Shown here one piece after another: positions 1-61,860 of a stretch of DNA of 61,860 nucleotides. Below the pieces are notes generated by a model. That model was not told the origin of the DNA. It did no database searches and saw only the letters and a program-made list of their open reading frames with translations. Both the position numbers and the translations under genes were made by a program. Each line of letters starts with the position of its first letter. Position 1 is the stretch's first letter. The DNA comes from Bacteroidota bacterium (lineage in GTDB: Bacteria; Bacteroidota; Bacteroidia; J057; JAJTIE01): assembly GCA_019638695.1 (NCBI GenBank), contig JAHBTG010000009.1, forward strand, positions 1-61,860, written 5' to 3'.

Positions 1-32
1 CAACTACGGTACGTTACAAGTCTGGGATTTCC

Positions 33-1652
33 TTAGCTCAGAAAGGGATAAGGGAAATCCGTGGGCGGCACAAAGGTCTCCTTAATGGTGCGGGGGCTCA
101 CCCAGCGTAGCAGGTTGAGGTAACTACCGGCCTTGTCATTGGTGCCGCTGCCGCGGCCGCCGCCAAAGGGCTGCTGATTCACCACCGCGCCGGTGGGTTT
201 GTCATTGATGTAGATGTTCCCGGCACTGTGGCGCAGGGCATCCAGGGCCTGGCGGATGATACGGCGATCCTGCGCAAAGATGGCGCCGGTAAGGGCGTAT
301 TCGTTGTCATCTACCAGCTTAAAGACCTGCTCCCACTGGGCATCGTCATAGATATAAACGGTAACCACGGGGCCAAAGATCTCTTCGCGCATCAGGCGGG
401 TATCCGGTTTGTGGCTGAGGACCACGGTAGGTTCAATAAACCAGCCCTTGCTGCCGTCATAGCCGCCCCCGGCAATGATCTCCAGGTCGGGGCTTTCTTT
501 GGCATGGTCTATATAACCGGCTATTTTCTTAAAGGAGCGCTCGTCGATCACGGCGCCCACAAAGTTGGAGAAGTCCTCCACCGGCCCCATCTTGATGCGC
601 TTAAGGTCTGCCTTGACCCGCTCCAGTATGGTGCCGGCCAGGCTTTTGGGCAGGTATACGCGGCTGGCGGCAGAGCACTTCTGGCCCTGGAACTCAAAGG
701 CGCCCCGCACAATGGCGGTGGCTACTTCGTCTGGACGGGCATCTTTGTAGGCCAGGATAAAATCCTTACCGCCGGTCTCGCCCACAATGCGGGGATAACT
801 GCGGTAGTGGTCCATATGCTGGGCTATGGTGCGCCACATGCCATTGAATACCCCGGTGCTGCCGGTAAAGTGGAGGCCTGCAAACTGGGGGTGGCTGAAG
901 ATGACGCTGCCGGCAGTGGGGCCGTCTACATGTACCAGGTTGATCACGCCGGGGGGCAGTCCGGCTTCCAGGAATATCTGCATGATGACATCGGCAGAGT
1001 AGATCTGGCTATCGGCGCACTTCCACACCACGGTGTTGCCCATGAGCGCTGCGCTGCTGGGCAGGTTACCTGCTATAGCAGTGAAGTTGAAGGGGGTAAG
1101 GGCAAAAACAAAACCTTCGAGCGGGCGGTATTCCATCTTGTTCCAGATACCGGGACCGCTGCCGGGCTGCTGGCTGTAGATCATACGCATGTACTCCACG
1201 TTGAAGCGGAGAAAGTCCACCAGTTCACACACAGCGTCTATCTCGCTCTGGTGCGCCGTTTTGCTTTGGGCCAGCATAGTGGCTGCGTTCACCTTATAGC
1301 GGTAAGGCCCCGCAATGAGTTCGGCCGCTTTGAGGAAAATGGCCGCACGGTCTTCCCAGTGCATGCGTTCCCAGGCGGGTTTGGCCATCAGGGCTTCATC
1401 AATAGCCTTACTGACCAGCGAGGCATCCCCGCGGTGGGCTACCCCCAGTTTGTGGCGGTGGTCATGCGGGGGTTGCAGGCTCTGGGTATTGCCGGTAAAG
1501 ATGCGCTCTGCACCCACATAGCAGGGTACTTCGCGCTGCTCTTTTCTCAGGGCCTTGAGGGTGGCTTCCAGTGCGGCACGTTCGGGACTGCCGGGGGCAT
1601 AGCCATATATCGGCTCATTGTGTATAGCGGGGAGTTGCAGGATAGCGTTCAT
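33..1652 (-). CDS. pruA: L-glutamate gamma-semialdehyde (1-pyrroline-5-carboxylate) dehydrogenase
   Basis: NAD-dependent oxidation of glutamate semialdehyde to glutamate, the last step of proline catabolism, in the cytoplasm. The 539-residue protein has the aldehyde dehydrogenase layout: the LTPFNF segment of the cofactor domain, FTGSTGVF, the VGETGGKDF segment, the catalytic cysteine in FQGQKCSAASR, and EEIFGPVVTVY near the C terminus. The start is the ATG at 1652, because the protein then begins MNAILQLP and has the usual family length; the open frame continues upstream without family resemblance. A TACCTTTG box lies 28 nt upstream. No proline dehydrogenase gene is adjacent, so the two steps are unlinked here. 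Identification is firm. Confidence 0.95.
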   Translation of the reverse strand: MNAILQLPAIHNEPIYGYAPGSPERAALEATLKALRKEQREVPCYVGAERIFTGNTQSLQPPHDHRHKLGVAHRGDASLVSKAIDEALMAKPAWERMHWEDRAAIFLKAAELIAGPYRYKVNAATMLAQSKTAHQSEIDAVCELVDFLRFNVEYMRMIYSQQPGSGPGIWNKMEYRPLEGFVFALTPFNFTAIAGNLPSSAALMGNTVVWKCADSQIYSADVIMQIFLEAGLPPGVINLVHVDGPTAGSVIFSHPQFAGLHFTGSTGVFNGMWRTIAQHMDHYRSYPRIVGETGGKDFILAYKDARPDEVATAIVRGAFEFQGQKCSAASRVYLPKSLAGTILERVKADLKRIKMGPVEDFSNFVGAVIDERSFKKIAGYIDHAKESPDLEIIAGGGYDGSKGWFIEPTVVLSHKPDTRLMREEIFGPVVTVYIYDDAQWEQVFKLVDDNEYALTGAIFAQDRRIIRQALDALRHSAGNIYINDKPTGAVVNQQPFGGGRGSGTNDKAGSYLNLLRWVSPRTIKETFVPPTDFPYPFLS

Positions 1653-1680
1653 AGGAGTTCGGATAATCAACAGAAGAATG

Positions 1681-1688
1681 CAAAGGTA
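1681..1688 (-). promoter_or_regulatory. TAnnTTTG -7 box of pruA
   Basis: On the minus strand this reads TACCTTTG, a perfect match to the Bacteroidota -7 element, and it ends 28 nt before the pruA ATG. No convincing TTG -33 element is seen at 19 nt spacing. Confidence 0.55.
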
Positions 1689-1774
1689 GGGGTTTTGCGG
1701 GCAAAACCTGAAAGTGCCGGGCACTTGGGCATCTGGCACACATCTTGTAACTTGAGGGCCTAAAGCCCCATACT

Positions 1775-3274
1775 ATGAGACCCTTTATCTGCCTGCTCGC
1801 CTGTTTGTTTGCCTGTGTACCTCTCTCTGCCCAGAAGCTGAGCGGAGTGCCTTACCCTGTGGGGTATGAGATCCAGAAAATGGGCTGGCCCAGTAAACTG
1901 GCCGCCATCCCGGGCGGGCGCTTCTTCTACGTGGAGTTCTGGAAACAGGGACCCGGCAAGCCCACCACAGGCTATTACCTGCAAAGCGTAAAGCCCCAGA
2001 TGACCAAAGAAGGCGAAGAGTTCGTAGAAGCCTGGTCTGTGCTTACGCACAAGCCGCAGGACCCCTTCATAGATGTGAACAATGTGATAGCTACCGAGAA
2101 GTCGGTGGCCATTATGGGGCGTATCACGCCCAAGGGCTCTGCTCCTGCCACGGTCATCCAGTACTTTGACATGGCCGGGCAACTGCTGGGCGCCCAGCAG
2201 TACCTCTCTCCCTACCGCAAGAATATTGGCAACTACGAGGACTCCTACTATATGTCCCCGGACGGCAGCAAGTTGCTGTGGCTGGGCTATAACCCTGCCG
2301 AACCGGCTAAAAAGCGGGTATATTATGCGGCGGTATACAGCGACGACGGACGCAAGGTATGGTCCGGGGAGCTGAATCCTGCGGGTACGCAGGACCGGCT
2401 GATAGCCACAGATGCAGCTGTGGACAATACCGGCAACCTCTACCTGGGCATGGCAGATGAGAGCCCCACCGGTGGTGAACCCGATAAGGCCTTTGCCCCC
2501 AAAGTGCTGCGCTATGACTACAAGACCAAACAGTGGCAGGAGCGCAAGCTGGAGTTTGAAGGCCATACCTGCCTCACGGTGCGCTTGCAGCCGCTGGCAG
2601 ACGACATGCTGGGTGTGGTCGCTTTGATGATGGACGGTGATAAGGGCTTCCCCAACCAGCTGAACAGCGGCGGCAAGCAGCTCTACTGGAGCAGCGTGGG
2701 CTGGACCCGCCTGCACCTCCGCAGCCAGGACCTGGCGAGCAAAGGCAGCTTCCAGGAACCGGTAACCCCCAAAATGGCCGCCAAGTACAAGAGCGAAACC
2801 CTGGGCGCCCGGTTCGGCCAGTTCCGTTTCCTGGAGAAGGGGGGCAAGCTGTACCTGCTGGCAGAACAGTCCTGGGATGAACTGAGATCTGGCGGACAGC
2901 AGTACTTTCGCCATGATGTGGCCATGCTGGGCATAGATGTGGCTACGGACAAGCTGCTGTGGATGAACCTGATGGACAAAGAGCAGACGGACTACAGTCC
3001 GGCCATGATCAGCTATGTTCCAGCGCTGACGGATATGTTTATCCATATGGTATATATGAGCGACGTGGGCGGCGGCGGCAAAATGATGCTGGCCAGTGTG
3101 AACCGGGAAACGGGCGAACACCTGAAAAAAGAGCTGGCCACCAATGAACGGGGCAACCTCCTGTTCTTCACCCGCCGCAGCGTGCAGACAGAACCGCAGC
3201 GGCTGGTGTTGCTGGGCATGGGCGACCCTAAGAAGAATGAGTACCTGATCCTCCAGATCAAGCCCCTGCCCTAG
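1775..3274 (+). CDS. Secreted protein of unknown function, 499 aa
   Basis: The protein opens with a clear signal peptide (MRPFICLLACLFACVPLSAQ), so it is exported to the periplasm or surface. The mature part is soluble, rich in short beta-like segments with Trp, Tyr and Gly, and resembles a beta-propeller in texture, but I recognise no domain. It has no C-terminal sorting domain and no lipobox. It is divergent from pruA with only 122 bp between the starts, and tatC follows about 100 bp downstream in the same direction. A weak TAACTTGA box precedes the ATG. The signal peptide and the open frame support a real gene; its role is unknown. Confidence 0.8.
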   Translation: MRPFICLLACLFACVPLSAQKLSGVPYPVGYEIQKMGWPSKLAAIPGGRFFYVEFWKQGPGKPTTGYYLQSVKPQMTKEGEEFVEAWSVLTHKPQDPFIDVNNVIATEKSVAIMGRITPKGSAPATVIQYFDMAGQLLGAQQYLSPYRKNIGNYEDSYYMSPDGSKLLWLGYNPAEPAKKRVYYAAVYSDDGRKVWSGELNPAGTQDRLIATDAAVDNTGNLYLGMADESPTGGEPDKAFAPKVLRYDYKTKQWQERKLEFEGHTCLTVRLQPLADDMLGVVALMMDGDKGFPNQLNSGGKQLYWSSVGWTRLHLRSQDLASKGSFQEPVTPKMAAKYKSETLGARFGQFRFLEKGGKLYLLAEQSWDELRSGGQQYFRHDVAMLGIDVATDKLLWMNLMDKEQTDYSPAMISYVPALTDMFIHMVYMSDVGGGGKMMLASVNRETGEHLKKELATNERGNLLFFTRRSVQTEPQRLVLLGMGDPKKNEYLILQIKPLP

Positions 3275-3365
3275 CGGGCATCTCTTCACCGGAACGCACA
3301 TTACCCTCTGCAAGGGAAGTCTGCTCATTATTGCATCTGCTTTGCAATCCACTGCACAGTAGCGG

Positions 3366-3373
3366 TATATTTG
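3366..3373 (+). promoter_or_regulatory. TAnnTTTG -7 box of tatC
   Basis: TATATTTG, a perfect match to the Bacteroidota -7 element, ends 4 nt before the tatC ATG at 3378. Initiation a few bases downstream would leave essentially no 5' leader. Confidence 0.6.
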
Positions 3374-3377
3374 CGCG

Positions 3378-4229
3378 ATGGCCATTACCCCCACGCCACT
3401 GGACGGTCCCGAACCCCCACCGCAACAGCAAATGTCCTTTATCGGGCACCTGGAAGCCCTGCGGTGGCATATCATCCGGAGCGCTATCGCCATTACGGTG
3501 GCTATGACGGGTGTGTTTATCTTCCTGCAGGAATTCATGCAGTATGTGGTGCTGGGACCCATGCAGCCGGGTTTTCCCACCAACCGCCTTATCTGCCATA
3601 TAGATGAGACCATGTGCGATACGGCGCCAATCCTGCATGTCAGCCTGCAAGCCACCTCGCCTACCGAGCAGTTTACCAAAGCTATCAGCATAGGCATTGC
3701 TGCGGGCCTGGTGATTGCCTTCCCCTATGTCGCCTGGGAGCTCTGGCGCTTCCTGAAACCCGGCCTCCGGGAACGCGAGATCCGCGTGGCCAGGGGGGCA
3801 GTGGGCGTGGTCAGCTTCCTGTTCTTCCTGGGTGTATCCTTCACCTATTTTGTCATCCTGCCCTTTACGCTTCGTTTCCTGGCCACCTTCCAGATCATGG
3901 ACGGGGTGCAGAACATCTGGCGCATCGGGGAGTTGGTGAGCCTGGTGATCATGTTCTGCATAGCGGGCGGGCTGTTGTTCCAGATGCCGGTACTCACCTG
4001 GGTGCTGGCCCAGCTGGGGATCCTCAAGCCCCGGCTGATGCGCAAGTACCGCCGCCATGCCATAGTAGTCATTCTCATTGCTGCGGGTATCCTCACTCCT
4101 TCCCCGGACGCTTTGAGCCAGCTGTTACTGGCTTTGCCCATATTCGTCCTGTATGAGGTGAGCATTGTCATTGCAGGCAGGGTGCACAGGCGCAAGGAAG
4201 CCCGGCACCAGGAATTTATGGCAGATTAA
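3378..4229 (+). CDS. tatC: Sec-independent protein translocase TatC
   Basis: Membrane receptor of the twin-arginine translocase, which exports folded proteins. The 283-residue protein has a proline-rich N terminus, then the family hallmark HLEALR (residues about 25-30) at the start of the first membrane segment, and several long hydrophobic stretches (for example VGVVSFLFFLGVSFTYFVIL). The periplasmic loop after TM1 is long. The C terminus ends in a short charged tail. No tatA or tatB gene is adjacent, so the partner must be elsewhere. The start is chosen at 3378 because the promoter box lies just before it and no better ATG exists. Confidence 0.93.
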   Translation: MAITPTPLDGPEPPPQQQMSFIGHLEALRWHIIRSAIAITVAMTGVFIFLQEFMQYVVLGPMQPGFPTNRLICHIDETMCDTAPILHVSLQATSPTEQFTKAISIGIAAGLVIAFPYVAWELWRFLKPGLREREIRVARGAVGVVSFLFFLGVSFTYFVILPFTLRFLATFQIMDGVQNIWRIGELVSLVIMFCIAGGLLFQMPVLTWVLAQLGILKPRLMRKYRRHAIVVILIAAGILTPSPDALSQLLLALPIFVLYEVSIVIAGRVHRRKEARHQEFMAD

Positions 4230-4294
4230 GCTCCAAATGGGCTTGTTGGCAACATTTGGGTTGCACCTGTCGTTGTTCTCTGTAAATTGCGGTT

Positions 4295-4444
4295 ATGAGT
4301 AAGAAGAAGTTTATCTTGTTTGCAGTGGCAGGAATGGTCTCCCTGGCCGTGCTGTCTTCCTGCGGTAGCGGGAACAGCATGCTCACTGCCAAGGATTGTC
4401 CCAACGGTATCAAAAAGAATAACCACAAGATAGACAGGCCTTAA
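4295..4444 (+). CDS. Small lipoprotein A, 49 aa (tandem pair)
   Basis: A short frame, ATG at 4295 to TAA at 4442-4444. It encodes a basic N terminus (MSKKK), a hydrophobic core and a lipobox LSSC with the lipidated Cys at residue 23, followed by only 26 residues. The tail reads LTAKDCPNGIKKNNHK and then IDRP. A second gene 12 nt downstream encodes a protein of the same plan with a matching tail, so the pair supports each other as real coding sequence. The mature peptide has one further Cys (residue 35). Function unknown; location likely outer or inner membrane leaflet facing the periplasm. It sits between tatC and a bacilliredoxin gene. Confidence 0.72.
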   Translation: MSKKKFILFAVAGMVSLAVLSSCGSGNSMLTAKDCPNGIKKNNHKIDRP

Positions 4445-4456
4445 TTTTCAATTCCG

Positions 4457-4594
4457 ATGAAAAATATTCCCCGATATCTGCTGTATGTCTTGATAGTGCT
4501 GGGTGGTTTGGGCATGATGGCTTGCAGCACGGGCAATGGCGCATTGTCCATTAAGAAGTCGCATAACTGCGTAAAGCCCAACAACCACAAATAA
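4457..4594 (+). CDS. Small lipoprotein B, 45 aa (tandem pair)
   Basis: ATG at 4457 to TAA at 4592-4594. The product has a hydrophobic signal with lipobox MMAC (Cys at residue 23) and a 22-residue mature part ending LSIKKSHNCVKPNNHK. Aligned without gaps to the 49-aa neighbour, the last 16 residues share L, K, N, K and the block NNHK, with conservative T/S and I/V changes; the single tail Cys has shifted three positions (residue 38 here). The bacilliredoxin start codon follows after 7 nt, so the three genes are probably one transcript. I know no described family for it. Confidence 0.72.
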   Translation: MKNIPRYLLYVLIVLGGLGMMACSTGNGALSIKKSHNCVKPNNHK

Positions 4595-4601
4595 GCGCGG
4601 T

Positions 4602-4982
4602 ATGCTGCCGGGCCGTCAAGCCGGTTCTCACCTGCCAGCAGACTGGCAGATACTTAAGGATCCTGCCGGTTTGGAGCAGCTCATCCATGCCTCGTTTACC
4701 CGTCCGCAACTGGTATTCAAACACAGCACCCGCTGCAGTATCTCTTTTATGGCCATGAGGCGGCTTGCAGAAGGCACGCCGCAGCTTGCCGGGTATGCGG
4801 ATATCCATTATCTCGACCTGATAGCCCATAGGGAGGTGAGTAATGCCGTTGCCGAAAATCTGGCGGTGGCACACGAGAGCCCCCAGACGATCCTTATCCA
4901 CCGGGGCGCATGTATTCTGGACCAGTCACATGGCGGGGTGCTGGTGGATGAAATTGTGGAAGAAGCCCGCAGAGTTTCTTAG
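4602..4982 (+). CDS. Bacilliredoxin of the YtxJ/BrxC family
   Basis: A 126-residue thioredoxin-fold protein of the monothiol bacilliredoxin type, which removes bacillithiol from mixed disulfides on cytoplasmic proteins. The active-site segment VFKHSTRCSISFMA (Cys45) matches the TxCxIS type motif of the family. The later SPQTILIHRGACILDQSHGG segment fits the cis-Pro strand and the C-terminal helix. No signal peptide. It implies that this organism makes bacillithiol. It starts 7 nt after the second small lipoprotein gene. Two further Cys are not in a CxxC. Confidence 0.85.
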   Translation: MLPGRQAGSHLPADWQILKDPAGLEQLIHASFTRPQLVFKHSTRCSISFMAMRRLAEGTPQLAGYADIHYLDLIAHREVSNAVAENLAVAHESPQTILIHRGACILDQSHGGVLVDEIVEEARRVS

Positions 4983-5061
4983 AAATACCTCCGTTTGGTT
5001 GTATATTAACCGGACTTTCATACAAAAGACCTGCGAAGGTCTGCAACCTACCCTTTTCTGA

Positions 5062-7074
5062 ATGACCCGATTTGACCTGATAGACCAATTAAAGCGGGGT
5101 GATGTGCCTGCTATGCACAAGCTGCGGCTCACCTTTGATTACCTGAGGCCCAGAAAGCTCCAGGAAACCGAAGCTTTTACCCAGCGGCTGAATGCGCTGA
5201 TATATGAGCTTGGGCGTAATCCCAAGGCCAAGAAAGAGCTGAGCAGCAGCTTTGAGTTCGTGCTCACCCAAACCACCTATGTGTCGCTGCTCTCCAACAC
5301 GGGAATCAACGGGCATGCTACCTTCTGGGGGGAGTCCTGGCGGCAGATAGGCCATGCGATACTGGCCCCCGCCCGCAATAACAACGACCTGGCAGATGTG
5401 CTGGCCTACATATTTCCCCAGCGCACGGATTACCAGTGGCTGGCCTGGATACGGCCGGTACAGTGGCTGGAGCTCTTTGAGGATGCCCTGGTGCACCGGG
5501 GAGAGGTCCTGGCCGGGCATATCCGCAATGAGATGAGCCATGCGGTCATCCTGCTTTCTCACCGCATTACCGGTATAGGGCTGGAGCCTGTACTCACCAC
5601 CAAGATGCCGGAGGCAGATAACCTGGAATCGCCCTTTCTGCTGCAGAACAAGGAGGCTATCTTCTATTTTACGCACGTCTACCCCAGCCTTACCAGGGAA
5701 GACCTGGCCCGGGGATTGCTGCATGCTGATGTGCTGGACAGCCTGCGGCATTGCCAGCAGCTGCTGGACCAGTTGCGCAAACAGAAGGACCGCTATGGGC
5801 TCACACTGGACCTGCTGTTCCTCATCCGCCGGCTGGAACAGTGCGTGGAGCGGTCTGAAAGGATGATCAACCTCCTGCACAAAACGCACATAGAGAGCGC
5901 TTACCTGGGGTTCTGGGAAATGATCCTGGAGATCATTCCCTACGTTCACCCGCGGAACAACCTGCGCAGGCTGTTGGCGGAGAACGTTTCCATCTTCACC
6001 AACCAGATCGTGGAGCATAGCGGCCGCACGGGGGAAAAGTATATTACCACCACCCGCAAGCAGTACTGGAGCATGTTCCGGGCGGCCACTATTGGCGGGG
6101 TGGTAGTGGCCTTCCTGTGCATTATCAAGCAGGCCATCAAGTCTATGAAAGCAGCGCCCTTTATGGAAGCGCTGGCCTTCAGCTTCAATTATGCACTGGG
6201 GTTCATTGCCATCCACCTGTTCCATGGCAAACTGGCCACCAAACAGCCTGCCATGACGGCCTCCCGCATAGCAGGCGCCATCGAAGGCACGCTGCACGGC
6301 AAACCCTCGGAAGTGCCTTTGCCCACGCTCATTGCGCGGGTATCCCGCTCGCAGATAGCCTCTTTCCTGGGCAATGTGGCCTTGTCATTTCCCATGGCTT
6401 ACCTGCTGGCCATGCTCATCTACTGGATAACCGGGGAGCATTACCTGACCCCCGAGGCCGCACACTACAATCTACACAGCAATAACCCCATCGAAAGCCT
6501 GAGCATACTCTACGCTACCATTGCAGGTGTATTCCTGTTCCTGGCAGGGCTGGTCTCCGGTTACTTTGACAACTTTGTGGTATACTATAAGATACCGGAG
6601 CGGCTGATGGAGTTCCCGCTGCTTAAGTTCTTGCGCCCAGCCAGACGGGAGAAGCTGGTGAAGTATATCAACTATAACCTGGGAGCACTGGCCAGCAATT
6701 TCTTCCTGGGCTTTTGCCTGGGTATGGCCGCTTTTATCGGGTTCATCTTTGGTATTCCCTTCGATATCCGGCACATTACCTTTGTAGCCGGAAGCATCGG
6801 TATGGCAGTGGCCGGGCTGGACTGGCAGCTATCCACCTATGAGTGGGTGATGGCTTTTGCCGGCGTATTCCTCGTCGGGGTATTCAACTTCCTGGGGAGC
6901 TTCAGTTTATCCTTTATGGTGGCGCTACGCGCCCGCGATGTCACCTTCCGCCAATCTCTCCTGCTGTTTACCGGCCTGCTCAGTCACTTTGCCCGGTATC
7001 CATCCCGCTTCTTCTGGCCGCCCAGGCATGAAGACACCAAAACTCCGGCGCTTGTTAATCAACCCAGCGTGTAA
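5062..7074 (+). CDS. Large membrane protein of the SpecificRecomb (Gcr) family
   Basis: The 670-residue protein resembles the family named 'site-specific recombinase' after a gonococcal gene. The N-terminal half (to about residue 330) is soluble and helical. The second half has multiple membrane segments (for example GGVVVAFLCIIKQAI, SFPMAYLLAMLIYWI, ATIAGVFLFLAGLVSGYF and the long FFLGFCLGMAAFIGFIFGIPF). There is no tyrosine or serine recombinase catalytic motif, and a recombinase should not be polytopic, so I take the family name as historical and the function as unknown. aroC begins 9 nt downstream, with its promoter box at the end of this gene. Confidence 0.8.
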   Translation: MTRFDLIDQLKRGDVPAMHKLRLTFDYLRPRKLQETEAFTQRLNALIYELGRNPKAKKELSSSFEFVLTQTTYVSLLSNTGINGHATFWGESWRQIGHAILAPARNNNDLADVLAYIFPQRTDYQWLAWIRPVQWLELFEDALVHRGEVLAGHIRNEMSHAVILLSHRITGIGLEPVLTTKMPEADNLESPFLLQNKEAIFYFTHVYPSLTREDLARGLLHADVLDSLRHCQQLLDQLRKQKDRYGLTLDLLFLIRRLEQCVERSERMINLLHKTHIESAYLGFWEMILEIIPYVHPRNNLRRLLAENVSIFTNQIVEHSGRTGEKYITTTRKQYWSMFRAATIGGVVVAFLCIIKQAIKSMKAAPFMEALAFSFNYALGFIAIHLFHGKLATKQPAMTASRIAGAIEGTLHGKPSEVPLPTLIARVSRSQIASFLGNVALSFPMAYLLAMLIYWITGEHYLTPEAAHYNLHSNNPIESLSILYATIAGVFLFLAGLVSGYFDNFVVYYKIPERLMEFPLLKFLRPARREKLVKYINYNLGALASNFFLGFCLGMAAFIGFIFGIPFDIRHITFVAGSIGMAVAGLDWQLSTYEWVMAFAGVFLVGVFNFLGSFSLSFMVALRARDVTFRQSLLLFTGLLSHFARYPSRFFWPPRHEDTKTPALVNQPSV

Positions 7075-7079
7075 TTTTG
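7072..7079 (+). promoter_or_regulatory. TAnnTTTG -7 box of aroC
   Basis: TAATTTTG overlaps the TAA stop of the preceding gene (7072-7074) and ends 4 nt before the aroC ATG at 7084. It is a perfect match to the Bacteroidota -7 consensus. Confidence 0.55.
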
Positions 7080-7083
7080 CGGC

Positions 7084-8175
7084 ATGGATAATACCTATGG
7101 CAGTGCCTTTCGCATACATACTTTCGGAGAAAGCCATGGCCAGGCCATTGGCGTGGTGGTAGACGGCTGTCCGGCCGGGGTGCGTATAGATGAGGATTTC
7201 ATTCAGCAGGAGCTGGACAGAAGACGTCCGGGCCAGAGCGCCATTGTCACCCAACGCAAAGAAGCGGACAGGGCGGAGATCCTCTCCGGGATTTTTGAGG
7301 GATACAGCACAGGCACCCCTATTGCACTGCTCATTCGCAACGCAGATGCCAAAAGCCAGGACTACGATCACCTGCGCCAGGTGTTCAGGCCCAGCCATGC
7401 CGATTATACCTATTATGCGCGTTTCGGGCGCAGAGACCACAGGGGCGGCGGGCGCAGCAGCGCCCGGGAGACGGCGGCCCGCGTAGCCGGGGGCGCCATT
7501 GCCAAACTATTATTAACCCAGTGTACAACTATCCGAATGGCGGCCTGGGTACATAGCGTAGGCAGCCTGTCTATGCCCGAGCTGGAAGCAATGCCCGAGC
7601 CGGCGGCGATAGAGGCCAACCCGGTGAGGTGCCCGGATGCCGGGGCGGCCATTGCTATGGAAGCCCTGATCAGGGAGGTGCGGAAAGCAGGCGATACCAT
7701 TGGCGGCATAGTAGCCGGCCGCATTACCGGGATGCCTCCGGGCCTGGGTGCCCCGGTCTTTGACCGTTTGCATGCAGACCTGGGTAAGGCCATGCTGAGC
7801 ATCAATGCCGCCAAGGGGTTTGAATATGGTAGTGGTTTTGCGGGCACTCACCTCCGGGGTTCGCAGCACAACGACCCTTTCTACACAGAGAAGACTTCAG
7901 GACGCATCCGCACGCAAACGAACCATAGCGGGGGCATACAGGGCGGCATCAGCAACGGGGAGGATGTCTATTTCAAGGTAGCCTTTAAACCGGTGGCCAC
8001 TCTCCTGCAGGAGCAACCCACTGTGGATAGAGATGGCCAGGCCACGGTAGTACAGGGCAAAGGCAGGCATGACCCCTGCGTGCTGCCCCGGGCAGTGCCC
8101 ATTGTGGAGGCCATGGCAGCACTCACGCTTGCAGACCACTGGCTGCGGGCCAGGACGTCAATAGTAGATGCTTAG
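7084..8175 (+). CDS. aroC: Chorismate synthase
   Basis: Converts 5-enolpyruvylshikimate 3-phosphate to chorismate, the last shared step of aromatic amino acid and menaquinone synthesis; needs reduced FMN. The 363-residue protein begins with the family signature around [20 protein letters not shown] and contains [26 protein letters not shown] (both halves of the FMN site) and [15 protein letters not shown]. Length is normal. Its 3' end overlaps the convergent lipoprotein gene by 18 nt. The promoter box 4 nt from the ATG suggests it can be transcribed on its own. Confidence 0.97.
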
Positions 8176-8670
8176 CGTAAGGGCGTTCTGCTCGCTGTAT
8201 AACTGCAGATGTACCGACAGGGAGTCATTTTGCCAGCTTCTGCTGCCAAAGCTCCCTTGTTTGACAGGATTGCCTAGTTGCCCGCGCAGAAAAGCTTCCA
8301 GTTGCTGATACTGGTGCTGGGCCTCCAGCGCATTGGGGCAGCTGATGGTATGGATAAAAGAAGCCGGTGTGCCGGGTGCCCCGGCAGCATGCTGGTAACT
8401 GGCACGCAAACGGGTATCTCTGTCCAGCCACAGCGAATAGCTCATGCCCATGGAATCTGCTACCGGTTTATAGTTATCCAGTCTCTTCAAAAGAGTATCT
8501 CTCTGCAGTGGCCTGGGTAAGCTAAGGGCCTGCGCCAGGGGCTGCCATCTCTGGGGGTCCTGAACGGTGGCCTGGCTGCCACAAGCTGTGCATAACAGGG
8601 CGGTTATCCACAGATTAAGACCAATGATTACCCATATGTTACCGTTCAGTAAAATTTTAGTGCGCCCCAT
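8158..8670 (-). CDS. Putative lipoprotein of unknown function, 170 aa
   Basis: The product has a hydrophobic segment (about residues 12-29) ending in a lipobox-like LCTAC, so it is probably an exported lipoprotein; the N-terminal region before the lipobox is unusually long. The mature part is hydrophilic with no domain I recognise. It converges on aroC and overlaps its last 18 nt. The start at 8670 is the only ATG that keeps the signal. Coding status is supported by the signal sequence and by the absence of another frame; the role is unknown. Confidence 0.65.
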
Positions 8671-8745
8671 TTGGTGATAGTGTGCTAGAAATTGTATTTT
8701 TACCTAAATTTCCGCTTTAATCCTTTATAAACCAAAGTAAAGATT

Positions 8746-10029
8746 ATGAAATCACTTCTACTTATGGCGTTACTGCTGGCTGCAGGCACGCTAAGCGCCC
8801 AGGTTAGCCCTGAGTTGCGCTCGGCCATCCGCCCTGGATTCCACAAAAGCATGGCTAACGAATCCAATCCCATTCCTTTTGGACACGGTGGCAGCGCTGC
8901 CAACGCCAACAAGACGTCTGCTTCACAAACAGACACTTTGGGGAAATTCCTGGTAAACAACCTGCTGAACTTCAACACGGGCGCAACCGGTACTGCCTGT
9001 AACGTAAGTACTTACCGTTACCTGGGTACCATCAGCAACATCTTCTATACCTATAGTATTGGCAGCCCCATTACGGAAGCCGGTACCTACAACTTTGAGG
9101 AATTTGGTACCACTCACCGCGTGCCCAGCGGCAGAACCAATGCACAGGTACAGGGTGTATATGTGGTATTTACCCAGCGTTCTTCCGGCAACCCCGGTAC
9201 AGGCGTAGTGGGCTCTCCCGATGAGTTCCGTGTGAACATCCGGAACTATACCACTCCCGGCGCTGCAGTTTCTGTAAGCGCGCCTTCCGGCACCAAAACC
9301 TTCACCCTGCAGCAACTTGCCGACAACCAGGTAGAGACCAGCTGGACCTACTATCCGCTGGATCCCTATGGTCCCGGTAACTACATTGAATTTGACAGCC
9401 CGGTGAGCATTACCAGCACAGACGGCCGCTTCATGGCTTCCGTTACTACCAGCACCTACAACAGTGGCGTGTACAGCGATGACAGCCTGTTCCTGATGGC
9501 TCCTTCCAGCGATACGGAAGCTATCTTCCGCACCTGTACTGAGGATAGCAGCTATGACGTAATTGCACGTGTGATGCTGAAGCCCGATGCTGCATATCCC
9601 ACCGCTACCTATCGTCCTGCCAATGCCACTACCAGCGGATGGGGCCGTTATCGCTACTGGACCAGCACTCCCGGTCTTGCCGACCGCGACAGCCTGGGCG
9701 TTCCCGTAATCGTTCCCGTGCTGATCTCCCACCCCGCTTCCCGCAATGAGCCTATGGTACAAAGCGGTGGCCTCACAATGTATGCCAACTACCCCAACCC
9801 TGCCATTACCTATACCAATATAGGTTTTGACATGGCCCAAGCAGGTACTGCCAGCATTAAGGTTCTGGATGTACAAGGCCGCGTAGTGAAGTATATTCCT
9901 GAGATCAAGGCATCTCAGGGCCGCAATGACTTCAACCTGGACGTAACCAGCCTGGACTGTGGCAATTATACCTATGTGCTGAAGACTTCACAAGGTATGG
10001 CTGCCGGTAAAATACAGGTGGTACGCTAA
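8746..10029 (+). CDS. Secreted T9SS cargo protein A, 427 aa
   Basis: Signal peptide MKSLLLMALLLAAGTLSAQ, a beta-rich body with many Ser, Thr, Tyr and Gly, and a C-terminal type A sorting domain of about 85 residues (MYANYPNPAITYTNIGF, ASIKVLDVQGRVV, GNYTYVLKTSQGMAAGKIQVVR), which directs secretion by the type IX system and cell-surface attachment. The middle holds a DEFRVNIRNYTTPG / KTFTLQQLADN arrangement that recurs in the next gene, so the two are distant paralogues. No enzyme motif is seen; a surface or adhesin-like role is only a guess. A strong intrinsic terminator follows. Confidence 0.88.
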   Translation: MKSLLLMALLLAAGTLSAQVSPELRSAIRPGFHKSMANESNPIPFGHGGSAANANKTSASQTDTLGKFLVNNLLNFNTGATGTACNVSTYRYLGTISNIFYTYSIGSPITEAGTYNFEEFGTTHRVPSGRTNAQVQGVYVVFTQRSSGNPGTGVVGSPDEFRVNIRNYTTPGAAVSVSAPSGTKTFTLQQLADNQVETSWTYYPLDPYGPGNYIEFDSPVSITSTDGRFMASVTTSTYNSGVYSDDSLFLMAPSSDTEAIFRTCTEDSSYDVIARVMLKPDAAYPTATYRPANATTSGWGRYRYWTSTPGLADRDSLGVPVIVPVLISHPASRNEPMVQSGGLTMYANYPNPAITYTNIGFDMAQAGTASIKVLDVQGRVVKYIPEIKASQGRNDFNLDVTSLDCGNYTYVLKTSQGMAAGKIQVVR

Positions 10030-10045
10030 TCGTTAGCTGAATGGC

Positions 10046-10086
10046 AAAAAAGCGACAGTTTGTTAAAAGCTGTCGCTTTTTTGTTT
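10046..10086 (+). terminator. Intrinsic terminator after T9SS cargo A
   Basis: Perfect 13-bp stem (AAAAAAGCGACAG at 10046-10058 with CTGTCGCTTTTTT at 10070-10082) around an 11-nt loop, followed by more T residues. It lies 16 nt after the stop codon. Confidence 0.9.
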
Positions 10087-10127
10087 TGATGATTCAGTCC
10101 CTTTTTTCAACCGTTTGCCCCTTTCTA

Positions 10128-10147
10128 TTGTCTTTTTGAAAAGACAA
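10128..10147. repeat. 20-bp inverted repeat in the promoter region of T9SS cargo B
   Basis: TTGTCTTTT (10128-10136) and AAAAGACAA (10139-10147) form a perfect 9-bp inverted repeat with a 2-nt centre. A GATATTTG box (one mismatch to TAnnTTTG) follows at 10151-10158, 25 nt before the start codon. Position and symmetry suit an operator over the -33 region. It has no T tract after it, so a terminator is less likely. Confidence 0.45.
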
Positions 10148-10183
10148 CCAGATATTTGTACTGTTTAACTAAAAGCGCAAAAC

Positions 10184-11440
10184 ATGAAAAAAATCACTAT
10201 TCTATTGTTTGTTCTTCTACAGTCTGCTGTAGCCATGAGCCAATCGGAGTATCCGGTGCTCATTGAGCAGCTCTCTCGCAAAGAAGTGGCTTTGCCAGAA
10301 AACCACAGCATTAAGAATCTCTGGAAGACCTCCAGTGATGTGCTGGCATTTGATTCTTCTACCGTGATAGACTGTGAAAACGAAATTGGCGGTAGCTTTT
10401 TAGGGGATTTCATTCCTTCTACCATAACCTCTTCCAATGGTTACCTTGGTGGTACTACTGAGAATGGTTACGATCTGGGTCCCGTACCCGATGCCCGTAC
10501 CCATGGCTTTGGTAATCTCTACACTGTTAATGGCACTTCCCTGGTTAACCAGAATGTGAACTGGACAGGTGCTACCTCTCGCGGAGATGTGTACCTGGAA
10601 GAGATCATTTTCCCTTCTATCGGTGAAGAAAAGCTGTATACCAGCATAAAAGTTGGTACGGCTGACGAGTTTGAGGTCAGAATCCACGACCACACTCCCG
10701 GCCTGCGCTGGCCGGCTTCTACCATTGCTCCGTGCCTGCCTACCTCTCCTCGTATTGACAATGCGGTTGCTCCCATCGCCGTTCGCACGTTCACTCTGGA
10801 CGATCTGGCTAATGAGAATGAGCCTCACCGCATTGTATTGGACCCGCCGGTACTGCTGCCTTCTGATTCTTTCTGGATCTACATCCGGGTAGATACGCTT
10901 GGCAATGATGATACTCTGGCGCCTGCCCTGGTAGACGGTAGTCTTTTTAGCGCAGATGGCCCCTCTTTCCAGTGCGGTAACAAAGCGCACAGTGTAGTAG
11001 GTTATTATCGCAAAGAAGCTGATAATACATTCCTCAACATTCAGCGCCTGGCCATTACCCAGTATCGCAGCTACTCTCCTGCCTGCCCCGGCAGCTTCCT
11101 CTACTCTGAGTTCCTGCTCTTCCCCGTATTTGGCACCAGCACCCAAGTGCTTTCCCGCGGCGGCGGCCTTACTCAGGGCAATATCCGTATCAACGAGGTA
11201 TACCCCAATCCTGCTACCAGCAAGCTGAATGTCAAATATGAGCTCAATGCAACCACCCATGTCGGATTCCGCATACTTGACAGCAAGCTGCGGGTTATGG
11301 CACAAGTGGAGGACGGATTGCAAACTCCCGGCAACTACCAGCGTGAGTTTACCACCAACAACTATGCTGCAGGCGTATACTACCTGCAAACAGCTCATGG
11401 CGGCCAGGTGCTTACCCAGAAATTCGTAGTCGTAAAATAA
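10184..11440 (+). CDS. Secreted T9SS cargo protein B, 418 aa
   Basis: Signal peptide MKKITILLFVLLQSAVAMSQ and a C-terminal type A sorting domain (INEVYPNPATSKLNVKYEL, FRILDSKLRVMAQ, AAGVYYLQTAHGGQVLTQKFVVVK). The body contains DEFEVRIHDHTPG and VRTFTLDDLANE, matching the order of similar segments in the upstream cargo gene, followed by a region ending in a surface-like SCSP/Cys-containing stretch. The pair probably arose by an old duplication. There is no catalytic motif. It has its own promoter region and terminator, so the two genes are separately transcribed. Confidence 0.88.
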   Translation: MKKITILLFVLLQSAVAMSQSEYPVLIEQLSRKEVALPENHSIKNLWKTSSDVLAFDSSTVIDCENEIGGSFLGDFIPSTITSSNGYLGGTTENGYDLGPVPDARTHGFGNLYTVNGTSLVNQNVNWTGATSRGDVYLEEIIFPSIGEEKLYTSIKVGTADEFEVRIHDHTPGLRWPASTIAPCLPTSPRIDNAVAPIAVRTFTLDDLANENEPHRIVLDPPVLLPSDSFWIYIRVDTLGNDDTLAPALVDGSLFSADGPSFQCGNKAHSVVGYYRKEADNTFLNIQRLAITQYRSYSPACPGSFLYSEFLLFPVFGTSTQVLSRGGGLTQGNIRINEVYPNPATSKLNVKYELNATTHVGFRILDSKLRVMAQVEDGLQTPGNYQREFTTNNYAAGVYYLQTAHGGQVLTQKFVVVK

Positions 11441-11469
11441 GGCATTACCTTAGTTTTACCTTGAACCTG

Positions 11470-11506
11470 AAAGGTCTTGCTGTGTCTGCAGCAAGACCTT
11501 TTTATT
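11470..11506 (+). terminator. Intrinsic terminator after T9SS cargo B
   Basis: Perfect 13-bp stem (AAAGGTCTTGCTG at 11470-11482 with CAGCAAGACCTTT at 11489-11501), 6-nt loop, then a T-rich tract. Located 30 nt after the stop codon. Confidence 0.9.
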
Positions 11507-11593
11507 TGGTTCACTTCTAAATTTTGCCTGGACAGAACTTCAATAAAAGGATGGGTGTATTATTGTAAATAACCTCCATCAACCGAAAGAACT

Positions 11594-12109
11594 ATGAAAA
11601 CTATTCATGCCGAGATAGAAAAGTTAATTAATGACCAGATTAACCTGGAGTTGCATTCTGCCAACCAATATTTGTGCATGGCCAGTCATTTTATTGATGA
11701 AGAGCTGGCAGGTATCGGCAACTTCTTTCTCATCCAAAGCCAGGAAGAGAACATGCATGCCCTCAAGCAATACAACTACCTGCATAACATAGGCGGTAAA
11801 TTCCGCCTCGGTGATCTGAAGGCCCCTGACCAGAACTTCAAGGGCGATTATAAAAGTGTGTTTGAGAAAGCCCTGGAGCTGGAACTGCGGGTAACCCGCT
11901 CCATATACAACATTGTGGACAAAGCCCAGCAACACAAGGATTTTGCCACCTATACATTCTTTGAGTGGTTTGTGACGGAGCAGGTGGAAGAAGAGTCTAC
12001 CCTGCGTAAGCTTATCAAGAAGCTTGAAATGATCGGTTCCAATACCAGCGCATTGTTCCTGTTTGACCAGGAGCTGGGTGGACGCAAATCCGGCGCAAAT
12101 CTCGCATAA
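11594..12109 (+). CDS. Ferritin (bacterial non-haem FtnA type)
   Basis: A 171-residue four-helix iron-storage protein that oxidises Fe(II) and stores it as a mineral in the 24-mer cavity. Ferroxidase ligands are in the usual places: Glu19 in NLELHSANQYL, Glu51/Glu52 and His55 in SQEENMHALKQYNYL, Glu97 in ELELRVTRSI, and Gln130 with nearby Glu residues in TEQVEEE. Length is typical. The Smr-domain gene starts 3 nt after its stop, so the two are co-transcribed. An AT-rich upstream region holds TATTATTG as a weak -7 candidate. Confidence 0.93.
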   Translation: MKTIHAEIEKLINDQINLELHSANQYLCMASHFIDEELAGIGNFFLIQSQEENMHALKQYNYLHNIGGKFRLGDLKAPDQNFKGDYKSVFEKALELELRVTRSIYNIVDKAQQHKDFATYTFFEWFVTEQVEEESTLRKLIKKLEMIGSNTSALFLFDQELGGRKSGANLA

Positions 12110-12112
12110 GAT

Positions 12113-13027
12113 ATGCTGGAGGAAGGCGCCGAGGTCTCTTTATTACATAGTGCCGGGAAAGCTCGCATTATAAAGTACCTGCCCAACGGCTGGGTGCGTG
12201 TCTGCCTGCTGGATGCCGATATGGAAATAGACCTGCGGACAGAGGAATTAGTAGGGCATGCGATCTCCCCGCCTCGCGCAATTCCTTCTACCGAACCTAA
12301 GCCTATACCTGGACCGGAACCTGCCATACCCTGGATAGCCGGGGTGGTTTCCTGTGCCATTCAGCTAAAAGAGACCGGTCTGGACATCCGGTTGCACAAT
12401 GCCACTGCATCTGCCATAGAAGGCTATGCTTATTTGAGCACACTACCCGGGACTAATGCACGCGTGCAGTTACAATCAGAAACAGGCTTTGTCCTTTGGA
12501 AGACCTTGCCCGCCGAAGCAGGGGTCCTTACCCTGCATGTCTTGTATAGTCCCGGAAAGGAAGCGTTGGCGCCTCCGCCGGAAGCGCTCTGTTTCAGGTG
12601 GACCAACAAAAACCTGCTCAACACCCGGGGCAATACGCTGGTCATCCGGCCGGAACTACCCCAGGGTACACATAACCCCCTACCCTACTTTGAGACTATG
12701 GCCACCCCAAAAGTGGCAGACAGGCCGGCCGCACCTCCTCCCGCAGAGCTGGTAGTAGATCTGCACTTGGAAGTACTGGTACCCAGTCCCACGGCTATAG
12801 ATGAAATACACGCCCTGGAGCTGCAAATGGCTCATTTTGAGAAAATGCTGAACCAGGCCATCGTATCCAGATGCCCCAGTGTGGTCTTCATTCATGGCGT
12901 GGGCGCAGGTGTCTTGCGAAAGAGCATCCGGGAGCAATTAAAGCGCTATAAAGCGGTGCGGCAGGTGACCGATGATCACAGCGGCAAATATGGCAATGGT
13001 GCTACACGTGTGCTGCTGCACCGCTGA
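12113..13027 (+). CDS. DUF2027/Smr-domain protein
   Basis: A 304-residue cytoplasmic protein with the architecture of the Bacteroidota DUF2027 family: an N-terminal small beta domain (EGAEVSLLHSAGKARIIKYL, WVRVCLLD), a middle beta-sandwich region, and a C-terminal Smr domain with the hallmark FIHGVGAGVLRKSIREQL and a closing GNGATRVLL. Smr domains bind or nick nucleic acid, or cleave stalled mRNA in some bacteria; here the exact substrate is unknown. It follows ferritin by 3 nt. The next gene has its own promoter box. Confidence 0.85.
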   Translation: MLEEGAEVSLLHSAGKARIIKYLPNGWVRVCLLDADMEIDLRTEELVGHAISPPRAIPSTEPKPIPGPEPAIPWIAGVVSCAIQLKETGLDIRLHNATASAIEGYAYLSTLPGTNARVQLQSETGFVLWKTLPAEAGVLTLHVLYSPGKEALAPPPEALCFRWTNKNLLNTRGNTLVIRPELPQGTHNPLPYFETMATPKVADRPAAPPPAELVVDLHLEVLVPSPTAIDEIHALELQMAHFEKMLNQAIVSRCPSVVFIHGVGAGVLRKSIREQLKRYKAVRQVTDDHSGKYGNGATRVLLHR

Positions 13028-13033
13028 GATACC

Positions 13034-13041
13034 TATCTTTG
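13034..13041 (+). promoter_or_regulatory. TAnnTTTG -7 box of the CCA-adding-type gene
   Basis: TATCTTTG, a perfect match, ends 7 nt before the ATG at 13049. Confidence 0.55.
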
Positions 13042-13048
13042 CGCTCTC

Positions 13049-14479
13049 ATGCAGCATTTTCCGCAGGCTATTGCACACCCGCTTTTCAAGTCCTTGTCCC
13101 AGGCAGGAGAAGAAATAGAGCAACCCGTTTATGTGATCGGAGGTTATGTGCGTGACTTTTTCCTGGGTAAAGGGAGCAAGGATGCGGATTTCGTTACGTT
13201 AGGTAGCGGCATCCGTCTGGCAGAGGCCTTTGCCCGCAAGGTAGGGGCTACTAAAGTGGCCACCTATGAGAACTTTGGCACCGCCCTTGTGGTGGTGGAT
13301 GATTTCCACATGGAGTTTGTGGGGGCCCGCAAGGAAAGCTATCGCAAAGACTCCAGGAAGCCCATTGTAGAGAATGGCACCCTGGAGGATGACCAGCTCC
13401 GGCGGGATTTCACCATCAATGCCCTTAGTCTTAGCTTGCAGACCGATGACTGGGGGGCCTTACATGACCCTTTCCAGGGACTTGCAGACTTGAAGGAAGG
13501 TATCTTGCGGACCCCTCAGAATCCGGGCATTACTTTTAGCGATGACCCCCTGCGCATGATGCGCGCCATCCGCTTTGCTACCCAGCTGCAGTTCTTTATT
13601 GCCGAGGATGCCTACAAGGCTATTTGCCAGTATAATGACCGTATCCATATCATCTCCAAAGAAAGGATTACCGACGAGCTAAACAAGGTACTGCTGGCAG
13701 AGGCCCCCTCTGCAGGGCTCAAACTGCTTTCCAAAACGGGTCTTTTGCCGCATATCCTGCCAGAACTGGAAGCCATGCACGGGATAGAGGAGCAGGGAGG
13801 ACTGCGTCATAAAGATAACTTCTACCATACCCTGCAAGTGGTAGACAACCTCGCCAGGCTCAATAAGGATGACCTGTGGTTACGCTGGAGCGCACTGCTG
13901 CACGACATCGCCAAGCCCCTGACCAAGAAGTTTGAACCCGGCAACGGCTGGACCTTTCACGGGCATGAGGACAAAGGCGCGCGCATGGTACCCGGTATCT
14001 TTCGCAGGCTCAAGCTGCCCCAGAACGAGCATATGCGGTTTGTCCAGAAGATGGTACGGCTGCACCAGCGGCCCATTGCCCTGGTGAATGAGCAGGTAAC
14101 GGACGCCGCCCTGCGCCGGTTGGTGGTGGATGCAGAGCCTGACCTGGAAAAGCTCATGACCCTGTGCCGTGCAGATATTACCACCCGCAATGATGATCGC
14201 AAGAAACGCTACCTGGCCAATTTTGACAAGGTGGAACGCCGGGTAATGGAGGTACTGGAACGCGACCGGCTGCGCAACTGGCAACCGGTAGTCTCCGGAG
14301 AGCTGCTGATCGAGCGTTACCAGCTAACCCCGGGTCCTGCGATCGGTATCCTCAAGAACGCGGTGCGGGAGGCGATCCTGGAAGGTGAGATCCCCAATGA
14401 ACTGGACGCCGCCTGGGCTTGGCTGGATACCCGCCTGCCTGTGCTCCTCAAAGACCAGGAGCGGCCAGCCAGCCACTAG
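13049..14479 (+). CDS. cca: CCA tRNA nucleotidyltransferase with HD domain
   Basis: A 476-residue class II nucleotidyltransferase that adds or repairs the CCA end of tRNA. Seen: GGYVRDFFLG with the metal-binding DAD in SKDADFV, the RRDFTINALSLSL motif, DPLRMMRAIRFATQL of the neck helix, then an HD phosphohydrolase domain (LLHDIAKP, with the HGHEDKGARM histidines). The family also includes poly(A) polymerases, but the length and the HD domain fit CCA-adding enzymes of the Bacteroidota. The convergent VWA gene ends 18 nt downstream. Confidence 0.9.
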   Translation: MQHFPQAIAHPLFKSLSQAGEEIEQPVYVIGGYVRDFFLGKGSKDADFVTLGSGIRLAEAFARKVGATKVATYENFGTALVVVDDFHMEFVGARKESYRKDSRKPIVENGTLEDDQLRRDFTINALSLSLQTDDWGALHDPFQGLADLKEGILRTPQNPGITFSDDPLRMMRAIRFATQLQFFIAEDAYKAICQYNDRIHIISKERITDELNKVLLAEAPSAGLKLLSKTGLLPHILPELEAMHGIEEQGGLRHKDNFYHTLQVVDNLARLNKDDLWLRWSALLHDIAKPLTKKFEPGNGWTFHGHEDKGARMVPGIFRRLKLPQNEHMRFVQKMVRLHQRPIALVNEQVTDAALRRLVVDAEPDLEKLMTLCRADITTRNDDRKKRYLANFDKVERRVMEVLERDRLRNWQPVVSGELLIERYQLTPGPAIGILKNAVREAILEGEIPNELDAAWAWLDTRLPVLLKDQERPASH

Positions 14480-14497
14480 TGGGAAAGGGCGCCTGCC

Positions 14498-15469
14498 TTA
14501 ATCTTCCAGAGGATTGGCCAGCCACAGATACTGTAGCAGGGCCATCGTCACCAGCAAGCCCAGGGCAGTCCACAGCAATGGGGTATGCAGGGCTACCGGC
14601 TCCTGCAAGTAAGTATCTGTAGCGTCACTTGCCCGCAGGCTTTCCAGGCTTTGGGCCAGTTGAAACAAGGCTTCCGGGGCGGCGGCAGAGACGCAAACGC
14701 CCCCACCCGCCAGCGCCAGTGATTCCAGGTAGGCGTGGTCGCTCCTGGCCTTGGCGGCATCCGGCCATTCGGCTCCTAAACCGGGATTGCTCAGGCTCAG
14801 GACATAGGTGCGTATCCGGCGCTTGCGGGCATAGCGCGCCGTAGCGACAGGGTCCAGGTTGCCGGCATTATTCCCGCCATCGGTCACCAGCAGCAATACC
14901 TTATCTCCAGTAGCGGCAGACTCTTCCATTCGGTTGATCCCCCACCCCAACCCGTCGCCCAGCGAAGTAGCATCTGCAGGCAGGATCCCCACCTGCAGGT
15001 ATTGGATGCGCTCCTTGACATACGCATGGTCGTGGGTCAATGGCACATAGGAGAGTGCGCCGGCGCCAAAGATACCCAGCCCCACCTGGTCATGCGGCCG
15101 CAGGTCTATCAGCTGTGTAACCGCCGTTTTGGCCACTTCCAGCCGTGTGGGGCGCATATCTTCTGCCTTCATGCTTTCAGATACATCCAGCATCAGCAGT
15201 AGTTGCAGACCGCCGGGTTTCCGTTCTTTCCGCGCTTCCCAGCGCACCGGCTGGGCCATGGCTATAGTGAGCAGGGCCAGCGCAACCACTGTACACAATG
15301 GCTGGAGCACTTGTAACACCCTGCGCCCGGCACGCTCTCCACTCCCGGACTGCGGTTGGTAGGTCAGCAGGATGCGGACACGCTGGCGGCGGTAGTAGCC
15401 CAGGTACCAGAACAGCCAGATGGGCAGCGCCAGCAATAGCCATAGCAGATGCGGTTGCAGAAAGCTCAT
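14498..15469 (-). CDS. VWA-domain membrane protein (BatA/BatB-like)
   Basis: A 323-residue inner-membrane protein: two N-terminal membrane segments (about residues 8-25 and 52-72), a von Willebrand A domain with the metal site DVSES (D95, S97, S99), the VPLTHD and VTDGGNNAG segments, and a C-terminal membrane helix. Such proteins belong to the aerotolerance (Bat) type clusters. The start ATG at 15469 overlaps the upstream stop codon as ATGA, giving translational coupling. Only one VWA gene is present, whereas Bat operons often have two. Confidence 0.88.
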   Translation of the reverse strand: MSFLQPHLLWLLLALPIWLFWYLGYYRRQRVRILLTYQPQSGSGERAGRRVLQVLQPLCTVVALALLTIAMAQPVRWEARKERKPGGLQLLLMLDVSESMKAEDMRPTRLEVAKTAVTQLIDLRPHDQVGLGIFGAGALSYVPLTHDHAYVKERIQYLQVGILPADATSLGDGLGWGINRMEESAATGDKVLLLVTDGGNNAGNLDPVATARYARKRRIRTYVLSLSNPGLGAEWPDAAKARSDHAYLESLALAGGGVCVSAAAPEALFQLAQSLESLRASDATDTYLQEPVALHTPLLWTALGLLVTMALLQYLWLANPLED

Positions 15470-16386
15470 AGGCGCTGCGCCTCCTTTCGTATGGCGTAGA
15501 TCTCCTGCAGGCAAGCCCTGAGCTGCTCATGCTGTTGTAACAACTGGCTAGCCGGAACCTGTTCCCCGGCATATACCACCCGGGTTTCAGCGGCCAGTAG
15601 TAACATGAGCGCACCCGCCTGCTGCAAACCAGGCCGCATGCCGGGTATCCATGCCAGGAGCTCCTGGTTGGTCATCGTATCCAGCGGAGCAGCATCTGCC
15701 AGGGGCTTCAGGGCCTGCTTCCACAGGTGATTGGCGGCCAGTAGATAGGTGCGGGGATCTGTGGAAAGCTGCGCCTCCAGCCCTGCAAGCTGTTGTAATA
15801 GCCGCAGCTCTTCCTTGCGTAGCCGGCGAACTGCCCGGTAACGCCGGATGCGTTTACCAAACAGCAAAGCGATACACAAGGATATGATAGCTAATCCGGT
15901 GATTATCAATAAGATAATCAGCCATATATCTGATACCGGTTCCCGAGGTTCGGCCATTTTACTCAGGTCTTTCTGGTAATCCAGCTGCGCGGCCTGTTCG
16001 GGCTGCACCCGCCGGGTAAGCCGCAGTACCAGGGTATCTGTGCGCGCTTGCTGCTGCCCTCGGGCGCCCAGCCAGTTGTAACCCAGCGACAAAGGTTGCA
16101 GGGGCTCCACCGACCACGTGCGCAGTTGCAACACCAGGCTGTCTTGTCCATTACGGCTCTGGCGCCGCTGGCTTACCAACTCAAAAGGCTGTAACAGGCT
16201 GTCGGCAAGTTGAAACACCGGTTTGCTGTGGAGATAGGTACTGAGCACGATAACGGTAAAGGGCCTGCCCACCTGTAGGGTATCCGTGGCTGCCTTCAGC
16301 ACACAACGCGGCGGCTGATTGCCCCAGGCGGCGCCCTGGCATGCCGCCAGGCAGCCCGCAAAGACTATGTACCGCAACCAGCTCAT
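15466..16386 (-). CDS. Membrane-anchored Bat-cluster protein (BatD/DUF4381-like)
   Basis: A 306-residue protein with an N-terminal signal (MSWLRYIVFAGCLAACQGA), a periplasmic beta-rich region of about 150 residues (GRPFTVIVLSTYLHSKPVF), one strong membrane segment (DIWLIILLIITGLAIISLCIALLFG) and a basic, helical cytoplasmic tail. The layout resembles a BatD-type domain joined to a DUF4381-type tail. It is coupled on both sides by 4-nt ATGA overlaps, to the DUF58 gene upstream and the VWA gene downstream. Family assignment rests on architecture and context. Confidence 0.75.
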   Translation of the reverse strand: MSWLRYIVFAGCLAACQGAAWGNQPPRCVLKAATDTLQVGRPFTVIVLSTYLHSKPVFQLADSLLQPFELVSQRRQSRNGQDSLVLQLRTWSVEPLQPLSLGYNWLGARGQQQARTDTLVLRLTRRVQPEQAAQLDYQKDLSKMAEPREPVSDIWLIILLIITGLAIISLCIALLFGKRIRRYRAVRRLRKEELRLLQQLAGLEAQLSTDPRTYLLAANHLWKQALKPLADAAPLDTMTNQELLAWIPGMRPGLQQAGALMLLLAAETRVVYAGEQVPASQLLQQHEQLRACLQEIYAIRKEAQRL

Positions 16387-17255
16387 CTTTGGGTGGCAAA
16401 AAAGGATTCCAGCCGGGCTGAATAGTCCTGGGTAATGTCCAGTGCCAGGTACCGGATACCCAGTCCGTGGCAGAACTGCTGCAGCCTGTGGTGCAGGTCT
16501 TTGAAGTGGTGCGAAGGCTGCATACCCCCCTGCCTCCAACGGGAACGGAAGGCCCATCCATAGCCATCCTGTTCGATATCCGCCACCGGCACCATACCGG
16601 GTACCTGCAAGGATGCTTCCTGGGGATGGTAGAGCCGTATAAACGCCAGCTCATGGTGCTGCAACAGCCTGCGCACCTTCTCTTCATAGCCGCTGGTGTC
16701 CAGGAAATCCGAGATGACCACCACCAGCGACCGGCTGCGGTGCACCGCAGACAGCAGATCCAGCGCAGGAGCCAGTGCCGTACCTTTATGTGCAGGCACA
16801 TGGTTCACTAGATTCCGAAGTAAATGAACCATGTGTTTCTTGCCCTTTGCAGGTGCGATAAACACCTCAGGCTCAAGGGTATACCCTATCAATCCTATAC
16901 GATGTTGCTCACGCATGGAAGTGAACGCCAATACAGCCGCCAGCTCATAGGCTATGTATTGTTTGAGCTGCCTGCCTTCGCCATACCACCCGCTGGCGCT
17001 CAGGTCCACCAGCAGCATCAGGCTCAGTTCTCTCAACTGGCGGAACTCCTTGACATAGGTCTCCTGCATACGGGCGCTCACATTCCAGTCTATGGTACGC
17101 ACATCGTCCCCCGGCTGGTACAGGCGCACCTGCTCAAACTCCATGCCAGCACCCCGCTGCGCGCTCATAAACTCCCCTGCCAGGCGGTGCTCCACCGCCA
17201 GCCGGGTAGTCAGGCGCATACTCTGCACCTTGCGCAGCAGTTCCTGCAGGTCCAT
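16383..17255 (-). CDS. DUF58 domain protein
   Basis: A 290-residue cytoplasmic protein of the DUF58 family, which has a VWA-like fold. The family signature is plain: AGMEFEQVRLYQPGDDVRTIDWNVSAR followed by TYVKEFRQLRELSLMLLVDLSAS. These proteins normally work with a MoxR AAA+ ATPase and VWA membrane proteins as a chaperone-like system. Here no MoxR gene is present in the window. It is the first gene of a three-gene coupled operon. A TAATTTGG sequence (one base short of the -7 consensus) lies just before the ATG. Confidence 0.92.
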   Translation of the reverse strand: MDLQELLRKVQSMRLTTRLAVEHRLAGEFMSAQRGAGMEFEQVRLYQPGDDVRTIDWNVSARMQETYVKEFRQLRELSLMLLVDLSASGWYGEGRQLKQYIAYELAAVLAFTSMREQHRIGLIGYTLEPEVFIAPAKGKKHMVHLLRNLVNHVPAHKGTALAPALDLLSAVHRSRSLVVVISDFLDTSGYEEKVRRLLQHHELAFIRLYHPQEASLQVPGMVPVADIEQDGYGWAFRSRWRQGGMQPSHHFKDLHHRLQQFCHGLGIRYLALDITQDYSARLESFFATQR

Positions 17256-17409
17256 GCCGCCAAATTACGACCTCTTGCCTGTACGACCATCCCCAGCGGG
17301 TGAGCAGTTGCCCACAGGGGTTTTGCTGCCTACCCGCACATTTGTTGTGAAGCAACGGATATTTGCACAACTTACGTCTTACTCTGCCTACACAATTTTA
17401 CCTCCGGTC

Positions 17410-18783
17410 ATGCCATTAGCCGAGATACTTCACAAGCTGGACCAGTTAAAGGATGAAACGCCAAGGTTAACTCCCGGGCAACTGGTCAAACTACATCACA
17501 AACTGCGGCTGGAGATGAATTATAACTCCAACCGTATGGAGGGGAATACCCTGACCAGGGAAGAGACCCTCTCCGTTATGCGGCAGAACCTGGAAATATA
17601 TCACAAGCCGCTGAAGGATGTGCTTGAAATGAACGGGCATGATAAAGTGATGCAACGTATACTTGATGCTACCGAAGGCCAGTTGCGTATCACCGAAAAG
17701 TTCATCAAAGAGTTGCATACAGGTATTATGAGCGAACCTGATGATCCTGAAAAAGCTGCCCAGATAGGCAAATGGAAAACAAGAGAAAACTACTTATTGA
17801 ACTACAAAGGTGAGCGAGTAGACTTTACGGCACCCAAAGACACACCCCAAGCAGTCAATGAGCTTATCAACTGGCTGGATAGCCAATTATACCAGCCAAT
17901 GGCAAAAGGCAAAACATTTGGTCAGCATCCTGTGCAAACGGCAGCAGAGTTCCATTTGAGGTTTGTGAATATACATCCGTTCTATGATGGCAATGGCCGG
18001 GTAGCACGCCTGCTTACAGGGGTACTGCTCATGGCAGCAGGATATCCCCTACCCCTCATTGCTCTTGATCATAGGGATGCTTATCTTCGATTACTGGCTC
18101 ATGCGCAAGCCTATGAGCAAGATCCTATCCCGTTTTACGCATTTATAGCAGAAAGAGTACTGTACACCCAACAACTGATTGCCCGTGCCGCCCGCAATGA
18201 AAGCCTTGAAGAACCCGATGACCTGGACAAGGAAATTGCTATGCTTGACAGGCAGTTGGAAGCGAAAGAGGGTTTAAAGACGACGAGGGAAGCTGCTGAC
18301 TACAATGGAATTGTATTACCAGGTATCAGAACACTTGCAAAAGAATGCTTAAAAGTGGCTCAAAAATTTGAGCGGTTTTTTATGAAGACAGATTACCAGT
18401 TTCTTATATCTGATAAACACAAAGAATATCCTCTAAACGATTTTATATCTAATATAGATACAGCTGGATTTAATCATCTCAACTGGCCAAATGCGCATAA
18501 CATATACATTCAGATAAGGCTGGAAGGATTTGCCAAGAACAAGGAAAAACCTCATAGTATCTGGCAAGTTCTTGAAATTTCTCTCAATCAATTCAATTAT
18601 GCAGTGAGATATGAGCTTAATTCACCTGAACCTCCATTTACCCGAAGACAACAGGAAATTACCCTGGCCTACCACGAAACCATAACCGATATCCAGGCGC
18701 AGGAAATTGCCCGCCAGCTGGGGAAACACCTTTTGCAGGAGGTCAAAGCCCTGGCAGCCCTGGACACCCCTCCCGCACAATAG
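17410..18783 (+). CDS. Fic family protein (class II, self-inhibited)
   Basis: A 457-residue Fic-fold enzyme that most likely transfers AMP to a protein target. The catalytic motif HPFYDGNGR (residues 189-197) is intact, and the N-terminal inhibitory helix motif SNRMEG (residues 40-45) fits the class II pattern [S/T]xxxE[G/N]. The start at 17410 was chosen because it precedes the conserved region; the frame continues upstream into the DUF58 gene on the other strand. The stretch 18240-18660 is far more AT-rich than its surroundings (16 G or C of 60 at 18421-18480). The C-terminal third has no domain I recognise. Confidence 0.9.
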   Translation: MPLAEILHKLDQLKDETPRLTPGQLVKLHHKLRLEMNYNSNRMEGNTLTREETLSVMRQNLEIYHKPLKDVLEMNGHDKVMQRILDATEGQLRITEKFIKELHTGIMSEPDDPEKAAQIGKWKTRENYLLNYKGERVDFTAPKDTPQAVNELINWLDSQLYQPMAKGKTFGQHPVQTAAEFHLRFVNIHPFYDGNGRVARLLTGVLLMAAGYPLPLIALDHRDAYLRLLAHAQAYEQDPIPFYAFIAERVLYTQQLIARAARNESLEEPDDLDKEIAMLDRQLEAKEGLKTTREAADYNGIVLPGIRTLAKECLKVAQKFERFFMKTDYQFLISDKHKEYPLNDFISNIDTAGFNHLNWPNAHNIYIQIRLEGFAKNKEKPHSIWQVLEISLNQFNYAVRYELNSPEPPFTRRQQEITLAYHETITDIQAQEIARQLGKHLLQEVKALAALDTPPAQ

Positions 18784-18933
18784 TCCTACCTTCTCCCCCG
18801 CTTCATAAGTTAAATATTCGGCCGCCCGGTGATTACTCCGGTCGGGATTTCTCCCTAGAGTGTCAAATACCCAATTTTCTTGCTTTTTACGGCGCTATGC
18901 AGGGCATAGCGGCCCCCTCCGTACCTTTGTAGT
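18784..18933. other. Intergenic region with small hairpins
   Basis: It holds a short GGGA/TCCC hairpin (18844-18855) that looks like a decayed intergenic repeat, and a perfect 8-bp inverted repeat CGCTATGC / GCATAGCG (18893-18900 and 18904-18911) directly before the thioesterase promoter box. No coding sequence is apparent. Confidence 0.4.
18922..18929 (+). promoter_or_regulatory. TAnnTTTG -7 box of the thioesterase gene
   Basis: TACCTTTG, a perfect match, ends 4 nt before the ATG at 18934. An 8-bp inverted repeat sits 10 nt upstream of it. Confidence 0.58.
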
Positions 18934-19461
18934 ATGAAAACGAAGACTCCCCGGGAATCCTATACCGAGATCACCGAGATGGTGCTGCCCAACGATACCA
19001 ACCCGCTGGGTAACCTTATGGGGGGCCAGCTGCTGCACCTCATGGACATTGCGGCCGCCATTGCCGCCGGGCGCCATAGCAACCGCGTGTGTGTGACCGC
19101 CTCTGTAGACTTTGTGGACTTCAAAGGCCCTATCAAACTGGGCGAAGTGGTGATCATCTCCGCTTCGGTCACCCGCGCGTTCACCACCAGCATGGAGGTG
19201 AAGCTGTGGGTATTTGCCGAAAATACCCTAACCGGCGTGCGCAGGGAATGCAACTCGGCCTATTACACCTTTGTGGCGGTGGACCAGGGCGGGCAGCCTA
19301 TCCCGGTCAATAAACTGAAACCCGAAACACCAGAGGAGCAGGAGCTCTATGAAGGGGCGCTCCGCCGCCGCGAGCTGCGCCTGATCCTGGCCGGCCGCCG
19401 CAGCCCGGAGGAGGTTAATACGCTGAAGGATCTGCTGCAACAGCGCGTAGAACAGTCCTGA
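18934..19461 (+). CDS. Acyl-CoA thioesterase (hotdog fold, YciA/BFIT type)
   Basis: A 175-residue cytoplasmic hotdog protein that hydrolyses acyl-CoA. Recognisable are the opening TEMVLPNDTNPLGNLMGGQLLHLMDIAAAIAA with the catalytic Asn/Asp region, followed by ASVDFVDFKGPIKLGEVV and the strand EVKLWVFAEN. Single-domain length. The ABC-F gene follows after 37 bp with its own box. The acyl chain preference cannot be read from sequence. Confidence 0.9.
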   Translation: MKTKTPRESYTEITEMVLPNDTNPLGNLMGGQLLHLMDIAAAIAAGRHSNRVCVTASVDFVDFKGPIKLGEVVIISASVTRAFTTSMEVKLWVFAENTLTGVRRECNSAYYTFVAVDQGGQPIPVNKLKPETPEEQELYEGALRRRELRLILAGRRSPEEVNTLKDLLQQRVEQS

Positions 19462-19474
19462 CAACATCCCCAAG

Positions 19475-19482
19475 TACTTTTG
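19475..19482 (+). promoter_or_regulatory. TAnnTTTG -7 box of the ABC-F gene
   Basis: TACTTTTG ends 16 nt before the ATG at 19499. A second, imperfect TAACTTG follows at 19487-19493. Confidence 0.5.
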
Positions 19483-19498
19483 GGCGTAACTTGCGCCC

Positions 19499-21388
19499 AT
19501 GATTCTGCTCTCGGCCGAAAACCTGACCAAGCATTACGGCGATAAGGTCCTGTTCCAGGACATACGACTGGGGCTGGCCCAGGGAGACAAGGTGGCCCTT
19601 GTGGCACGCAACGGCACCGGCAAAAGCACCTTGCTGAGCGTACTGGCAGGCACAGAAGCCGCGGACAGCGGCAAGGTAGTCTGGCGCAACGGCATCCGCA
19701 TGGGGATATTATTGCAGCAACCGGATATCATCCCCCACCTCAGCGCGCTGGAGAATATCCTGATGGCCGACGACCCCATACAGCAGGCCATTCGCCAGTA
19801 TGAGCTGCACACAGACCCCGGGAACCCGGCGCCCGACCCGGAGGCATTGCAGGAAGCGCTGGCCCACATGGATGCCCTGCAAGCCTGGGACTTTGAGGCC
19901 CGCGTCAAACAGGTGCTGTACGGACTGGGCTTGCAGCACCACCTGCAACAGGCCGCAGGCACCCTCAGCGGCGGGCAGCAGAAACGCCTGGCACTGGCCC
20001 GCCTTCTGCTCTCTGAACCAGATATGCTGCTCCTGGACGAACCCACCAACCACCTCGATCTGGATATGACCGAATGGCTGGAGGAATGGTTGCAGCGAAG
20101 CCAGGCCACGCTGCTGCTCGTTACCCACGACCGCTGGTTCCTAGATGGCGTCTGTAACCGCATTTATGAGCTGGAGGGCGGGCAATTGCATACCTATGAA
20201 GGCAACTATGGGTATTACCTGGAGAAAAAAGCCGAACGCGAAGCCGCAGAAGCCACCCGGCAGGATAAGCTGCGTTCTTACCTGCGCAAGGAACTGGAAT
20301 GGATGCGCCGCCAACCCAAGGCGCGTACCACCAAGAGCAAAGCGCGCCAGGATACTTTCCATGAACTGAGTGAAGAGACGGGCACCCGCAAGCCCGAGCC
20401 CGAACTGTTATTCCAGATCAAAACCACTCCCTATGGCTCCAAAGTAGCCGAGCTTAAGCAGTTGCGCAAGGCTTACGGAGACCGCACCCTGCTCGCCAAG
20501 TTCAGCTATGTCTTCAAGCGGGGCGAACGTGTGGGGCTCCTGGGTCCCAATGGAGCCGGCAAAAGCACCTTTCTCAAGTTGCTGCTGGGACTGGAAGCGC
20601 CCGATAGCGGCAAGGTAGAACTGGGCGAAACCATTATTCCCGGTTATTACCGGCAGGACGGCCTCCAGGCAAAGCCTGGCCAGCGGGTATTGCAGGTGGT
20701 GAAGGACATTGCAGAGAACCTGCCATTGACGAATGGCAGCAGCCTGCCCGCAGCGCAGTTTCTCAACCGTTTCGGCTTTGGTTACGGTATGCACCAGACA
20801 GAGGTGGAGAAGCTGAGCGGAGGGGAACGCCGGCGCCTGCACCTGCTTACCGTGCTGATTCGCAACCCCAATCTGCTCATTCTGGATGAGCCTACCAATG
20901 ACCTGGACCTGCCTACCCTTAACCTACTGGAAGAGTTTCTCCTGCACTACACAGGTACGCTCATCATCGTGTCTCACGACCGCTATTTCCTGGATCGCCT
21001 GGTAGATCATCTGCTGGTATTTGACGGGAAAGGAGAAGTGCAGGATTTCCCAGGTAATTACCAGCAGTGGCGGACTCATCTGCAGGCAGAAGCCGGGAAA
21101 GCTAAAGCCCAACCACAGGAATCCCCGCAGAGATCCGCTGCCGAGGACAAGAAGCCCTTGCGGCAAAATCCCACAGCCAAGCTTAGCAACAAGGAGCAAC
21201 GCGAACTGCAGGACCTGGATGCGCGCATCCCTGCCATGGAAACAGAACTGGCAGAACTGGCCCGCCAGTTACAGGAAGCCACCCTGGACTATACAGAACT
21301 GGCGGCCGTGGGTGCCAGGCACCAGCAGTTGCAGGAGGAGCTGGATGACGTGATGCTGCGATGGATGGAGCTGACTGAACGCAGCTAA
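19499..21388 (+). CDS. uup: ABC-F ATPase, Uup-like
   Basis: A 629-residue soluble protein with two ABC domains and no membrane segment. First Walker A ARNGTGKST (residues 36-44; Ala in place of the first Gly), signature LSGGQQKRLALAR, Walker B MLLLDEPTNHLD. Second Walker A GPNGAGKST, signature LSGGERRRLHLL, Walker B LLILDEPTNDLD. The linker is charged and helical (RKELEWMRRQPKARTTKSKARQ in parts), and the C terminus is a coiled coil as in Uup. ABC-F proteins act on the ribosome, and Uup also affects transposon excision. The Uup assignment within ABC-F is likely. Confidence 0.88.
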   Translation: MILLSAENLTKHYGDKVLFQDIRLGLAQGDKVALVARNGTGKSTLLSVLAGTEAADSGKVVWRNGIRMGILLQQPDIIPHLSALENILMADDPIQQAIRQYELHTDPGNPAPDPEALQEALAHMDALQAWDFEARVKQVLYGLGLQHHLQQAAGTLSGGQQKRLALARLLLSEPDMLLLDEPTNHLDLDMTEWLEEWLQRSQATLLLVTHDRWFLDGVCNRIYELEGGQLHTYEGNYGYYLEKKAEREAAEATRQDKLRSYLRKELEWMRRQPKARTTKSKARQDTFHELSEETGTRKPEPELLFQIKTTPYGSKVAELKQLRKAYGDRTLLAKFSYVFKRGERVGLLGPNGAGKSTFLKLLLGLEAPDSGKVELGETIIPGYYRQDGLQAKPGQRVLQVVKDIAENLPLTNGSSLPAAQFLNRFGFGYGMHQTEVEKLSGGERRRLHLLTVLIRNPNLLILDEPTNDLDLPTLNLLEEFLLHYTGTLIIVSHDRYFLDRLVDHLLVFDGKGEVQDFPGNYQQWRTHLQAEAGKAKAQPQESPQRSAAEDKKPLRQNPTAKLSNKEQRELQDLDARIPAMETELAELARQLQEATLDYTELAAVGARHQQLQEELDDVMLRWMELTERS

Positions 21389-21399
21389 ATACCTTGGGG

Positions 21400-22302
21400 C
21401 TATTTCTCTACCTTGGAGAATATCTGCTCCAGTACGCTTTTGTACTGGGTGTATTTATACAGATTCTCATTCTTGAGGATGGAACCCAGCAGCAGGTTAT
21501 TGACCTGTTCCTTGCCGGCGCCTTCTTTTGTCAGGCAGAGAAGATGAGAAAGCAATAGTTCATAGTATTTGTCCAGGTAATAGCTCTTATAGCTCTGTCT
21601 GCCTTTTCCTTCCTCAACTACCATCTCAAAGTCAGGGAAATACAGGTCTGTGAACCTGAAGTAATCAGAACCGTTTACCTTAGGGTATTTCCTGATGTGC
21701 TCATAGGCGGTCCTGGTATTTGGCGGGTTCACCACATTCATGTAGCCCCAGATAACCCTGCCGCAGAAATCAAAACACCGCAGGAAGAAGATGCCCTGTT
21801 CGGTATCGTCCGCAAATCCATATTCCCGGAGCTTAAGGTCTGCTTTGGAGAGATCAAAGGGCTTGTTCTTATTGCCTACGCCTGTAAACAGCATGCTATA
21901 ATAGCTGTCCACAAGTTCATAGACGGGGGTAGCTTCCACATCCAGGCTGTCAATAAGCGCATCATATGATTGGGCGCTTTCTTCGCGCATGCGCCAGTTG
22001 AGCCGCCGGATGATGTACAGGTTCTTCAGCACCTTGTCGGACGGGCGTACCAGGTAAGTCCTGGACAACAGTTTATTATGGGTGCTGATGGTCTCAAGGA
22101 TAAAAGAGGTCTCAGCCGCCAGGCTTTGGGGAGCCGAACCGCTCAACCCTTTGAGTTCTCCTGCAGAAGGCGCATTGGCAAACATATAATCCTTGTATGC
22201 CTTTCCCAGGGCAACCAGGTGGGCATTGCGGGAAGCATCGCCACCCCATACCAGCGGGGCTTGCAGGACAAGCACCAGCATACAGAACATCCAGTGTTTC
22301 AT
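21400..22302 (-). CDS. Secreted protein of unknown function, 300 aa
   Basis: Signal peptide MKHWMFCMLVLVLQAPLVWGG, then an alpha-helical, charged mature part with many Tyr, Leu and Lys. There is no lipobox or sorting domain. I recognise no family. A TATATTCG box (22308-22315, one mismatch from TAnnTTTG) ends 5 nt before the start codon. It converges on the ABC-F gene with an 11-bp gap. A real gene by signal peptide and promoter position; role unknown. Confidence 0.75.
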   Translation of the reverse strand: MKHWMFCMLVLVLQAPLVWGGDASRNAHLVALGKAYKDYMFANAPSAGELKGLSGSAPQSLAAETSFILETISTHNKLLSRTYLVRPSDKVLKNLYIIRRLNWRMREESAQSYDALIDSLDVEATPVYELVDSYYSMLFTGVGNKNKPFDLSKADLKLREYGFADDTEQGIFFLRCFDFCGRVIWGYMNVVNPPNTRTAYEHIRKYPKVNGSDYFRFTDLYFPDFEMVVEEGKGRQSYKSYYLDKYYELLLSHLLCLTKEGAGKEQVNNLLLGSILKNENLYKYTQYKSVLEQIFSKVEK

Positions 22303-22361
22303 ACAAGCGAATATACTGGAAAGCGGTTAATGTTACCGGCATTTCCACGCTATCAGATAGC

Positions 22362-22592
22362 TCAGGATTTTAGTTTTCCCACCACGGGAAAACCCTCAAA
22401 TACCCTGTCGGTATGAGGTGAGCGGTCCATATGCTCGGTCAGGTCGCAGCCTGCCCAGTGCTGGTAATGTTTGCCATTGGTCCAGAGCTTGCTCTGGCTG
22501 ACGTCATAGATAATACCCTGGTAGCAAGTCCAGATCTCCGGGCGGTCCTGGCCATTGCGCAGGGCTAATTCAGCAGCAGTGTACTCTTGCAT
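22362..22592 (-). CDS. Cytochrome b5-like haem-binding domain protein
   Basis: A 76-residue protein that is almost only a cytochrome b5-like domain: YTAAELALRNGQDRPEIWTCYQGIIYDVSQS followed by the haem-ligand region KHYQHWAGCDLTEHM and FEGFPVVGKL. His in KHYQHW and in the SPHTD region are candidate axial ligands. The frame is open upstream to an ATG at 22757, but that part has no family similarity, so the ATG at 22592 is preferred. No signal peptide, so probably cytoplasmic. The electron partner is unknown. Confidence 0.82.
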   Translation of the reverse strand: MQEYTAAELALRNGQDRPEIWTCYQGIIYDVSQSKLWTNGKHYQHWAGCDLTEHMDRSPHTDRVFEGFPVVGKLKS

Positions 22593-22912
22593 GAGCAAAA
22601 TAACGGGACTTTGTGCGAATTTGGCAAAACCCGTAAGCCCATGCAAGGCTTGCCGCAAGTTATTAGCCCGGCCCGTTTCCGGGTATCCATATTTAGACCT
22701 AGTAGCTATTTCCTCAAAAATGCGGTTCTCTTCCCAGAGCGGTATGCCTATAGGCATAAATACTCATATAACTTCTCTGGTAAAAATGCGATTTACAGCA
22801 TATAACTTTCCTGTTTCTGGTATTTTATCAATTCAGCAATAATCAGGATGTAATTCTTTCAGACGAATAGCAACTTTGTTCCCCCTGCATCCGCAAATAA
22901 TAGTTCCAGGCT
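22593..22912. other. AT-rich intergenic region with a 16-bp palindrome
   Basis: About 320 bp between the divergent cytochrome b5 and PAS-ladder genes. It contains the perfect 16-bp palindrome TATGCCTATAGGCATA at 22743-22758 and a CAACTTTG sequence (22871-22878, one mismatch from the -7 consensus) 35 nt before the PAS gene. If the longer reading frame of the cytochrome gene were used, the palindrome would overlap its start codon. I see no other gene. Confidence 0.4.
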
Positions 22913-25900
22913 ATGAAAACACCCTCCTCTCTGTCGTCGAATCCTTCCGCTGCATTTTCCTCCACCTTTACACTGAGAACCCGGCTCGCCCTGATCATGG
23001 CGCTTTCTGCCCTGGCATTGGCGGGCTTTGGATGGTGGAGCCTTTCCAGGCTGTCAGATACCGCCAACCGGCTGGCAACGCTGGCACAGCAGGGCCAGTC
23101 TGCCGCACAGCAAACCAGCCACCTCAAAGGACTGCTTGCAGAACGCCATGCCCAAATCGGCAAACTGCGACTGGCCTACACAGAAGGTACAGCCGATATG
23201 CAGCTGATGCTGGAAACCAAGTTGCAGGGGCTTAATGAGCTGCTGGGCAAGGAGATAGCCGCTTTATCTACCCGGGAAGGAATGGCACTGGGCAACGAAG
23301 CCAAAGATCAGTTCAACTACCAGGCCACACTGTATGTGTCTTATATGAAGCAGTTGCAGGACAGCCTGCGCACCGGCAATATGGCCTTTGCAGACCGCAC
23401 CCTGTCCCACATGCTCACCCCTGCCTATATGAGCATGGACCAGCACCTCAATGCCGTGGCGGAACAACAGCAGGCGCGGCAGGAGGCTGCCATCCTGGCC
23501 ATAGGCAATGAGTCTCAGACCTATCGCACCACGGGGATCATACTGCTGGTATTAGGTGGTTTGCTGTTGCTATGCTTTCCTGTAGTACTCTTCTGGGGAG
23601 TAGTGCGGCGCATGAGCGTCATACAGCCCATCCTGGAACGCTTGCAAAAGGGCGAACTCAGCGAAGAAGCGTTGCCCGAAGGGAATGACGAAGTGGGCAA
23701 GATAGCACGGGGCATCAATACCGTATCCCACAACCTGGCACAGGCTGCCAGCTTCGCACATGCTGTGGGGCAAAACCAGTTCGATGCTCCCTTTGAAGCC
23801 GCTGGGGAAAACGACCTGCTGGGCTCGGCGCTGGTGGATATGCGCGACCGCCTGCGGGACGTGGCCGAAGACGAAGCCCGCCGTAGCTGGGCCATTCGCG
23901 GAATGGCGCAGTTTGGCGAGATCCTGCGAGCGCACCAGGACCTGGACACCTTTGCAGACCAGATCATCAGCAACCTCACCCGGTATATAGACGCCGTACA
24001 GGGGGCGTTCTTCATCCTGCAGGACGAAGGGCAGGGCAAGCCCAGCCTCAAGCTGGCCGGTTGTTATGCCTATGACCGTAAGAAGTATGTAGACCGCACC
24101 TTTGCCCTGGGCGAAGGACTCGCCGGACAATCCGCACTGGAACGGGCCACCATTTGTATCACGGAGGTTCCCCAGAACTATGTATCCATTACCAGCGGCC
24201 TGGGGCAAGCCAACCCGCAAGCATTGCTGGTAGTCCCCCTCATCAGCAATGATACGCTCTTTGGCGTGCTGGAATTCGCCGCATTCAGGCACTTCCCTCC
24301 GCATGTGGTGGAGTTCGTGGAGAAGCTGGCAGAGAATATTGCCAGCACCCTCACACACGTGAAGAACAACGAACGCACCATGCTGCTGCTGGAAGAAACC
24401 CAGCGCATGACGGAGGCACTGAAGACCAACGAAGAGGAGCTGCGCCAGAACATGGAAGAGCTGCATGCCACGCACGAAGAAATGAAGCGTGTGCAGCTGG
24501 AAATGGCCGGCCAGGTCAACGCCCTGAACAATGCCGCGCTGGTCAGCGAAGCAGACATCAAGGGAGATATTATCTACTGCAACGATACCTTCTGCCTGGT
24601 GGCCAAGTATACCCGCGAGGAGCTCATGGGTAAGAATCACCGCCTCCTCAAAAGCGGCCACCAGCCGCAGGAACTCTTTGAGGACCTCTGGGCCACTGTA
24701 TCCAAAGGCAAGGTGTGGCAGGGAGAAGTAAAGAACCGCGCCAAAGACGGCACCTACTACTGGGTGGCCGCCACCATTACCCCTGTACTGGGATCGGATG
24801 GCAAACCCACCAAGTACATAGGCGTACGCTTTGACATTACGCTCCAGAAGCAGCAGGATGCCCAGATCTCACACCAGCTGGAAGAAGCCCAGGCACAAGA
24901 GGAAGAGCTGCGCCAGAACTCGGAAGAAATGGCTGCCCAGCAGGAAGAAATGGCCCGCATCCAGCTGGAACTCAAAGGACAAGTAGATGCGCTCAACAAT
25001 GCCGCGCTGGTCAGCGAAGCAGACATCAAAGGGGATATCATCTACTGCAACGATACCTTCTGCCTGGTGGCCAGGTATACCCGCGAGGAATTGCTGGGAC
25101 ACAATCACCGCCTCCTCAAGAGCGGCCACCAGCCACAGGAGCTCTTTGAAGACCTATGGGCCACCGTATCCCGCGGCAAGGTATGGCGGGGCGAGGTAAA
25201 GAACCGCGCCAAGGACGGCTCCTACTACTGGGTGGCCGCCACTATCACTCCCGTGCTGGGTACAGACGGCCGGCCGGTAAAATACATCGGGGTGCGGTTT
25301 GATATTACCGATCAGAAAGCCCAGGAGGAACATATTCGCCAGGTACTGGAAGAAAGCCAGGCACAAGAGGAAGAACTGCGCCAGAATGCCGAAGAAATGG
25401 CCGCACAGCAGGAGGAGATGGCCCGCGTGCAGCTTGAACTGAAAGGACAGGTGGACGCCCTCAATGCGGCAGCGCTGGTGAGCGAGGTAGACCTCAAAGG
25501 GGATATCATCTATTGCAACGATACCTTCTGCCTGGTGGCCAAGTATACCCGCGAGGAGCTCATGGGCAATAACCACCGTATGCTCAAAAGCGGCCACCAG
25601 CCACAGGAACTGTTCGAAGATCTCTGGGCCACCGTATCCGGCGGTAAGGTATGGCGGGGCGAGGTGAAGAACCGTGCCAAGGACGGCTCCTACTACTGGG
25701 TAGCGGCTACCATCAGTCCCGTGATGGGAGCAGACGGCCGTCCGGCGAAGTACATCGGAGTGCGCTTTGATATTACCGGGCAAAAAGCACAGGAAGATCA
25801 GGTGCGGAAGGTACTGGAAGAAACCCAGGCGCAGGAAGAAGAGCTACGCCAGAATGCCGAAGAAATGGCTGCGCAGCAGGAAGAGATGGCCCGCCTGCAG

Positions 25901-26644
25901 GCAGAGCTGCAAGGCCAGCTCAAAGCCATCAACCGCAGCACCGCTGTAGTGGAATTTGACATCCGGGGCAATATCATCCAGGCCAATGATATCTTCCTTA
26001 ACCTGATGAGTTACAGCCTCCAGGAGGTGCAGGGTCGTCATCACCGCATGTTTGTAGACAGCGGCATGGCGGTTTCCGACACCTACAAGCGGTTTTGGGA
26101 AGACCTGCAAAACGGGCAGTTCATCAGCGGAGAGTTCCGCCGCATAGCCAAGGATGGCAGTTCCCGCTGGATACAGGGCAGCTATAACCCCGTGTTCAAC
26201 AATGATGGCGTGCTCTATAAGATCGTGAAATTTGCCACCGATGTGACGGAAAGCAAACTGCGCGACCTGGCGGTAGAAGAAGAACTGGCCCGTGTGCGCC
26301 AGTCTGAAAGCCAGTTGCGCCAACAACTGGCCATCCTGCAACACCAGGCGCTTATAGAAATTACGGAAAACGGCGAGATAGGTGCCATTAGTCCGGGTTT
26401 GCTGGCAGTAGCCGGGTATGAATCAGCAGAGCTGAACGGTAAGCAGATAGAAATGCTCACGGGCAACGTAGATACTACGGGTAAAGACCTGTACCACAAG
26501 CTGGCCAGCCAGCAAAGCCAGCAGCAGAACTTCACCATCATCACCAAATCCGGTGAAAAGATGCTGCTGCACGGGTACTTCAGCCGGATGCACAATAACG
26601 GGCATGAGAAGGTCATAGGCATGCTGAACCTGCAGACTCAATAG
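22913..26644 (+). CDS. Membrane PAS-ladder sensor without kinase domain, 1243 aa
   Basis: An inner-membrane sensor. Order: TM1 (about 24-43), a periplasmic helical region with Gln/Leu heptads (to about 205), TM2 (about 207-228), a HAMP-like linker, GAF domain (about 340-480), coiled coil, three tandem PAS-plus-coiled-coil units of exactly 156 residues each (534-689, 690-845, 846-1001), a divergent fourth PAS (from 1002) and a last PAS-like segment. No histidine kinase, GGDEF or methyl-accepting motif follows. The histidine kinase gene begins 9 nt later, so output probably passes to that partner. The repeats are also near-identical in DNA. Confidence 0.9.
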   Translation: MKTPSSLSSNPSAAFSSTFTLRTRLALIMALSALALAGFGWWSLSRLSDTANRLATLAQQGQSAAQQTSHLKGLLAERHAQIGKLRLAYTEGTADMQLMLETKLQGLNELLGKEIAALSTREGMALGNEAKDQFNYQATLYVSYMKQLQDSLRTGNMAFADRTLSHMLTPAYMSMDQHLNAVAEQQQARQEAAILAIGNESQTYRTTGIILLVLGGLLLLCFPVVLFWGVVRRMSVIQPILERLQKGELSEEALPEGNDEVGKIARGINTVSHNLAQAASFAHAVGQNQFDAPFEAAGENDLLGSALVDMRDRLRDVAEDEARRSWAIRGMAQFGEILRAHQDLDTFADQIISNLTRYIDAVQGAFFILQDEGQGKPSLKLAGCYAYDRKKYVDRTFALGEGLAGQSALERATICITEVPQNYVSITSGLGQANPQALLVVPLISNDTLFGVLEFAAFRHFPPHVVEFVEKLAENIASTLTHVKNNERTMLLLEETQRMTEALKTNEEELRQNMEELHATHEEMKRVQLEMAGQVNALNNAALVSEADIKGDIIYCNDTFCLVAKYTREELMGKNHRLLKSGHQPQELFEDLWATVSKGKVWQGEVKNRAKDGTYYWVAATITPVLGSDGKPTKYIGVRFDITLQKQQDAQISHQLEEAQAQEEELRQNSEEMAAQQEEMARIQLELKGQVDALNNAALVSEADIKGDIIYCNDTFCLVARYTREELLGHNHRLLKSGHQPQELFEDLWATVSRGKVWRGEVKNRAKDGSYYWVAATITPVLGTDGRPVKYIGVRFDITDQKAQEEHIRQVLEESQAQEEELRQNAEEMAAQQEEMARVQLELKGQVDALNAAALVSEVDLKGDIIYCNDTFCLVAKYTREELMGNNHRMLKSGHQPQELFEDLWATVSGGKVWRGEVKNRAKDGSYYWVAATISPVMGADGRPAKYIGVRFDITGQKAQEDQVRKVLEETQAQEEELRQNAEEMAAQQEEMARLQAELQGQLKAINRSTAVVEFDIRGNIIQANDIFLNLMSYSLQEVQGRHHRMFVDSGMAVSDTYKRFWEDLQNGQFISGEFRRIAKDGSSRWIQGSYNPVFNNDGVLYKIVKFATDVTESKLRDLAVEEELARVRQSESQLRQQLAILQHQALIEITENGEIGAISPGLLAVAGYESAELNGKQIEMLTGNVDTTGKDLYHKLASQQSQQQNFTIITKSGEKMLLHGYFSRMHNNGHEKVIGMLNLQTQ
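24512..25915 (+). repeat. Three tandem 468-bp coding repeats (PAS plus coiled coil)
   Basis: Units at 24512-24979, 24980-25447 and 25448-25915 have identical length (468 bp, 156 codons) and long identical DNA stretches, for instance around the CNDTFCLVA and EELRQN coding segments. Units 2 and 3 differ at 12 of the first 110 or so residues. Each unit is one PAS domain and its linking helix. A fourth unit at 25916 keeps the frame but is divergent. Confidence 0.92.
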
Positions 26645-26653
26645 CCCGCGGCC

Positions 26654-28741
26654 ATGAAACCGACACCCCGGGGATACTCCCCCACTCTGCTGGTACTCAG
26701 TGCGCTCACACTGGTCACATTATCCATAGGAGTAAGCGAGATCTTATACCCGCGCCAGCTGCTCCGCATAGACTGGCCCGCAAACCTGCAGGCCTACGGT
26801 CCTTACCTGTGGCTTACAGCTTCTGTACTGCTGCTGATAGGAGGCGCCTGGCAAATGAACCGGCAGCATCGCAAACTGGCCCGGGCACGCAAAGACCTGG
26901 GCAAACAGGCTGCCGGACTGGAAGATGCGGTAGCATTGCTCACCACGGCAGACTACGGTGCCGTCAGGGTCCTGCTGGCTCAGCGCTCAGATACCACCAG
27001 CCGGCGGCTGTATCTACTGGCAGAACAGCTACAACAGGAAGTTTTGCAGGCAGAGGCCCACAGGTGGCACCAGGCCACTTTTGTCAGTCTCACAGATGTG
27101 GTGCGCAGGCACCGGCAAGTGCAGCCGCTGGCACAAGACCTGCTAAGCCAAACGGTGCGCCAGATGAAGCTGGCACAGGGGGTGATCTTCCTCAGGCCCA
27201 GCCTGACGGACCCCCGCCTGGAGCCTGTGGCCACCTTTGCAATGGGACAGGAGGCAGACCTGGCCGGGCACCTTAACCAGACCAATAGCTTTCTGAGCCA
27301 GATTGCCCGGGACGGTAAGGCCATTTACCTGGAAGACCTGCCGCAGGGCTTTGCCGCCATCCGCAGCGGCCTGGGAGAAGCCATCCCCGCTTCACTGCTG
27401 CTATGCCCCATCCGCTTTGAGGGTACCCTTATCGGTGTATGGGAAGTGGCGGGGTTTCAGCCCATTCCGCATTCTCACCGGGAACTGCTGGAGGAAGTGG
27501 CGGATAAAAGCGCTTCCACTCTCTACAACCTGCTGCAAACAGACCACACAGCCCAGTTACTGGCAGAAAGCCAGACGCTGACGGAAGAGCTGCAACACCG
27601 GACACAGGCCATACAAGAGGCTGAGCAGCGGCTGCGCCAGATGAACGAGCGCCTGGAAGAAAATGTAAAAGCACGCACTGCAGAGCTGGAGCATGCCATG
27701 GAAGAACTGCAGACCACCCAGCTGCGGATGATCCAGAGCGAGAAGCTGGCTTCTATGGGGCAGCTGGTGGCTGGTGTGGCCCATGAGATCAATACCCCGC
27801 TGGGCGCCATCAAAGCATCGGTAGTGAATATGGCAGACTCCCTGCCCCAGGCGCTGCAAAGCCTGCCTATACTGATGGCGGCACTGGATGAAGAAGCCCG
27901 GAAGTTATTCGTGGAACTGATCATCCGCAATGCCGACAATAACGAATCCCTCTCCACCCGCGACGAGCGGCGCATCCGCAAAGAAATGACCCAGCAACTG
28001 GATGCGCTGGGCATTGCAGAGCCGGATGAAATGGCCCGTGCCCTGTTCAATGCAGGCGTGCGCGGGCAGGTGGCGGATCTGCTGCCTGTTATCCAGCACC
28101 CCAGGGCCGAGGAGATCCTGCGCACAGCCTATCATTTCTCCCAGCTGCGCACCAATATGAACGTCATAGGGCATGCCGTGGACAAGACCCGCAAAACGGT
28201 GTATGCTCTTAAACGCTACAGCCACTTCCAGCAGGAGGAAGAGGACCAGGCCGACTGGCTGGACATCACGGACTCGCTGGATGTAGTACTCACCATGTAC
28301 CACAACCAGCTGAAGCATGGTGTGGAAGTGACCACAGACATCAGGCCCCTACCCAGGATACTGGGCTATAGCGACGAGCTGGGACAGGTGTGGACCAATA
28401 TCATCCACAATGCCGCACAGGCCATGCAATACAATGGCAAGATGCACATCAGTACCCGTGAGGAAAGCGGCTACGCCGTAGTCTCCATTGCAGACAATGG
28501 GCCGGGCATTCCGGCCGAAGTATTGCCCCGTATTTTTGAGCCTTTCTTCACCACCAAGCGCCAGGGCGAGGGTACCGGCCTGGGCCTGGATATCTGTAAA
28601 AAGATAGTAGAAAAGCACAAGGGTGAGATCTCTGTAGATACCGGTGCGGAAGGCACCACCTTCCGGATCCGCATTCCTGTCGAACAAGATAATACGGTTA
28701 ATTCTAAACAAACAGAACTAAAAGAAGTTGTTCCGGTCTAG
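26654..28741 (+). CDS. Sensor histidine kinase with GAF domain, 695 aa
   Basis: Two N-terminal membrane segments (around residues 10-33 and 52-72) with a very short loop, a helical linker, a GAF-type domain (about 150-300), a long coiled coil, a HisKA region with the phosphoacceptor His377 in GVAHEINTPLGAIKAS, a roughly 130-residue insertion before the ATPase, and a HATPase_c domain (HNAAQAM N box, DNGPGIP, GEGTGLGLDICKKIVEKHKG). It lies 9 nt after the PAS-ladder gene and 26 nt before the response regulator, so the three genes form one signalling operon. The small extracytoplasmic part suggests that it relies on the PAS-ladder protein for input. Confidence 0.92.
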   Translation: MKPTPRGYSPTLLVLSALTLVTLSIGVSEILYPRQLLRIDWPANLQAYGPYLWLTASVLLLIGGAWQMNRQHRKLARARKDLGKQAAGLEDAVALLTTADYGAVRVLLAQRSDTTSRRLYLLAEQLQQEVLQAEAHRWHQATFVSLTDVVRRHRQVQPLAQDLLSQTVRQMKLAQGVIFLRPSLTDPRLEPVATFAMGQEADLAGHLNQTNSFLSQIARDGKAIYLEDLPQGFAAIRSGLGEAIPASLLLCPIRFEGTLIGVWEVAGFQPIPHSHRELLEEVADKSASTLYNLLQTDHTAQLLAESQTLTEELQHRTQAIQEAEQRLRQMNERLEENVKARTAELEHAMEELQTTQLRMIQSEKLASMGQLVAGVAHEINTPLGAIKASVVNMADSLPQALQSLPILMAALDEEARKLFVELIIRNADNNESLSTRDERRIRKEMTQQLDALGIAEPDEMARALFNAGVRGQVADLLPVIQHPRAEEILRTAYHFSQLRTNMNVIGHAVDKTRKTVYALKRYSHFQQEEEDQADWLDITDSLDVVLTMYHNQLKHGVEVTTDIRPLPRILGYSDELGQVWTNIIHNAAQAMQYNGKMHISTREESGYAVVSIADNGPGIPAEVLPRIFEPFFTTKRQGEGTGLGLDICKKIVEKHKGEISVDTGAEGTTFRIRIPVEQDNTVNSKQTELKEVVPV

Positions 28742-28767
28742 CCTATATTCCTCAAAATCTTACTGAA

Positions 28768-29187
28768 ATGGCACGTCAACTTGTAATCCTTTGCGTGGAC
28801 GATGAGAAGATCGTTACCGACGCCCTGATCAGCCAGCTGCGGGCTACCTATGGCACCACTTTCCTGTACGAAGCCGCCAGCGACGTAGAGGAGGCGTATG
28901 AGATACTGGAAGACATTACGGCTGGGGGCAATACCCTTTGCCTTATCATTAGTGACTGGCTGATGCCGCGGATCAAGGGCGATGCTTTTTTGCGGGATAT
29001 GCACCAGCAAGATCCCGGCGTGCCGCTGATTATGCTGAGCGGGCAGGCAGATGACCAGGCCGTCAGTGAACTGATCCATATTATCCCGGAGTTTGAGTTT
29101 GTGCGCAAACCCTGGGAAAAGCATGAACTGATGTCAGTAGTGGACCAGATGATACAGCGCATGACGGCAGACCAGCCGACAGCCTGA
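28768..29187 (+). CDS. Single-domain response regulator
   Basis: A 139-residue CheY-like receiver: acidic pair D11/D12, phosphoacceptor D63 in LIISDWLMP, and the conserved Lys in FVRKPW. There is no output domain, so it acts through protein contacts or feeds a phosphorelay. It is the third gene of the PAS-ladder / histidine kinase operon. Confidence 0.93.
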   Translation: MARQLVILCVDDEKIVTDALISQLRATYGTTFLYEAASDVEEAYEILEDITAGGNTLCLIISDWLMPRIKGDAFLRDMHQQDPGVPLIMLSGQADDQAVSELIHIIPEFEFVRKPWEKHELMSVVDQMIQRMTADQPTA

Positions 29188-29199
29188 CGGGCGCGGCGC

Positions 29200-30393
29200 T
29201 TACTTCTTCAGTGCACCCAGTTCTTTACCCACTTCGGCAAAAGCAGCTATGGCCTTGTCCAGGTGATGAGGCTCATGTGCCGCAGAGAGTTGCACCCGGA
29301 TACGGGCTTCTCCTTTGGGTACTACGGGATAATAGAACCCGATCACATAAATACCACGCCTGAGCAGTCCCTCAGCCATCTTCTGGCTCAGGGGAGCGTC
29401 ATACAGCATCACGGGAATAATCGGGTGCTCTCCGGGCTTCAGATCCAGCCCGGCGGCTTCCATGCCAGCGCGGAAGTACGCCGCATTATGCTCCAGCTTA
29501 TCGCGCAGTGCGGTGCTCTCGGAGAGGAGCCTCAGCACCTCTATGCTGGCCCCTACAATGCTGGGCGCCAGGCTATTGGAGAACAAATAGGGACGGCTGC
29601 GCTGGCGCAGCATCTCCACGATCTCTTTGCGCCCGCTGGTAAATCCGCCCATAGCGCCGCCCAGCGCCTTGCCCAACGTGCCGGTAATGATATCTACCCG
29701 GCCGGTTACGCCGCAATGCTCCACCACCCCGCGGCCTGTTTTGCCCATAAAGCCCATACTGTGGCATTCGTCCACCATCACCAGCGCCTTATACTTGTCT
29801 GCCAGGTCACATATCTTGTCCAACTGGGCAATGGTGCCATCCATGGAAAACACCGCATCCGTAACGATGACACGGTTTTCGGCATCCTGGCTTTCCTGCA
29901 GGCACTTTTCCAGCTCGGCCAGGTCATTATGCGCGTAGCGATAACGACGGGCTTTGCACAGGCGCACACCGTCTATAATAGAGGCATGGTTAAGGGCGTC
30001 CGAGATAATCGCATCTTTTTCACCGAATAAAGGTTCAAATACACCTCCATTAGCATCAAAACAAGCTGCATACAAGATCGTATCTTCAGTGCCCAGGAAG
30101 CGTGAGAGATCCTCTTCCAGCTGTTTGTGGATATCCTGTGTGCCACAAATAAAACGCACAGAGCTCATCCCGTAGCCGTGGGTATCGACAGCTCGTTTGG
30201 CAGCTTCCGTGACCCGCGGGTGCGAAGAGAGGCCCAGGTAATTGTTGGCACAGAAGTTCAGCACCTGGCTGCCGTCTGACAGGGTAATTTCCACGGCCTG
30301 CGGGCTGGTGATCACCCGCTCGCGCTTAAACAGACCGGCGGCGTCTATATCTGCCAGTTCACGGGCAAGCCTGGGTTTCAGAGTATCATACAT
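29200..30393 (-). CDS. kbl: Glycine C-acetyltransferase (2-amino-3-ketobutyrate CoA ligase)
   Basis: A PLP enzyme of threonine degradation that splits 2-amino-3-oxobutyrate with CoA into glycine and acetyl-CoA. The 397-residue protein shows [28 protein letters not shown], the DECHSMG segment, and the PLP lysine K242 in [15 protein letters not shown]. It is close to serine palmitoyltransferase and BioF, but the N terminus ([16 protein letters not shown]) and the [10 protein letters not shown] segment favour Kbl. No tdh gene is adjacent. It has a promoter with both elements (see 30436). Confidence 0.93.
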
Positions 30394-30435
30394 GGGTAAA
30401 GTAGTCTGGGTATGGATAGGAGAATGATTGGGTCA

Positions 30436-30443
30436 CAAAGATA
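30436..30443 (-). promoter_or_regulatory. kbl promoter: TAnnTTTG with a -33 TTG at 19 nt
   Basis: On the minus strand TATCTTTG at 30443-30436, preceded by TTG at 30465-30463 with exactly 19 nt between the elements. This is the best two-element match to the Bacteroidota promoter in the window. It gives a leader of about 35-40 nt. Confidence 0.65.
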
Positions 30444-30507
30444 AAAAAGCCGCTGCCTTTGGCAAGTGCAGCCCCCACCTGCGACCAGTTTTTCAGGCTC
30501 CAGGGCA

Positions 30508-30535
30508 AAGAAAAACCCAGCACAAGGCTGGGTTT
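30508..30535 (-). terminator. Intrinsic terminator of the thrS-infC-rpmI-rplT operon
   Basis: On the minus strand a 9-bp stem (AAACCCAGC / GCTGGGTTT, 30535-30527 and 30521-30513) with a 5-nt loop, followed by T residues and TCTTTG. It lies about 20 nt past the rplT stop codon. Confidence 0.85.
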
Positions 30536-30557
30536 ACATACGTTAGGTAATTGCAAA

Positions 30558-30953
30558 TTAAGCAGTAGCTGCGGTTTCTTTCACAGGCGCTTTTTTGCTG
30601 GCGGCGGCTGTGTTGAGCACAGACTTCACCACACTTTCAAAAGCTTCGGGGTTGTTCATGGCCAGGTCTGCCAATACCTTGCGGTTGAGCTGGATACCTG
30701 CAACGGCCAGTTTATGAATGAACTGGCTGTAGCTGAGGCCATAGGGGCGCACACCGGCATTGATACGCTGGATCCACAGACTGCGGAAATCGCGTTTCTT
30801 TACTTTGCGGCCGATATAGGCATACTCCAGGCTCTTTTCTACCTGGTTCTTGGCTACGGTCCAGACATTCTTCTTGCGGCCAAAATAGCCTTTGGCCAGC
30901 TTGAGTATCTTCTTTTTGCGCTTCTTGGAAGCTACGTGGTTTACGGAACGCAT
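30558..30953 (-). CDS. rplT: 50S ribosomal protein L20
   Basis: Early-assembly 23S rRNA-binding protein; 131 residues. The N terminus [25 protein letters not shown] and [21 protein letters not shown] identify it. It is about 13-15 residues longer than usual at the C terminus, with a tail rich in Ala and Lys ([12 protein letters not shown]). Last gene of the operon, 6 nt after rpmI. Confidence 0.97.
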
Positions 30954-30959
30954 GACGAA

Positions 30960-31217
30960 TTAGGCGTTAACGGTTTTGGCTTCAGTAGAGGGGGCTACGC
31001 GCTGCTTGCGGTAGCGGGGGGTAGGCAGGTTCAGCAGGTTCACTACATGCACTACGTCCACATCGGCCATGATCATGGTGCCGGTGAGCGAGCGCTTGAG
31101 CTTGGTGCTCCGCTTGCGCAGGTTGTGACGCTTATAGGCGTGCTTGCATTTTACTTTGCCGGAAGAAGTAATGCTAAAGCGCTTCTTGGCTCCGGAGTGG
31201 TTTTTTACCTTAGGCAT
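30960..31217 (-). CDS. rpmI: 50S ribosomal protein L35
   Basis: Identified by [31 protein letters not shown]. At 85 residues it is about 20 longer than the usual 64-66, through a C-terminal extension beyond VVNLLNLP. Lies between infC (38 nt upstream) and rplT. Confidence 0.95.
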
Positions 31218-31255
31218 GAGTTCTGTCTAAAAAAGCGGATTGCAAAAGTACGATA

Positions 31256-31807
31256 TTATTTTGATTTGGGTGCAAGAAAAAGAAACATTCTTTTGCCTTC
31301 CAGTTTGGGGGCAGACTCTACCTTGCTGAAGGGCTCCAGCACTTCTGCAAACTCCAGCAGCAGTTTCTCTCCCCTATCCTTGTGCACGATCGAGCGGCCG
31401 TGGAAGGTAACATAGGCTTTGATCTTGTTGCCTTCTTTCAGGAACTTCTCGGCGTGGCGTGCCTTGAAGTTGAAGTCGTGCTCATCCGTGTTGGGCCCAA
31501 ATCGTATCTCTTTGACCTCTACCTGGTGCTGCCTGGCTTTGTTTTCCTTCTCCTTTTTCTTCACCTCATACTTGTACTTAGAGTACTCGATGAGCTTGCA
31601 GATAGGCATATTGTTGGCGTTAGAGATCTCTACCAGATCCACTCCCAGCTCCTGCGCATATTCCAAGGCGCGCGCCAGGGGTATCAGGCCATTATGCATT
31701 TCATTTTCACTGCCCACTATACGCACTTCCGCGGCCATGATGCGCTCGTTGATACGGTGCTCTGGTTCACGGATGCGCATGGGGCGCTTCGGGGGTGGTT
31801 TTCTCAT
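31256..31807 (-). CDS. infC: Translation initiation factor IF-3
   Basis: Binds the 30S subunit and checks the initiator tRNA. A 183-residue protein with RINERIMAAEVRIVG, the linker, KARQHQVEVKEIRFGPNTDEHDFNFKARHAEKFLKEG and the C-terminal domain. The ATG at 31807 overlaps the thrS stop as ATGA, so translation of the two is coupled. A conventional ATG replaces the AUU start known for enterobacterial infC. The N terminus is Pro/Arg-rich. Confidence 0.96.
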   Translation of the reverse strand: MRKPPPKRPMRIREPEHRINERIMAAEVRIVGSENEMHNGLIPLARALEYAQELGVDLVEISNANNMPICKLIEYSKYKYEVKKKEKENKARQHQVEVKEIRFGPNTDEHDFNFKARHAEKFLKEGNKIKAYVTFHGRSIVHKDRGEKLLLEFAEVLEPFSKVESAPKLEGKRMFLFLAPKSK

Positions 31808-33753
31808 GCAGTAAACTGGGGTTCTGGGGTGGGCTTCTGGCTTTGAGTAATGGCGTTTTTGAGCATCTCTACAGTTTCCGACAAAGATACATTACCCTTG
31901 TCTCCTTCGGTATGCACACGCAAAGAAACCGACTGATTTTGTGCTTCCTTTTCGCCAATTATTAACATCCACGGTACTTTATGCACTTCGGCATCGCGGA
32001 TTTTGCGGGAAATCTTTTCGTTGCGATAGTCTTTGTCTGCGCGGATGCCTGCTTTCTTAAGCGTAGCATAGATCTCATCGCCATAGGCATTGAATTTGTC
32101 GCTGATGGGCAGGATCACCACCTGGCGGGGCGCCAGCCACAGCGGGAGGTTGCCGGCGGTATGCTCCAGCAATATGCCGAAGAAGCGCTCGAAGCTGCCA
32201 AGCAGCGCGCGGTGGATCATCACCGGTTGAATAGTGTCATTATCTGCGCCCACATATTCCAGCCCAAAACGTTTGGGCATATTGAAGTCCAGCTGTATGG
32301 TGCCCAGCTGCCAGCGGCGGCGCAGGCTATCCCGCACCACAAAATCTATCTTGGGGCCATAGAAAGCGCCGTCGCCTTCATTGATGGTGAAGGGCACCTG
32401 CCGCCTTTCCAGTGTGGCTTTGAGATAGCTCTCGGCCTTGTCCCACTGCTCCAGGGTACCCACGTATTTGTCCTCCGGCCGGGTGGAGAGGAAAATGTCT
32501 ACATCGTGGAAACCAAAGAGGGCATAGATCTCCAGGATAAAGTCTATGAGCTTGGTCACCTCGGCTTCTATCTGCTCAAAGGTGCAGAAGATATGGGCGT
32601 CGTCCTGGGTAAATGCCCGCACGCGGAAGAGTCCTGTGAGCACCCCGCTCAGCTCATGGCGGTGTACCAGGCCAAACTCAAACAGGCGCAGGGGGAGGTC
32701 CTTGTAGCTGCGGGGACTGTTCTTATAAACGATGGTAGCACCGGGGCAGTTCATAGGTTTCACGGCATAGTTCTCTTCGTCTATGTGGGTGAAATACATA
32801 TTCTCCCCGTAGTTATGCCAGTGGCCGCTGCGGTGCCAGAGCTCCTCGTTGAGGATGAGGGGAGTTTTGATCTCCTCATAGCCGCTGTCAAAGAGGCGGT
32901 GGCGCAGGTAGGTTTGCAACTCGTTGAGCACCACCATGCCGTTGTGGTGCCAGAAAGGGAAGCCCGGTCCTTCTTCATGGAAGGAAAACATATCCAGCTC
33001 CTTGCCCAGGCGGCGGTGGTCGCGTTTCTTGGCTTCTTCCAGCAGGTGTAGATGGTCCTCCAGTTCTTTCTGGCTGGGAAACGAAATGGCATAGATGCGG
33101 GTGAGCTGCTTGTTGGCGCTGTTGCCCCGCCAATAGGCCCCGGCAGTGTGCAGCAGTTTCACGGCCTTGATCACCTTGGAGTTATCTATATGGCCGCCTT
33201 TGCAAAGGTCTGTAAAGTTGCCGCTGTCGCAGAAAGTAATGGTGCCGTCTTGCAGCTCATTGATCAGCTCCACCTTGTAGGTGGCGCCACGCGCCTGGTA
33301 ATAGGCCAGCGCATCGGCTTTGCTCACGGCACGCATGCGGAAGGTCTCGCCACTACGGGCCAGTTCCATGAACCTGGCCTCTATCTGCGGAAAGTCTTCT
33401 TCGGAGAACTTATGGTCTCCGAAGTCGATGTCGTAATAAAAACCCTCTTCTATGGGCGGGCCAAATCCCAGCTGTATGCCGGGATAGAGCGATTCCAGGG
33501 CCTCTGCCAGGATATGGGCAGAACTGTGCCAGAAGGCTTCCTTGCCTTCGGCATCTTTCCAGGTATGCAGGCGCAGCTGGGCGTCTGTGGTCAGGGGTGT
33601 CTGCAGCTCTGTGCGCTTGCCGTTAACAGTGGCTACCAGCGCATTGCGGGCCAGGCCCTGGCTGATGCTCTCCGCTACCTGGAGCGGTGTAGTACCCTGG
33701 GGGTAGTGACGCACACTACCGTCGGGCAGGGAAATTTGGATTTGTGCAGACAT
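31804..33753 (-). CDS. thrS: Threonyl-tRNA synthetase
   Basis: Class II synthetase, 649 residues: TGS domain at the N terminus (ISLPDGSVRHYPQGTTPLQVAESIS), the editing domain (FWHSSAHILAEALESLYPGIQLGFGPPIEEGFYYD), motif 2 region (FRVRAFTQDDAHIFCT) and motif 3 with the anticodon-binding domain. The start ATG at 33753 gives MSAQIQISLP; the frame continues 11 codons upstream only to a TTG. First gene of the thrS-infC-rpmI-rplT operon. Its promoter box abuts the preceding gmhB-like gene. Confidence 0.96.
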   Translation of the reverse strand: MSAQIQISLPDGSVRHYPQGTTPLQVAESISQGLARNALVATVNGKRTELQTPLTTDAQLRLHTWKDAEGKEAFWHSSAHILAEALESLYPGIQLGFGPPIEEGFYYDIDFGDHKFSEEDFPQIEARFMELARSGETFRMRAVSKADALAYYQARGATYKVELINELQDGTITFCDSGNFTDLCKGGHIDNSKVIKAVKLLHTAGAYWRGNSANKQLTRIYAISFPSQKELEDHLHLLEEAKKRDHRRLGKELDMFSFHEEGPGFPFWHHNGMVVLNELQTYLRHRLFDSGYEEIKTPLILNEELWHRSGHWHNYGENMYFTHIDEENYAVKPMNCPGATIVYKNSPRSYKDLPLRLFEFGLVHRHELSGVLTGLFRVRAFTQDDAHIFCTFEQIEAEVTKLIDFILEIYALFGFHDVDIFLSTRPEDKYVGTLEQWDKAESYLKATLERRQVPFTINEGDGAFYGPKIDFVVRDSLRRRWQLGTIQLDFNMPKRFGLEYVGADNDTIQPVMIHRALLGSFERFFGILLEHTAGNLPLWLAPRQVVILPISDKFNAYGDEIYATLKKAGIRADKDYRNEKISRKIRDAEVHKVPWMLIIGEKEAQNQSVSLRVHTEGDKGNVSLSETVEMLKNAITQSQKPTPEPQFTA

Positions 33754-33783
33754 TATTAGGTTGCCAAAAAGACAATGAAAGCG

Positions 33784-33791
33784 CAAATATA
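33784..33791 (-). promoter_or_regulatory. TAnnTTTG -7 box of the thrS operon
   Basis: TATATTTG on the minus strand, directly adjacent to the stop codon of the GmhB-like gene (33794-33792). It gives a leader of about 25-30 nt before thrS at 33753. Confidence 0.6.
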
Positions 33792-34325
33792 CTAAGCCTG
33801 CATGAGCTTCAGGATATCTTCTGCATCAAATGGCGGTAAAAGGCGCAAGTGTGCCTGTGCACATTCGTCTGCTCCCAGGATCAGCGTGCGCAGGCCCAGT
33901 TTACGGGCAGGGATGATATCCCGGCAGCGGTCTCCTATCATCCAGCTTTGCAAAGGATCGATCTGTTCCAGAGCGACCGCCCGCTCAAATAACAGGGAAC
34001 CGGGCTTGCGGCACAGGCAGTTGCTGGTACTGGGGTGATGCGGGCAATAGAGTATGCGGTGCCAGGCGATGCCCTGCGCCGCAAAATCTGCCTGCATCTG
34101 CATATGGAGCTGTTCCACCTCTGTGCGGCCATATAAACCTTTGCCAATGCCCCCCTGGTTAGTGACCAGTACCAGCTTATAGCCCAGGCGGGTAGCTGCC
34201 TGGGTGAGGGGAAAAATGAACGGGGTGTATTGAAAGTCTGCTTTGCGCCAGGTATAGCCGGGGTTGTCTTCATTAACCACCCCGTCCCTGTCCAGGAACA
34301 GGGCCTTGTGCAGCCGGGCTGCCAT
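33792..34325 (-). CDS. GmhB-like HAD-IIIA phosphatase
   Basis: A 177-residue HAD phosphatase of the histidinol-phosphate / heptose-bisphosphate phosphatase type. Nucleophile D12 and D14 are in FLDRDGVVNE; LVTNQGGIGKG and GDRCRDI carry the other HAD motifs; a zinc-binding CxHx6CxC motif (C94, H96, C103, C105) is typical of GmhB. The likely substrate is D-glycero-D-manno-heptose 1,7-bisphosphate, for lipopolysaccharide or a related heptose. The ATG follows the stop codon of the LuxR regulator without any gap, so it is translationally coupled to it. No other heptose genes are near. Confidence 0.85.
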   Translation of the reverse strand: MAARLHKALFLDRDGVVNEDNPGYTWRKADFQYTPFIFPLTQAATRLGYKLVLVTNQGGIGKGLYGRTEVEQLHMQMQADFAAQGIAWHRILYCPHHPSTSNCLCRKPGSLLFERAVALEQIDPLQSWMIGDRCRDIIPARKLGLRTLILGADECAQAHLRLLPPFDAEDILKLMQA

Positions 34326-35000
34326 CTACTGCTTCAGCAGTTTATGCTCGAGGGCATAGCGCACCAGCCCGGCAGTATTTTTGACACCTATCTTCTGCAT
34401 CAGGTTGCGGCGGTGGCTGTGCACGGTCCGCTGGGAGATAAAGAGCCTTTCGGCAATCTCCAGGTTGGTCAGCTCATCTGCAATGAGCGTCAGGATCTCA
34501 ATCTCGCGTTTGGTCAGCGGCACTTCTGCCATGGCCACGGTGTCCTTGTGCCCATTGACTTTAGGCGAGCCATTTCCATTCATCATGCGCCGCAGGGCCG
34601 CTGTAGTCACTTCATTGGAGAAGTAGGTTTCTCCTGTGGCCACACGCTTGAGTGCCGCCATGATATCCTGTTTGCTGGAGTTCTTGAGCAGATAGCCCTT
34701 GGCGCCCGCCTGCAGCATGGCGGCTATGTATTCATCGTCATCAAACATGGTAAGTCCCACGATGCCCGCCGGGAGATTGCGCCCGGTGATTTCCCGGGTA
34801 GCCTCTATGCCATTCATATCCGGCATTTTAATGTCCATCAGAATTACATCCGGCTTAAGGGATTCTGCCATGGTTACTGCATCCCGGCCGTTATTGGCTT
34901 CTCCTACAATCTCAAAATCCTGTTCGCCCGCCAACATGGTCTTAATGCCATTGAGGATGATATTATGGTCGTCTACCAGGAGTATGCGTACTGCTTTCAT
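34326..35000 (-). CDS. NarL/FixJ-type response regulator with LuxR HTH
   Basis: A 224-residue regulator: receiver domain with D10/D11 and phosphoacceptor D56 (ILMDIKMPDMNG), Lys in LLKNS, a Gly/Asn-rich linker, and a C-terminal LuxR helix-turn-helix (LTKREIEILTLIADELTNLEIAERLFISQRTVHSHRRNLMQKIGVKN). No histidine kinase gene is adjacent. The 150-bp upstream region is strongly AT-rich (35001-35150). It ends with TAG directly joined to the ATG of the GmhB-like gene. Confidence 0.95.
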   Translation of the reverse strand: MKAVRILLVDDHNIILNGIKTMLAGEQDFEIVGEANNGRDAVTMAESLKPDVILMDIKMPDMNGIEATREITGRNLPAGIVGLTMFDDDEYIAAMLQAGAKGYLLKNSSKQDIMAALKRVATGETYFSNEVTTAALRRMMNGNGSPKVNGHKDTVAMAEVPLTKREIEILTLIADELTNLEIAERLFISQRTVHSHRRNLMQKIGVKNTAGLVRYALEHKLLKQ

Positions 35001-35150
35001 GGGAATTTCATTTAGAGAAAATGAAGAGTAAATTGATATGTTTTCATTAGTGAAGTTACGTAAAGATAAAGATTAGTTTCACTCCTATTTCCATGCCCAA
35101 AGTGATATTTTCGGGGTTTTTATAAATATACTATGATTTCTTAAATCCCT
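35001..35150. other. AT-rich intergenic region upstream of the LuxR regulator
   Basis: About 150 bp, much more AT-rich than the surrounding genes, with several A or T runs and the minus-strand stretch TATCTTTACG. It must contain the regulator's promoter and the end of the esterase transcript. I see no gene or clear hairpin. Confidence 0.35.
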
Positions 35151-35813
35151 CTAATCCTTAGCACTACGTATTTCTGCCAAAATCTGCGGGTCCATGCTAT
35201 GTGCCCCTTCAAAACTGAGTGCTTCATAGCTATAACCCGCTTCCCGGAGAGCATTTGCATGTTGTTGCCAGGTTGCGGCAGGGAAATAAGGATCCCGGGT
35301 ACCGCACACCAGCCTTAACCTGGGATGAGGCGGCGGCAGGGGACACTCGCTCCAGGGTACTGTGCCTGCCCATATGACCAGCTGCCGGGGCATATGACTA
35401 CCCAGGGCCACCCAGCGCCAGGCAGTGGCTGCCCCCTGTGAAAAGCCCAGCACCTGCAAAGGAATGCGTGTGCCCGGATCATGGGTTGTGTACAGGTGAG
35501 TGACCAGTGCATCCAGGTAACGGACATAATCCTGCACATCGGTCAGGCGGTCTTCCCGGGTCATCCAGCTGGCGCCCACACGGGTATGCTGTTCGTCCAG
35601 GTAAAAACGGGAAAGCCCCTCGGGCACTACTACCAGGGTATGCTCATCTGCCAGCGGAACCAGTTTGCGCACCCAGTACCGGGGAAGCATACCATAACCG
35701 TGCAACGCCAGCCAGATGGTTTGCACGCCCGCCTCACCTCCCAGTGTATAGTAGCGGGCCGTCTTCAGCGTCTCAAAGGAATGGGCCTGAGGGTTACTTT
35801 CGGCTGCGTTCAC
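35151..35813 (-). CDS. Alpha/beta-hydrolase (carboxylesterase / phospholipase type)
   Basis: A 220-residue alpha/beta-hydrolase. Oxyanion region LALHGYGM, nucleophile Ser125 in GFSQG, acid in CGTRDPYF and His in GAHSM. The size and the GFSQG motif fit the phospholipase/carboxylesterase family. The start is GTG at 35813, which overlaps the end of the upstream M1 peptidase gene by 20 nt. No signal peptide, so it is cytoplasmic. Substrate unknown. Confidence 0.88.
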   Translation of the reverse strand: MNAAESNPQAHSFETLKTARYYTLGGEAGVQTIWLALHGYGMLPRYWVRKLVPLADEHTLVVVPEGLSRFYLDEQHTRVGASWMTREDRLTDVQDYVRYLDALVTHLYTTHDPGTRIPLQVLGFSQGAATAWRWVALGSHMPRQLVIWAGTVPWSECPLPPPHPRLRLVCGTRDPYFPAATWQQHANALREAGYSYEALSFEGAHSMDPQILAEIRSAKD

Positions 35814-37566
35814 GTTTGCGAAGCTTTTGGGGGAGTTTATCGGGCGCAGTCTGAGCAGGAAGGGTCCTGGCCGGTGAGAAATTCACCTTGGCGGCGGATA
35901 TATACAACCGGTCCGTATCCGGCGCCCAATCCTGGCCGGTGGCGCCGGGCAGGAGCGTGGTGGTAAACTCCCCCACCCCGGGCTGTATGCTATAGCTGAC
36001 GGAAACCGTATCCCCGGGGGAAGTAGCGGGCCTGAAAGACACCGGCATGTCAAAACCTTCGGAAACCCCGCGCCAGCGGGCCAGCACTTGCACCCCCGCC
36101 GTCTGCGGGACAAGCGCATATTCCAGCACGGGGATGCCGGCATAATCCAGGTACTGGTGAAAGAACGCCTGCAACGGGCGGCCAAAATGCCGCTCGGCAT
36201 GGGTAATGACGTCTGCACGGCTTACCTGGCGCATACCCAGGTCTTTGTACAAGGCAGGGAACCATGTCCACCACAGGCTGTCATTATCCACAACGGTGCG
36301 CAGGGTATGCAGCATCCAGGCGCCTTTATAGTACATGTCAGCACTTTTCCAGTCTTCAAAATTGACTCCCAACGGGCCTTGTATGGCATCCTGGTTGGCT
36401 ATCAGCGGGCGCTGGGACAAAAGGTATTGCTGGGCGCGGGCATACCCGTGCAGGCATTCCATATAGATAGCTTCTGTGTAGGTAGTAAATGCTTCGTGTA
36501 TCCACATATCGGCATGGTCTGCCACCGAGATGTGGTTGCCAAACCACTCATGCCCGCTTTCGTGCACTATGATATAATCAAATCCCCACTCATTGGGCCG
36601 GAAATGATTGCCATAGGCAATAGCACCCTGGTGCTCCATACCCCAGTAAGGGGTTTCTGCCAGGGCAAAGCCATCCTTGTAAAAGGGATAGGGCCCCAAG
36701 CGTTCTTCAAAGCACTGCAGCATGGGCTTCACCTGTTGGGAGAAATAGCTGCCTGCCCGCGCCTTGTTGTAGTCCAGCACATAATAATCCAGCTTCAGCG
36801 GCCCTTGTAACCCTTCATATTCTTCGGCTATATGCGCATAGTGGCCCACATACAAGGAAACATTGTAGAGATTAATGGGATAGCTGACCAGCCATTCATG
36901 AGTGCGGGTGCCATCGCGGTGGTTGAGCACGCTTTTGCGCCAGCCATTGGTTACCAGCTCCAGCGAAGCCGGCAGTTGCACCGCTATGCGCATGCCCTGG
37001 TCGGGTTCATCGCTCAGGTGATCCTTGCAGGGCCACCACATACTGGCGCCCAGCCCTTCGCAGGCCATCGTCAGCCAGGGACGGCCCTCCCGGTCCTTCT
37101 TCCAGACAAAGCCGCCATCCCAGGGCGGATTGGGCGCTTCGCGGGGTTTGCCCTGGTACCATACCGTCAGGCTTAAAGTGTCTCCCGCCTGCCATTGAGG
37201 CGAGGCCGCCACCCGCAGGCTATAGTCCAGCCGGTGCAGCGGCAGTGCCCGGCCGCGGCAGGTCACGCTGTCCACCTGCAATTCCGGGAAGGCATCCAGT
37301 TGGAGAGAATCCGCCGCCTGCAGCCAGCGCAGTGTGATGCGGTTATGCCCCCGGATGCGCCGGGCATCCATATCTATCCGCAGGTTCAGGTCATAGTGCA
37401 GCACATCAAAACAGCTGCGCCAGGGGTTGAGACTACCCCGCAGGCTGTCCGTGCGGGAGAACGGCCCCCTTTCCAGCATCACTTCTCCCCCGCCCTGCTG
37501 GGCAGTGAGTGCACCGGCCCACAGGCAGAAGATACAGAACAGGTATTTAGATTTTGCTGACAACAC
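35794..37566 (-). CDS. Exported M1 family metallopeptidase
   Basis: A secreted zinc aminopeptidase of about 590 residues. Zinc motif HESGHEWFGN (His335, Glu336, His339), followed 19 residues later by the third ligand Glu (position 358, in HEAFTTYTE). The signal peptide AKSKYLFCIFCLWAGALTAQ begins after a GTG at 37566 (alternative TTG at 37563); the frame further upstream lies inside engB and is not protein-like. The gene therefore overlaps engB by 20 nt and the downstream esterase by 20 nt. It is a different protein from the M1-barrel fusion at 54.6 kb. Confidence 0.9.
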   Translation of the reverse strand: MLSAKSKYLFCIFCLWAGALTAQQGGGEVMLERGPFSRTDSLRGSLNPWRSCFDVLHYDLNLRIDMDARRIRGHNRITLRWLQAADSLQLDAFPELQVDSVTCRGRALPLHRLDYSLRVAASPQWQAGDTLSLTVWYQGKPREAPNPPWDGGFVWKKDREGRPWLTMACEGLGASMWWPCKDHLSDEPDQGMRIAVQLPASLELVTNGWRKSVLNHRDGTRTHEWLVSYPINLYNVSLYVGHYAHIAEEYEGLQGPLKLDYYVLDYNKARAGSYFSQQVKPMLQCFEERLGPYPFYKDGFALAETPYWGMEHQGAIAYGNHFRPNEWGFDYIIVHESGHEWFGNHISVADHADMWIHEAFTTYTEAIYMECLHGYARAQQYLLSQRPLIANQDAIQGPLGVNFEDWKSADMYYKGAWMLHTLRTVVDNDSLWWTWFPALYKDLGMRQVSRADVITHAERHFGRPLQAFFHQYLDYAGIPVLEYALVPQTAGVQVLARWRGVSEGFDMPVSFRPATSPGDTVSVSYSIQPGVGEFTTTLLPGATGQDWAPDTDRLYISAAKVNFSPARTLPAQTAPDKLPQKLRKRERSRK

Positions 37567-38161
37567 CCAGGGATTGATTAAGTTGCTGAATATACTGCAG
37601 AATGGGCTCTCTGCCCAGTCCGCTCTCGGCAGAAGTGATAAAACGGGGCGGCAGTTCATCCCAGGTCTCGTGCAGTTTTTTGTCCCAGGCAGCTTGCGTA
37701 CGAATTAATCCGGACTGTGTGCATTTATCTGCCTTAGTAAAGACCATGCAGAAAGGCAGCTGGCTGGTGGCCAGGTGCTGAATAAACGCCAGGTCTATCT
37801 CCATGGGATCATGCCTGCTGTCCAGCAGCAGGAAGATGGTGACCAGGGTGCTCCGCCGGAGGAGATAGTCATCGATCATGCGCTCAAACTGTTTGCGCTG
37901 CGTTTTGCTCACCTGCGCAAAGCCATAGCCCGGCAGGTCTACCAGGAACCAGTTCTTATTGATGAGGAAGTGGTTGATCAGCTGCGTTTTGCCCGGCCGT
38001 GCAGAGGTCTTTGCCAGTCCCTTGCGCTGGCACAGCATATTGATCAGCGAAGATTTACCCACATTGCTTCTGCCGATAAAGGCATACTCCGGGTGCAACG
38101 GGGGGGGCAGTTTATTAAATTCTGAACTGCTGATGATGAAGTCTGCGGAAGTGATTTCCAT
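37547..38161 (-). CDS. engB: Ribosome biogenesis GTP-binding protein EngB (YsxC/YihA)
   Basis: A 204-residue TRAFAC GTPase for 50S assembly: G1 GRSNVGKSSLIN, G3 DLPGYGFA, G4 TKADK. Start at 38161 (MEITSADFIIS); the long upstream frame reads through the divergent ubiE gene and is a shadow. A TATTTTCG box (one mismatch) sits just upstream. It heads an overlapping chain engB - M1 peptidase - esterase. Confidence 0.95.
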   Translation of the reverse strand: MEITSADFIISSSEFNKLPPPLHPEYAFIGRSNVGKSSLINMLCQRKGLAKTSARPGKTQLINHFLINKNWFLVDLPGYGFAQVSKTQRKQFERMIDDYLLRRSTLVTIFLLLDSRHDPMEIDLAFIQHLATSQLPFCMVFTKADKCTQSGLIRTQAAWDKKLHETWDELPPRFITSAESGLGREPILQYIQQLNQSLGVVSKI

Positions 38162-38227
38162 AATGATGGCACGAAAATAAGCAGCCTGCCGTTCTAACGC
38201 TGAGCGAACGCGGTATATTCGCACCCC

Positions 38228-38965
38228 ATGGTACATCAGCACGACACCATTACCCCCTATGCCCAGGAAGGCAAGGCCAAGAAAGCCCAGGTGGCCGAGA
38301 TGTTTGACAACATCAGCCATCGCTATGATTTTCTCAATCATTTCCTGAGCCTGGGGATAGATATCACCTGGCGGCGCAAGGCCATTCGCATGCTGCGCCC
38401 GCTGAAACCCAAAGTGGTGGTGGATATTGCCACCGGTACCGGAGATTTTGCCATTGAGGCCGCCAGGCTGAAGCCCGGGCGCATCATAGGACTGGATATC
38501 TCCGAGGGGATGCTGGCAGTGGGCAGGCAGAAGGTAGCGCGCCGAAAACTCTCCGGGCTCATTGAAATGGTGCAGGCAGACAGCGAGGCATTGCCCTACC
38601 CGGACAATTTTTGCCAGGCCGTCACCGTTGGTTTTGGTGTACGCAACTTCGAAGATCTTGACAAGGGCCTCCGTGAAATACACCGTATCCTCAGCCCCGG
38701 GGGTGTCTGCATCATCCTGGAACCTGCCGTTCCCCGCCGGTTTCCCACCCGGCAGCTGGTATTGTTTTACTACAAAACCCTCCTGCCGCTTTTTGGCAGG
38801 CTTTTTTCCAAAGACCCCCGCGCCTACAGTTATTTGCCGGAAACCATCCAGGCTTTCCCGCACGGGCCGCAATTTTTAGATATTTGTCAAAAAACAGGCT
38901 TCTCACAATGTAAATGGAAGCCCCTCACCTTAGGGATATGCGCTTTATATTATCTGGAAAAATAA
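38228..38965 (+). CDS. ubiE/menG: Demethylmenaquinone methyltransferase
   Basis: Methylates demethylmenaquinone with SAM in the last step of menaquinone synthesis. A 245-residue protein: MFDNISHRYDFLNHFLSLGID, SAM motif DIATGTGDFAIE, VGFGVRNFEDLDKGLREIHRIL and the C-terminal FYYKTLLPLFGRLFS segment are family signatures. A TATATTCG box (one mismatch) ends 6 nt before the ATG. Its 3' end overlaps porT by 28 nt, an arrangement known from other Bacteroidota. Confidence 0.95.
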   Translation: MVHQHDTITPYAQEGKAKKAQVAEMFDNISHRYDFLNHFLSLGIDITWRRKAIRMLRPLKPKVVVDIATGTGDFAIEAARLKPGRIIGLDISEGMLAVGRQKVARRKLSGLIEMVQADSEALPYPDNFCQAVTVGFGVRNFEDLDKGLREIHRILSPGGVCIILEPAVPRRFPTRQLVLFYYKTLLPLFGRLFSKDPRAYSYLPETIQAFPHGPQFLDICQKTGFSQCKWKPLTLGICALYYLEK

Positions 38966-39630
38966 TCCTGTTCGCCCTCCTGCTTATCCCCCAACTGGGA
39001 AAGGCTCAATGGAATAACAGCCTCTATGACCTCCGCAAGTGGAACCTGGGGTTTACCATGGGCATCAATGCCGCCTATGTGCGCTTTGTACAAGGGATGA
39101 GCGCCCCGGACCCCGTTAAAAAGAATGTGGCCAAACAAGTGACGGCCACTCCCAGCTACGGCATTAACCTGGGGCTTATCTGCAATGTGCGCCTGCAAAA
39201 GTACCTGGACCTGCGTTTTATCCCGGCAGTGTCCCTGCAGCAGCGTAGTTTCACCTACCTGGTGGGTGACAGCAGCTTTACCCGGAGACTGGAGGCCAGT
39301 TATATGGAGATACCCCTCTATCTGCGCTTCAAGAGCCAGTTCTATCATAACCACCGTGTGTATGTGATGACCGGCCTCAAGTATAGCAACAACCTGATGA
39401 GCGAACGCCGGCTGAAGGATGACCCAGACCTGGTCAAGATCGATAACCATGATTTCAGCTGGGAATTTGCCGCAGGCGTGAACATCTATGGCGACCGTGT
39501 GCTGCTTTCACCCGAGATACGCTACTCACTGGGTATGCGCAACATCTATACCCCGGACTTTACGGACTACTCCAGCGCCATCAAAATGATCACCACACAC
39601 AGTATTCTCATCTGCCTCAATTTTGAGTAG
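38938..39630 (+). CDS. porT: PorT, outer-membrane protein of the type IX secretion system
   Basis: A 230-residue beta-barrel of the porin-like PorT family, needed for T9SS assembly. Start at the internal ATG 38938, which gives the signal peptide MRFILSGKIILFALLLIPQLGKAQ. The body has alternating strands (DLRKWNLGFTMGINAAYV, LDLRFIPAVSLQQRSF, SYMEIPLYLRFKSQF, VYVMTGLKYSNNL, ILLSPEIRYSLG-like) and ends in ILICLNFE, with an aromatic residue next to the end. It overlaps the upstream ubiE gene by 28 nt, so it is transcribed with it. Confidence 0.9.
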   Translation: MRFILSGKIILFALLLIPQLGKAQWNNSLYDLRKWNLGFTMGINAAYVRFVQGMSAPDPVKKNVAKQVTATPSYGINLGLICNVRLQKYLDLRFIPAVSLQQRSFTYLVGDSSFTRRLEASYMEIPLYLRFKSQFYHNHRVYVMTGLKYSNNLMSERRLKDDPDLVKIDNHDFSWEFAAGVNIYGDRVLLSPEIRYSLGMRNIYTPDFTDYSSAIKMITTHSILICLNFE

Positions 39631-39642
39631 CAGGCAGATGAA

Positions 39643-40206
39643 CTACCACTTGACCAGCCTCATCACAACCGGCTGGTTATCAACGGTTAACCTGCACACA
39701 TAACAACCCACAGGCCAGCCCTGGACATCGAGGGTCAGACTGCCTTCACTGCCCACTGTCCAGGCGCCTACCTGCTGCCCGGCGGCATTCATTACCACCA
39801 GCAAAGCCCCGGCAGGCGCCTCCAGCACGGTGTGTGTATGGGCAGGATTGGGGTATAACCTGTGAGCTATCGCAGGGGCTTCCACGCGGAGGATGCTGCT
39901 GGCAGAAACCAGTTCCTGCCCATTGTCCAGTATATAACGCAGGCGGTAATGCAGCACCCCGGTTGGTTCAAGGTCCTGGTCATGCACTTCAAAATGCGGG
40001 GCCTTACCGGGATCTTTCAGGGCTATGGCCACAAAATGAACGCCGTCCGCACTCCGCTCCAGGATATGCAGGGCACTTGCGGGGTGGTCTTCTGCAGACC
40101 AGCTGACCAAGGGTGTGTTGCCCTGCATGCGCAGTTGCAGGATATCCTGTGTTCTTACGCAGGTAAAAGAGCAGCAAAGGATCAGGCAAAAAAACAGGCG
40201 TAGCAT
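39643..40206 (-). CDS. Small T9SS cargo protein, 187 aa
   Basis: A signal peptide (MLRLFFCLILCCSFTCVRTQ), a short beta domain (LHILERSADGVHFVAIA, LHYRLRYILDNGQELVSASSILRV, a fibronectin-III-like fold) and a C-terminal type A sorting domain (LYPNPAHTHTVLE, VVMNAAGQQVGAW, GCYVCRLTVDNQPVVMRLVKW). The start codon lies inside a perfect 11-bp inverted repeat followed by a T run (see 40188), which looks like the terminator of the upstream OmpA gene. The gene may thus depend on readthrough. Confidence 0.82.
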   Translation of the reverse strand: MLRLFFCLILCCSFTCVRTQDILQLRMQGNTPLVSWSAEDHPASALHILERSADGVHFVAIALKDPGKAPHFEVHDQDLEPTGVLHYRLRYILDNGQELVSASSILRVEAPAIAHRLYPNPAHTHTVLEAPAGALLVVMNAAGQQVGAWTVGSEGSLTLDVQGWPVGCYVCRLTVDNQPVVMRLVKW

Positions 40207-40224
40207 AATTAATTGCTACGCCTG
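40188..40224 (-). terminator. Terminator-like hairpin overlapping the start of the small T9SS gene
   Basis: On the minus strand CAGGCGTAGCA (40224-40214) and TGCTACGCCTG (40205-40195) form a perfect 11-bp stem with an 8-nt AT-only loop, followed at once by seven T (40194-40188). It lies 63 nt after the stop codon of the OmpA-family gene, as expected for its terminator, but the ATG at 40206-40204 and the codons for LRLFF are part of it. Confidence 0.8.
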
Positions 40225-40286
40225 CAAGAGACATTTGTTACAATATATCCATCAAAAAAGGATATTTGTTGATAAACAAGAGGATA

Positions 40287-42317
40287 TCATTTGGTCAGGA
40301 TCGTAAACTCTACCCGCCGGTTAAACTGGCGGCCTTCGGCAGTGGTATTGTCCCCCACCGGTTTGGTGGCAGCATATCCTTTGGCTACCAGCCTGTCTAC
40401 GGAAACACCTTTGCTGACCAGGTAATCCTGTACGGACTTGGCGCGGTTTTGAGACAAGGGTTGGTTGATGGCCGGGGTGCCGGTATTGTCCGTATGGCCG
40501 GAGATCTCAATCTTCACGGTGGGGTTTTGTTTGAGGATATCCACCAGACGGTTCAGCTCGGCAAAAGACTCATTGCGCAGGTCAAACTTGGCGGTTTCAA
40601 AGAAGATATTGTTCAGGCGGATAGTTTGCCCCACTTCGATAGGCACCAGGTACAGGTCTCGGGTGATCTCCGAGTACAGTTCCAGGGCCTTCACTTCCAG
40701 GTTTTCATTGATGGCAATGAAACCGTCGGCTTCTGCACGGAAGCCGTAGAGGTGCCCAGCCGGCAGCACAATGCGGTAATCGCCGGCCGGCAGTGCGGAA
40801 GAAGCGATACCGGCATCTTTACCATCCTCCAGGTATTCATAGCGAATGCTGGCGGCCATGGGTTCTTTTGTCTTGGCATTCAGCACCTTACCCCTGATCA
40901 GCACCACGGGGTTAGGTTTGAGGGGAGCGGGCAACTTGGCACGGAAGATGTCTTCCAGCCGGTCCGTTACGGAGCGCACAAAGTATACATAGTCGCCTTT
41001 GGCCGGAATAGTGCAGTAGGCATCAAAACCGGGACTGTTGAAGTTGGGACCCAGGTTGACGGGCTGCGACCAGTTGATCCAGGTATCGTCCAGGCGCCGG
41101 GTCATGTACATATCATTGTTGCCATAGCCCAGGAAGCCCGCCGTGCTGTAATACATGGTGACGCCGTCTGCGGCCAGGAAGGGTGAGGTTTCGCTGGCAG
41201 AGGTATTGATGACATTACCCATATGCAGGGGAACTGTCCAGGTGCCGTCGTTTTCCAGGAAGCTTACGTACAGGTCCTTGCTCCCCAGGTTAGCGGGGTC
41301 ATCGCGGTCTACGGTTTGGATAAGCACCTTGCCATTGGGGCCCAGGCAGCTTTCGCCATAGTTGCTTTTATTCTGGTAATTCTTAATCTCCAGGTTGGTA
41401 GGAAAAGCCCAGCCATCCCCTTCTCTCACGGTAGTGGATACGCCGCGCTCGCCGGTAGTTCCTTTGATGTACCGGTTATTCAGCAACAGGGTATTGCCAT
41501 CCGGCAGTACGCCCAGTATGGCATTGTGTCCTTCATTATTGACAGGCGCCGGCAGGATCTCTGCAACACCCCAGGTGCCATCCGCCTGCAGTTTACTCAT
41601 CCAGGCAGACTGGTTCTTCTGTGCGCCGGGATTATCCGGGTGGCCCGCACGGGTAAAATACAAGGTAGTACCGTCCGTACTGATGACCGGAAGCAACTCG
41701 GAATATTGGGTATTCACCTTGTCTCCCAGGCTTTCGGGCGCTTCGGTGACCAGTACCGGGTTGTCTCCCAGGTGGATCCCTATGGTAATGGGTTTTTCGC
41801 TATCAGACAAGCCTATAGCATCTATGTGGTTCCACTCCGGCACCGCTTTGGTATCTATCACCACTTTCACCTTGGCTACCCGGTAGGCCGTTTGCGGAAA
41901 AGCCACCACCAGCGCCTTGTCGCAATCCGTTTCGATAGGCCCCGGGGTGGTCTTGTATACAGAATAGGCATTATCCGATTCATCATACAGGATCACTTCC
42001 TTGACGGTCCCCCTGGGAGAAGTATTTTCATTGACCACTACCTGGCGTGCCGGAGCAGGATTCCGGAATCCTACGGTGATAAACTCCTCGCCCTCATCCG
42101 GGTTGGCAGGCGACCACGCATATATACTGCCTTTAGAGCAAGGCATCACACGGGGAGGGCCCAGCACCTGCCGCGCCCGGTAAGCTGTGGTATCCTTTTT
42201 GTCTTCATATTGAGTAGAATAGGCTACTACTCTGTCTGCCCAGCGAACATCCTGCGCACGAATCACGCCCTGGTTTATCATAAGAAAGGCCATAAAGCCT
42301 AGAAACAGCTTTTTCAT
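40287..42317 (-). CDS. OmpA-family protein with PD40 repeats (PorE-like)
   Basis: A 676-residue exported protein: signal peptide MKKLFLGFMAFLMINQGVIRAQ, an N-terminal discoidin-like region (RQVLGPPRVMPC, VGFRNPAPARQVVVNEN), PD40/WD40-like repeats (DGTTLYFTRAGHPDNPG, PDGNTLLLNNR, DGVTMYYSTAGFLGYGNNDMYMTRR), a carboxypeptidase-regulatory-like domain (LIRGKVLNAKTKEPMAASIRYEY) and a C-terminal OmpA peptidoglycan-binding domain (ISGHTDNTGTPAINQPLSQNRA). PorE, a T9SS component, has TPR, PD40, CRD and OmpA; here the TPR is missing. It is close to porT. Confidence 0.88.
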   Translation of the reverse strand: MKKLFLGFMAFLMINQGVIRAQDVRWADRVVAYSTQYEDKKDTTAYRARQVLGPPRVMPCSKGSIYAWSPANPDEGEEFITVGFRNPAPARQVVVNENTSPRGTVKEVILYDESDNAYSVYKTTPGPIETDCDKALVVAFPQTAYRVAKVKVVIDTKAVPEWNHIDAIGLSDSEKPITIGIHLGDNPVLVTEAPESLGDKVNTQYSELLPVISTDGTTLYFTRAGHPDNPGAQKNQSAWMSKLQADGTWGVAEILPAPVNNEGHNAILGVLPDGNTLLLNNRYIKGTTGERGVSTTVREGDGWAFPTNLEIKNYQNKSNYGESCLGPNGKVLIQTVDRDDPANLGSKDLYVSFLENDGTWTVPLHMGNVINTSASETSPFLAADGVTMYYSTAGFLGYGNNDMYMTRRLDDTWINWSQPVNLGPNFNSPGFDAYCTIPAKGDYVYFVRSVTDRLEDIFRAKLPAPLKPNPVVLIRGKVLNAKTKEPMAASIRYEYLEDGKDAGIASSALPAGDYRIVLPAGHLYGFRAEADGFIAINENLEVKALELYSEITRDLYLVPIEVGQTIRLNNIFFETAKFDLRNESFAELNRLVDILKQNPTVKIEISGHTDNTGTPAINQPLSQNRAKSVQDYLVSKGVSVDRLVAKGYAATKPVGDNTTAEGRQFNRRVEFTILTK

Positions 42318-42495
42318 GATGAGTTCTTTTGCTACAAAGTAACCCACCCCCCAAACCCCAGAACATTGGACAAATGCCGTATGTTTACCCGCATTGCAGG
42401 CTATCCACAGGGTAAGATCGCCCTTAGTGGTCAATACAAGGAAAACTGGGCAGCACTCCCTGTATAAATAGCCCGTAGATTACAGGCATACTCTT

Positions 42496-45120
42496 ATGCG
42501 CTTTATTCCCAGACCCAAACGTCTCACCCAATGGCTCCTCAAAGGGAGCCTGGCCATCGTATGGGCCCTGGTATGGCTGTTTATAGGGATGCTTTCGCTG
42601 GCCTTTGTCTTCAAGGAAGACATCAAGCAGGCCGTGCTCACCCGGCTGGGGAAGGACCTGAACGGGAAACTGGTGGTGCAACAGGTAGACTTGGACGTAT
42701 GGCAGCACTGGCCGCAGCTGACCGTCAGGCTCCGAGGGGCCACGCTCTACCACACCGCACAGGATGCAGAGCATTTTGGCATACAAGACGGGCGCATGGC
42801 GCATATTGAAGATCTGAGCCTATCGCTGAGCATGCAGGATGTGCTCAACGGTCATTACCGCCTCCGGCACATTGGTCTCCAAAAACCCACACTACACCTT
42901 GTGTGCGATGCCAAAGGCAAATGGAACTACGAAGCGCTGCTGGGCAAACTGCTGGCCCCGCAACCCACAGACAGCAGTGCGCGAACAGATGTGGCCCTGC
43001 ACCTGGACAAACTGCGCATTGTACAAGCCCGGGTACTGTATCACAACCTGCGCACGCAACACCACTACCAGCTGGATTCCCTGGATCTGAACCTGGCAGG
43101 GTCATTCGTCACCAGGGAGCTGGATCTCAGGTTATCTGCCGCGGCGCATGTAAGCCGCATGCAACTGGGTAAGGTCTCCCTGCTGCCCGGCAAACACATA
43201 GGGCTCAGTTGCAGGTTGCAGGCAGATACCCGTGCGGGGCGCATTGCCATCCGCAACGGAGTGGTGCGCCTGGACAAACTGCAGCTAAGCGCCAGCGGCA
43301 CATACGTCACTGCCCCCATTCCTGCCATAGATGTGCAGGCCGGCACAGATGCAGAGCTGGCAGATATCCTGTATATGCTGCCCCACCTGGGTGTGCAGGC
43401 CGCGCATCCCGTGTCCGCCCGGGGCAAATGCCGCATCCAGGCCCGCTATCATGGCCCCATCATGCCACAGCAGATGCCGCTGCTGGACGCCAGCCTGCAC
43501 CTTCAGAACGGTACGCTTGCCCACACCGGCATCCGGCAGGCCGCCCTGCAGCAACTGCACGTGCGTCTGCGGCTGCATATGAACCCCAATAACGGCAGCC
43601 GCTCGTTCATCTCGCTGGATACCCTGCGCGGCATGTGGGGAGGGTCCCTGCCCCTGGCAGCCAGCTGCCAGCTGACAGATATCCATGCGCCACGCATACG
43701 CGCCACGCTGGAAACAGAAGCGCCCCTTTCTCAACTCGCCGTATTAGCACCCGCACTGGCTCAAATGGACAAGCTGGAAGGCAGCGCACGGCTGCAATTA
43801 ACCGTGCAGGGGCTGCTACCGGATGAAGCGGCAAAAGCCACCCGCCTGCTGCATATACAGGGTCGCATGACCTTGCAGGAAGCCGGGTGGCAACCCGTAG
43901 GGCTGGCGGTGCCGCTGAAGCACCTGACCGGCGAGATATTGTTCGATGAACGGGGAATTCACCTGCCGCAACTGCTGGGCAACCTGGGCGATACTCCGTG
44001 GCGATTGAGCGGCCGATCTGCCAACCTGTGGGCCTGGCTGCTGGGAGAGCAGCCTCTCCTGGAAATGCAGGCCAGGCTGCAGGTACCCCACCTGGATGTA
44101 GACCAGCTTATGAGCCTGGAATCACCCGGCGCCACTCCCCAACCCGCCGGAACCGCAGCGGCATCCTTTGCCTGGGAACAGCTACCCCCCATCCGCTGGG
44201 AACTGGCGCTGGAGGTAGACAAACTGCACTTTGGGCAAATGCAGGCACAGCACCTGCGCGCGCATGCCAAACTGGAGCCTCCTGTGCTCAAACTCACTCA
44301 CCTGGCACTGCAGGCGTTTGGCGGGCAGCTTACCGGAGATATGACGCTGGTCAAACAGCACTGCGAAAGCAATCTCAGGTTATATGGCGTATCCATGGGC
44401 CAGTTCTTCAAGGCATTCCCTCAACTGGCAGAATATACCGTCATCGGCCCATACCTGGATGGAAAACTGAGTGCGGAAGTCTCCGGGCGGGCAGCGCTGG
44501 ACGGCCAGCTGAGATTCATACCCGCCAGCGTGGTGGCAGACGGCCGCGTGCAGGTGCAGGATGCCAGCCTTACGGATTTCCCCCTGATAGAGGAAATGAG
44601 CGGTGTGCTCAGGCTCAAGCGGTTCCGTAACATCACCTTTCGTGATGCCAGTACGCGCTTTGGCATACGCAACGAGCACTTCTGGCTGGATACCACCACC
44701 GTATTTGCCAATGACATGCACATGAAGATATACGGCGGACACAGCCTGAGCGGCCAGCTGAACTATCACCTCATGATACAGGCCAAAGGGGTTCTTGGAA
44801 ATCAGAACAAACCGAACAATCAGAATAAAAAGAACTCTGATATCGACGAATGGATCACAGAAACCGAAACACAGGCAGAGGATGCCGGCAGTCATTTCTT
44901 CCTGGCCATTACCGGCACCACGGAAGCCCCGCGCTTTAAGCTGGATACACAGGCTATGCGGCAGAAGATGCGGCAGGACATCCGCAAAGAAGGGCAGGAA
45001 TGGAAACAGGCCTGGCAGGGAGAAAAGCTTCCCAGTCTGCCTTCGCTGGGCCGCAAACGCAAGGCGGCAACTCCCGCTCCCGGTAAAGCCGGAGACTGGA
45101 TAGAGGAGGTGCGCAAGTAA
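42496..45120 (+). CDS. AsmA family protein
   Basis: An 874-residue inner-membrane-anchored, periplasm-spanning protein thought to move lipids to the outer membrane. One N-terminal membrane helix (about 13-37) precedes the AsmA start (LNGKLVVQQVDLDVWQHWPQLTVRLRGATL); the long middle is beta-rich with repeats of the type LDKLxLSASGTYV; the C-terminal AsmA_2-like region ends FRNITFRDASTRFGIRNEHFWLDTTTVFANDMHMKIYGGHSLSGQL. A charged, Asn/Gln/Lys-rich tail follows. Divergent from the OmpA gene across 178 bp. Confidence 0.87.
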   Translation: MRFIPRPKRLTQWLLKGSLAIVWALVWLFIGMLSLAFVFKEDIKQAVLTRLGKDLNGKLVVQQVDLDVWQHWPQLTVRLRGATLYHTAQDAEHFGIQDGRMAHIEDLSLSLSMQDVLNGHYRLRHIGLQKPTLHLVCDAKGKWNYEALLGKLLAPQPTDSSARTDVALHLDKLRIVQARVLYHNLRTQHHYQLDSLDLNLAGSFVTRELDLRLSAAAHVSRMQLGKVSLLPGKHIGLSCRLQADTRAGRIAIRNGVVRLDKLQLSASGTYVTAPIPAIDVQAGTDAELADILYMLPHLGVQAAHPVSARGKCRIQARYHGPIMPQQMPLLDASLHLQNGTLAHTGIRQAALQQLHVRLRLHMNPNNGSRSFISLDTLRGMWGGSLPLAASCQLTDIHAPRIRATLETEAPLSQLAVLAPALAQMDKLEGSARLQLTVQGLLPDEAAKATRLLHIQGRMTLQEAGWQPVGLAVPLKHLTGEILFDERGIHLPQLLGNLGDTPWRLSGRSANLWAWLLGEQPLLEMQARLQVPHLDVDQLMSLESPGATPQPAGTAAASFAWEQLPPIRWELALEVDKLHFGQMQAQHLRAHAKLEPPVLKLTHLALQAFGGQLTGDMTLVKQHCESNLRLYGVSMGQFFKAFPQLAEYTVIGPYLDGKLSAEVSGRAALDGQLRFIPASVVADGRVQVQDASLTDFPLIEEMSGVLRLKRFRNITFRDASTRFGIRNEHFWLDTTTVFANDMHMKIYGGHSLSGQLNYHLMIQAKGVLGNQNKPNNQNKKNSDIDEWITETETQAEDAGSHFFLAITGTTEAPRFKLDTQAMRQKMRQDIRKEGQEWKQAWQGEKLPSLPSLGRKRKAATPAPGKAGDWIEEVRK

Positions 45121-45132
45121 CCGCCTATTGTG

Positions 45133-45140
45133 TATGTTTG
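45133..45140 (+). promoter_or_regulatory. TAnnTTTG -7 box of the cupin gene
   Basis: TATGTTTG, a perfect match, ends 5 nt before the ATG at 45146 and begins 12 nt after the asmA-like stop. Confidence 0.58.
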
Positions 45141-45145
45141 GGGCT

Positions 45146-45568
45146 ATGAAAACGCTGATACTATCTTGCTTCCTCCTGCTCATGACCGGCAACCTGTCGC
45201 AGGCACAAACCAACCTCTATGCTATCTCTACGGAGCAGGAGTATGAGAACGTGCAGGTAACGCCCCTGCATACGGACACCCTGGTATCCAGTTTTGTCAT
45301 TTGGGTGAAAAAAGATGTGGCGCCCCACCTGCATACCGGGCATACGGAGCATATTGTGGTGTTAGAGGGCCTGGCAGAGGTATTGCTGGGAAACGAAACC
45401 CTGCTGGTAGGTCCGGGAGACCTGGTAGTGGTACCCAAAGGCACCCGTCATGCCGTGAAGGTGCTCTCCCCCATCCCGCTCAAGGTGCTTTCCATACAGG
45501 CCCCCAAATACCGGGATGGCGTCCACCGCACGCCTCAGGAAGCCCCGGCCGATATCTACACCTACTAG
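45146..45568 (+). CDS. Exported cupin-domain protein
   Basis: A 140-residue protein with a signal peptide (MKTLILSCFLLLMTGNLSQAQ) and a single cupin fold: the first motif region is APHLHTGHTEHIVVLEGLAEVLLGNE and the second is GPGDLVVVPKGTRHAV. His in HLHTGHTEH and RHAV could bind metal. The start ATG at 45146 is favoured by the promoter box and the signal. Cupins of this sort range from sugar isomerases to storage-like proteins, so no reaction is proposed. It converges on the AraC-MGMT gene with a 4-nt overlap. Confidence 0.85.
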   Translation: MKTLILSCFLLLMTGNLSQAQTNLYAISTEQEYENVQVTPLHTDTLVSSFVIWVKKDVAPHLHTGHTEHIVVLEGLAEVLLGNETLLVGPGDLVVVPKGTRHAVKVLSPIPLKVLSIQAPKYRDGVHRTPQEAPADIYTY

Positions 45569-46419
45569 AAGCCTTCTGCCGCCTGACGGGCAGCTTCCCA
45601 ACCTATGATCGCCTGCTTGCGGGCGCTTCCCCAGAAATACTCCCCGGTCTCTCCCGTAGCGCGGATCACCCTATGACAGGGAATGAGCCAGGCAACGGGA
45701 TTGCGGCCTATGGCGGTGCCCACAGCCCTGGACGCACCGGGATACCCGGCCTCTTCTGCCAGTTGGCTATAGGTAGTCAGCCTACCCTCAGGGATATGGA
45801 GCAACGCCTGCCATACCTTCAGCTGAAAGGGCGTGCCCCTCAGGTGTAATTTGAGCTGCGGGCGGTTGCGCCAGTCTTGTGTGAAGATGGACAGAGCTGC
45901 TTCCTGCAGGGCGTCCGAGGCCCTGGTGAAACGGGCCTGCGGAAAACGGGCTGTCAACTGTACTATAGCAGCTTCTTCGTCCTCATCTATAAAGGAAAGA
46001 TGGCAGATCCCTTGAGTGGTGGAGGCCACCAGGACATCGCCGAAAGGACTATCGGCCAAGCTAAACTGAATGTGCAAATCCTGGCCCCCGTGCTTGTATT
46101 CCCCGGGAGTCATGCCTTCTATCTTCACAAACAGGTCATGCAAGCGCCCTGTACCGGACAGTCCTGCGTCCTGAGCTACGCTGAACAGGCTGGCCTCCGG
46201 TTGCTGCAGCAGTTGTTTGGCATAGTCTACCCGGAGGTACTGCAAAAACTGTTTGGGGCTCACACCGGCCCAGTCCTGGAACAGCTTCTGAAAATGGAAC
46301 GGGCTCAGATGCACATGGCCGGCCACAACATCCAGGTCCGGGTTTTGCCTGAAATGCCGGTGTATGTAGGCAATAGCCGCCGCAATGCGCTCATAATTCA
46401 ATGCTGCCTGTGTTTTCAT
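45565..46419 (-). CDS. AraC-type regulator fused to methylated-DNA-cysteine methyltransferase
   Basis: A 284-residue protein: an N-terminal AraC helix-turn-helix (about residues 10-110: HLSPFHFQKLFQDWAGVSPKQFLQYLR), then a methyltransferase domain that takes alkyl groups off O6-alkylguanine, with the acceptor Cys248 in IPCHRV and the preceding SRAVGTAIGRNP. It resembles Ada but lacks the N-terminal zinc methyl-phosphotriester domain, so it should repair O6-alkylguanine and may regulate by another signal. A TAGTTTTG box precedes it. Confidence 0.92.
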   Translation of the reverse strand: MKTQAALNYERIAAAIAYIHRHFRQNPDLDVVAGHVHLSPFHFQKLFQDWAGVSPKQFLQYLRVDYAKQLLQQPEASLFSVAQDAGLSGTGRLHDLFVKIEGMTPGEYKHGGQDLHIQFSLADSPFGDVLVASTTQGICHLSFIDEDEEAAIVQLTARFPQARFTRASDALQEAALSIFTQDWRNRPQLKLHLRGTPFQLKVWQALLHIPEGRLTTYSQLAEEAGYPGASRAVGTAIGRNPVAWLIPCHRVIRATGETGEYFWGSARKQAIIGWEAARQAAEGF

Positions 46420-46436
46420 AACCCCATGTTTTCAGG

Positions 46437-46444
46437 CAAAACTA
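46437..46444 (-). promoter_or_regulatory. TAnnTTTG -7 box of the AraC-MGMT gene
   Basis: TAGTTTTG on the minus strand ends 17 nt before the ATG at 46419. Confidence 0.55.
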
Positions 46445-46534
46445 GGGGGAAGGCCCGGCAAAGCCAACCCGTTTCTTGCGAAGATTTTTCCCCGACCGGG
46501 CGGTATCTCTTCCCGGAAGCACAACCAACCAGCC

Positions 46535-47788
<1,254 letters not shown>

Positions 47789-47791
47789 AAC

Positions 47792-48475
47792 TTACTTCTT
47801 CTTATTGGAGGAATTATCCAGCACTTCGTCTATCAGGCCGTATTCTTTGGCGTCCCGGGCGATCATCCAGTAATCGCGGTCAGAGTCTGCCCATATCTTC
47901 TCATAGGTCTGGCCGGAAGCCTCAGCCAGGATCTTATACAGTTCTTCTTTGATCTTGCGGCCCTGTTCCAGCGCTATCTCCATATCTGAGATCTGGCCCT
48001 GTGCCCCGCTCATAGGCTGGTGAATCATTACACGGCTGTGTGGCAATGCGGCACGCTTGCCTTTATGACCGGCAGCCAGCAATACGGCGCCCATACTGGC
48101 CGCCATGCCCACACAAATGGTGCCTACATCGGGTGTGATGTGGTGCATGACGTCATAGATCGCCAGGCCGGCGTATACGGAGCCCCCGGGAGAGTTGATG
48201 TAGAGGTACACGTCTTTTTTGGCGTCTGCACTCTGGAGGAACAACAGCTGTGCCACAATGATATTGGCCACATAATCGTCCACCCCTGTACCCAGGAAGA
48301 TGATGCGGTCCATCATCAGGCGGCTGAACACGTCCATAGCCACCACGTTCAGGGAACGCTCTTCTATGATATTGGGGGTGAGGCCCCGGAGAGGGCTCAT
48401 CTGATTACTGTAGTCATGCAGCGCATGGCTGCTCATACCCATGTGTTTGACGGCGTATTTCTCAAACTCTGTCAT
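47792..48475 (-). CDS. clpP: ATP-dependent Clp protease proteolytic subunit
   Basis: Serine protease of the tetradecameric Clp barrel. 227 residues with the triad Ser127 ([11 protein letters not shown]), His152 (SRVMIHQPM) and Asp203 (DRDYWM). About 20-30 residues longer at the N terminus than the average, which fits a propeptide. Lies between tig (upstream on the minus strand) and clpX. Confidence 0.97.
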
Positions 48476-48560
48476 AGGGGTTTTGATGGGTTAACGTGAG
48501 CAACTAAGGCTGTTGAGACTGCAACATACAGAAAACCGCTGAGGGTACGCAAGGGTTCCC

Positions 48561-49958
48561 TTAGCTGAGTTTATCAAATTCCTGGGCAGATACGGTCTTC
48601 TCCGATTTCTTTACCTTGTTGTTCAGCAGGAAATCCCGGATGGCAATATCCTGCTGCTCACGGCTTTCCCGCTCGCGCATCTCCTCATTTTGCAGGAATT
48701 GCTCAGCTAGCTGCTCCAGGCGCTGTTCCTGCTCCTGGCGGGCGCTTTCATCCCCTTCTTCACTGGGAGGCAGGTAGGCACGGAACTTGGTTTTGATGCC
48801 CTCTGCCACAGCCGCCTGGTCTACCTTCAGCTCCGGGTGGGCTTCCAGCAGCGCATCATAGATGAAGCGCATGCGAAACTCTACCAGATAGTTGCTGAGG
48901 TTGCTGTCGATCTGCTTGCGCTCCTCATCGGTTTTGGCTTCTTCCAGCAGGAACTGGCGCAGGAAGCTAACGGGTAGCTGGAAAGGATGCGCATCCAGCA
49001 ATCCCCGGATGAAGTCGGCCTCGTACTTGCGCTCTGCATAGCGGTCATAATTGGCCTGCAGGGCGGTCTTTACTTTTTCCACAAAGGCTTCGCGGGTGGA
49101 TACCTGCTCCTCTTCTTTTTCGATGCGCAGCATCTTGTTCCACCATTCGGGGGTTTCTTCGGCGGCCTGCTGCTCCTCGATGTCTTCGAGTGCAAACCGC
49201 AGCGGGACGCTCTTCAAGCTTTCGTACGTTTCTTTGTCCAGGTCCAGCACGTTGCGCGCCATGTTCTCATCGTCGAAGATGTCTGTGAGGGTCACCTGCA
49301 ACTTGTCATGCTGCTTCTTGCCTTCCAGCTGAGGCAGAATGCGGGGCTTCATGCGGGTATGGATGTACAGGTGAGAGTGGAATCCGCCGGGCTTCACCTT
49401 GCCGTCGGTATCCAGTTCTTCCAGGCAGGTGTGGATGATATAATGGTGGTTAGCCACATCCTTCACCTCTTCTGCGGGAGTTACCGCACCGCTTTTGTAG
49501 CGCAGATCGGTAATATAGTGCTCCACATCGGCATCCGTTACCGTTACGGTATAGCGCACAAGCTCGGGAAGGTCATGGATGGAAAGCGCTACCTGGGGCT
49601 GTATACCCATCTGGAACTCAAAGAAATACTCCTGGACTTCAAGGTCCTGGGTATCGTCCTCGGAGAAGTTGCTGCGCATGAGATAAGGGCGTCCCAGCAC
49701 TTTAAGGGCATTCTCCTGGATATACTTCATCAGTTCCTCAGAAGCGCTGCGGCTGAGCTGGTCAAACAACAGGCTGCGGCCAAAACGCTTGCGCACCAGC
49801 CCCATAGGCACTGTGCCGGGGCGGAAACCGGGCAGCTGGATCTGTTTGCGATAGTTGCGCAGGCTGGCCTCAAACTGGCCGGCATAATCTTCAGGGGTCA
49901 GCGTCACGGTGAGGGTGCCAACCGGCTCCTGATCTTTAATTTCTGAAACGATATTCAA
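48561..49958 (-). CDS. tig: Trigger factor
   Basis: Ribosome-bound chaperone with peptidyl-prolyl isomerase-like domain. The sequence NIVSEIKDQEPVGTLTVTLTPEDYAGQFEASLRNYRKQIQLPGFRPGTVPMGLVRKRFG carries the ribosome-binding signature (PGFRPG with RxF). There is no ATG at the expected place; a TTG at 49958 gives the family N terminus and 465 residues. A longer ATG start at 50039 is possible but would begin only 3 nt after the tRNA-Leu gene and add 27 residues with no family similarity. The C-terminal domain is very charged. Part of the tig-clpP-clpX group. Confidence 0.93.
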   Translation of the reverse strand: MNIVSEIKDQEPVGTLTVTLTPEDYAGQFEASLRNYRKQIQLPGFRPGTVPMGLVRKRFGRSLLFDQLSRSASEELMKYIQENALKVLGRPYLMRSNFSEDDTQDLEVQEYFFEFQMGIQPQVALSIHDLPELVRYTVTVTDADVEHYITDLRYKSGAVTPAEEVKDVANHHYIIHTCLEELDTDGKVKPGGFHSHLYIHTRMKPRILPQLEGKKQHDKLQVTLTDIFDDENMARNVLDLDKETYESLKSVPLRFALEDIEEQQAAEETPEWWNKMLRIEKEEEQVSTREAFVEKVKTALQANYDRYAERKYEADFIRGLLDAHPFQLPVSFLRQFLLEEAKTDEERKQIDSNLSNYLVEFRMRFIYDALLEAHPELKVDQAAVAEGIKTKFRAYLPPSEEGDESARQEQEQRLEQLAEQFLQNEEMRERESREQQDIAIRDFLLNNKVKKSEKTVSAQEFDKLS

Positions 49959-50042
49959 GGTATAAGGACGATAGAGAGTGAACGAAAGGCCGATAAATGC
50001 GGCAGGCAGGTGATGAACCTGCCTGGCCGGGGTTTTCATAAG

Positions 50043-50124
50043 TGCGGATGAAGGGACTCGAACCCCCACTCCTCACGGAACCAGATCCTAAATCTAGCGC
50101 GTCTACCAATTTCGCCACATCCGC
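50043..50124 (-). tRNA. tRNA-Leu (anticodon TAG)
   Basis: An 82-nt tRNA on the minus strand. Acceptor stem GCGGATG / CATCCGC with discriminator A, D-loop region GCGAAATTGGTAGACGC, anticodon stem CTAGA / TCTGG around TTTAGGA (anticodon TAG), a long variable arm, and the T-loop GGGGGTTCGAGTCCC. CCA is not encoded. Read to be leucine because of the long variable arm and the TAG anticodon. Confidence 0.96.
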
Positions 50125-50143
50125 AGGCTTTAGAATTGGGTTG

Positions 50144-50151
50144 CAAACTTA
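50144..50151 (-). promoter_or_regulatory. TAnnTTTG -7 box of tRNA-Leu
   Basis: TAAGTTTG on the minus strand, 19 nt upstream of the tRNA 5' end. Perfect match to the -7 consensus. Confidence 0.55.
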
Positions 50152-50208
50152 TCAAAAAACTAAACCAAGATAAAAATAATGCCGTATTTTGAGGTAAGAA
50201 ATTAAACT

Positions 50209-52455
50209 ATGGCAGTACTCACGCCCACCCAGGAGGAGCAGGAACGCAAAACCATACTCAATGCTTACAAACGACTGGTAAAGGCCGCCATGCCCTTTAC
50301 CACCAAAGAAGAGCGCAAAGAGGTGCGCAAGGCCTTTGAGTTCAGCATGGAGCTGCACAAGAATGTGCGCCGACGCAGCGGAGAACCCTATATCCTCCAC
50401 CCCCTGGAGGTGGCGCGCATAGCGGTGGCAGAAGTGGGCCTGCTGGACAAGACCAGTATGATATGCGCCCTGCTGCATGATGTGGTGGAAGACACGGATG
50501 TGGAAGTAAAGCAGATCCGCCGGGAGTTCGGTCCCCAGGTGGCCAAGATCGTGGACGGCCTCACCAAGATCAGCCAGGTATTCGACCCCTCTACTACCCA
50601 GCAGGTAGAGAGCTACAAGAAGATGCTGCTCACCATGAGCGATGACATCCGCGTGGCCCTCATCAAGCTGGCAGACCGGCTGCACAATATGCGCACCCTG
50701 CGCCATATGAAGCGCGAGAAGCAGCTGAAGATAGCCTCGGAAACTACCTACCTCTATGCCCCCCTGGCCCACCGCCTGGGGCTGTACAATATCAAGCAGG
50801 AGCTGGAAGACCTGGCCCTGAAGTATACGGAGCCCGAGATCTACCAGCAGATAGAGAACCACCTGCAGGACAGCAAACGCCAGCGCAACCGCTATATCCA
50901 GAACTTCATCAAGCCTATCCAGCTACGCATGAAAGCACTGGATATTCCCTGCGACATCAAGGGAAGGGTCAAGAGCATTACCTCTATCTATAACAAGATG
51001 AAGGCCCAGCAAGTGGGTATAGAAGAGGTGTATGATATCTTCGCCATTCGCATTGTGGTGCAGAAAGAGTTTGAAAGCGGAGAGGCCGAGAAAGCGGATT
51101 GCTGGCGGGTCTATTCGGCAGTGACAAGCATGTACCGCGGGCACCCCGACCGCCTGCGAGACTGGATCTCCACCCCCAAAACTAACGGATACGAGAGCCT
51201 GCACACCACAGTGCTGGGTCCGGGCGGCCGCTGGATAGAAGTGCAGATCCGCAGCCAGCGCATGGACTATGCCGCCGAAAAAGGACTGGCCAGTCACTGG
51301 AAATACAAGGAGAAGGACCACGGCCAGGATGAACTGATGGAACAGTGGCTCGCCAGGGTGCGGGAGTTCCTGGAGGCCCGGCAAACCAGCGCCTTTGATT
51401 TTGTGAGCGATCTCAAGGCCAATGTAGTGGCCGAACAGATCTATGTCTTCACCCCCAAAGGCGACCTCAAGATATTGCCCGTGGGTTCCACTGCGCTGGA
51501 TATGGCCTATGAGATCCATACCAAGATCGGTCACCATTGTATCGGAGCCAAGGTGAACCAGCGGGTGGTCCCGCTAAGCCACGTCTTGCAGAATGGAGAC
51601 CACGTGGAAGTGATCACCAGCGCCAAACAAACCCCCAAGGAAGAATGGCTGGAGTATGTAAAGACCAGCAAGGCACGCCACAAGATCAAGGACACGCTCA
51701 AGGAGGCCCGCAGGGAGATCGTAGAACGCGGCAAGCGCATCTTTGACTGGAAGGTCAACCAGCTGGGCATCACGGAAGAGCACAATATCATCAAGGTATT
51801 GCTGGCAGAGTTCAGGATTGCCCACATCTATGATTTCTACTACCGCCTGGGCAGCCACAAGATCGATACCCAGCGGCTGCTGGACTTCATCCAGCAATAC
51901 AAGTATAAGCTGGACGAAGCCGTGGCGCCCGGAGACAGCCCCCAAAAACCGCAGGACTTTGAGCAATACCTCTCTGCCAGCGGGGAGAAAGTAACGCTGC
52001 AGAATATCGTGGAAGTGGACAGCAGCGACTATACGGCCATTCAACTGGCCAGTTGCTGCAAGCCCCTGCCGGGAGATGAGATCACCGCTTTTGATGATCC
52101 TTTCCTCAAGGCCAGCGTGGTACACCGGGTAAGCTGCGAGGAAGCCATCAAGCTCATGACCAGCAACCAGGGGTACCAGCACACGGCGCGCTGGCAGGAA
52201 CCGGGATCCGGCCGGATGCAGTTCCTGGCCGGCTGGAAGATCGTGGGCCAGGACCGCATGGGTATGCTTAATGACATCGTGCGGGCCATTACCCTTCGCC
52301 TGAGGTTCAATATCCGCAGCTTCACCATCAGCTCAGAGGACGGTATGTTCGAGGGAATGGTCATGCTCTATGTACACAACCTGGAAGAACTCAACCGCGG
52401 CAGCGCCGAGCTGAAAAAAGTAGCCGGCATCTTCAGCGTACAGCGCATCACCTAA
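50209..52455 (+). CDS. rsh: Bifunctional (p)ppGpp synthetase/hydrolase (RelA/SpoT)
   Basis: Makes and degrades the alarmone (p)ppGpp. A 748-residue protein with the standard order: HD hydrolase (HPLEVARIAVAE, LLHDVVED), synthetase (RVKSITSIYNKM, TPKTNGYESLHTTV, VEVQIRS-type, GLASHWKYKEKD), TGS (DLKILPVGSTALDMAYEIHTKIGHHC), a conserved-cysteine domain (LASCCKPLPGDEITAF) and a C-terminal ACT domain. Both HD and synthetase motifs are intact, so it is the bifunctional Rel type. Divergent from tRNA-Leu with 84 bp between. Confidence 0.96.
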   Translation: MAVLTPTQEEQERKTILNAYKRLVKAAMPFTTKEERKEVRKAFEFSMELHKNVRRRSGEPYILHPLEVARIAVAEVGLLDKTSMICALLHDVVEDTDVEVKQIRREFGPQVAKIVDGLTKISQVFDPSTTQQVESYKKMLLTMSDDIRVALIKLADRLHNMRTLRHMKREKQLKIASETTYLYAPLAHRLGLYNIKQELEDLALKYTEPEIYQQIENHLQDSKRQRNRYIQNFIKPIQLRMKALDIPCDIKGRVKSITSIYNKMKAQQVGIEEVYDIFAIRIVVQKEFESGEAEKADCWRVYSAVTSMYRGHPDRLRDWISTPKTNGYESLHTTVLGPGGRWIEVQIRSQRMDYAAEKGLASHWKYKEKDHGQDELMEQWLARVREFLEARQTSAFDFVSDLKANVVAEQIYVFTPKGDLKILPVGSTALDMAYEIHTKIGHHCIGAKVNQRVVPLSHVLQNGDHVEVITSAKQTPKEEWLEYVKTSKARHKIKDTLKEARREIVERGKRIFDWKVNQLGITEEHNIIKVLLAEFRIAHIYDFYYRLGSHKIDTQRLLDFIQQYKYKLDEAVAPGDSPQKPQDFEQYLSASGEKVTLQNIVEVDSSDYTAIQLASCCKPLPGDEITAFDDPFLKASVVHRVSCEEAIKLMTSNQGYQHTARWQEPGSGRMQFLAGWKIVGQDRMGMLNDIVRAITLRLRFNIRSFTISSEDGMFEGMVMLYVHNLEELNRGSAELKKVAGIFSVQRIT

Positions 52456-52472
52456 ACGGCAGCCAGTATCCT

Positions 52473-54464
52473 TTACCACTGCAACCGGTACAGGGCATCT
52501 CCCGATATGCGGTCCCTGGCCAGTAAAAGGGCATGCGGCTCCAGTGTAGTGGGCAATCCCCCACCCCTGGGTACGATCAGGTAGCCGAGCTGAAAGTGCC
52601 GCGCAAATCGGTACTGGATGTCCTCTTCGGATAACCGGAGCTCCCGGCTGCTCAGCTGCTGCGCATACCGCCAGAAAATATGCTGGCTCCGTTGCCGGGC
52701 ATCCACGTCCCCGGCCAGCGGCAGCAACAACTGCGCATCCATCAGCACCGCGCCGGTATGATGCGGGATATACATCATATACACGCCGCCATACAGGGTA
52801 TGAAAATCGTAGTGTAAATTATGAGACAACGCGGGCACCGCTGTGTAAGCAGGCAGCAAATACCCTCCCCTGCTTTCTGCAGACAGGGTTTGTGCTACAC
52901 GGGCGAGATAACCTGCATCATAGGCCGGGCGGCGGTCTTTGGCCAGGCCATATCCCCACAGCCCGATATTCCAGGCCAATAATACCGCGGCAAATACCCT
53001 GGCCCACAAGGGTGTGCTTCGTGTGGTCAACGCCAGACCCGCGGCCAGCATCAGGAAGGTTTGTATACCCACCAGGCTGCCCATAGCCAGTAACTGGATG
53101 CCATCCTTGGGTGTAACGGGTGCTACGGCGGCCCAGCACAGGATACCCAATACCGCCAGCAGCAACAGGCTTCCCAGCACCGCCCGGAAGGATACCCCCG
53201 GTAACAGCCTGCCTGCGACGGATGGCCATATGCGCCATAACCACACGCCCCATACCGCATACAAGGCTGCCAGTTGCAACACGGTCTTACCCGTGATATT
53301 GACCTGCTGGCCCAGGTTCCACACATACCGGAGGGGTACCTCCCGGGCCATCCACTCCCCTGCCGGCACATGCCCCCGGAGGGTAACCGCCAGGTGCCAG
53401 CCGGATACTGCTATTGTGCACAGGGTCAATACCAGGATCTCATAGGCCGTGACCTTTCGCCGCCAGATAGCGATCAGAAGCAATATTCCCCAAAAGAGGA
53501 CTGCGGCCACAGCAAAAGCAAACAGGCTGAGCAAACCCAGCGCGCACAAGTAGGCGATGGCAATGCCATACCGGCGGTACATGAGCCAGCAGGCCAGCCA
53601 GCCCCCCAGGAGGATATACAGTTTGAGGCTGTTGAGCACCCCGGGCGGAAAGACCACGGTCATGCCCTGCAGGATAGATGTCTGTGAAAGAAAGCCCAGG
53701 TCAAATAGGTAGGGTATATAGACCGGTGTGCAGAATAACAGCGCAACCGCCAGCGCCAGATGCCAGTAACGTGCTGCCTGCACGGCGAGTACGCCGGCCA
53801 GCCCCATAGCCGCCAGCATCAGCCACAAGGTGGTGGTATGCACCACCAGGGTCACCACACCGGGCAGACCGGTAACTTTGGCAAGCAACCCGGCCAGCCA
53901 CAGTTCATTATAATGGTAGGGCTGCGCTCCGTAGGCATCCGGGTCCAGCAGGGCTTCTTTGGCATAAATGGTCTCATACCCGTTGGTATAGAGGTGTGCA
54001 ATGATCTTGGCATAAAAATGCCAGTCCAGGGGCACCGGCTGCCAGGGGAAAGCACTGCCGGTATCCCCCGTAACCTGCAACAGGGTATAGGTCCCGAACA
54101 AGATCACCAGCAAGCTGAGCGGCAGTGCCTGCTCCAGTCCAAAGGCCCGCCAGCTGAAATCCCGCGTTTGCTGGGGAATGCGTGCACGGGCAGGTGTAAA
54201 CCGGTGCAGGATAGCCACGATCCCGGCCAGTACCAGCAAAATGGGGAACTGGTAATTCAGCGGTCCGGCATACAGACAAGCAACGACCAGCACACAAGCC
54301 TGCATCCCTATCAGCAAAGCGGCCCAGGTGCCGCCAAATGAGTGGATATCGCAGAGAACCGGCAACCTGAATACCCGGCGGGTAACCACCGCCAGGACAT
54401 GGCCCAGGAGCACCAGCGCCCAGAAAATGCCCAGCAGACCGGCAAGTGTGGTAACCCAAAGCAT
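52473..54464 (-). CDS. Polytopic membrane protein of unknown function (possible GT-C type)
   Basis: A 663-residue integral membrane protein with about a dozen hydrophobic segments, spread from residue 1 to about 480, and a soluble C-terminal part of about 150 residues. Loops contain WHFYAKIIAHLYTNGYETIYAKEALLDPDAYGAQPYHYNELW, which resembles the large extracytoplasmic loop of GT-C glycosyltransferase-like proteins. No clear catalytic DxD motif. The gene ends 17 bp after the rsh stop, convergent. Coding status is firm; function unknown. Confidence 0.75.
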   Translation of the reverse strand: MLWVTTLAGLLGIFWALVLLGHVLAVVTRRVFRLPVLCDIHSFGGTWAALLIGMQACVLVVACLYAGPLNYQFPILLVLAGIVAILHRFTPARARIPQQTRDFSWRAFGLEQALPLSLLVILFGTYTLLQVTGDTGSAFPWQPVPLDWHFYAKIIAHLYTNGYETIYAKEALLDPDAYGAQPYHYNELWLAGLLAKVTGLPGVVTLVVHTTTLWLMLAAMGLAGVLAVQAARYWHLALAVALLFCTPVYIPYLFDLGFLSQTSILQGMTVVFPPGVLNSLKLYILLGGWLACWLMYRRYGIAIAYLCALGLLSLFAFAVAAVLFWGILLLIAIWRRKVTAYEILVLTLCTIAVSGWHLAVTLRGHVPAGEWMAREVPLRYVWNLGQQVNITGKTVLQLAALYAVWGVWLWRIWPSVAGRLLPGVSFRAVLGSLLLLAVLGILCWAAVAPVTPKDGIQLLAMGSLVGIQTFLMLAAGLALTTRSTPLWARVFAAVLLAWNIGLWGYGLAKDRRPAYDAGYLARVAQTLSAESRGGYLLPAYTAVPALSHNLHYDFHTLYGGVYMMYIPHHTGAVLMDAQLLLPLAGDVDARQRSQHIFWRYAQQLSSRELRLSEEDIQYRFARHFQLGYLIVPRGGGLPTTLEPHALLLARDRISGDALYRLQW

Positions 54465-54516
54465 CCCGCAAGTTAGCGGGAAAGCACACTGTATAAAGCG
54501 CCTGTGGGTATTTGGC

Positions 54517-54524
54517 TATATTTG
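54517..54524 (+). promoter_or_regulatory. TAnnTTTG -7 box of the M1-barrel gene
   Basis: TATATTTG, perfect match, ends 37 nt before the ATG at 54562. Confidence 0.55.
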
Positions 54525-54561
54525 CGCCTGATTAAAAATAGCACCGTATCTACACTAAATC

Positions 54562-57500
54562 ATGCACAAACTACTACTTCTGTTTGCATTTATGATAGTC
54601 AGCGGAGGACTATGGGCACAAACTGCTACCGGCTTCACCCCCAGTGTCTACCGCACGGCAGAGAACCCCTATTACTGGGGTAACCGCAAACCCGATGCCG
54701 GTTACTGGCAGCAAGATGTGCACTACAAAATAGAAGCCCGGCTGGATGACAGTGATGACCGCATAGACGGCGCCCTGGAAGTCACTTACTGGAATAACTC
54801 ACCGGATACGCTCACCGAAGTATGGTTCCACCTCTACCAGAACGTGACTGAGGCTCACAGCCATGCCCAACAGTACCAGGTACAATTGAAGGAAAAAAGC
54901 ATGCAATCACAAGTACCTGAAAAACAGGGAATTAGGATATATGAATTAAAGCAGGAAGAACAAACCTGTGAGACATTTGAGGATAATACGCTGCTGCGGG
55001 TAACCCTGCAAAAACCCATATTTCCCAATGGTTATACAGTCTTTCGTATGCGGTTCAGCAGTTGGGCGGGAAACAGCCGCTATACGGTCTTCCCCGTGAA
55101 TGAAAAACAGCCCGATGGCAGTATCAAACAGGTAAAGCACTACAACATCGTACACTGGTATCCGCGCATTGCCGTATATGACCGCCAGTTTTCCTGGGCC
55201 GCCCAGCACCATATCGGCAAGGAATATTATGGCAATTTCGGTAGCTACGATGTGGCCCTCACCCTACCCGGTCACTATATACTGGATGGCACGGGTATTA
55301 TGCTGAATGAGGCCGAAATGCTGCCGCCGGACCTCCGCAAGCGCCTGGATGTGGCCAACTTTAAGGATAAGCCACTGGGACAGGCGGCAGACCAGCTACT
55401 GCCACCCGACGGACAAACCAAAACCTGGAAGTTCCATGCCCTCAACGTCCATGACGTGGCCTACTCGGCAGATCCCACTTATCGCCTTATCGAAACGCAA
55501 TGGAACGGTATCCGCTGCATAGGCATGGCACGGGAAGAGCACGCAGCTGGCTGGCAGGACGCCGCCGAATTCACAGAGCGGGTCATCCGCCTGTTCAGCA
55601 AGGACTTTGGCCTGTATGGCTACCCCAAGATGATCTGTGCAGATGCCAACAGCGGTATGGAATACCCCATGATCACGCTGGACGGCGGTACCAGTCCGGG
55701 CTACAAGGGGCTGTTTGTGCACGAGATAGGACACAACTGGTTCTACGGCATGGTGGGCAGCAACGAAACCTACCGCGCTTTCCTGGACGAGGGCTTCACC
55801 CAGTTCCTCACCTCCTGGGGTATGGTGGCACTGGAAGGCCGGGGGGCGGAGGACAGCTACCAGAAACGCTACTGGAACGCCTATTACATGTACCTGCTGT
55901 TCGCCCGCAAAGGGTATGACGGCACCCTCCACACCCACAGCAATGACTACCATGGCAACCAGTATGGCATGGTATACCTCAAGACCAGTACCATGCTGTA
56001 TAACCTGCAATATGTGCTGGGGGACAGCCTGTTCCTGGGCGCCATGCAGCACTATTTCCACAAATGGAAGTTCTGCCACCCCTATCCCCAGGACTTCCGT
56101 GAGGCCATTACGGAATACGCCAAGACCGACCTCACCTGGTTCTTTGACCAATGGCTGGAGACGGACAAGCAGATCGACTACCGCATCTGCCGGGTAAAGC
56201 GCAGGGGCCAAGAAACCCGCATCACGTTCTACCGCAAGGGCGATATGCAGATGCCGCTGGATATAGACGTGGTTACCCGGCAGGGCGATACCCTGCGTTA
56301 CCTGGTGCCCACTTCCTATTTCGACAAAAAAGAAACGGGGCGTACTACCCTGCCCATGTGGGTTACCTGGGCAGATTACAATCGCAAACACACGATAAGC
56401 CTGCAAACACCCGGCCCCGTCAAACGGGTAATCATAGACCCTAGCTACCGGCTGGCAGACCTGGACCTCACCAATAACAGCAGCGGCTGCCTGCTGAACC
56501 GCACCGACTTTACTTTCTGGCGCAAGGGCTTTGCCCCGCTGGAATGGCGCAAGTACCAGATGAACCTCTACCCCAACCTGTGGTGGAACGGCCAGGCAGG
56601 TGTCCAGGCAGGTGCCACCCTGCAAGGCGCTTACCTGCAGGAGCAGCGGGTATTTAACGCTACCGTGTGGTACAACAGCAGCCTGGGGCAACTGGAAAGA
56701 CCGGATCTGAATGATCCCCTATGGCCACATGCGCAGAATGCTTTCCTGGGAGATGTGCACCCCTTAAGCTACCGGTTAGACTACAGTTCGTTCCTCAAGC
56801 CACTGGGCAAACTGGCCCACTGGCACCTGCGTTCGCAGTTCCAGGACGGACTGCTCTTACAACAAATAGGATTCACCAAGAGTCTTCCCCGGTACTTCTA
56901 TAACCAGCAACCTGTATTCCAGCTGTACGGGCATTACCGCTATATGCTGCGCGACAACCGGCATGCCAACTACCTGCTATATCCCGGCCTGTGGACCACT
57001 AACCGTGCCAACGCCACCATCACCCTGGGTATCCGCCAGCAGTATAAGTTTGTGGGAGGCAAAGGTTCCAATCAGCTGGAGTTGCGCACCGCAGCGCCCG
57101 GGAATGACGGCTTTTGGGCCACTCTCCAGTGGACCGCCCGGCACAACTTCAGCCTGGGCAAGAAGCTGGACCTGCATACACGCCTGTTCGGGCAATACGG
57201 CGACGGGCAGCTGCCGCTCGAAAGTGCACTCTACCTGGCCGGCGCCAGCCCCGAACAATACTATGCCGAGGATCTCCTGCGCGCCCGCGGCTTTGTTCCG
57301 GATAGCTGGCTGGTGCAGGACCGGGGCGCTTCCGTGGCCCACTTCCAGCAAGGCGGCGGCCTCAACCTGCGCGGGTATGCCGGTTACCGCCCCATAGTAA
57401 GCGACAAAGGACAGCCTGCATGGGTAGGCAGTACGGGTGCCGCATTTAATGCAGAGCTCGATTTTGACAAGCTTATTCCATTGAAAATAAGGAAGTTAAG

Positions 57501-57771
57501 TAAGTTTATCTCCACAGACTGGTATGCGTTCTACGATGCCGGCATACTGGGCTACAGCATCCCCCAGAAAGGACTTGACGGCGTGGTAATGGATCGCCTG
57601 CGGCAGGATGCGGGCCTGGGCACAGCCTGGCATTTCCGCCACGGCAACCTGAGCCGACAGCGCAAAACCACCACGCTGCGACTGGATATCCCGCTCTTGC
57701 TCAGCAATCCGCCCGCCACCGATGACTTCACGGCACTGAGATGGGTAGTGGGTGTGGGAAGATGCTTCTAG
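54562..57771 (+). CDS. M1 peptidase fused to a predicted outer-membrane beta-barrel
   Basis: A 1069-residue exported protein. Signal peptide MHKLLLLFAFMIVSGGLWAQ; M1 metallopeptidase domain with zinc motif HEIGHNW (His387, Glu388, His391) and third ligand Glu410 in AFLDEGFTQF; then from about residue 650 a region of alternating strands rich in Tyr, Leu and Gln (YRLDYSSFLKPLGKLAHWHLRSQFQ, QFYLYGHYRYML-like) with the motif GGGLNLRGYAGYRP (LRGY at 936-939), and a C terminus ending ...GVGRCF. The barrel and an aromatic last residue suit an outer-membrane anchor. It is almost twice as long as a plain M1 enzyme. Confidence 0.85.
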   Translation: MHKLLLLFAFMIVSGGLWAQTATGFTPSVYRTAENPYYWGNRKPDAGYWQQDVHYKIEARLDDSDDRIDGALEVTYWNNSPDTLTEVWFHLYQNVTEAHSHAQQYQVQLKEKSMQSQVPEKQGIRIYELKQEEQTCETFEDNTLLRVTLQKPIFPNGYTVFRMRFSSWAGNSRYTVFPVNEKQPDGSIKQVKHYNIVHWYPRIAVYDRQFSWAAQHHIGKEYYGNFGSYDVALTLPGHYILDGTGIMLNEAEMLPPDLRKRLDVANFKDKPLGQAADQLLPPDGQTKTWKFHALNVHDVAYSADPTYRLIETQWNGIRCIGMAREEHAAGWQDAAEFTERVIRLFSKDFGLYGYPKMICADANSGMEYPMITLDGGTSPGYKGLFVHEIGHNWFYGMVGSNETYRAFLDEGFTQFLTSWGMVALEGRGAEDSYQKRYWNAYYMYLLFARKGYDGTLHTHSNDYHGNQYGMVYLKTSTMLYNLQYVLGDSLFLGAMQHYFHKWKFCHPYPQDFREAITEYAKTDLTWFFDQWLETDKQIDYRICRVKRRGQETRITFYRKGDMQMPLDIDVVTRQGDTLRYLVPTSYFDKKETGRTTLPMWVTWADYNRKHTISLQTPGPVKRVIIDPSYRLADLDLTNNSSGCLLNRTDFTFWRKGFAPLEWRKYQMNLYPNLWWNGQAGVQAGATLQGAYLQEQRVFNATVWYNSSLGQLERPDLNDPLWPHAQNAFLGDVHPLSYRLDYSSFLKPLGKLAHWHLRSQFQDGLLLQQIGFTKSLPRYFYNQQPVFQLYGHYRYMLRDNRHANYLLYPGLWTTNRANATITLGIRQQYKFVGGKGSNQLELRTAAPGNDGFWATLQWTARHNFSLGKKLDLHTRLFGQYGDGQLPLESALYLAGASPEQYYAEDLLRARGFVPDSWLVQDRGASVAHFQQGGGLNLRGYAGYRPIVSDKGQPAWVGSTGAAFNAELDFDKLIPLKIRKLSKFISTDWYAFYDAGILGYSIPQKGLDGVVMDRLRQDAGLGTAWHFRHGNLSRQRKTTTLRLDIPLLLSNPPATDDFTALRWVVGVGRCF

Positions 57772-57956
57772 CAGTACCCGCGTCCTGAGAAGTGATGGCA
57801 ATCTCTATACAGAGCCGTTATGCTGAGCTTGCCTAGGTATCCCCTCTGCATACCACCGCGCCCAGGATGACGCGCGTGCAGTGCGGGAGAATAGGCTTTC
57901 CTCGTCATGCCGAACCCGTTTCGACATCTCCTGTACAACACCAGGAAGTGCTGGAG

Positions 57957-57977
57957 ACCCCGAAATACATTCGGGGT
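57957..57977. repeat. 8-bp hairpin ACCCCGAA/TTCGGGGT
   Basis: Perfect 8-bp inverted repeat (57957-57964 and 57970-57977) with a 5-nt loop ATACA, preceded by a GTGCTGGAG stretch. It looks like the common 'CCCGAA...TTCGGG' intergenic element of the phylum. Confidence 0.7.
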
Positions 57978-57990
57978 GACGACTCCGGCT

Positions 57991-58011
57991 CCCCTCCTTT
58001 TTAAGGAGGGG
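57991..58011. repeat. 9-bp hairpin CCCCTCCTT/AAGGAGGGG
   Basis: Perfect 9-bp inverted repeat with a 3-nt T loop, followed by a GCAGGGGGTGGTT tail. A very similar hairpin with its own tail is at 58329-58347. Confidence 0.75.
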
Positions 58012-58114
58012 CAGGGGGTGGTTATGCTGCCGCCCCCCCTTCCCTCATTTCGGGGGTCCCTGTGCGTCATCCTGCTCTGCTGGCACATACAGGATATGGC
58101 CCAATCCTTTGTTT

Positions 58115-58140
58115 GTACTTTTTTCTTGGTAAAAAAGTAC
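58115..58140. repeat. 10-bp hairpin GTACTTTTTT/AAAAAAGTAC
   Basis: Perfect 10-bp inverted repeat, loop CTTGGT, followed by CCAAAAATCAAGGC. The hairpin plus this tail is a repeat I know from many Bacteroidota intergenic regions. Confidence 0.75.
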
Positions 58141-58206
58141 CCAAAAATCAAGGCTGAACCGAAAAGGACGGAGATGTGCTGTGTTCCGGTGGTCAACCCC
58201 AAACTC

Positions 58207-58222
58207 GGCCCCTGCCGGGGCC
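58207..58222. repeat. 6-bp GC hairpin GGCCCC/GGGGCC
   Basis: Perfect 6-bp inverted repeat with a 4-nt loop, 16 bp in all, GC-only stem. Confidence 0.5.
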
Positions 58223-58328
58223 TCAAACAGTGTGGTTGACTGTTCACCTCCACACAGCTCCCTCTTTTCGCCCTTTTCGCTTAGGCCGCTCTTTCCTGCC
58301 CGCAGGGGGAGAGCTAGTGGGCGTGACT

Positions 58329-58347
58329 CCCCTCCCCGTGGGAGGGG
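58329..58347. repeat. 8-bp hairpin CCCCTCCC/GGGAGGGG
   Basis: Perfect 8-bp inverted repeat with loop CGT followed by TTAGGGG. Similar in design to the hairpin at 57991. Confidence 0.7.
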
Positions 58348-58469
58348 TTAGGGGCGCGCGGGTTGATACAGGCTGGTCTTGCAGGGGTGCATATTTGCAG
58401 GTGGGAACACATGGGAAAAGAGATCATTGGGTGTAGATTGGTAGATCAGTGCCAAATCTCCGGTGCTCC

Positions 58470-59447
58470 CTAGCTTACGATCGTACTGCGCAATACCCCA
58501 AGCTTTTCAATGCTAACGATTACCTGGTCATCTGTTTGCAGCCAATAGGGCGTGTAGTCCGGGGTTTCCCAGGAACGGGTACCGTTCAGTTCCAGCAGGC
58601 AGCCCGTGCCCACCGTGCCGGATCCTATCACTTCCCCGGGGAAAACCTGCACCCCGTAGCTGATGCGTTCCAGTACCTCGGCAAACGTCCAGTCCATGCT
58701 GGACAGGTTGCCTTCGCTTTCCAGTCTTCCATTGACGGCAGCGGTCATCCGCAGGTTCCATGCTGAACCTGTGTGCCCGGGAGGAGCTGCCACCCGGCGT
58801 TCTTCCAGTTCGTCCAGCGTCACCAGCACCGGCCCCAGGCTGGTGGCAAAGTCCTTGCCTTTGGCGGGTCCCAGGTTCAGCTTCATTTCTTCCATCTGCA
58901 GACCGCGGGCGCTCCAGTCATTCATGCACATGAGTCCGAAAATATGCGCATCGGCCTCACTGGCTTTCAGGTTCTTCCCTCCGCGGCCCAGCACCGCTGC
59001 CACCTCCAGCTCATAGTCGAGCTTATCCAGGTGCAAAGGCATCACTTCCACCGGGCCGGGCCCCTGCACCGCATACGGGTTGCTAAAGTAGAAGACCGGG
59101 AACCGGTCAAACTCCGGGATCATCTCCAGCCCGCGGTTGCGGCGGCTGGTGGCCACATGTTGCCGGAACGCATAGGCGTCCCGCAGGGTGACGGGGCGCA
59201 GGATAGGGGAGAGCGCCGCGCTCTCGTCAAAAGACAGGCAATGCTCCCGGTAATCCCCGCGCGTCAGGTTGCTGTATACTTTGCGGCATACGGCCTCATA
59301 GATATCCAGGTTGGCTACCAGGGCATCTATGGTGGCGGGCAGCCTGCTGCCGCTTAGCTGTTGTGCGATATGAGCGGGCAATAACAGGCCATCGTGTACA
59401 AACCCCATGACGGGCTTGTTATCCTGTAGCGTGTGGGCGAGAATCAT
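58470..59447 (-). CDS. Fumarylacetoacetate hydrolase family enzyme
   Basis: A 325-residue FAH-fold hydrolase. Metal and catalytic region in LDYELEVAAVLGRGGKNL, MCMNDWSARGLQMEEM, GKDFATSLGPVLVT, and the closing GSGTVGTGCLLELNGTR. The length exceeds the short 200-300-residue FAH hydrolases and approaches the tyrosine-degradation type, but the true substrate (fumarylacetoacetate, or a keto acid of another aromatic path) cannot be told from sequence. TAAATTGC, one base short of the -7 consensus, lies just upstream. No other aromatic degradation gene is close. Confidence 0.88.
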   Translation of the reverse strand: MILAHTLQDNKPVMGFVHDGLLLPAHIAQQLSGSRLPATIDALVANLDIYEAVCRKVYSNLTRGDYREHCLSFDESAALSPILRPVTLRDAYAFRQHVATSRRNRGLEMIPEFDRFPVFYFSNPYAVQGPGPVEVMPLHLDKLDYELEVAAVLGRGGKNLKASEADAHIFGLMCMNDWSARGLQMEEMKLNLGPAKGKDFATSLGPVLVTLDELEERRVAAPPGHTGSAWNLRMTAAVNGRLESEGNLSSMDWTFAEVLERISYGVQVFPGEVIGSGTVGTGCLLELNGTRSWETPDYTPYWLQTDDQVIVSIEKLGVLRSTIVS

Positions 59448-59485
59448 ACCTGCAATTTAGCGGGTAGCGCGCAGGTTACACAGGG

Positions 59486-59887
59486 TTATTCCACGCGTTC
59501 GGTGGCCAGAACCACCTTTACTTTCAGTTTCATGCCGATATCCAGCACATTCACCAACTGCTGGGCGGTTACGTCTCGGTCTACCCGCAAGTTGATCGTG
59601 GGCTCGCTCAGTTGCTGGGTGGCTGCCGCAATGGCATCCTGCAGATCTGCCAAAGTAACCGGGTCCTTGCCCACGAAGTACTGCCCTGTGCTGTTGATAT
59701 GCACATTGATAGATTGTTTGCTGATGACATTGCTGCTGCTGGCCTGGGGGAGGAGCAGCTTGATGACATTCGGATTGGTAACTGTGGAGGCAATGAGGAA
59801 GAAGAGCATCAGGAAGAACATGATGTCTATCAGGGCCCCTGTGCTGACCTCGCTGCCCCCGCGGCGTCTGGCATTCCCAAAATTCAT
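59486..59887 (-). CDS. exbD: ExbD/TolR family biopolymer transport protein
   Basis: A 133-residue protein with a short cytoplasmic N terminus, one membrane segment that contains the conserved Asp (STGALIDIMFFLMLFFLIAST), and a periplasmic domain. Together with the ExbB-like protein it forms the proton-driven unit that powers TonB or Tol. Start at 59887 (MNFGNARRRGG). The ExbB gene ends 4 nt upstream, so the two are co-translated. Confidence 0.9.
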   Translation of the reverse strand: MNFGNARRRGGSEVSTGALIDIMFFLMLFFLIASTVTNPNVIKLLLPQASSSNVISKQSINVHINSTGQYFVGKDPVTLADLQDAIAAATQQLSEPTINLRVDRDVTAQQLVNVLDIGMKLKVKVVLATERVE

Positions 59888-59891
59888 GATA

Positions 59892-60572
59892 TCAGGAAGG
59901 TTTGTAGAGGAAATCCAGGAATTCATTGGCGGCCACTTCCAGGCGCAGCAGGGCGCGGTCTATGCGTGCCGAGAGCCATATGTACAGGATGTGTGCAATG
60001 ATACCTACGATAAGCCCCGCCGCCGAGGTGACCATCTTCACGTAGATACCGTCCGAGATGTCGCCGATGTCCAGATTATCGGCTATGGAAAGCTTGGAGA
60101 AGACCACGATCATCCCGAAGATGGTCCCCAGGAACCCGAACATGGGCGCCAGGGCGGCGACTGCGCTCAGGATAGAGAGGTTCTTTTCCATAGTAGCTAC
60201 GGCCACCTTCGCCTGGCTTTCCATACCGCTTTGGATCTCGGATATGGGAGAGCCCAGGCGGTTGACCCCTTTCTCATAAATGCGGGCTACCATAGTGGGG
60301 CTGGCGGCCAGCATGGCCTGTGCGGCATTGACATTGCCTGCCTGCAGGTGTTGTGTGACACTCACCAGCAGGCTGCGCTCTACTTTCCCGGCACGAGAGA
60401 TCACGGCATACCGCTCAAAGAAGAGGTACAGGGCCAGGAAAAGCAGCAGGAAAATAGGGTACATCACAAAGCCCCCCTTCATCAGAAGGTCCAGGATGGA
60501 AAGATTGACTTCCTCCTTGGGCCCTGGTGCCCCTGTGGCCTGTAGTAATACAGATAACAACATCAATAGCAT
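59892..60572 (-). CDS. exbB: MotA/TolQ/ExbB family proton channel protein
   Basis: A 226-residue protein with three membrane segments. Recognised by MYPIFLLLFLALYLFFERY near the N terminus and by the conserved LSILSAVAALAPMFGFLGTIFGMIVVF and VTSAAGLIVGIIAHILY. Energises an outer-membrane transport or Tol system with ExbD. A TAGCTTTG box lies 22 nt upstream of the ATG. No TonB gene is present in the window. Confidence 0.92.
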   Translation of the reverse strand: MLLMLLSVLLQATGAPGPKEEVNLSILDLLMKGGFVMYPIFLLLFLALYLFFERYAVISRAGKVERSLLVSVTQHLQAGNVNAAQAMLAASPTMVARIYEKGVNRLGSPISEIQSGMESQAKVAVATMEKNLSILSAVAALAPMFGFLGTIFGMIVVFSKLSIADNLDIGDISDGIYVKMVTSAAGLIVGIIAHILYIWLSARIDRALLRLEVAANEFLDFLYKPS

Positions 60573-60594
60573 AATGCAGCAACGTTAGCAAACC

Positions 60595-60602
60595 CAAAGC
60601 TA
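60595..60602 (-). promoter_or_regulatory. TAnnTTTG -7 box of exbB-exbD
   Basis: TAGCTTTG on the minus strand, perfect match, ending 22 nt before the ATG at 60572. Confidence 0.55.
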
Positions 60603-60672
60603 GGCATAGCCGCCCGGTCTTTGCTGCACAGAAATTCCCACAGCATAGAGGCGCTGTGCATAACTCTCCGGG

Positions 60673-61860
60673 TTACCTCGAACCCGTGTGACTGCTCGTG
60701 AGGGCAGGAGCGGTCTCTGTGGTACCGGGCATAGTATCCGGCGCATCCTGGGGAATGGCGCGGAGGCACAGCCAGCCGGTCTGACTGACCTGGAAGCCGA
60801 TCGCGGTTTTATCCGGGTGGTTGTCTTGCAGGTGTTGGGGCAGAGATTTAGCCGTATTACCCAAAGCCGTCCACCAGGACGCTTCTTCTGTGGGCATTCC
60901 TTTTTTGTGTAACTGGTACTGTGCTTTGGTATCCGTCAGTTGCACGCCCTCTACCTGGCGGGGGAGTACCGTGCCCTGGTATAACTGGCTGAACGCAAAG
61001 AACCGGCGGGCAGCCACATTGTAGATCTCCAGCTTGTCCTGGTTGCGGGCTACTTTCACCTGGTGCAGGTGGAACTGTACCATCTGGTCTAGTTGGTAGA
61101 GGGGTTTGTCCAGATTGCTGGTATAGATGGCCAGTAGTTCCGTGATGTCTTCTTCCAGCCACAGTAGATAATAGAGCCTTTCCCTGAACTCGCGGGTAGC
61201 GATCAGTGTGTGCTCATAACGGCTGTCGTTAAGGCGCTCAATGGCTTGCTGCACTTTGGCCGGGCGACTTTGCGCCAGGTCGCTCAGGCGCAGCTGTGCC
61301 AGGGGCAAAGCAAACAGGTGGGGCTCCCGGTTCTGTACGGTCATGGCAGACTCCTCCAGGTCCTGGGCCAGCAATTCATAACGAACCGCCTGGGGCTGGT
61401 CATTTACCTCGCGGGGAACCATCAGTTCCAGGTAGAGATGGCGACCGGGCTTCAGGACCAAAAGTTTGCTGGCATCCTGTGCGGTCAGGCGATAGTATTT
61501 ATGTGCACTCATTTCGTTGAGCTTCATTTCCTGGATAGCCACGTCCACCTGCACCTCCGGCGCTTCGCCTTCTTTACCTATGAAACTGTTGGCGGGGATA
61601 TGCAGCAGCATGCCTTGCGGAGTCGTGAGCAGGGTATCCTCATAAGGGTCTATGGTATACCGGCTGGCAATCCCGGCACTGAATGCGGGCACTGCAAAGC
61701 GATCAGTTGATACCTTAGAAGATGAAAGTTTCTTTGGTTCGGTAACTTTCGAATCCCCAGAATCTTCGGGCTTGGTAAGAGTGAGTGGGGTAGTGGCAGA
61801 CCTGGGCGCAGCGGCAAAAGGATCGGACTCCCTGGAGGCGGCCACAGTGGTCTGAGCTTT
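60673..61860 (-). CDS. Partial protein of unknown function (5' end off the window)
   Basis: A minus-strand frame that runs off the right edge with no start codon inside; 395 residues visible. It is a mostly soluble, charged, helix-rich protein; the N-terminal visible part is Ser/Thr/Pro-rich, then comes DTLLTTPQGMLLHIPANSFIGKEGEAPEVQVDVAIQEMKLNEM, which resembles a beta domain common in Bacteroidota surface or lipoprotein-associated proteins. I cannot name the family. It lies 100 bp from exbB and is in the same direction. The C terminus ends in a Thr/Ser-rich stretch. Confidence 0.72.
   Translation of the reverse strand, partial: KAQTTVAASRESDPFAAAPRSATTPLTLTKPEDSGDSKVTEPKKLSSSKVSTDRFAVPAFSAGIASRYTIDPYEDTLLTTPQGMLLHIPANSFIGKEGEAPEVQVDVAIQEMKLNEMSAHKYYRLTAQDASKLLVLKPGRHLYLELMVPREVNDQPQAVRYELLAQDLEESAMTVQNREPHLFALPLAQLRLSDLAQSRPAKVQQAIERLNDSRYEHTLIATREFRERLYYLLWLEEDITELLAIYTSNLDKPLYQLDQMVQFHLHQVKVARNQDKLEIYNVAARRFFAFSQLYQGTVLPRQVEGVQLTDTKAQYQLHKKGMPTEEASWWTALGNTAKSLPQHLQDNHPDKTAIGFQVSQTGWLCLRAIPQDAPDTMPGTTETAPALTSSHTGSR

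Follow-up and report, generated by a model that had tools for sequence, protein, structure and literature searches.

In the window (the whole stretch of 61,860 nucleotides of DNA that was analyzed), two very short ORFs lie in tandem between tatC and a bacilliredoxin gene, raising the question of whether they encode genuine lipoproteins and, if so, what proteins of this size may do in the cell envelope. As the first-pass annotation had claimed, two tiny adjacent ORFs with a lipobox, of 49 and 45 aa, are present at exactly the positions that it gave, with 12 nt between LP1 and LP2 and 7 nt between LP2 and brxC, which is on the same strand (Table 1). Its naming of the neighbors, BrxC downstream and TatC upstream, was confirmed by Pfam and NCBIfam. 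In a genome-wide search, brxC and tatC are each present in a single copy in the window's genome, and a search of the genome's contigs with BrxC as the query returned no relative.

Table 1. Features around the tandem micro-lipoprotein genes, in positions of the window.
Feature	Position	Strand	Basis
tatC	3378..4229	+	PF00902 E 7.6e-62; upstream of LP1
Weak promoter-like TTG-N19-TAAATTGC	4261..4290	+	Read from sequence, directly 5' of LP1
LP1, micro-lipoprotein	4295..4444	+	49 aa ORF with lipobox; lipid Cys at residue 23
LP2, tandem micro-lipoprotein	4457..4594	+	45 aa ORF with lipobox; lipid Cys at residue 23
brxC/ytxJ, monothiol bacilliredoxin	4602..4982	+	PF11009 E 2.9e-29, TIGR04019 3.1e-29 (above cut-off)
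Membrane protein of 670 aa, after brxC	5062..7074		Pfam 'site-specific recombinase' family PF10136

The LP1 product consists of MSKKKFILFAVAGMVSLAVLSSC followed by GSGNSMLTAKDCPNGIKKNNHKIDRP (cleavage context ...LAVLSSC), and that of LP2 of MKNIPRYLLYVLIVLGGLGMMAC followed by STGNGALSIKKSHNCVKPNNHK (cleavage context ...LGMMAC). Each has a single Cys besides the lipid Cys, and the tails end in NNHKIDRP and NNHK, respectively, with IDRP making up four extra residues in LP1. The mature parts, compared from the lipid Cys through NNHK, align gap-free along 23 residues and are identical at 11 of them (shuffle p = 1.5e-5); the gapless NNHK match described earlier therefore stands, while its reported extent of 16 residues was an understatement. 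The tail Cys is indeed at differing positions, offset by three. In the window's own genome, the profile matched LP1 at E 5.1e-13 and LP2 at E 7.3e-14, both sequences being part of that profile. AlphaFold modeled the signal peptide of LP2 as a helix and the rest only at low confidence, with no fold of its own for the mature part.

A micro-lipoprotein family in Bacteroidia

LP1 and LP2 belong to a conserved, unnamed micro-lipoprotein family found across much of Bacteroidia, such that the original observation is real and was understated. Homologues of the tail were found at two levels. In the sister genus (G001), the order tatC, LP1, LP2, brxC is identical to that of the window and the NNHKIDRP tail of LP1 is conserved exactly, while in other members of the window's order the peptide gene adjoins brxC and the peptide ends in ...C-Q-A-x-K-x-x-N-H-R, giving this order-level branch the tail consensus C..A.K..NH[RK]. 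Profile A1, which was built from the order-level peptides and counts its source sequences among its matches, recovered copies in most of the 22 genomes of the order at E 1e-7 to 1e-18. Profile A2, built from other families of the class in which brxC adjoins the peptide SSC-K-S-H-E-R-C-P-A-Y-G-K, matched 180 of the 247 sampled Bacteroidia genomes at E<=1e-3, with strong matches (E of 7e-7 or better) in about 130 genomes among the matches listed. The consensus of this main branch is SC[KR][ST]HE[KR]CPAY. When the species collection was scanned for an exact DNA version of the core, at least 120 matches were obtained; the record titles of the matches listed are almost all those of Bacteroidota MAGs, with the cultured isolate Salibacter halophilus KCTC 52047 also among them. 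A phylum-wide profile search gave matches in 15 of 247 genomes, all within the class, to which all of the genomes listed from the sample belong. Among the loci that were fetched by profile and by pattern and then scanned, 166 of 167 contain a recognizable peptide.

Across 159 distinct peptides, the architecture is a signal peptide followed by a mature peptide of 15–38 residues (median 22). The lipobox comprises a basic n-region, a hydrophobic core, and a small residue followed by Cys, with Ser, Ala or Gly at -1 in 154 of the 159 and F, L, V or I common at -3. Conservation is concentrated in the first 10–15 residues past the lipid Cys, where a second Cys lies within the motif C-[PQ]-A-[Y]. This second Cys is present in 159 of 159 peptides, an apparent invariance that is inflated because the retrieval of some loci, by pattern or profile, favored or demanded this residue, and exactly two Cys are present in 153; Ala follows the second Cys at +2 in 151 peptides and Tyr at +3 in 132. 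In the order-level branch including the window, the spacing between the two Cys is longer and variable. The five residues after the lipid Cys contain on average 2.4 basic and 0.7 acidic residues. Surface lipoproteins of Bacteroidota bear an acidic export signal, and because the peptide is basic and does not carry such a signal, it is expected to face the periplasm. A metal site formed by His and Cys was dropped as an idea, His not being constant among the listed peptides.

The peptide genes are under purifying selection. Where the substitution pattern of noncoding DNA was looked for, in congeneric genes elsewhere in the family, selective constraint was found instead: seven congeneric pairs of close relatives, picked without regard to protein identity, gave pS 0.60 and pN 0.12, and dN/dS was 0.12 in 22 identity-chosen pairs, a value that is biased low by this choice and includes two duplicate pairs. 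The Bacteroidota promoter consensus comprises TTTG or TTG, a spacer, and TAnnTTTG (PMC7366714). Such a promoter is found upstream of the peptide gene in 71 of 157 loci versus 3.4 expected, and on the opposite strand in 3 of 161; the -7 box is mostly 20–60 nt 5' of the ATG, and the micro-lipoprotein gene thus usually appears to have a promoter of its own. The window has no exact -7 box, and the promoter-like element in Table 1 may be a degenerate form of the TTTG/TAnnTTTG promoter. The ORFs are very short and no annotation family matches them, as would be expected of chance ORFs or noncoding DNA, but relatives occur in >100 species with a pS/pN of about 5 and promoters of their own; the substitution pattern refutes this explanation for the family and the sister-genus orthologue refutes it for the window pair, leaving it a negligible probability. 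The view of the pair as genuine lipoprotein genes, of the sort that annotation overlooks, is therefore supported.

The micro-lipoproteins fall in no Pfam, NCBIfam or PDB family, and the matches obtained were essentially to the signal peptide. The PG1828 family lipoprotein (NF050142) is likewise a short Bacteroidota lipoprotein, but its match is weak, at 13–19 bits (at most 18.9) versus a curated 50, and is mostly confined to the signal peptide. BamK (NF053690) reached at most 14.3 bits versus a curated 120, again mainly through the signal peptide, and the NCBIfam matches to BamK, BamJ, BamI and PG1828 were rejected on this ground; PDB profile searches returned signal peptides only. A description of the family was not found in the literature searched, the search being limited in extent. 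A family that a large proportion of the sampled Bacteroidia possess thus has no name, no annotation model in the libraries searched, and no structure. It may have been overlooked because many of the sampled lineages lack it and those that carry it are mostly uncultured.

Entericidins EcnA and EcnB are tandem small cell-envelope lipoproteins, and the new family resembles them where tandem lipoproteins of 40–50 aa occur, as in the window, the sister genus and some other lineages. A toxin and antidote pair of this kind is nonetheless very unlikely: tandem copies are exceptional (two copies in only 19 of 166 loci, a single gene in 147), the gene is mostly single-copy and syntenic, and the combination of a Pfam match with paired antidote and toxin genes was not found.

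Several loci merit separate mention. Tandem copies are seen in separate lineages (L035, L123, L126 and L132), one copy often being shorter or more diverged (e.g., ...CPAYAIELIVK). Pattern matches were also obtained in MAGs named Paceibacterota (L180), which has a typical peptide and looks mis-binned, and Hydrogenedentota (L227), which has no profile match. In one family (f46), a longer lipoprotein of 66 aa with a basic tail lies directly 5' of brxC (L003:1281-1481); its second Cys is five residues past the lipid Cys or nearby, and it is perhaps a divergent relative.

Conserved gene order and the link to brxC

Both sequence types of the family occupy a common slot, consisting of the uracil-DNA glycosylase gene ung or a THUMP-like methyltransferase gene pointing away, the peptide gene, an optional brxC, and a convergent OsmC-like gene. 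In many genomes of the class, the OsmC-like gene is followed by a gene for a secreted protein of about 260 aa and then by what we take, from its sequence, to be lipA. Because gene order is shared, as is the anatomy of a lipid Cys, one more Cys and, mostly, Ala two residues on, the two types are probably orthologous loci. The window locus has lost most of this order and has tatC instead; tatC adjoins the peptide genes only in the window's own family (G000, G001), and the suggested tatC link, and with it tatC as part of the system, was rejected as lineage-specific. The protein of about 260 aa is barrel-like and without a Pfam or NCBIfam match, and its gene keeps this place, with the OsmC-like gene on one side and lipA on the other, across Bacteroidia (L075:2112-2900, L085:2148-2930, L092:2349-3107 and 20 more loci). 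An identity of the THUMP-like methyltransferase with the bacillithiol methyltransferase NmbA is not claimed, the NmbA paper making no mention of a THUMP domain or PG_1098.

The proximity to brxC, which the first-pass annotation had singled out, is not accidental. Among the 97 genomes in which both genes could be placed, brxC is within 1 kb of the peptide gene in 50, spanning 19 families, where random placement would give about 0.1 genomes. Presence is nevertheless statistically independent: 118 genomes have both genes, 69 the lipoprotein only, 32 brxC only and 28 neither (Fisher p 0.22). The idea that the lipoprotein strictly depends on brxC was therefore discarded. As ung and OsmC are also kept in place, the brxC link may in part be inherited gene order. 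BrxC/YtxJ (PF11009) itself, although a gene neighbor in many families, is a separate cytoplasmic enzyme unrelated in sequence to the micro-lipoproteins.

Three alternative roles bear on this neighborhood. Translated leader peptides that control brxC, by Cys-codon attenuation or translational coupling, would suit the 7 nt gap in the window and the short distances in linked genomes, but in roughly half of the genomes that have both genes, and in every one without brxC, the peptide gene lies elsewhere, selection acts on the mature peptide, and the lipobox is conserved; we give this explanation a slim chance at best. It is rather unlikely that the peptide is a thiol-stress lipopeptide tied to bacillithiol, co-made with brxC under oxidative stress and bearing an exposed Cys that acts as a sensor or sacrificial thiol and becomes oxidized or S-bacillithiolated. 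The adjoining brxC, typically downstream and on the same strand, and the OsmC-like gene on the other side favor such a role, as do five sampled families without BshC (f32, f39, f63, f68 and f71), in which a hand comparison revealed no strong lipoprotein match, an absence that is suggestive, though confounded by descent. Against it are the many genomes with the lipoprotein and without brxC, the lack of a known periplasmic bacillithiol pool, and the near universality of BshC (231 of 247 genomes), which leaves co-occurrence with low power and confounded by phylogeny. Somewhat unlikely, in our estimation, is an outer-membrane micro-lipoprotein with a purely structural or lipid-handling role that has nothing to do with redox control, whose second Cys only dimerizes it and whose brxC adjacency reflects inherited order. 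This would account for a gene that often stands alone with its own promoter and for ung, OsmC and lipA being likewise kept in place, but would not require so constant a Cys-Pro-Ala-Tyr motif.

A possible outer-membrane partner

The micro-lipoproteins give the impression of small functional components of the cell envelope, and a thiol or envelope role, already supposed by the first-pass annotation, may be drawn from the near-invariant second Cys and the two thiol-related neighbors, brxC and the OsmC-like gene. The reading that we tentatively prefer, by analogy with LptM acting on LptD, is a periplasm-facing lipopeptide that would serve as a subunit or chaperone of an outer-membrane partner and act via its thiol. 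The anatomy of the peptide, which is lipid-anchored, has no fold of its own and conserves a dozen residues and a single constant thiol, suggests docking on such a partner. Following established lipoprotein biology, the peptide would receive a lipid and be delivered to the periplasmic side of the outer membrane, in the inner leaflet, where its anchor would hold the short conserved block, with the free thiol, close to an outer-membrane protein complex. In that position, the peptide would assist the complex either as a small subunit or in its maturation, probably by disulfide exchange or by pairing of its one Cys. The product of the adjacent brxC would act in the cytoplasm, repairing thiols blocked by bacillithiol, in the same thiol-stress neighborhood and with no contact with the lipoprotein. 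Since the Cys-Cys spacing of the order-level branch is longer and variable, a single mechanism for both branches is assumed. Several observations weigh against this lipopeptide-subunit mechanism: lipoprotein presence does not track brxC, the conservation of the neighboring ung, OsmC and lipA means that brxC adjacency could be inherited order without shared function, and BrxC and OsmC are cytoplasmic, whereas the lipoprotein would not be. With conservation confined to a dozen residues and one thiol, the family is readily accessible to genetic work and could give a way into the disulfide chemistry of the Bacteroidota envelope, about which little is known.

LptM (formerly YifL; PF13627/NF047847), the LPS translocon maturation lipoprotein of enterobacteria, is similarly a very small lipoprotein, located in the outer membrane, with a short conserved block directly after the lipid Cys. 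The N-terminal mature region of LptM is sufficient to co-purify with the LPS translocon, LptD-LptE (PMC12644819); the ten residues that follow its Cys have been resolved close to the inter-domain disulfides of LptD, and LptD oxidation is impaired when LptM is lost (PMC10567701, PMC12644819). The near-invariant second Cys and the CPAY or NHR motif are, in contrast to LptM, features of the new family, for which no Pfam match to LptM was found at E up to 1 or 0.1; NF047847 gave E 0.37, below cut-off, over residues 1–21 only, i.e., the signal peptide. We consider it unlikely that the family is a separately evolved Bacteroidia counterpart of LptM, a thiol micro-lipoprotein that would complete or redox-mature LptD or another disulfide-containing barrel, with brxC retained next to it as the cytoplasmic arm of a shared thiol homeostasis.

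LptD is the first candidate partner because Bacteroidia LptD bears one conserved Cys pair, which makes LptM-like chemistry possible and is a lead rather than evidence of a link. The pair does not discriminate, being present also in genomes without a convincing lipoprotein match (e.g., G002 and G030). It is conserved in LptD (PF19838) at 25 of 28 Bacteroidia loci (L283-L310), with one Cys lying about 660–720 residues, and the other about 45 residues, from the C-terminus, suggesting that Bacteroidia LptD may have a single inter-domain disulfide.
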